A DNA stretch of 10,633 bases from Myxococcales bacterium (lineage in GTDB: Bacteria; Myxococcota; Myxococcia; Myxococcales; Myxococcaceae). Under the pieces are notes generated by a model that was not told the origin of the DNA, searched no databases, and was given only the letters and a program-made list of their open reading frames with translations. The stretch is taken from the NCBI GenBank assembly GCA_003153055.1, contig PMBV01000505.1, positions 345 through 10,977 of the forward strand. The letters are read 5' to 3'. Of the stretch, positions 1 to 10,633 are shown one piece after another. Position numbers and translations under genes: made by a program. Every line of letters starts with the position of its first letter. The first letter of the stretch is position 1.

Positions 1-159
1 GACCCCTTCTTCACCACCAAGGAGCGGGGCACCGGGCTCGGCCTGGCGTTGGCCCGTGGGCTTGCCCGCCAGCACCACGGAGAGCTGACCCTCGAGGATC
101 GAACCGGCGGGGGCTGCACCGCCGTCCTCACCTTGCCCATCGGAAAGGCCGACCCATGA
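1..159 (+). CDS. Sensor histidine kinase, C-terminal fragment (cut by window edge)
   Basis: This is the last 52 residues of a two-component sensor kinase, read in frame from base 1 to the TGA at 157-159. What is visible is the end of the HATPase_c ATP-binding domain: an F-box-like FFTTK, then the G2 glycine-rich ATP-lid motif [10 protein letters not shown], then the closing helix and strands. The H-box, N-box and any sensor domain lie outside the window. The stop overlaps the start of the next kinase gene as ATGA, so the two are translationally coupled. The ATP-lid and following helix are almost identical to those of the downstream kinase (ARGLARQH, then LTLE), which suggests tandem duplication. 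The class is secure from the motif. The sensed signal cannot be told from this piece. Confidence 0.9.
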
Positions 160-1484
160 GCCGGCTCATCTCGAAGGACGACCTCCATGCCCACGTCATC
201 ACGATGCTGGGGAAGCGCTTCGAGCCCATCGTGCGCGGTCGATGGATTGCGGGGCCCGTGGCGGTCGCCGCGACGGTGCTTCTGTTGTCAGGGGACCAGT
301 CGGTGTGGCGCCGCTGGATGCTCGCGGTCACCTTCGCGGCGGGCGTGGCGAGGATGGTGCTCGAGCGCAGACGCAAGGACATGTCGCTCATGCTGTGGGG
401 CACCAACGACCGTCAAATCGCTCCCGTGGTCCTCATCGCGGTTCTCATCGGCGCGCCCATCTTCGCATCGGGTGGTTTCGACAGCCCCGCCCTGCCGATC
501 ATCATTCCGCTCTGCTTCTTCTACGGAACCATCGCCAGCCCCCGCGTGCTCGTCGCGGTCACCCTCTCGTATGTGGGAGTGGTGGCGCTCTTGGCCCTGA
601 TCTCTGCGCAGGGCCTCATCGACGATCTCATGCCCGTCGTCTTCGGAGGCGGCTCGGGCCTGCCGGCCTCACCCCCGCTGCTCTACGCCAAGGCGGTGGG
701 CGTCGCCTTCACGCTCGGGTGGGCCGCGCTGGTCGCCCACCTCGTGCAAGAGGTCTTCCGCAAGGTGTTCTCCGAGGCCCTCGACGCCCGCGACGAGGTG
801 CTGAAGAGCCACGACGAGCACACCAGGGAGCTGACCGCGCTGTCGGGCGAGCTGGCCCACGAGCTGAAGAACCCGCTGGCGAACGTACGGGGGCTGGCCG
901 TGCTGGTGGGCCGCGATGTCCACGGCAAGGGCGTCGAGCGGCTCGAGGTGCTCCAGCACGAGGTCGAGCGAATGGAGGAGATCCTCCACGACTTCCTCAC
1001 CTTCTCGCGGCCCCTCTCGCCGCTCAACGCCGAGGTGGTGGACCTGCCCTCGCTGTGCGCGTCGGTCTTGACCCTGCACGAGGGCGTGGCCGCTTCGAAG
1101 GGCATGCGTCTCTCGTCACCCCCGACTGTCGGCGTCTCGTGTGACCCGAGGAAGGTGAAGCAGATTCTCATCAACCTGGTGCAGAACGCACTCGAGGCCA
1201 GCCCACCCGGCGCCGAGGTCGAGCTGGTGGTGCGCGCCGAACCAGGGCACGACGTCGTGGTGGAGATTCGAGATAGGGGCACAGGGCTCTCTCCGGCGGT
1301 CCGCGAGCGCCTCTTCGAACCTGGCACCACCACCAAGGCCCGGGGAACAGGCCTCGGTCTCGCGCTGGCCCGAGGGCTCGCTCGCCAGCACGGTGGCGAC
1401 CTCACGCTCGAGAATCGTGAAGACGGTGGGTGCGTCGCCTCGCTGAGACTCCCCGCCCTCACCCCCACCGAGGAGCGCTCATGA
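156..1484 (+). CDS. Membrane-bound sensor histidine kinase (HisKA + HATPase_c)
   Basis: This is a 442-residue sensor kinase that autophosphorylates on histidine and would pass the phosphate to the regulator encoded next. Residues 1-200 carry about six hydrophobic stretches (roughly 31-45, 55-69, 87-104, 111-127, 130-150, 177-197), so the N-terminus is a multi-pass membrane sensor with no recognisable extracellular domain. A short linker leads to the HisKA dimerisation helices with the H-box [13 protein letters not shown], giving His235 as the likely phospho-acceptor. The ATPase domain shows an N-box (Asn340, Asn344 in [10 protein letters not shown]), a G1 box DRGTGL (373-378), an F-box around Phe387 and a G2 box [10 protein letters not shown] (396-405). 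All catalytic boxes look intact. The start is the ATG inside the ATGA overlap with the upstream kinase. The stop overlaps the regulator start in the same way. The stimulus is unknown. Confidence 0.95.
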
Positions 1485-2842
1485 CGGCGCGTGTCCTGGT
1501 CGTCGACGACGACGCGGTCGGCCGATACACGCTCCGAGGCCTGCTCGAAGACGAGGGCCTCACTGTCGAGGAAGCCCCCGACGGAGCGGCGGCCCTTGAG
1601 CGACTCAAGCAATCAGACTTCGAGCTCGTCATCTCGGACCTCCGAATGCCCAAGCTCGACGGCCTCGAGCTGTTGCGCCAGGCGCAGGCGCTCAGTCCCC
1701 CGCCGCGCATCATCCTCCTCACCGCCCACGGCTCGGAGCGACACGCCGTCGAGGCGATGAAGCTGGGCGCGCTCGACTACTTCCGCAAGCCCTTCGACGT
1801 CGAGGAGGTGTTGACGGTGGTGCGGAGATCCATCGCCACCCTCGAGCTGGAGCGGGAGAACGAGCAGCTCAAGGGCGAGGTCCACCTGCTCCACTCGCTC
1901 GTCTTCGCCTCCCCGGCCATGTCACGGCTGGCGCTGCTGGTACGACGGGTGGCGCCCCGCGACGTCACGGTGCTCATCACCGGAGAGAGCGGCACCGGCA
2001 AGGAGCGCGTCGCCGAGGCCTTGGTGCGCGGGTCGAGGAGAGCCGACAAGCCCTTCGTGCAGTTCAACTGCGCGGCCTTGAGCCCCGAGCTGGCCGAGGC
2101 CGAGCTCTTCGGCCATGCGCGCGGCGCCTTCACCGGAGCTGTCCGCGCCAGGGCGGGCCTGTTTCGCGAGGCCGACGGAGGAACGCTGCTGCTCGACGAG
2201 GTCGGCGAGTTGCACCCCGGCACCCAGGCGAAGCTCCTGCGGGTGCTCCAGGAGAGCGAGCTGCGCCCAGTGGGAGAAGACCGGCCCCAGCATGTCGATG
2301 TCCGAATCCTCGCCGCCACCCACCGAGATCTCCCGGCCCTGGTCGCCGCGGGGCGCTTCCGGGAGGACCTCCTCTACCGGCTCAAGGTGGTGTCTCTCAC
2401 CGTGCCACCGCTGCGGGAGCGGCCCGAGGACATTCCCGTGCTGGCGAGGCACTTCCTCTCGCGGTCGGCCAAGCGCTTCGGCGTGGCGACGACCCAGGTG
2501 ACGCCCGAGCTCCTCGGCCGGCTCACCGCTTACAGCTGGCCAGGGAACGTGCGCGAGCTCGAGAACGCCCTCGAGAGCGCGGTGGCCCTGTCGCCCGATG
2601 GCACCATCGAGCTCGCTCATCTGCCCGACCCGACCCAGCCCGCCCAGCAGGTGCCCTCACCCACCAAGTTCAAAGAGCGGGTCGAAGCCTATGAGCGCGG
2701 CCTCATCGTCGCGGCGCTGGACTCGTCGAAAGGCAACCAGAGCGAGGCGGCCCGACTCCTCGACATGAGCCGGGCGACACTCCAAGACAAGATTCGCAAG
2801 TATGGGTTGAACCACGACCCGGAGCTTGAGCCCGAGGGCTGA
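1481..2842 (+). CDS. NtrC-family sigma-54-dependent response regulator
   Basis: This is a 453-residue cytoplasmic transcription activator with the classic three domains. The receiver (about 1-120) has the acidic cluster Asp9-Asp11, phospho-acceptor Asp53 in SDLRMPKLDG, Thr81 and Lys103. The AAA+ domain (about 140-370) has Walker A GESGTGKE (168-175), the sigma-54 contact loop GAFTGA (215-220, intact), Walker B LLLDE (Asp239-Glu240), an arginine-finger region FRED (293-296) and sensor II WPGNVRELEN (353-362). A Fis-type helix-turn-helix closes the protein (about 418-442). With GAFTGA intact it should remodel sigma-54 polymerase. I prefer the ATG at 1481 over an in-frame ATG at 1430 because it sits in an ATGA overlap with the kinase stop, has GAGGAG at 1470-1475, and begins exactly at the receiver fold. 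It is the cognate partner of the adjoining kinase(s). Its target promoters are not identifiable here. Confidence 0.96.
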   Translation: MTARVLVVDDDAVGRYTLRGLLEDEGLTVEEAPDGAAALERLKQSDFELVISDLRMPKLDGLELLRQAQALSPPPRIILLTAHGSERHAVEAMKLGALDYFRKPFDVEEVLTVVRRSIATLELERENEQLKGEVHLLHSLVFASPAMSRLALLVRRVAPRDVTVLITGESGTGKERVAEALVRGSRRADKPFVQFNCAALSPELAEAELFGHARGAFTGAVRARAGLFREADGGTLLLDEVGELHPGTQAKLLRVLQESELRPVGEDRPQHVDVRILAATHRDLPALVAAGRFREDLLYRLKVVSLTVPPLRERPEDIPVLARHFLSRSAKRFGVATTQVTPELLGRLTAYSWPGNVRELENALESAVALSPDGTIELAHLPDPTQPAQQVPSPTKFKERVEAYERGLIVAALDSSKGNQSEAARLLDMSRATLQDKIRKYGLNHDPELEPEG

Positions 2843-2899
2843 CCTCGCCACCCCGATGACCCAGAGACTAACGTTCCTCAACCGCCGTTTTGCCTGCTA

Positions 2900-2914
2900 A
2901 GGGACATCGTCCCT
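2900..2914. terminator. Short hairpin between convergent genes (weak terminator candidate)
   Basis: AGGGAC at 2900-2905 and GTCCCT at 2909-2914 form a perfect 6-bp stem with a 3-base loop. The hairpin lies between the regulator stop and the convergent minus-strand gene, and it overlaps that gene's TAG. There is no clear T-run on either side, so this is at best a weak bidirectional terminator. The remaining bases from 2843 to 2912 show nothing else recognisable. Confidence 0.25.
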
Positions 2915-3464
2915 ATTCTGTTCTGACGAACTTCGGCGCAGTACCCATTCGCCAGCGCCAGGCGAAGCCGGCGTTGAGGGAGCCACCGAAGCCAGGCACC
3001 AGCCCGCTGTTCGTCAGAAACACGTCGCCCTCGAGCCAGACATGGAGCCCGCGCAACGCTACGTCGGTGTCGGCGCGGCCGAAAGGCGTGACTCCGAGGA
3101 CCAACGGGAAGAACGCGTAGGGAATGCCCTTGAAGGTCCCGAAGAACCGCACCATGGCGCCAGCGCCCGCGGCCACCGAGAACCGCTCGACCCCAATCTC
3201 CCCGAGGACCGCGGCATCGACCGACCCGTTGAACGGCATGGCTTCACCACGCGCGAGCACCGAGAACCGGTCGCCGAGCTGAACGCCGAGCTCCGCGACG
3301 ACGCCCAACCCAGGCGAAGACCCGGGGACCGCGGCTGCGCCAATGCCCAGCCCAGCGCAGACGCGGGGCAGGAGGCGTGCGCTCTCGAGAGTCTCCGCGA
3401 CGGCTGGATCCGGCTGCGTCGGCTCTGCGCCCCACACCGTCGCCTCCGGTTCGGCCGAATGCAT
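2913..3464 (-). CDS. Hypothetical protein, outer-membrane-barrel-like, probably N-terminally truncated
   Basis: This is a minus-strand reading frame of about 183 residues from ATG at 3464; a TTG at 3515 would add 17. From about residue 35 onward it alternates glycine/alanine-rich and hydrophobic segments, with a phrase like [13 protein letters not shown] followed by PGSSPGLG, and further segments such as [12 protein letters not shown] and [11 protein letters not shown]. This is the rhythm of small beta-barrel or surface proteins that are common hypotheticals in myxobacteria. It ends after an aromatic strand (NAGFAWRW), so the C-terminus looks natural. It has no signal peptide at any usable start, and the first ~30 residues (acidic, proline-rich) look non-native. 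I infer that the 5' end was lost at the junction with the GH62 remnant. The ribosome-binding site is weak. No function can be assigned. Confidence 0.5.
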
Positions 3465-3567
3465 CGTCACACCCCCGGCTGGCGGGTACAACTTCAGATG
3501 CGCGCGCCCCGCCAATGGACGTCGCGAGGATCAAGGAAGGATAACCGGCCCTTTTTCAGAACCTGCG

Positions 3568-4011
3568 ATGCCGATCGGCAGCTTCCCCGGGAAGTCCGGT
3601 GCACAGACGACCATCATGACCGACACCACCGCCAACCTGTTCGAGGCGGTGGAGGTCTACACGGTCAGGGCGGCGAGCCCCCAGTACCTCATGATCGTCG
3701 AGGCGATGGGCAGCCACCGGAGGTACTTCCGCTCCTTCACCGCGACCAGCCTCTCGGGTACGTGGACGCCGCTGGCCGCGTCCGAGAGCGCTCCTTTTGC
3801 CGGCGCGAACAACGTCACCTTCAGCGGCAACGCCTGGACCACTAACACTAAACATCAGCCAGGCGATCTGGTTCGAAGCAATCCCGACCAGACCCACACC
3901 ATCGACCCGTGCAACCTGCAACTGCTCTACCAGGGCTACCAGGTCGGGAGCAGCACGAGCAATTACAACACCATCCCCTGGAGACCGGGCTTACTCACGC
4001 TGCAGCGGTAG
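3568..4011 (+). pseudogene. GH62 alpha-L-arabinofuranosidase, C-terminal remnant
   Basis: Intact GH62 enzymes are secreted and remove arabinose side chains from arabinoxylan with a five-bladed propeller domain of roughly 300 residues. Here only about 147 residues survive, from MPIGSFPG to the natural C-terminal strand [11 protein letters not shown]. Recognisable family segments in order are [67 protein letters not shown] and [13 protein letters not shown]. The Glu in NLFEA (residue 26 of the remnant) corresponds, from my memory of the family, to the general acid. The N-terminal half, which carries the general-base and pKa-modulating aspartates, is absent. There is no signal peptide, no Shine-Dalgarno sequence before the ATG at 3568, and the frame upstream of about 3540 does not resemble GH62. 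I judge it a dead fragment. The reading frame has no stops, so the deletion may be recent. Confidence 0.82.
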
Positions 4012-4427
4012 CGCGCGTCGAGGTCACCTGCCTCCGAGAGGAGCGTCGCACGAGAAGAGCGAGCCAGTCGCTCGATGACATCCCGCAGCTCTCGCGACAA
4101 CACCTTCACCAGCGGCGCGATGTCCCCATGGGGCACCGGTGCGCTCGCGGGCGACGGGGCCTCGCGGAACACCGCGTTTCTTTCCCGCGCGCACTTCGGC
4201 CTCGCCAAGCTTTTCTGCAGCTCCTCCTCGAGGATCCGCAGAAACCCGGAGGTGCCATCGAAATCGCCAGCGTCAAGGGCAGGCGACCTTGGGTCGGAGA
4301 CTGCGGCTCCCTTGACCCCGTCTCCCCGACGGCACTGGGCATGGCATGGAGGTCCTTGGACGACCCGCTCGGGCCTACTCGACAGGCAACCAATAGGCAG
4401 CGCCTCTCTACGGCCATCATCACCCAT
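3963..4427 (-). pseudogene. Possible minus-strand coding remnant, unknown
   Basis: This stretch between the GH62 remnant and the immunity gene has one minus-strand frame that looks protein-like over roughly 4012-4265, with helical, charged segments such as FLRILEEELQKSLARP and LVKVLSRELRDVIERLARS. The first ~55 residues of the frame, and the part below 4012 that is antisense to GH62, look like noise. An ATG at 4427 lies 8 bases downstream of the immunity-gene stop but has no Shine-Dalgarno sequence. Composition returns to GC-rich here, unlike the toxin/immunity pair. It could be a broken fragment of a resident gene, a second degenerate immunity gene or a chance frame. I do not recognise a family. 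Confidence 0.25.
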
Positions 4428-4435
4428 AGCAGAAC

Positions 4436-4918
4436 CTACTCAGTCGGACGCAACGAAACAGCCATCTCCAGCACAATGTCCGCGCAATTGACCCCACCGC
4501 CACGAGACGGCTGCTCCTTCAATTCATCAAAAACATACACCACATCAACCCGATGACCCAGACGAAACAGCCGCACGTCGACGCTATCACTAACATAAAT
4601 CCCAACAGACCGCCCCAAACCATCACTCAACTTCAGATCGACAGTATTGTCAATTTCACCCTCATCCTGACCAGCAGCATAGACTCGCAGTACGACCCCG
4701 GACAAAAACACCAACGGCATCTTCCCCTGCGCAATGCTTTCCCACCACTCCCGCGCACCAAACAGACCATGCACCCCCTTGAGCCCAATACGCGGCTTCG
4801 AAGCATTTAGCGTCAGGGCTTGAGCATCCGAAACCTGCCCGGGATCCAATCTCAATTCCTCCGAAAGCTGATACACCAACTTCACAGGAACACCAACATC
4901 ATCCAAACGCAGCAACAT
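4436..4918 (-). CDS. Putative immunity protein of an orphan polymorphic toxin
   Basis: This is a 160-residue soluble protein with no signal peptide or membrane segment. I do not recognise its family by sequence. It opens with MLLRLDDVGVPVKLVYQL and contains a WWESI segment and a beta-rich second half (VYAAGQDEGEID, VDVRLFRLGHRVDVVYVFDEL). The role is inferred from context: it directly follows, and overlaps by 20 bp, the orphan toxin domain on the same strand, which is the standard order for toxin then cognate immunity. The start is well supported, since AGGAGG (plus-strand positions 4925-4930) sits six bases before the ATG. Base composition is much lower in G+C than the flanks (about half G+C over 4561-4680), which suggests acquisition by transfer. 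It would bind the ADP-ribosyltransferase tip and protect the cell. Confidence 0.65.
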   Translation of the reverse strand: MLLRLDDVGVPVKLVYQLSEELRLDPGQVSDAQALTLNASKPRIGLKGVHGLFGAREWWESIAQGKMPLVFLSGVVLRVYAAGQDEGEIDNTVDLKLSDGLGRSVGIYVSDSVDVRLFRLGHRVDVVYVFDELKEQPSRGGGVNCADIVLEMAVSLRPTE

Positions 4919-5315
4919 TCAACGCCTCCTGGCGAACCCGCTCGAACAACACAAGATTCCGGCTGAAAATCTCGATTGCCCTACCCTGACCCAATTGCGT
5001 GGTCATCTGCCCTCCCTCGACTTTGAATCTAGCATTGCTCTGCATCCACCCTCCCGCCCTTGTCGGCATACCTGGAAACTCAAGTGCAGCTGGCTCATTC
5101 GCGGCAATCCCGATTTCCTGCAACTGCGCCGAGGTACCTGGCGCTGTGGTCAGTCGAACCAGTACGCCGCGGTACTCCGACGAATAGGTAAGGGAGGGCG
5201 AGATCGACGTCTCCGTAGTTGGCATCAACTTACCTGTCCGCAACAGCCGATCGTAATGAGCCTTCGACATCGTCCGATACATGATTTCGTTGCCATGCGC
5301 GTCAAACTCCAGCAC
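4899..5315 (-). CDS. Orphan Rhs-type toxin C-terminal domain, TreTu-like ADP-ribosyltransferase
   Basis: This domain of about 138 residues resembles C-terminal toxin tips of Rhs and related polymorphic toxins annotated as TreTu family, thought to ADP-ribosylate elongation factor Tu. Visible family-like segments are EIMYRTMSKAHYDRLLRTGKL, TSISPSLTYSSEYRGVLV, a PGMP...GGWMQSNA segment, and FKVEGGQMTTQLGQGRAIEIF. In the R-S-E pattern of these transferases, the candidate catalytic residues are the Arg in YRTM, the Ser in ISPS and the Glu in EGGQ. No delivery domain (Rhs repeats, PAAR, signal) is attached. The frame stays open upstream to 5462 and reads NPLAP just before the GTG at 5315, which is typical linker sequence before such tips. 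No ATG, GTG or TTG precedes 5315, and no Shine-Dalgarno sequence precedes 5315 or the inner ATG at 5282. It is therefore likely a displaced, poorly or non-translated toxin module. The TreTu name is from memory; the toxin-tip class is firmer. Confidence 0.7.
   Translation of the reverse strand: MLEFDAHGNEIMYRTMSKAHYDRLLRTGKLMPTTETSISPSLTYSSEYRGVLVRLTTAPGTSAQLQEIGIAANEPAALEFPGMPTRAGGWMQSNARFKVEGGQMTTQLGQGRAIEIFSRNLVLFERVRQEALNVAAFG
4925..4930 (-). promoter_or_regulatory. Consensus Shine-Dalgarno of the immunity gene
   Basis: Read on the minus strand this is AGGAGG, six bases before the ATG at 4918. It lies inside the last codons of the toxin frame (Gln-Glu). It fixes the immunity start and allows translation of the immunity protein even if the toxin frame is not translated. 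Confidence 0.8.
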
Positions 5316-5484
5316 CGGCGCTAGTGGATTTGTCGATCGTGTGGCAACTGCGCCTACCGGCGAATTCCTGACCTCTACGGCGACAGATGACTCTTCGGCG
5401 TATGAATCGCTGCAAACATAAACATCACAGGCCCTGCAATCTTTATACCGATCAAGCCTGCCCTATCTGGGATGCCCTTCCCCG

Positions 5485-5514
5485 TTTCACAAAAAGCGCG
5501 AGGGGGTTTATAAC
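5485..5514 (+). promoter_or_regulatory. Candidate sigma-70-type promoter for the peptidase/GH18 operon
   Basis: TTTCAC (5485-5490), an 18-base spacer and TATAAC (5509-5514) resemble -35 and -10 boxes about 100 bases before the ATG at 5613. The surrounding 5316-5612 interval is a 297-base gap between divergent frames. Besides this it holds the open but start-less extension of the toxin frame (to 5462) and a small inverted repeat (5525-5542). I found no -24/-12 sigma-54 pattern here, so there is no sequence sign that the NtrC-type regulator in this window controls the operon. The spacer is one base longer than ideal and the -35 is poor. Confidence 0.35.
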
Positions 5515-5524
5515 TTCTACTGCA

Positions 5525-5542
5525 CGCGACGCTCCCGTCGCG
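5525..5542. repeat. Inverted repeat in the putative 5' leader
   Basis: CGCGAC (5525-5530) and GTCGCG (5537-5542) flank a 6-base loop. The element lies just downstream of the candidate -10 box, in what would be the untranslated leader of the large peptidase gene. It could be an operator or an mRNA hairpin. A stem this short also arises by chance in GC-rich DNA. Confidence 0.3.
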
Positions 5543-5612
5543 CACACGTATACGCACGCATCGCGCAAGGCGCCGTCTCGGCGCCGATTCTTCTTTCACT
5601 CAGGGGAGTCTC

Positions 5613-8600
5613 ATGCCGAACCTCATCCCAGCACAGAGCATCAACCTCCGGGTCCCGACCCCCGTGGCGAGCGCCAACCTCGCGATCACCAGTAGCCATG
5701 GCTGGTCCTTCTCGCCCGACTGGAATGGCTGGCAGTTCGTCGTGCCCGGCGCGGCCGTGAACCTCTCGCTCACGCTCCCCAAACCGCAGGCCGTCCAGTT
5801 GAGCTTCGTCATGTGCTGCATGGCCTATCAGGGGCACACGAACAACCCAGTGACGCTACGTGTGAACGGATGGACGCTGTTCGCGGCCTTCGAGCCGCAC
5901 CGGCAGAGTTTCGTGCAGTTCACCTTCTACGTGCCGGCGCACTGGCTCGTCGCAGGCGCCAACAGCCTGGTCCTGAGCCTCGACGGGAATTCCACGACAC
6001 GGGCGACCTTCTGGTCGTTCAACGTCGCAGGTATCGTCACTCAGACCACGCAGGCCACGAGCATCAGCTTCGAGACGCCCAACCCTGGCGCGACCGACAT
6101 CATGTCGGTCCCACTCTACGCGGGATGCCAGTACGACTCCCGATACAACGCGTGGCAGATCTCCGTGCGGGGCGGCTACATGAAGTTCAACCTCTACCTC
6201 GACCAGCCACGGCTGATCGCGATCACGATGAACTTTTGTTCGATGATGTCGGGTGGAGGGACGAACAACCCCTTCTCGATCACGGTCAACGGCCAGAACC
6301 TGCTCGTCAACTATGATCCACACAACGTTGGGTTCCACGACGAGCAGTGGCTCGTTCCCGCCAATTGGATGGTCACTGGCAACAACACGATCGTTCTCAC
6401 TCTGTCGGGATCAGCGACGACGGCGGTGGATTTCAAGCGCTTCGGCGCAGCGGCTCAGGTGCTGCCCGCACAAATCACTCCGGTGACGCTGGCGCACGAG
6501 AACGGTCGGCTGATTGCGTCCTGGACGACGATGCCGAACGCCACGAGCTACGAGATCGCCTTCTATCGCGGCGCCGACCACACGAAGCCGGTGTTCTCGA
6601 CGACCGGTTTCCTGGGCCTCGGCGTCGTGCTCCCCTATGAGGCGATCCCGGGTGACTATGCGGTTCGCGTGCGGCCATGGACCGACAATGTCACCGGCGC
6701 GTGGACTGACTTCGTCACAATCACGCTGGCCAAAGCGATCTTCTTCCTGTCCTCGTCCGGACAGCAGAACCCCGGGCTGGCCCGCCTCGCGCTCGAGGAC
6801 CTCGGCGTGGTCATCTACGGGAACGCCGACAACCTCCACTTCGAGGGGCTTGCCGACACGGTTCAGATCGCGCAAGCGGGTACCCTCGGATACGTGTCGG
6901 CCGCGTACGCGACCGCCCTGACGCCGGCACAGATCGCCTCGCTCCCCACGAACCAGCAGCCGATCGCCAATCAGTGGAACTACTACTACTCGCCCGCCTA
7001 TCAGGCCATCCTCGCGGACACGACCAACCAGAACAAGAGCTGGGGCGACAAGCTGATCGATTCACCCCCCATCGCGCAGACGGTACTGCCCAGCATGCTT
7101 CGGGCGGTCATCGAACCCGAACGCGACGCGAGCGCCGAGGGAGAAGCCGCCGGCCCCATGTCGCCAGAGACGAGGGCTGAGCTCGTCTCGGAGCTCAAAA
7201 CGCTTCTAGGCGACTCCTCGGCGGCGCACCGCCTCGCCCAGTCGTTCGTGTCGCTTCCAGCGGAGACACGCAAGCGCCTCCTGGTCGCCGAGCTCCGGCC
7301 ACATCTGCTGGCACTGCTCGACGCCACGCCGAAGGTCGCCATGCGGGGCACGGTCGCCGTGGGGGTGATCGTGGTGCAGTCGTCGCGCGACGTCGGCGGC
7401 ACGCCCGCCGGATGGAAGGTGAAGGCCGCTGTCGCCGCCGGCGCGAGAGCCATCACCATCGATTCAGGAACGAACGACCCTCAACCTGGCGATCGTCTTT
7501 CGATTGGTGCATATGAGTTCGGCGTGGCGGCATGGGATCCGACCACCACGACGTTGACCGCCGACACGGCGGCGCCCGCGGCGATCCCTGTGGGCACCGC
7601 CGTCACGACAGTCGCGGCGCCGCGCAAGGGACCCCAGTTTTCGCCAGCAGATCGCAATGTCGCGGTGCAGAAAGCGGCGGACGCGTTCCAGCGCATCCAG
7701 AACGACGCGCCGGAGTTCAGACCGAACAATTGGGAGACCGCTCAGGACGTCGCGGACGGCGCCAAAGTCTTTCAGGTGACCGGTGGACAGACCTTCCCGC
7801 GTGGCGGTGACACCTTCATGCTCCCAGGAAGCGCGACCAACTACAACATCACGCAGTATGACATCGGCACCTCGACCGTTCACACGCGCGACGCCCTTCC
7901 CGCCGTGGCCGCGGGAACCCGACTCACCTTCTCCGACGCCCAAGACCTTCGGATGGTCGTGCAACCGTACGATGCCGCTATCGACGTTGGGTACGACTAC
8001 AACCCGAACGACGACGCCAACGAGGGCGACAGCTACTGGGTACTTCCCGCGGTCGCCACGGTACGGATCGGCGAGCAGAGCTTCCCGGCCACGTGGGCCG
8101 GGCTCGAAGCCATGCGTCAGGCGTTGCAGACAAGCACCGGCGCAGGCGGGGCGCTGCTGGTCTTCATGTCGAACTTCCCCACGAACTGGTTCGCGTTCGC
8201 GCAGAAGGCGCAGCAGCTCGCGGTGCTATCGCGAAGCTTGAGGACCTTCAAGACGGCCTACAGCGCCGCTGTCGGGGGGCAGCTCGACAGCCGCGATCAG
8301 GCGTCGGTCCGGAACTGGCTCAACGCCGGCGGGCTCGGCACCGACCGCAGCATCCCGGCCAATGAACCGCTTGCGATAACCGTGCAAGAGGCGGGGCGCC
8401 GGTGGAGCATCGCCACCAAGGTCGAGGAGAGAACAAGTCATGAGCTTATGCAGAGAACATTTCTCGTGCTCGCCGTAGGCTTACCGAATCCGAACACCTT
8501 CGCCGTGTTCCATGGCGAGGGCTGGGGGCTGCCACGCTGGGACCAGGTGATACGGCACGAGACGTACCACCTGTTCGACGCTCCCGACGAGTACGCGGGC

Positions 8601-9512
8601 GTCGGCACCCCGTGTTCGGATTGCGGTGGCACCTACGGTGTATACAACATTCCCAACGGGAACTGTGCCACCTGCGCCTTTCCTCTGCAGGACTGCGTGA
8701 TGGACTCATCGGACAACGTGGCGTGCGATTACACGAAGAGCATCATCGGCTGGTCAGATGTGCTCGTGGAGGTCACCACCGATCCCACCTCCCAGAACAA
8801 CAACGACCCGATGTGGGTGAAGCTCGGCGACGGGATGATGTTCCGGCTCTCCGATCCGATCATCGATGATCGTCAGCCAGGAGCGCGCGACCCGTATGCG
8901 CTCGGCTACACGCGCATCACCCGCGCCGACGTTCAGGCGATCGTGGTCGGCAACAACAACCCCGCCGAGATCCGGACGCCATGGAAGGTCAAGCGCATTC
9001 GCGTATGGGTGCAGGGGGCGCTGATCTACAATCGCGACAACCTCGGTGTAACGATCGACGCCGCGCACACATGGTGCTTCGCGCCTGGCTTCTCCGGGAA
9101 CGTGAGCGGGTACTCGGTCACAATCACCACCGGCACCAAGTGGTTCGCGGGCACCGGCGATAGCGTCTACATCACGCTCGGTGGCAAGAAGGTGATCCTC
9201 AACGAGTTCGTGGTGCTCGACGACGTCCCCTACGGCGGCTACACCGGATTTTTGGCGGGATCGGTCAAGACCACCGCGCTCTCGCCCGACGGCATCGACA
9301 TCCCGAACAATCAGACCGTCACGTTGACGAAAGAATTGGCCACACTCCTGATCGAGCCGCTGTTCGGCGGCGACGACTGGTATCCCGCGCACATCAAGAT
9401 CATCGCCCACCGCATGACCGGCGGAGACGTGGTGGTCCTCGACAAGGACATCAACACCTGGATCGGTCTCGGCAACTACAGCTGGTCGACGAAGGTCCAG
9501 AACAATCCGTGA
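5613..9512 (+). CDS. Giant multidomain zinc metallopeptidase with carbohydrate-binding-like repeats and PLAT-like C-terminus
   Basis: This 1299-residue protein has AGGGGAG (5602-5608) before its ATG. Domains in order: two tandem beta-sandwich repeats (about 13-140 and 154-281) aligning without gaps at a spacing of exactly 141 residues (W40/W181, NNP 77/218, VNG 84/225, VPA 107/248), resembling galactose-binding-like CBMs; an FnIII-like segment (about 288-372); an unassigned segment (373-490); a helical linker (about 500-570); two ~60-residue beta modules (607-667, 713-773) like those in phage structural proteins; a zincin domain (about 780-1060); and a PLAT/LH2-like domain (about 1165-1285, with GTGDSVYITLGG). 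The zinc motif is H982-E983-T-Y-H986, with Asp992 a likely third ligand in FDAPDEY. CVM at 1028-1030 is a Met-turn candidate, beside a cysteine cluster (CSDC, CATC). It resembles M64/M7-type zincins only distantly. No signal peptide is visible (MPNLIPAQSINLRV). It is in an operon with the GH18-like gene. Confidence 0.88.
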   Translation: MPNLIPAQSINLRVPTPVASANLAITSSHGWSFSPDWNGWQFVVPGAAVNLSLTLPKPQAVQLSFVMCCMAYQGHTNNPVTLRVNGWTLFAAFEPHRQSFVQFTFYVPAHWLVAGANSLVLSLDGNSTTRATFWSFNVAGIVTQTTQATSISFETPNPGATDIMSVPLYAGCQYDSRYNAWQISVRGGYMKFNLYLDQPRLIAITMNFCSMMSGGGTNNPFSITVNGQNLLVNYDPHNVGFHDEQWLVPANWMVTGNNTIVLTLSGSATTAVDFKRFGAAAQVLPAQITPVTLAHENGRLIASWTTMPNATSYEIAFYRGADHTKPVFSTTGFLGLGVVLPYEAIPGDYAVRVRPWTDNVTGAWTDFVTITLAKAIFFLSSSGQQNPGLARLALEDLGVVIYGNADNLHFEGLADTVQIAQAGTLGYVSAAYATALTPAQIASLPTNQQPIANQWNYYYSPAYQAILADTTNQNKSWGDKLIDSPPIAQTVLPSMLRAVIEPERDASAEGEAAGPMSPETRAELVSELKTLLGDSSAAHRLAQSFVSLPAETRKRLLVAELRPHLLALLDATPKVAMRGTVAVGVIVVQSSRDVGGTPAGWKVKAAVAAGARAITIDSGTNDPQPGDRLSIGAYEFGVAAWDPTTTTLTADTAAPAAIPVGTAVTTVAAPRKGPQFSPADRNVAVQKAADAFQRIQNDAPEFRPNNWETAQDVADGAKVFQVTGGQTFPRGGDTFMLPGSATNYNITQYDIGTSTVHTRDALPAVAAGTRLTFSDAQDLRMVVQPYDAAIDVGYDYNPNDDANEGDSYWVLPAVATVRIGEQSFPATWAGLEAMRQALQTSTGAGGALLVFMSNFPTNWFAFAQKAQQLAVLSRSLRTFKTAYSAAVGGQLDSRDQASVRNWLNAGGLGTDRSIPANEPLAITVQEAGRRWSIATKVEERTSHELMQRTFLVLAVGLPNPNTFAVFHGEGWGLPRWDQVIRHETYHLFDAPDEYAGVGTPCSDCGGTYGVYNIPNGNCATCAFPLQDCVMDSSDNVACDYTKSIIGWSDVLVEVTTDPTSQNNNDPMWVKLGDGMMFRLSDPIIDDRQPGARDPYALGYTRITRADVQAIVVGNNNPAEIRTPWKVKRIRVWVQGALIYNRDNLGVTIDAAHTWCFAPGFSGNVSGYSVTITTGTKWFAGTGDSVYITLGGKKVILNEFVVLDDVPYGGYTGFLAGSVKTTALSPDGIDIPNNQTVTLTKELATLLIEPLFGGDDWYPAHIKIIAHRMTGGDVVVLDKDINTWIGLGNYSWSTKVQNNP

Positions 9513-9546
9513 TTCCCTCGCTCACGACCTCCAGAGGAGTTCTCCC

Positions 9547-10464
9547 ATGTCCACGACGCGCAACACCGTGATCTACGCAAATGGCCTATTCGGGACGAAC
9601 GACCCGCCCACCAACGCGCGACAGACGGCCGAGCTGAAGCGCGCGCAGTTTGGCACCGCACTGCTCTGGACGCTGCACGTGCACGGCAATGGCGATTTTT
9701 ACTACAACGACGCCCCGATGGTGCAGCAAGGGACGTTCAACTCCGCCCTCGCCTACATGGCGCCGCTCGTGAAGGCACTGCCGGACGGTGGCGGCGTGCA
9801 TCAGGTGTACTTTGGAATCGGGAGCGGCGGCGCGGCCGACTTCGCGGCGATCAAGGAGCTCCTCGCCAGCGAGGCCGGTTCGAAGGGGCTCGTCTCGAAC
9901 TTCCAGGCGCTTCTCAGGACCATCCCTGTGGTGGGTTTCGATTTCGACCTCGAGGAGTTCCCCCTCGAGGACTACACCTCGACGATCGTGCAGCTCACGC
10001 TCCTGCTGCAGCGCCAGTTCGGAAGCGGGATCACCTACTGTCCGTACACCGAGCCCAACTTCTGGCGGGACTGCCTGGCACGCGTCTATGCTTCGGCAGG
10101 GCGGCAGCTCGTACGCTGGTACAATCTCCAATGCTACGACGGCGGGCAGTACAACTCACCGGCCGAATGGGCGGAAGGGCTCGCGAGCTCGCCGGCTCCG
10201 CTCGGGATCGCTTCGCCCGCGGCGTTCATCGTGCCGGGGTACTGGGCGCGGCACAAGACGGACGGCGGATCGTACAGCGGCGACTGTCCGGACGCCGTGC
10301 GGTCGACGTTCCAGAAGCTCTCTCGATCGTTGCCGGGAATAGACGGAGGGTTCATGTGGAACTCGGGCGACATCTTCGCGAACGAGCAGTCAGGGGCATG
10401 CGGGACGGCGCCGATGACGATCGCGGCGTACTCCACGGCGATCGTGAGCGGACTGGGAGGGTGA
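9547..10464 (+). CDS. GH18-type chitinase-like barrel protein
   Basis: This 305-residue single-domain protein has the features of a glycoside hydrolase family 18 TIM barrel. They include an early strand with HQVYFGIGSGG, the signature VGFDFDLEEF with Glu136 in the catalytic-acid position, a later NLQCYDGGQYN segment with Tyr197 in the place of the GH18 substrate tyrosine, and the last strand GGFMWNSGD with Trp271. In the DxxDxDxE motif Asp132, Asp134 and Glu136 are present, but the first Asp is Val129, so activity may be altered or low. Family members hydrolyse beta-1,4-GlcNAc polymers such as chitin or related glycans. The ATG follows AGAGGAG (9533-9539), and only 34 bases separate it from the upstream peptidase stop, so the two are co-transcribed. 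It has no signal peptide, transmembrane segment or extra chitin-binding domain. A non-catalytic lectin role is the main alternative. Confidence 0.85.
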   Translation: MSTTRNTVIYANGLFGTNDPPTNARQTAELKRAQFGTALLWTLHVHGNGDFYYNDAPMVQQGTFNSALAYMAPLVKALPDGGGVHQVYFGIGSGGAADFAAIKELLASEAGSKGLVSNFQALLRTIPVVGFDFDLEEFPLEDYTSTIVQLTLLLQRQFGSGITYCPYTEPNFWRDCLARVYASAGRQLVRWYNLQCYDGGQYNSPAEWAEGLASSPAPLGIASPAAFIVPGYWARHKTDGGSYSGDCPDAVRSTFQKLSRSLPGIDGGFMWNSGDIFANEQSGACGTAPMTIAAYSTAIVSGLGG

Positions 10465-10527
10465 CCTCCGCGCTGAAATGGGCACACGGCCCGATCGGGT
10501 CGTATCGAAAGTGCCGAGCCAACGTGC

Positions 10528-10632
10528 GTCCGTCTTGCGCTCGAGCACCTTCGCCTCCCTGCCCGGCCCCTTCCTCGGGCTCCTGCGCGAGGCCCTCCCC
10601 AACACGAGCTGTTGAATCGGGATAGGGGCTGA
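10528..10632 (+). pseudogene. IS91-like transposase, C-terminal tail remnant
   Basis: The frame ending with TGA at 10630-10632 reads LALEHLRLPARP, then APARGPPQHELL. This pattern (HLxLP followed by a proline-rich tail with PARxPP) is what I remember from the extreme C-termini of IS91-family (Y2) transposases. Only about 35 residues match. The zinc-ribbon segment (CPxCGG) and catalytic tyrosines that should lie upstream are absent, because the operon ends at 10464 only 63 bases earlier. I infer a scar of an insertion or rearrangement. The bases 10465-10527 hold nothing recognisable beyond a 10-bp palindrome. The match is short, so chance similarity is possible. Confidence 0.4.
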
Positions 10633-10633
10633 C

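What the first reader, a model, noticed from the sequence alone, without database searches (positions are those of the whole stretch)
5613..10464. Two-gene operon pairing a giant lectin-like zincin with a GH18-like barrel, neither with a signal peptide
Visible: a 34-base gap, matching Shine-Dalgarno sites, and protease plus glycan-active folds in adjacent genes. The big protein carries two CBM-like repeats and a PLAT-like domain, which point to a glycan- or membrane-rich target. Proteins of this kind are normally exported, yet both begin with plain hydrophilic N-termini. Inference: an effector pair that degrades or binds a glycoprotein matrix or prey surface, released by lysis, a contractile injection system, vesicles or another non-Sec route. 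I know of no described system with this exact pairing.
Basis: partly seen in the sequence, partly recalled or inferred. Interest (0 to 1): 0.72.

Follow-up and report, generated by a model that had tools for sequence, protein, structure and literature searches.

The report
Leaderless metzincin protease beside GH18 glycosidase
Two neighbouring bacterial genes encode a large, unusual zinc protease with binding-type domains and a chitinase-type enzyme; neither carries the usual export tag, and the two have not been shown to belong together anywhere else.

Summary
The description holds. Both ORFs, the 34-base gap and ribosome sites are real; no upstream ATG/GTG/TTG start adds a leader. The 305-aa protein is a GH18 barrel (model pLDDT 91.9; Foldseek E 8.8e-10; DxDxE invariant in 31 of 31 rows). 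The 1299-aa protein has two homologous N-terminal repeats, two homologous beta domains, a metzincin-type zinc site and a C-terminal PLAT domain. The zinc site is unusual: canonical-spacing HExxHxx(G/N/D)xxD-E-Y, then CxM and a Cys exactly 10 residues on, in 9 of 9 proteins compared (window plus eight). That resembles the igalysin (M64) structural-zinc site without the igalysins' diagnostic extra residue; one relative also matches M6 weakly. Relatives look leaderless too, but leaderless GH18 enzymes have precedent (Serratia ChiB/ChiC). Conserved pairing is unsupported: the one other readable big locus lacks the partner, its genome shows none, and 0 of 4 genomes or plasmid records with GH18 relatives hold the protease. 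Most contexts were unreadable. Best view: a local pair of leaderless hydrolases, freed by lysis or another non-Sec route; the protease is a new metzincin variant.

The parts
5613..9512 (+). gene for 1299-aa leaderless multidomain metzincin-type metalloprotease
   Evidence: four full-length relatives at 54-76% identity
5631..6038 (+). N-terminal repeat 1 (residues 7-142), CBM-like by weak hits only
   Evidence: 34% identical to repeat 2, E 2.8e-29; weak PF22895 hit
6054..6461 (+). N-terminal repeat 2 (residues 148-283)
   Evidence: weak PF14683 hit
6480..6737 (+). FN3-like stretch (residues 290-375)
   Evidence: sequence pattern only; no FN3 hit in Pfam; inference
6732..7403 (+). accessory region (residues 374-597) shared with the 672-aa relative P0042; propeptide-like by inference only
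   Evidence: blastp 24% over 233 columns, E 6.5e-13
7404..7607 (+). inserted beta domain A (residues 598-665)
   Evidence: homologous to domain B, E 5e-7; 1e-5 to 4e-12 in four relatives; absent from P0042 and the G031 protein (alignment); beta nature from pattern and from domain B's model
7722..7928 (+). inserted beta domain B (residues 704-772)
   Evidence: the best-predicted part of an otherwise poor model, all strands
8556..8594 (+). zinc-binding motif H982-E-T-Y-H986-L-F-D-A-P-D992-E993-Y994
   Evidence: HExxHxFxxxDEY in 9 of 9 proteins compared
8694..8726 (+). candidate Met-turn C1028-V-M1030-D and C1038
   Evidence: CxM with Cys at +10 in 9 of 9; same spacing as C606-I-M608 and C616 of IgAse (PMC12237041)
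9093..9473 (+). PLAT/LH2 domain (residues 1161-1287)
9513..9546 (+). 34-base intergenic gap with AGAGGAG ribosome site
   Evidence: no terminator-like site inside it
9547..10464 (+). gene for 305-aa leaderless GH18 TIM barrel
9940..9954 (+). GH18 catalytic DxDxE (D132, D134, E136)
   Evidence: invariant in 31 of 31 rows
10123..10137 (+). GH18 active-site strand N193-L-Q195-C-Y197
   Evidence: N and Q in 31 of 31, Y in 30 of 31; aligned to NFQFY and NVQFY of two solved GH18 chitinases

Best explanation
The two genes are probably co-transcribed and encode two leaderless hydrolases of extracellular type. The first is a metzincin-clan metalloprotease of a new subfamily: an accessory, propeptide-like region and a catalytic domain shared with shorter relatives, elaborated here with two binding-type repeats, an FN3-like linker, two inserted beta domains and a C-terminal PLAT domain. 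The second is a GH18 endo-glycosidase of chitinase or endo-N-acetylglucosaminidase type. Proposed working: both fold in the cytoplasm and are set free by lysis of part of the population or another non-Sec route; then the protease binds a glycan- or lipid-rich matrix and cuts protein while the GH18 enzyme cuts GlcNAc-linked glycans. Shown: domains, motifs, leaderlessness of both ORFs. Inferred: co-transcription, activity, release route, target. The pairing looks local rather than a conserved system.
Against: No holin, endolysin or injection gene recognised among 7 ORFs profiled. The catalytic-domain model is poor (pLDDT 45.5), so the metzincin fold is not confirmed. Residue +7 of the window's zinc motif is Asp where metzincins have Gly or Asn. 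The window protein itself and P0042 show no M6 hit.
Confidence: 0.45

Rival explanations
1. Two unrelated genes that happen to lie in tandem in a variable region; each works alone.
For: L001 has the big gene without the partner; 0 of 4 genomes or plasmid records with GH18 relatives hold the protease; the 2.5 kb upstream holds an orphan RHS-type toxin-immunity pair and an arabinofuranosidase remnant, as in a rearranged region.
Against: 34-base gap, same strand, similar GC3 (0.84 and 0.85), complementary chemistry. Only one other big locus was readable.
Confidence: 0.35
2. Cytoplasmic enzymes: the GH18 protein trims imported GlcNAc oligosaccharides and the zincin acts inside the cell.
For: No leader flagged in 31 of 31 aligned GH18 rows by a crude rule; sugar-use type neighbours in two loci.
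Against: PLAT and CBM-like repeats are surface- or polymer-binding modules by family knowledge; distant GH18 relatives with leader-like N-termini exist (Paenibacillus L005, P0033).
Confidence: 0.15
3. Effectors of a contractile injection system or similar device encoded elsewhere in the genome.
For: Leaderless, multi-domain, enzymatic; not excluded, since no genome of the source is held.
Against: Nothing of the kind among the 7 ORFs profiled; no IMG/VR relatives of either protein or of P0042, no phage-record relatives of the small protein or of P0042 (the big protein was not searched there).
Confidence: 0.05

Closest known systems
GH18 chitinases / endo-beta-N-acetylglucosaminidases (4ac1, 2y8v, 6k7z)
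   Different: 15-18% identity; first Asp of DxxDxDxE is Val in the window (Asp in 22 of 31 rows); no leader, no binding module
Igalysins, peptidase family M64 (IgAse, PMC12237041)
   Same: Asp third ligand followed by Glu-Tyr; [quoted passage not shown]
   Different: lacks the extra residue before the Gly position that marks igalysins; the fourth structural ligand (C619) is Thr here; IgAse has a signal peptide
Thuringilysins / M6 (immune inhibitor A) and snapalysins (M7)
   Same: canonical HExxHxxGxxD spacing with Asp third ligand (stated for thuringilysins and snapalysins in PMC12237041; that thuringilysins are M6 is recalled); weak M6 hit in P0041, weak M7 hits in P0041 and P0042
   Different: far under the M6 model's cut-off (23.4 against 110.8 bits); CxM/Cys+10 site; leaderless
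Serratia ChiB/ChiC and Yersinia entomophaga type 10 secretion cargo
   Same: leaderless chitin-active enzymes released without a recognised signal (PMC5778951, PMC10847048)
   Different: no holin/endopeptidase cassette seen here; the word metalloprotease does not occur in PMC10847048

Membership tests
GH18 | (beta/alpha)8 barrel like solved GH18 enzymes | tested here: met
   (model is of P0001, one residue different from the window)
GH18 | DxxDxDxE motif with catalytic Glu | tested here: met
   DxDxE invariant in 31 of 31; first Asp is Val in the window's protein, Asp in 22 of 31
GH18 | Pfam PF00704 match | tested here: inconclusive
   window protein none at E <= 1; 20 of 31 rows at E <= 0.1, best 2.1e-8
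GH18 | hydrolysis of chitin or N-glycan | not testable with these tools
   needs an assay
metzincin clan | HExxHxxG/NxxH/D | tested here: met
   spacing and Asp ligand in 9 of 9; but Gly or Asn at +7 in 6 of 9 and Asp in 3 of 9, the window among them
metzincin clan | Met-turn after the motif | tested here: met
   CxM in 9 of 9 by sequence; position in space not shown
metzincin clan | catalytic-domain fold | tested here: inconclusive
   model pLDDT 45.5, not searched
igalysin (M64) | extra residue: HExxHxxxGxxD | tested here: not met
   canonical spacing in 9 of 9; definition from PMC12237041
igalysin (M64) | structural zinc by Glu, Met-turn Cys and two further Cys | tested here: inconclusive
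   three of four positions match by spacing; the fourth is Thr, and four other Cys lie between motif and Met-turn
M6 domain | TIGR03296 curated cut-off | tested here: not met
   P0041 23.4 against 110.8 bits; window protein and P0042 no M6 hit at E <= 1
PLAT/LH2 domain | Pfam PF01477 cut-off | tested here: met
   P0041 and P0042 over the cut-off, P0040 not; window piece 22.9 against 23, so met through relatives
type 10 secretion cargo | no signal peptide | tested here: met
   (rule-based, no SignalP)
type 10 secretion cargo | dependence on a holin/endolysin cassette | not testable with these tools
   no source genome held
conserved two-gene system | pair recurs in other genomes | tested here: inconclusive
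   0 of 1 other readable big locus; 0 of 4 genomes or plasmid records with GH18 relatives; other contexts unreadable

The most novel reading that the evidence does not exclude
An undescribed family of leaderless metzincins, thinly spread and built on one core with or without binding and PLAT modules, carries an igalysin-like structural zinc site on a canonical metzincin motif and is delivered, together with leaderless GH18 glycosidases, by a non-Sec route not yet recognised in these organisms.
Probability: 0.2. Interest if true: 0.65.

Novelty: new variant of a known kind. Interest (0 to 1): 0.4.

Why it matters
If the protease core is as read, it links igalysins with the Asp-type metzincins (thuringilysins, snapalysins) and adds a leaderless branch; its binding modules beside a GH18 enzyme make it a candidate for attack on glycoprotein matrices. 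Leaderlessness shared by relatives points to a non-Sec release route that secretome predictions based on signal peptides would miss.

Tried and rejected
Rejected, because it fails its own control: the window's own pair is listed with 11052 and 4230.

Mobile or viral origin: no relatives in IMG/VR by pattern scans, none of P0042 or the small protein in phage records, none of the big protein or P0042 on plasmids; the small protein has 4 plasmid records at 26-33% identity. Anti-phage defence: no PADLOC hit for the two proteins, P0042 and the toxin-like ORF. A PHROG hit (E 0.0077 over 26 residues) was judged chance.

Inhibitor-I9-like identity of the accessory region: suggested by its pattern, no Pfam support; kept as inference. 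The catalytic-domain model was too poor for a fold search. PF09471 (M64) was not found in G001 or G187; this says little.

Promoter-like sites: none found, 0.8 expected. Terminator-like sites: 3 found, 3.4 expected, one of them (5569-5585) just upstream of the big gene; not above chance.

Literature: in the titles and abstract starts listed I saw no description of this pair or of this protease; passages were read of PMC5778951, PMC10847048 and PMC12237041 only.

Rows left out of counts: the nine-protein motif count leaves out P0039 (ends before the motif), L001 (in-frame stop) and the 88-aa G035 frame (partial). The pairing test leaves out plasmid hit H4 and the weak GH18 matches in G163 and G197; three of its four members are plasmid records, not whole genomes.

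Full report
What is there. Two + strand ORFs, 5613-9512 (1299 aa) and 9547-10464 (305 aa), lie 34 bases apart, each behind a purine-rich ribosome site (GGGGAG, AGAGGAG). Neither has an ATG, GTG or TTG between its start and the nearest upstream in-frame stop. Their GC3 (0.84, 0.85) is like that of the upstream kinase and regulator genes (0.87, 0.88). The source genome is not held, so the organism is unknown.

The big protein. Six proteins matched in the whole-protein search, in which only the 7994 best candidates were scored: itself, four full-length relatives at 54-76% identity and one 779-aa partial. A search with the C-terminal 528 residues added three more. Domains from the N-terminus: two homologous repeats (E 2.8e-29; in the four relatives E 9e-18 to 2e-31; 100 shuffles gave at most 20.4 bits against 91), whose CBM nature rests on weak hits only; an FN3-like stretch (pattern only); an accessory region shared with P0042 (E 6.5e-13); two inserted domains homologous to each other (E 5e-7), the second modelled as beta strands; the catalytic part; and PLAT, which the A3 profile alone did not find in the PDB.

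The catalytic part. In nine of nine proteins compared (window, P0035-P0038, P0040-P0042 and a 347-aa ORF of genome G031) the motif is HExxHxFxxxDEY, followed by CxM and a Cys exactly 10 residues after that Cys. PMC12237041 (passages read) gives the metzincin consensus HExxHxxG/NxxH/D, with Asp as rare third ligand in snapalysins and thuringilysins, and describes in IgAse, an igalysin, D550-E551-Y552, the Met-turn C606-I-M608-R, and a structural zinc held by E551, C606, C616 and C619. The present family has the matching D992-E993-Y994, C1028-V-M1030 and C1038, but normal spacing where igalysins have one residue more, and Thr at the C619 position. NCBIfam's M6 domain matches P0041 at E 4.7e-5, far under its cut-off, but not P0042 or the window protein; M7 matches are weaker. 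I therefore place it in the metzincins as a new variant between igalysins and the Asp-type families, by sequence only: the model of residues 663-1299 was poor (pLDDT 45.5).

Leaders in relatives. The G031 protein and P0042 share the core without the N-terminal repeats; their starts look leaderless, but the G031 start was chosen by me inside a longer open frame and P0042 comes from a 2.2-kb contig, so these two are less firm. A crude rule (positive residue, then a hydrophobic stretch, thresholds mine) flagged 3 of 42 proteins: P0033, a plausible leader; P0032; and P0036, where it marks a stretch aligned with PVASANLAI of the window and is judged a false positive. It flagged 3 of 3 N-termini that look like leaders by eye (L005 and two G187 proteins), 0 of 4 other starts (L002, L006, L007, G031), and 0 of the 31 aligned GH18 rows, one of which, P0013, lacks the N-terminus. 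Of four full-length big relatives three are unflagged, the fourth is P0036. So a mis-annotated start in the window is an unlikely explanation. Distant GH18 relatives with leader-like N-termini exist (Paenibacillus L005, P0033).

Pairing. The genome-contig scan, with two peptide patterns, found one locus of the big gene, L001, a 4.6-kb contig of a MAG titled Alphaproteobacteria. There an M23-type gene (by inspection) follows in convergent orientation, and the GH18 profile finds nothing in that genome, of unstated completeness, or in any of 76 genomes of its order; the big protein occurs in 1 of those 76, L001's own. The same GH18 profile does match elsewhere, so it can ring. L001's copy has one in-frame stop just before the zinc motif; P0040 is, by inspection, an intact near relative of that part. 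P0039 and P0041 are listed on contigs of the same length from the same source and may be two halves of one interrupted gene (inference). The GH18 profile matched 3 of 299 genomes of L001's phylum, one strongly, G187, and in G187's order 1 of 244, G187 itself. Its neighbours there are GH3-like and LacI-like ORFs by inspection; on a Pseudoalteromonas plasmid a LacI regulator, a sugar porter and a catalase are annotated. G187 and three plasmid records with GH18 relatives hold no protease match, 0 of 4. The protease profile matched 3 of 398 genomes of the phylum: G001, G031 and, weakly, G035. The contexts of the closest relatives, which are metagenomic, could not be read; so conserved pairing is unsupported but not disproved.

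How it may work. Leaderless GH18 enzymes have a documented route: ChiB and ChiC of Serratia have no obvious canonical signal peptide, and loss of the holin-like ChiW or the endolysin-like ChiX impairs secretion of the whole chitinolytic machinery (PMC5778951, passages). In Yersinia entomophaga the enriched released proteins, toxins and chitin-modifying enzymes among them, nearly all lack a signal sequence and are freed by lysis of a cell subset (PMC10847048, passages). A lysis-type or other non-Sec release followed by joint attack on a glycoprotein- or chitin-rich target is the explanation I commit to at 0.45, with chance tandem placement as the main rival at 0.35.

Surroundings. The stretch from about 3340 to 5320 is a patchwork: an arabinofuranosidase C-terminal remnant (+) and an orphan RHS-type toxin tip with its likely immunity gene on the - strand, the latter two with lower GC3 (0.64 and 0.56), which suggests a variable region.

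Noticed in passing
window 4899-5315 (-) and 4436-4918 (-): Orphan polymorphic-toxin C-terminal tip (53% identical to the end of an RHS core protein on a Burkholderia savannae plasmid, H6) followed by a probable immunity gene; relatives of the two lie side by side on Cronobacter plasmid pCCO1 (H5, H14). The toxin frame opens at 5462 with no RHS core before it.
   Followed up: partly
window 3343-4011 (+): ORF whose 3598-4008 part is up to 63% identical to Streptomyces plasmid genes annotated as non-reducing end alpha-L-arabinofuranosidase family hydrolase; looks like a C-terminal remnant. The label GH62 is recalled, and a missing N-terminal part was not searched for elsewhere.
   Followed up: partly
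window 1-2842 (+): Tail of one histidine kinase (1-159, by inspection), then a second kinase (156-1484) and an NtrC-type sigma-54 activator (1481-2842) in tight tandem.
   Followed up: no
window 2913-3515 (-): 200-aa ORF of high GC3 without Pfam or NCBIfam hits; looks like a small outer-membrane beta-barrel by inspection only.
   Followed up: no
L001 274-4182: The alphaproteobacterial copy of the big gene carries one in-frame stop six residues before the first His of the zinc motif; an intact near relative (P0040) exists.
   Followed up: no
L014 2348-3391 (-): A 347-aa minimal form of the same zinc-protease core in genome G031, near a transposase-like ORF and an MFS-like ORF by inspection.
   Followed up: partly
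L009 8664-9668 (-): Leaderless GH18 relative between a leader-bearing GH3-like ORF and a LacI-like ORF (by inspection) in genome G187, suggesting a sugar-use role for that branch.
   Followed up: partly
window 5569-5585: Perfect 7-bp GC hairpin followed by a T-rich tail just upstream of the big gene; could be a terminator or leader element, but such sites are not above chance.
   Followed up: no
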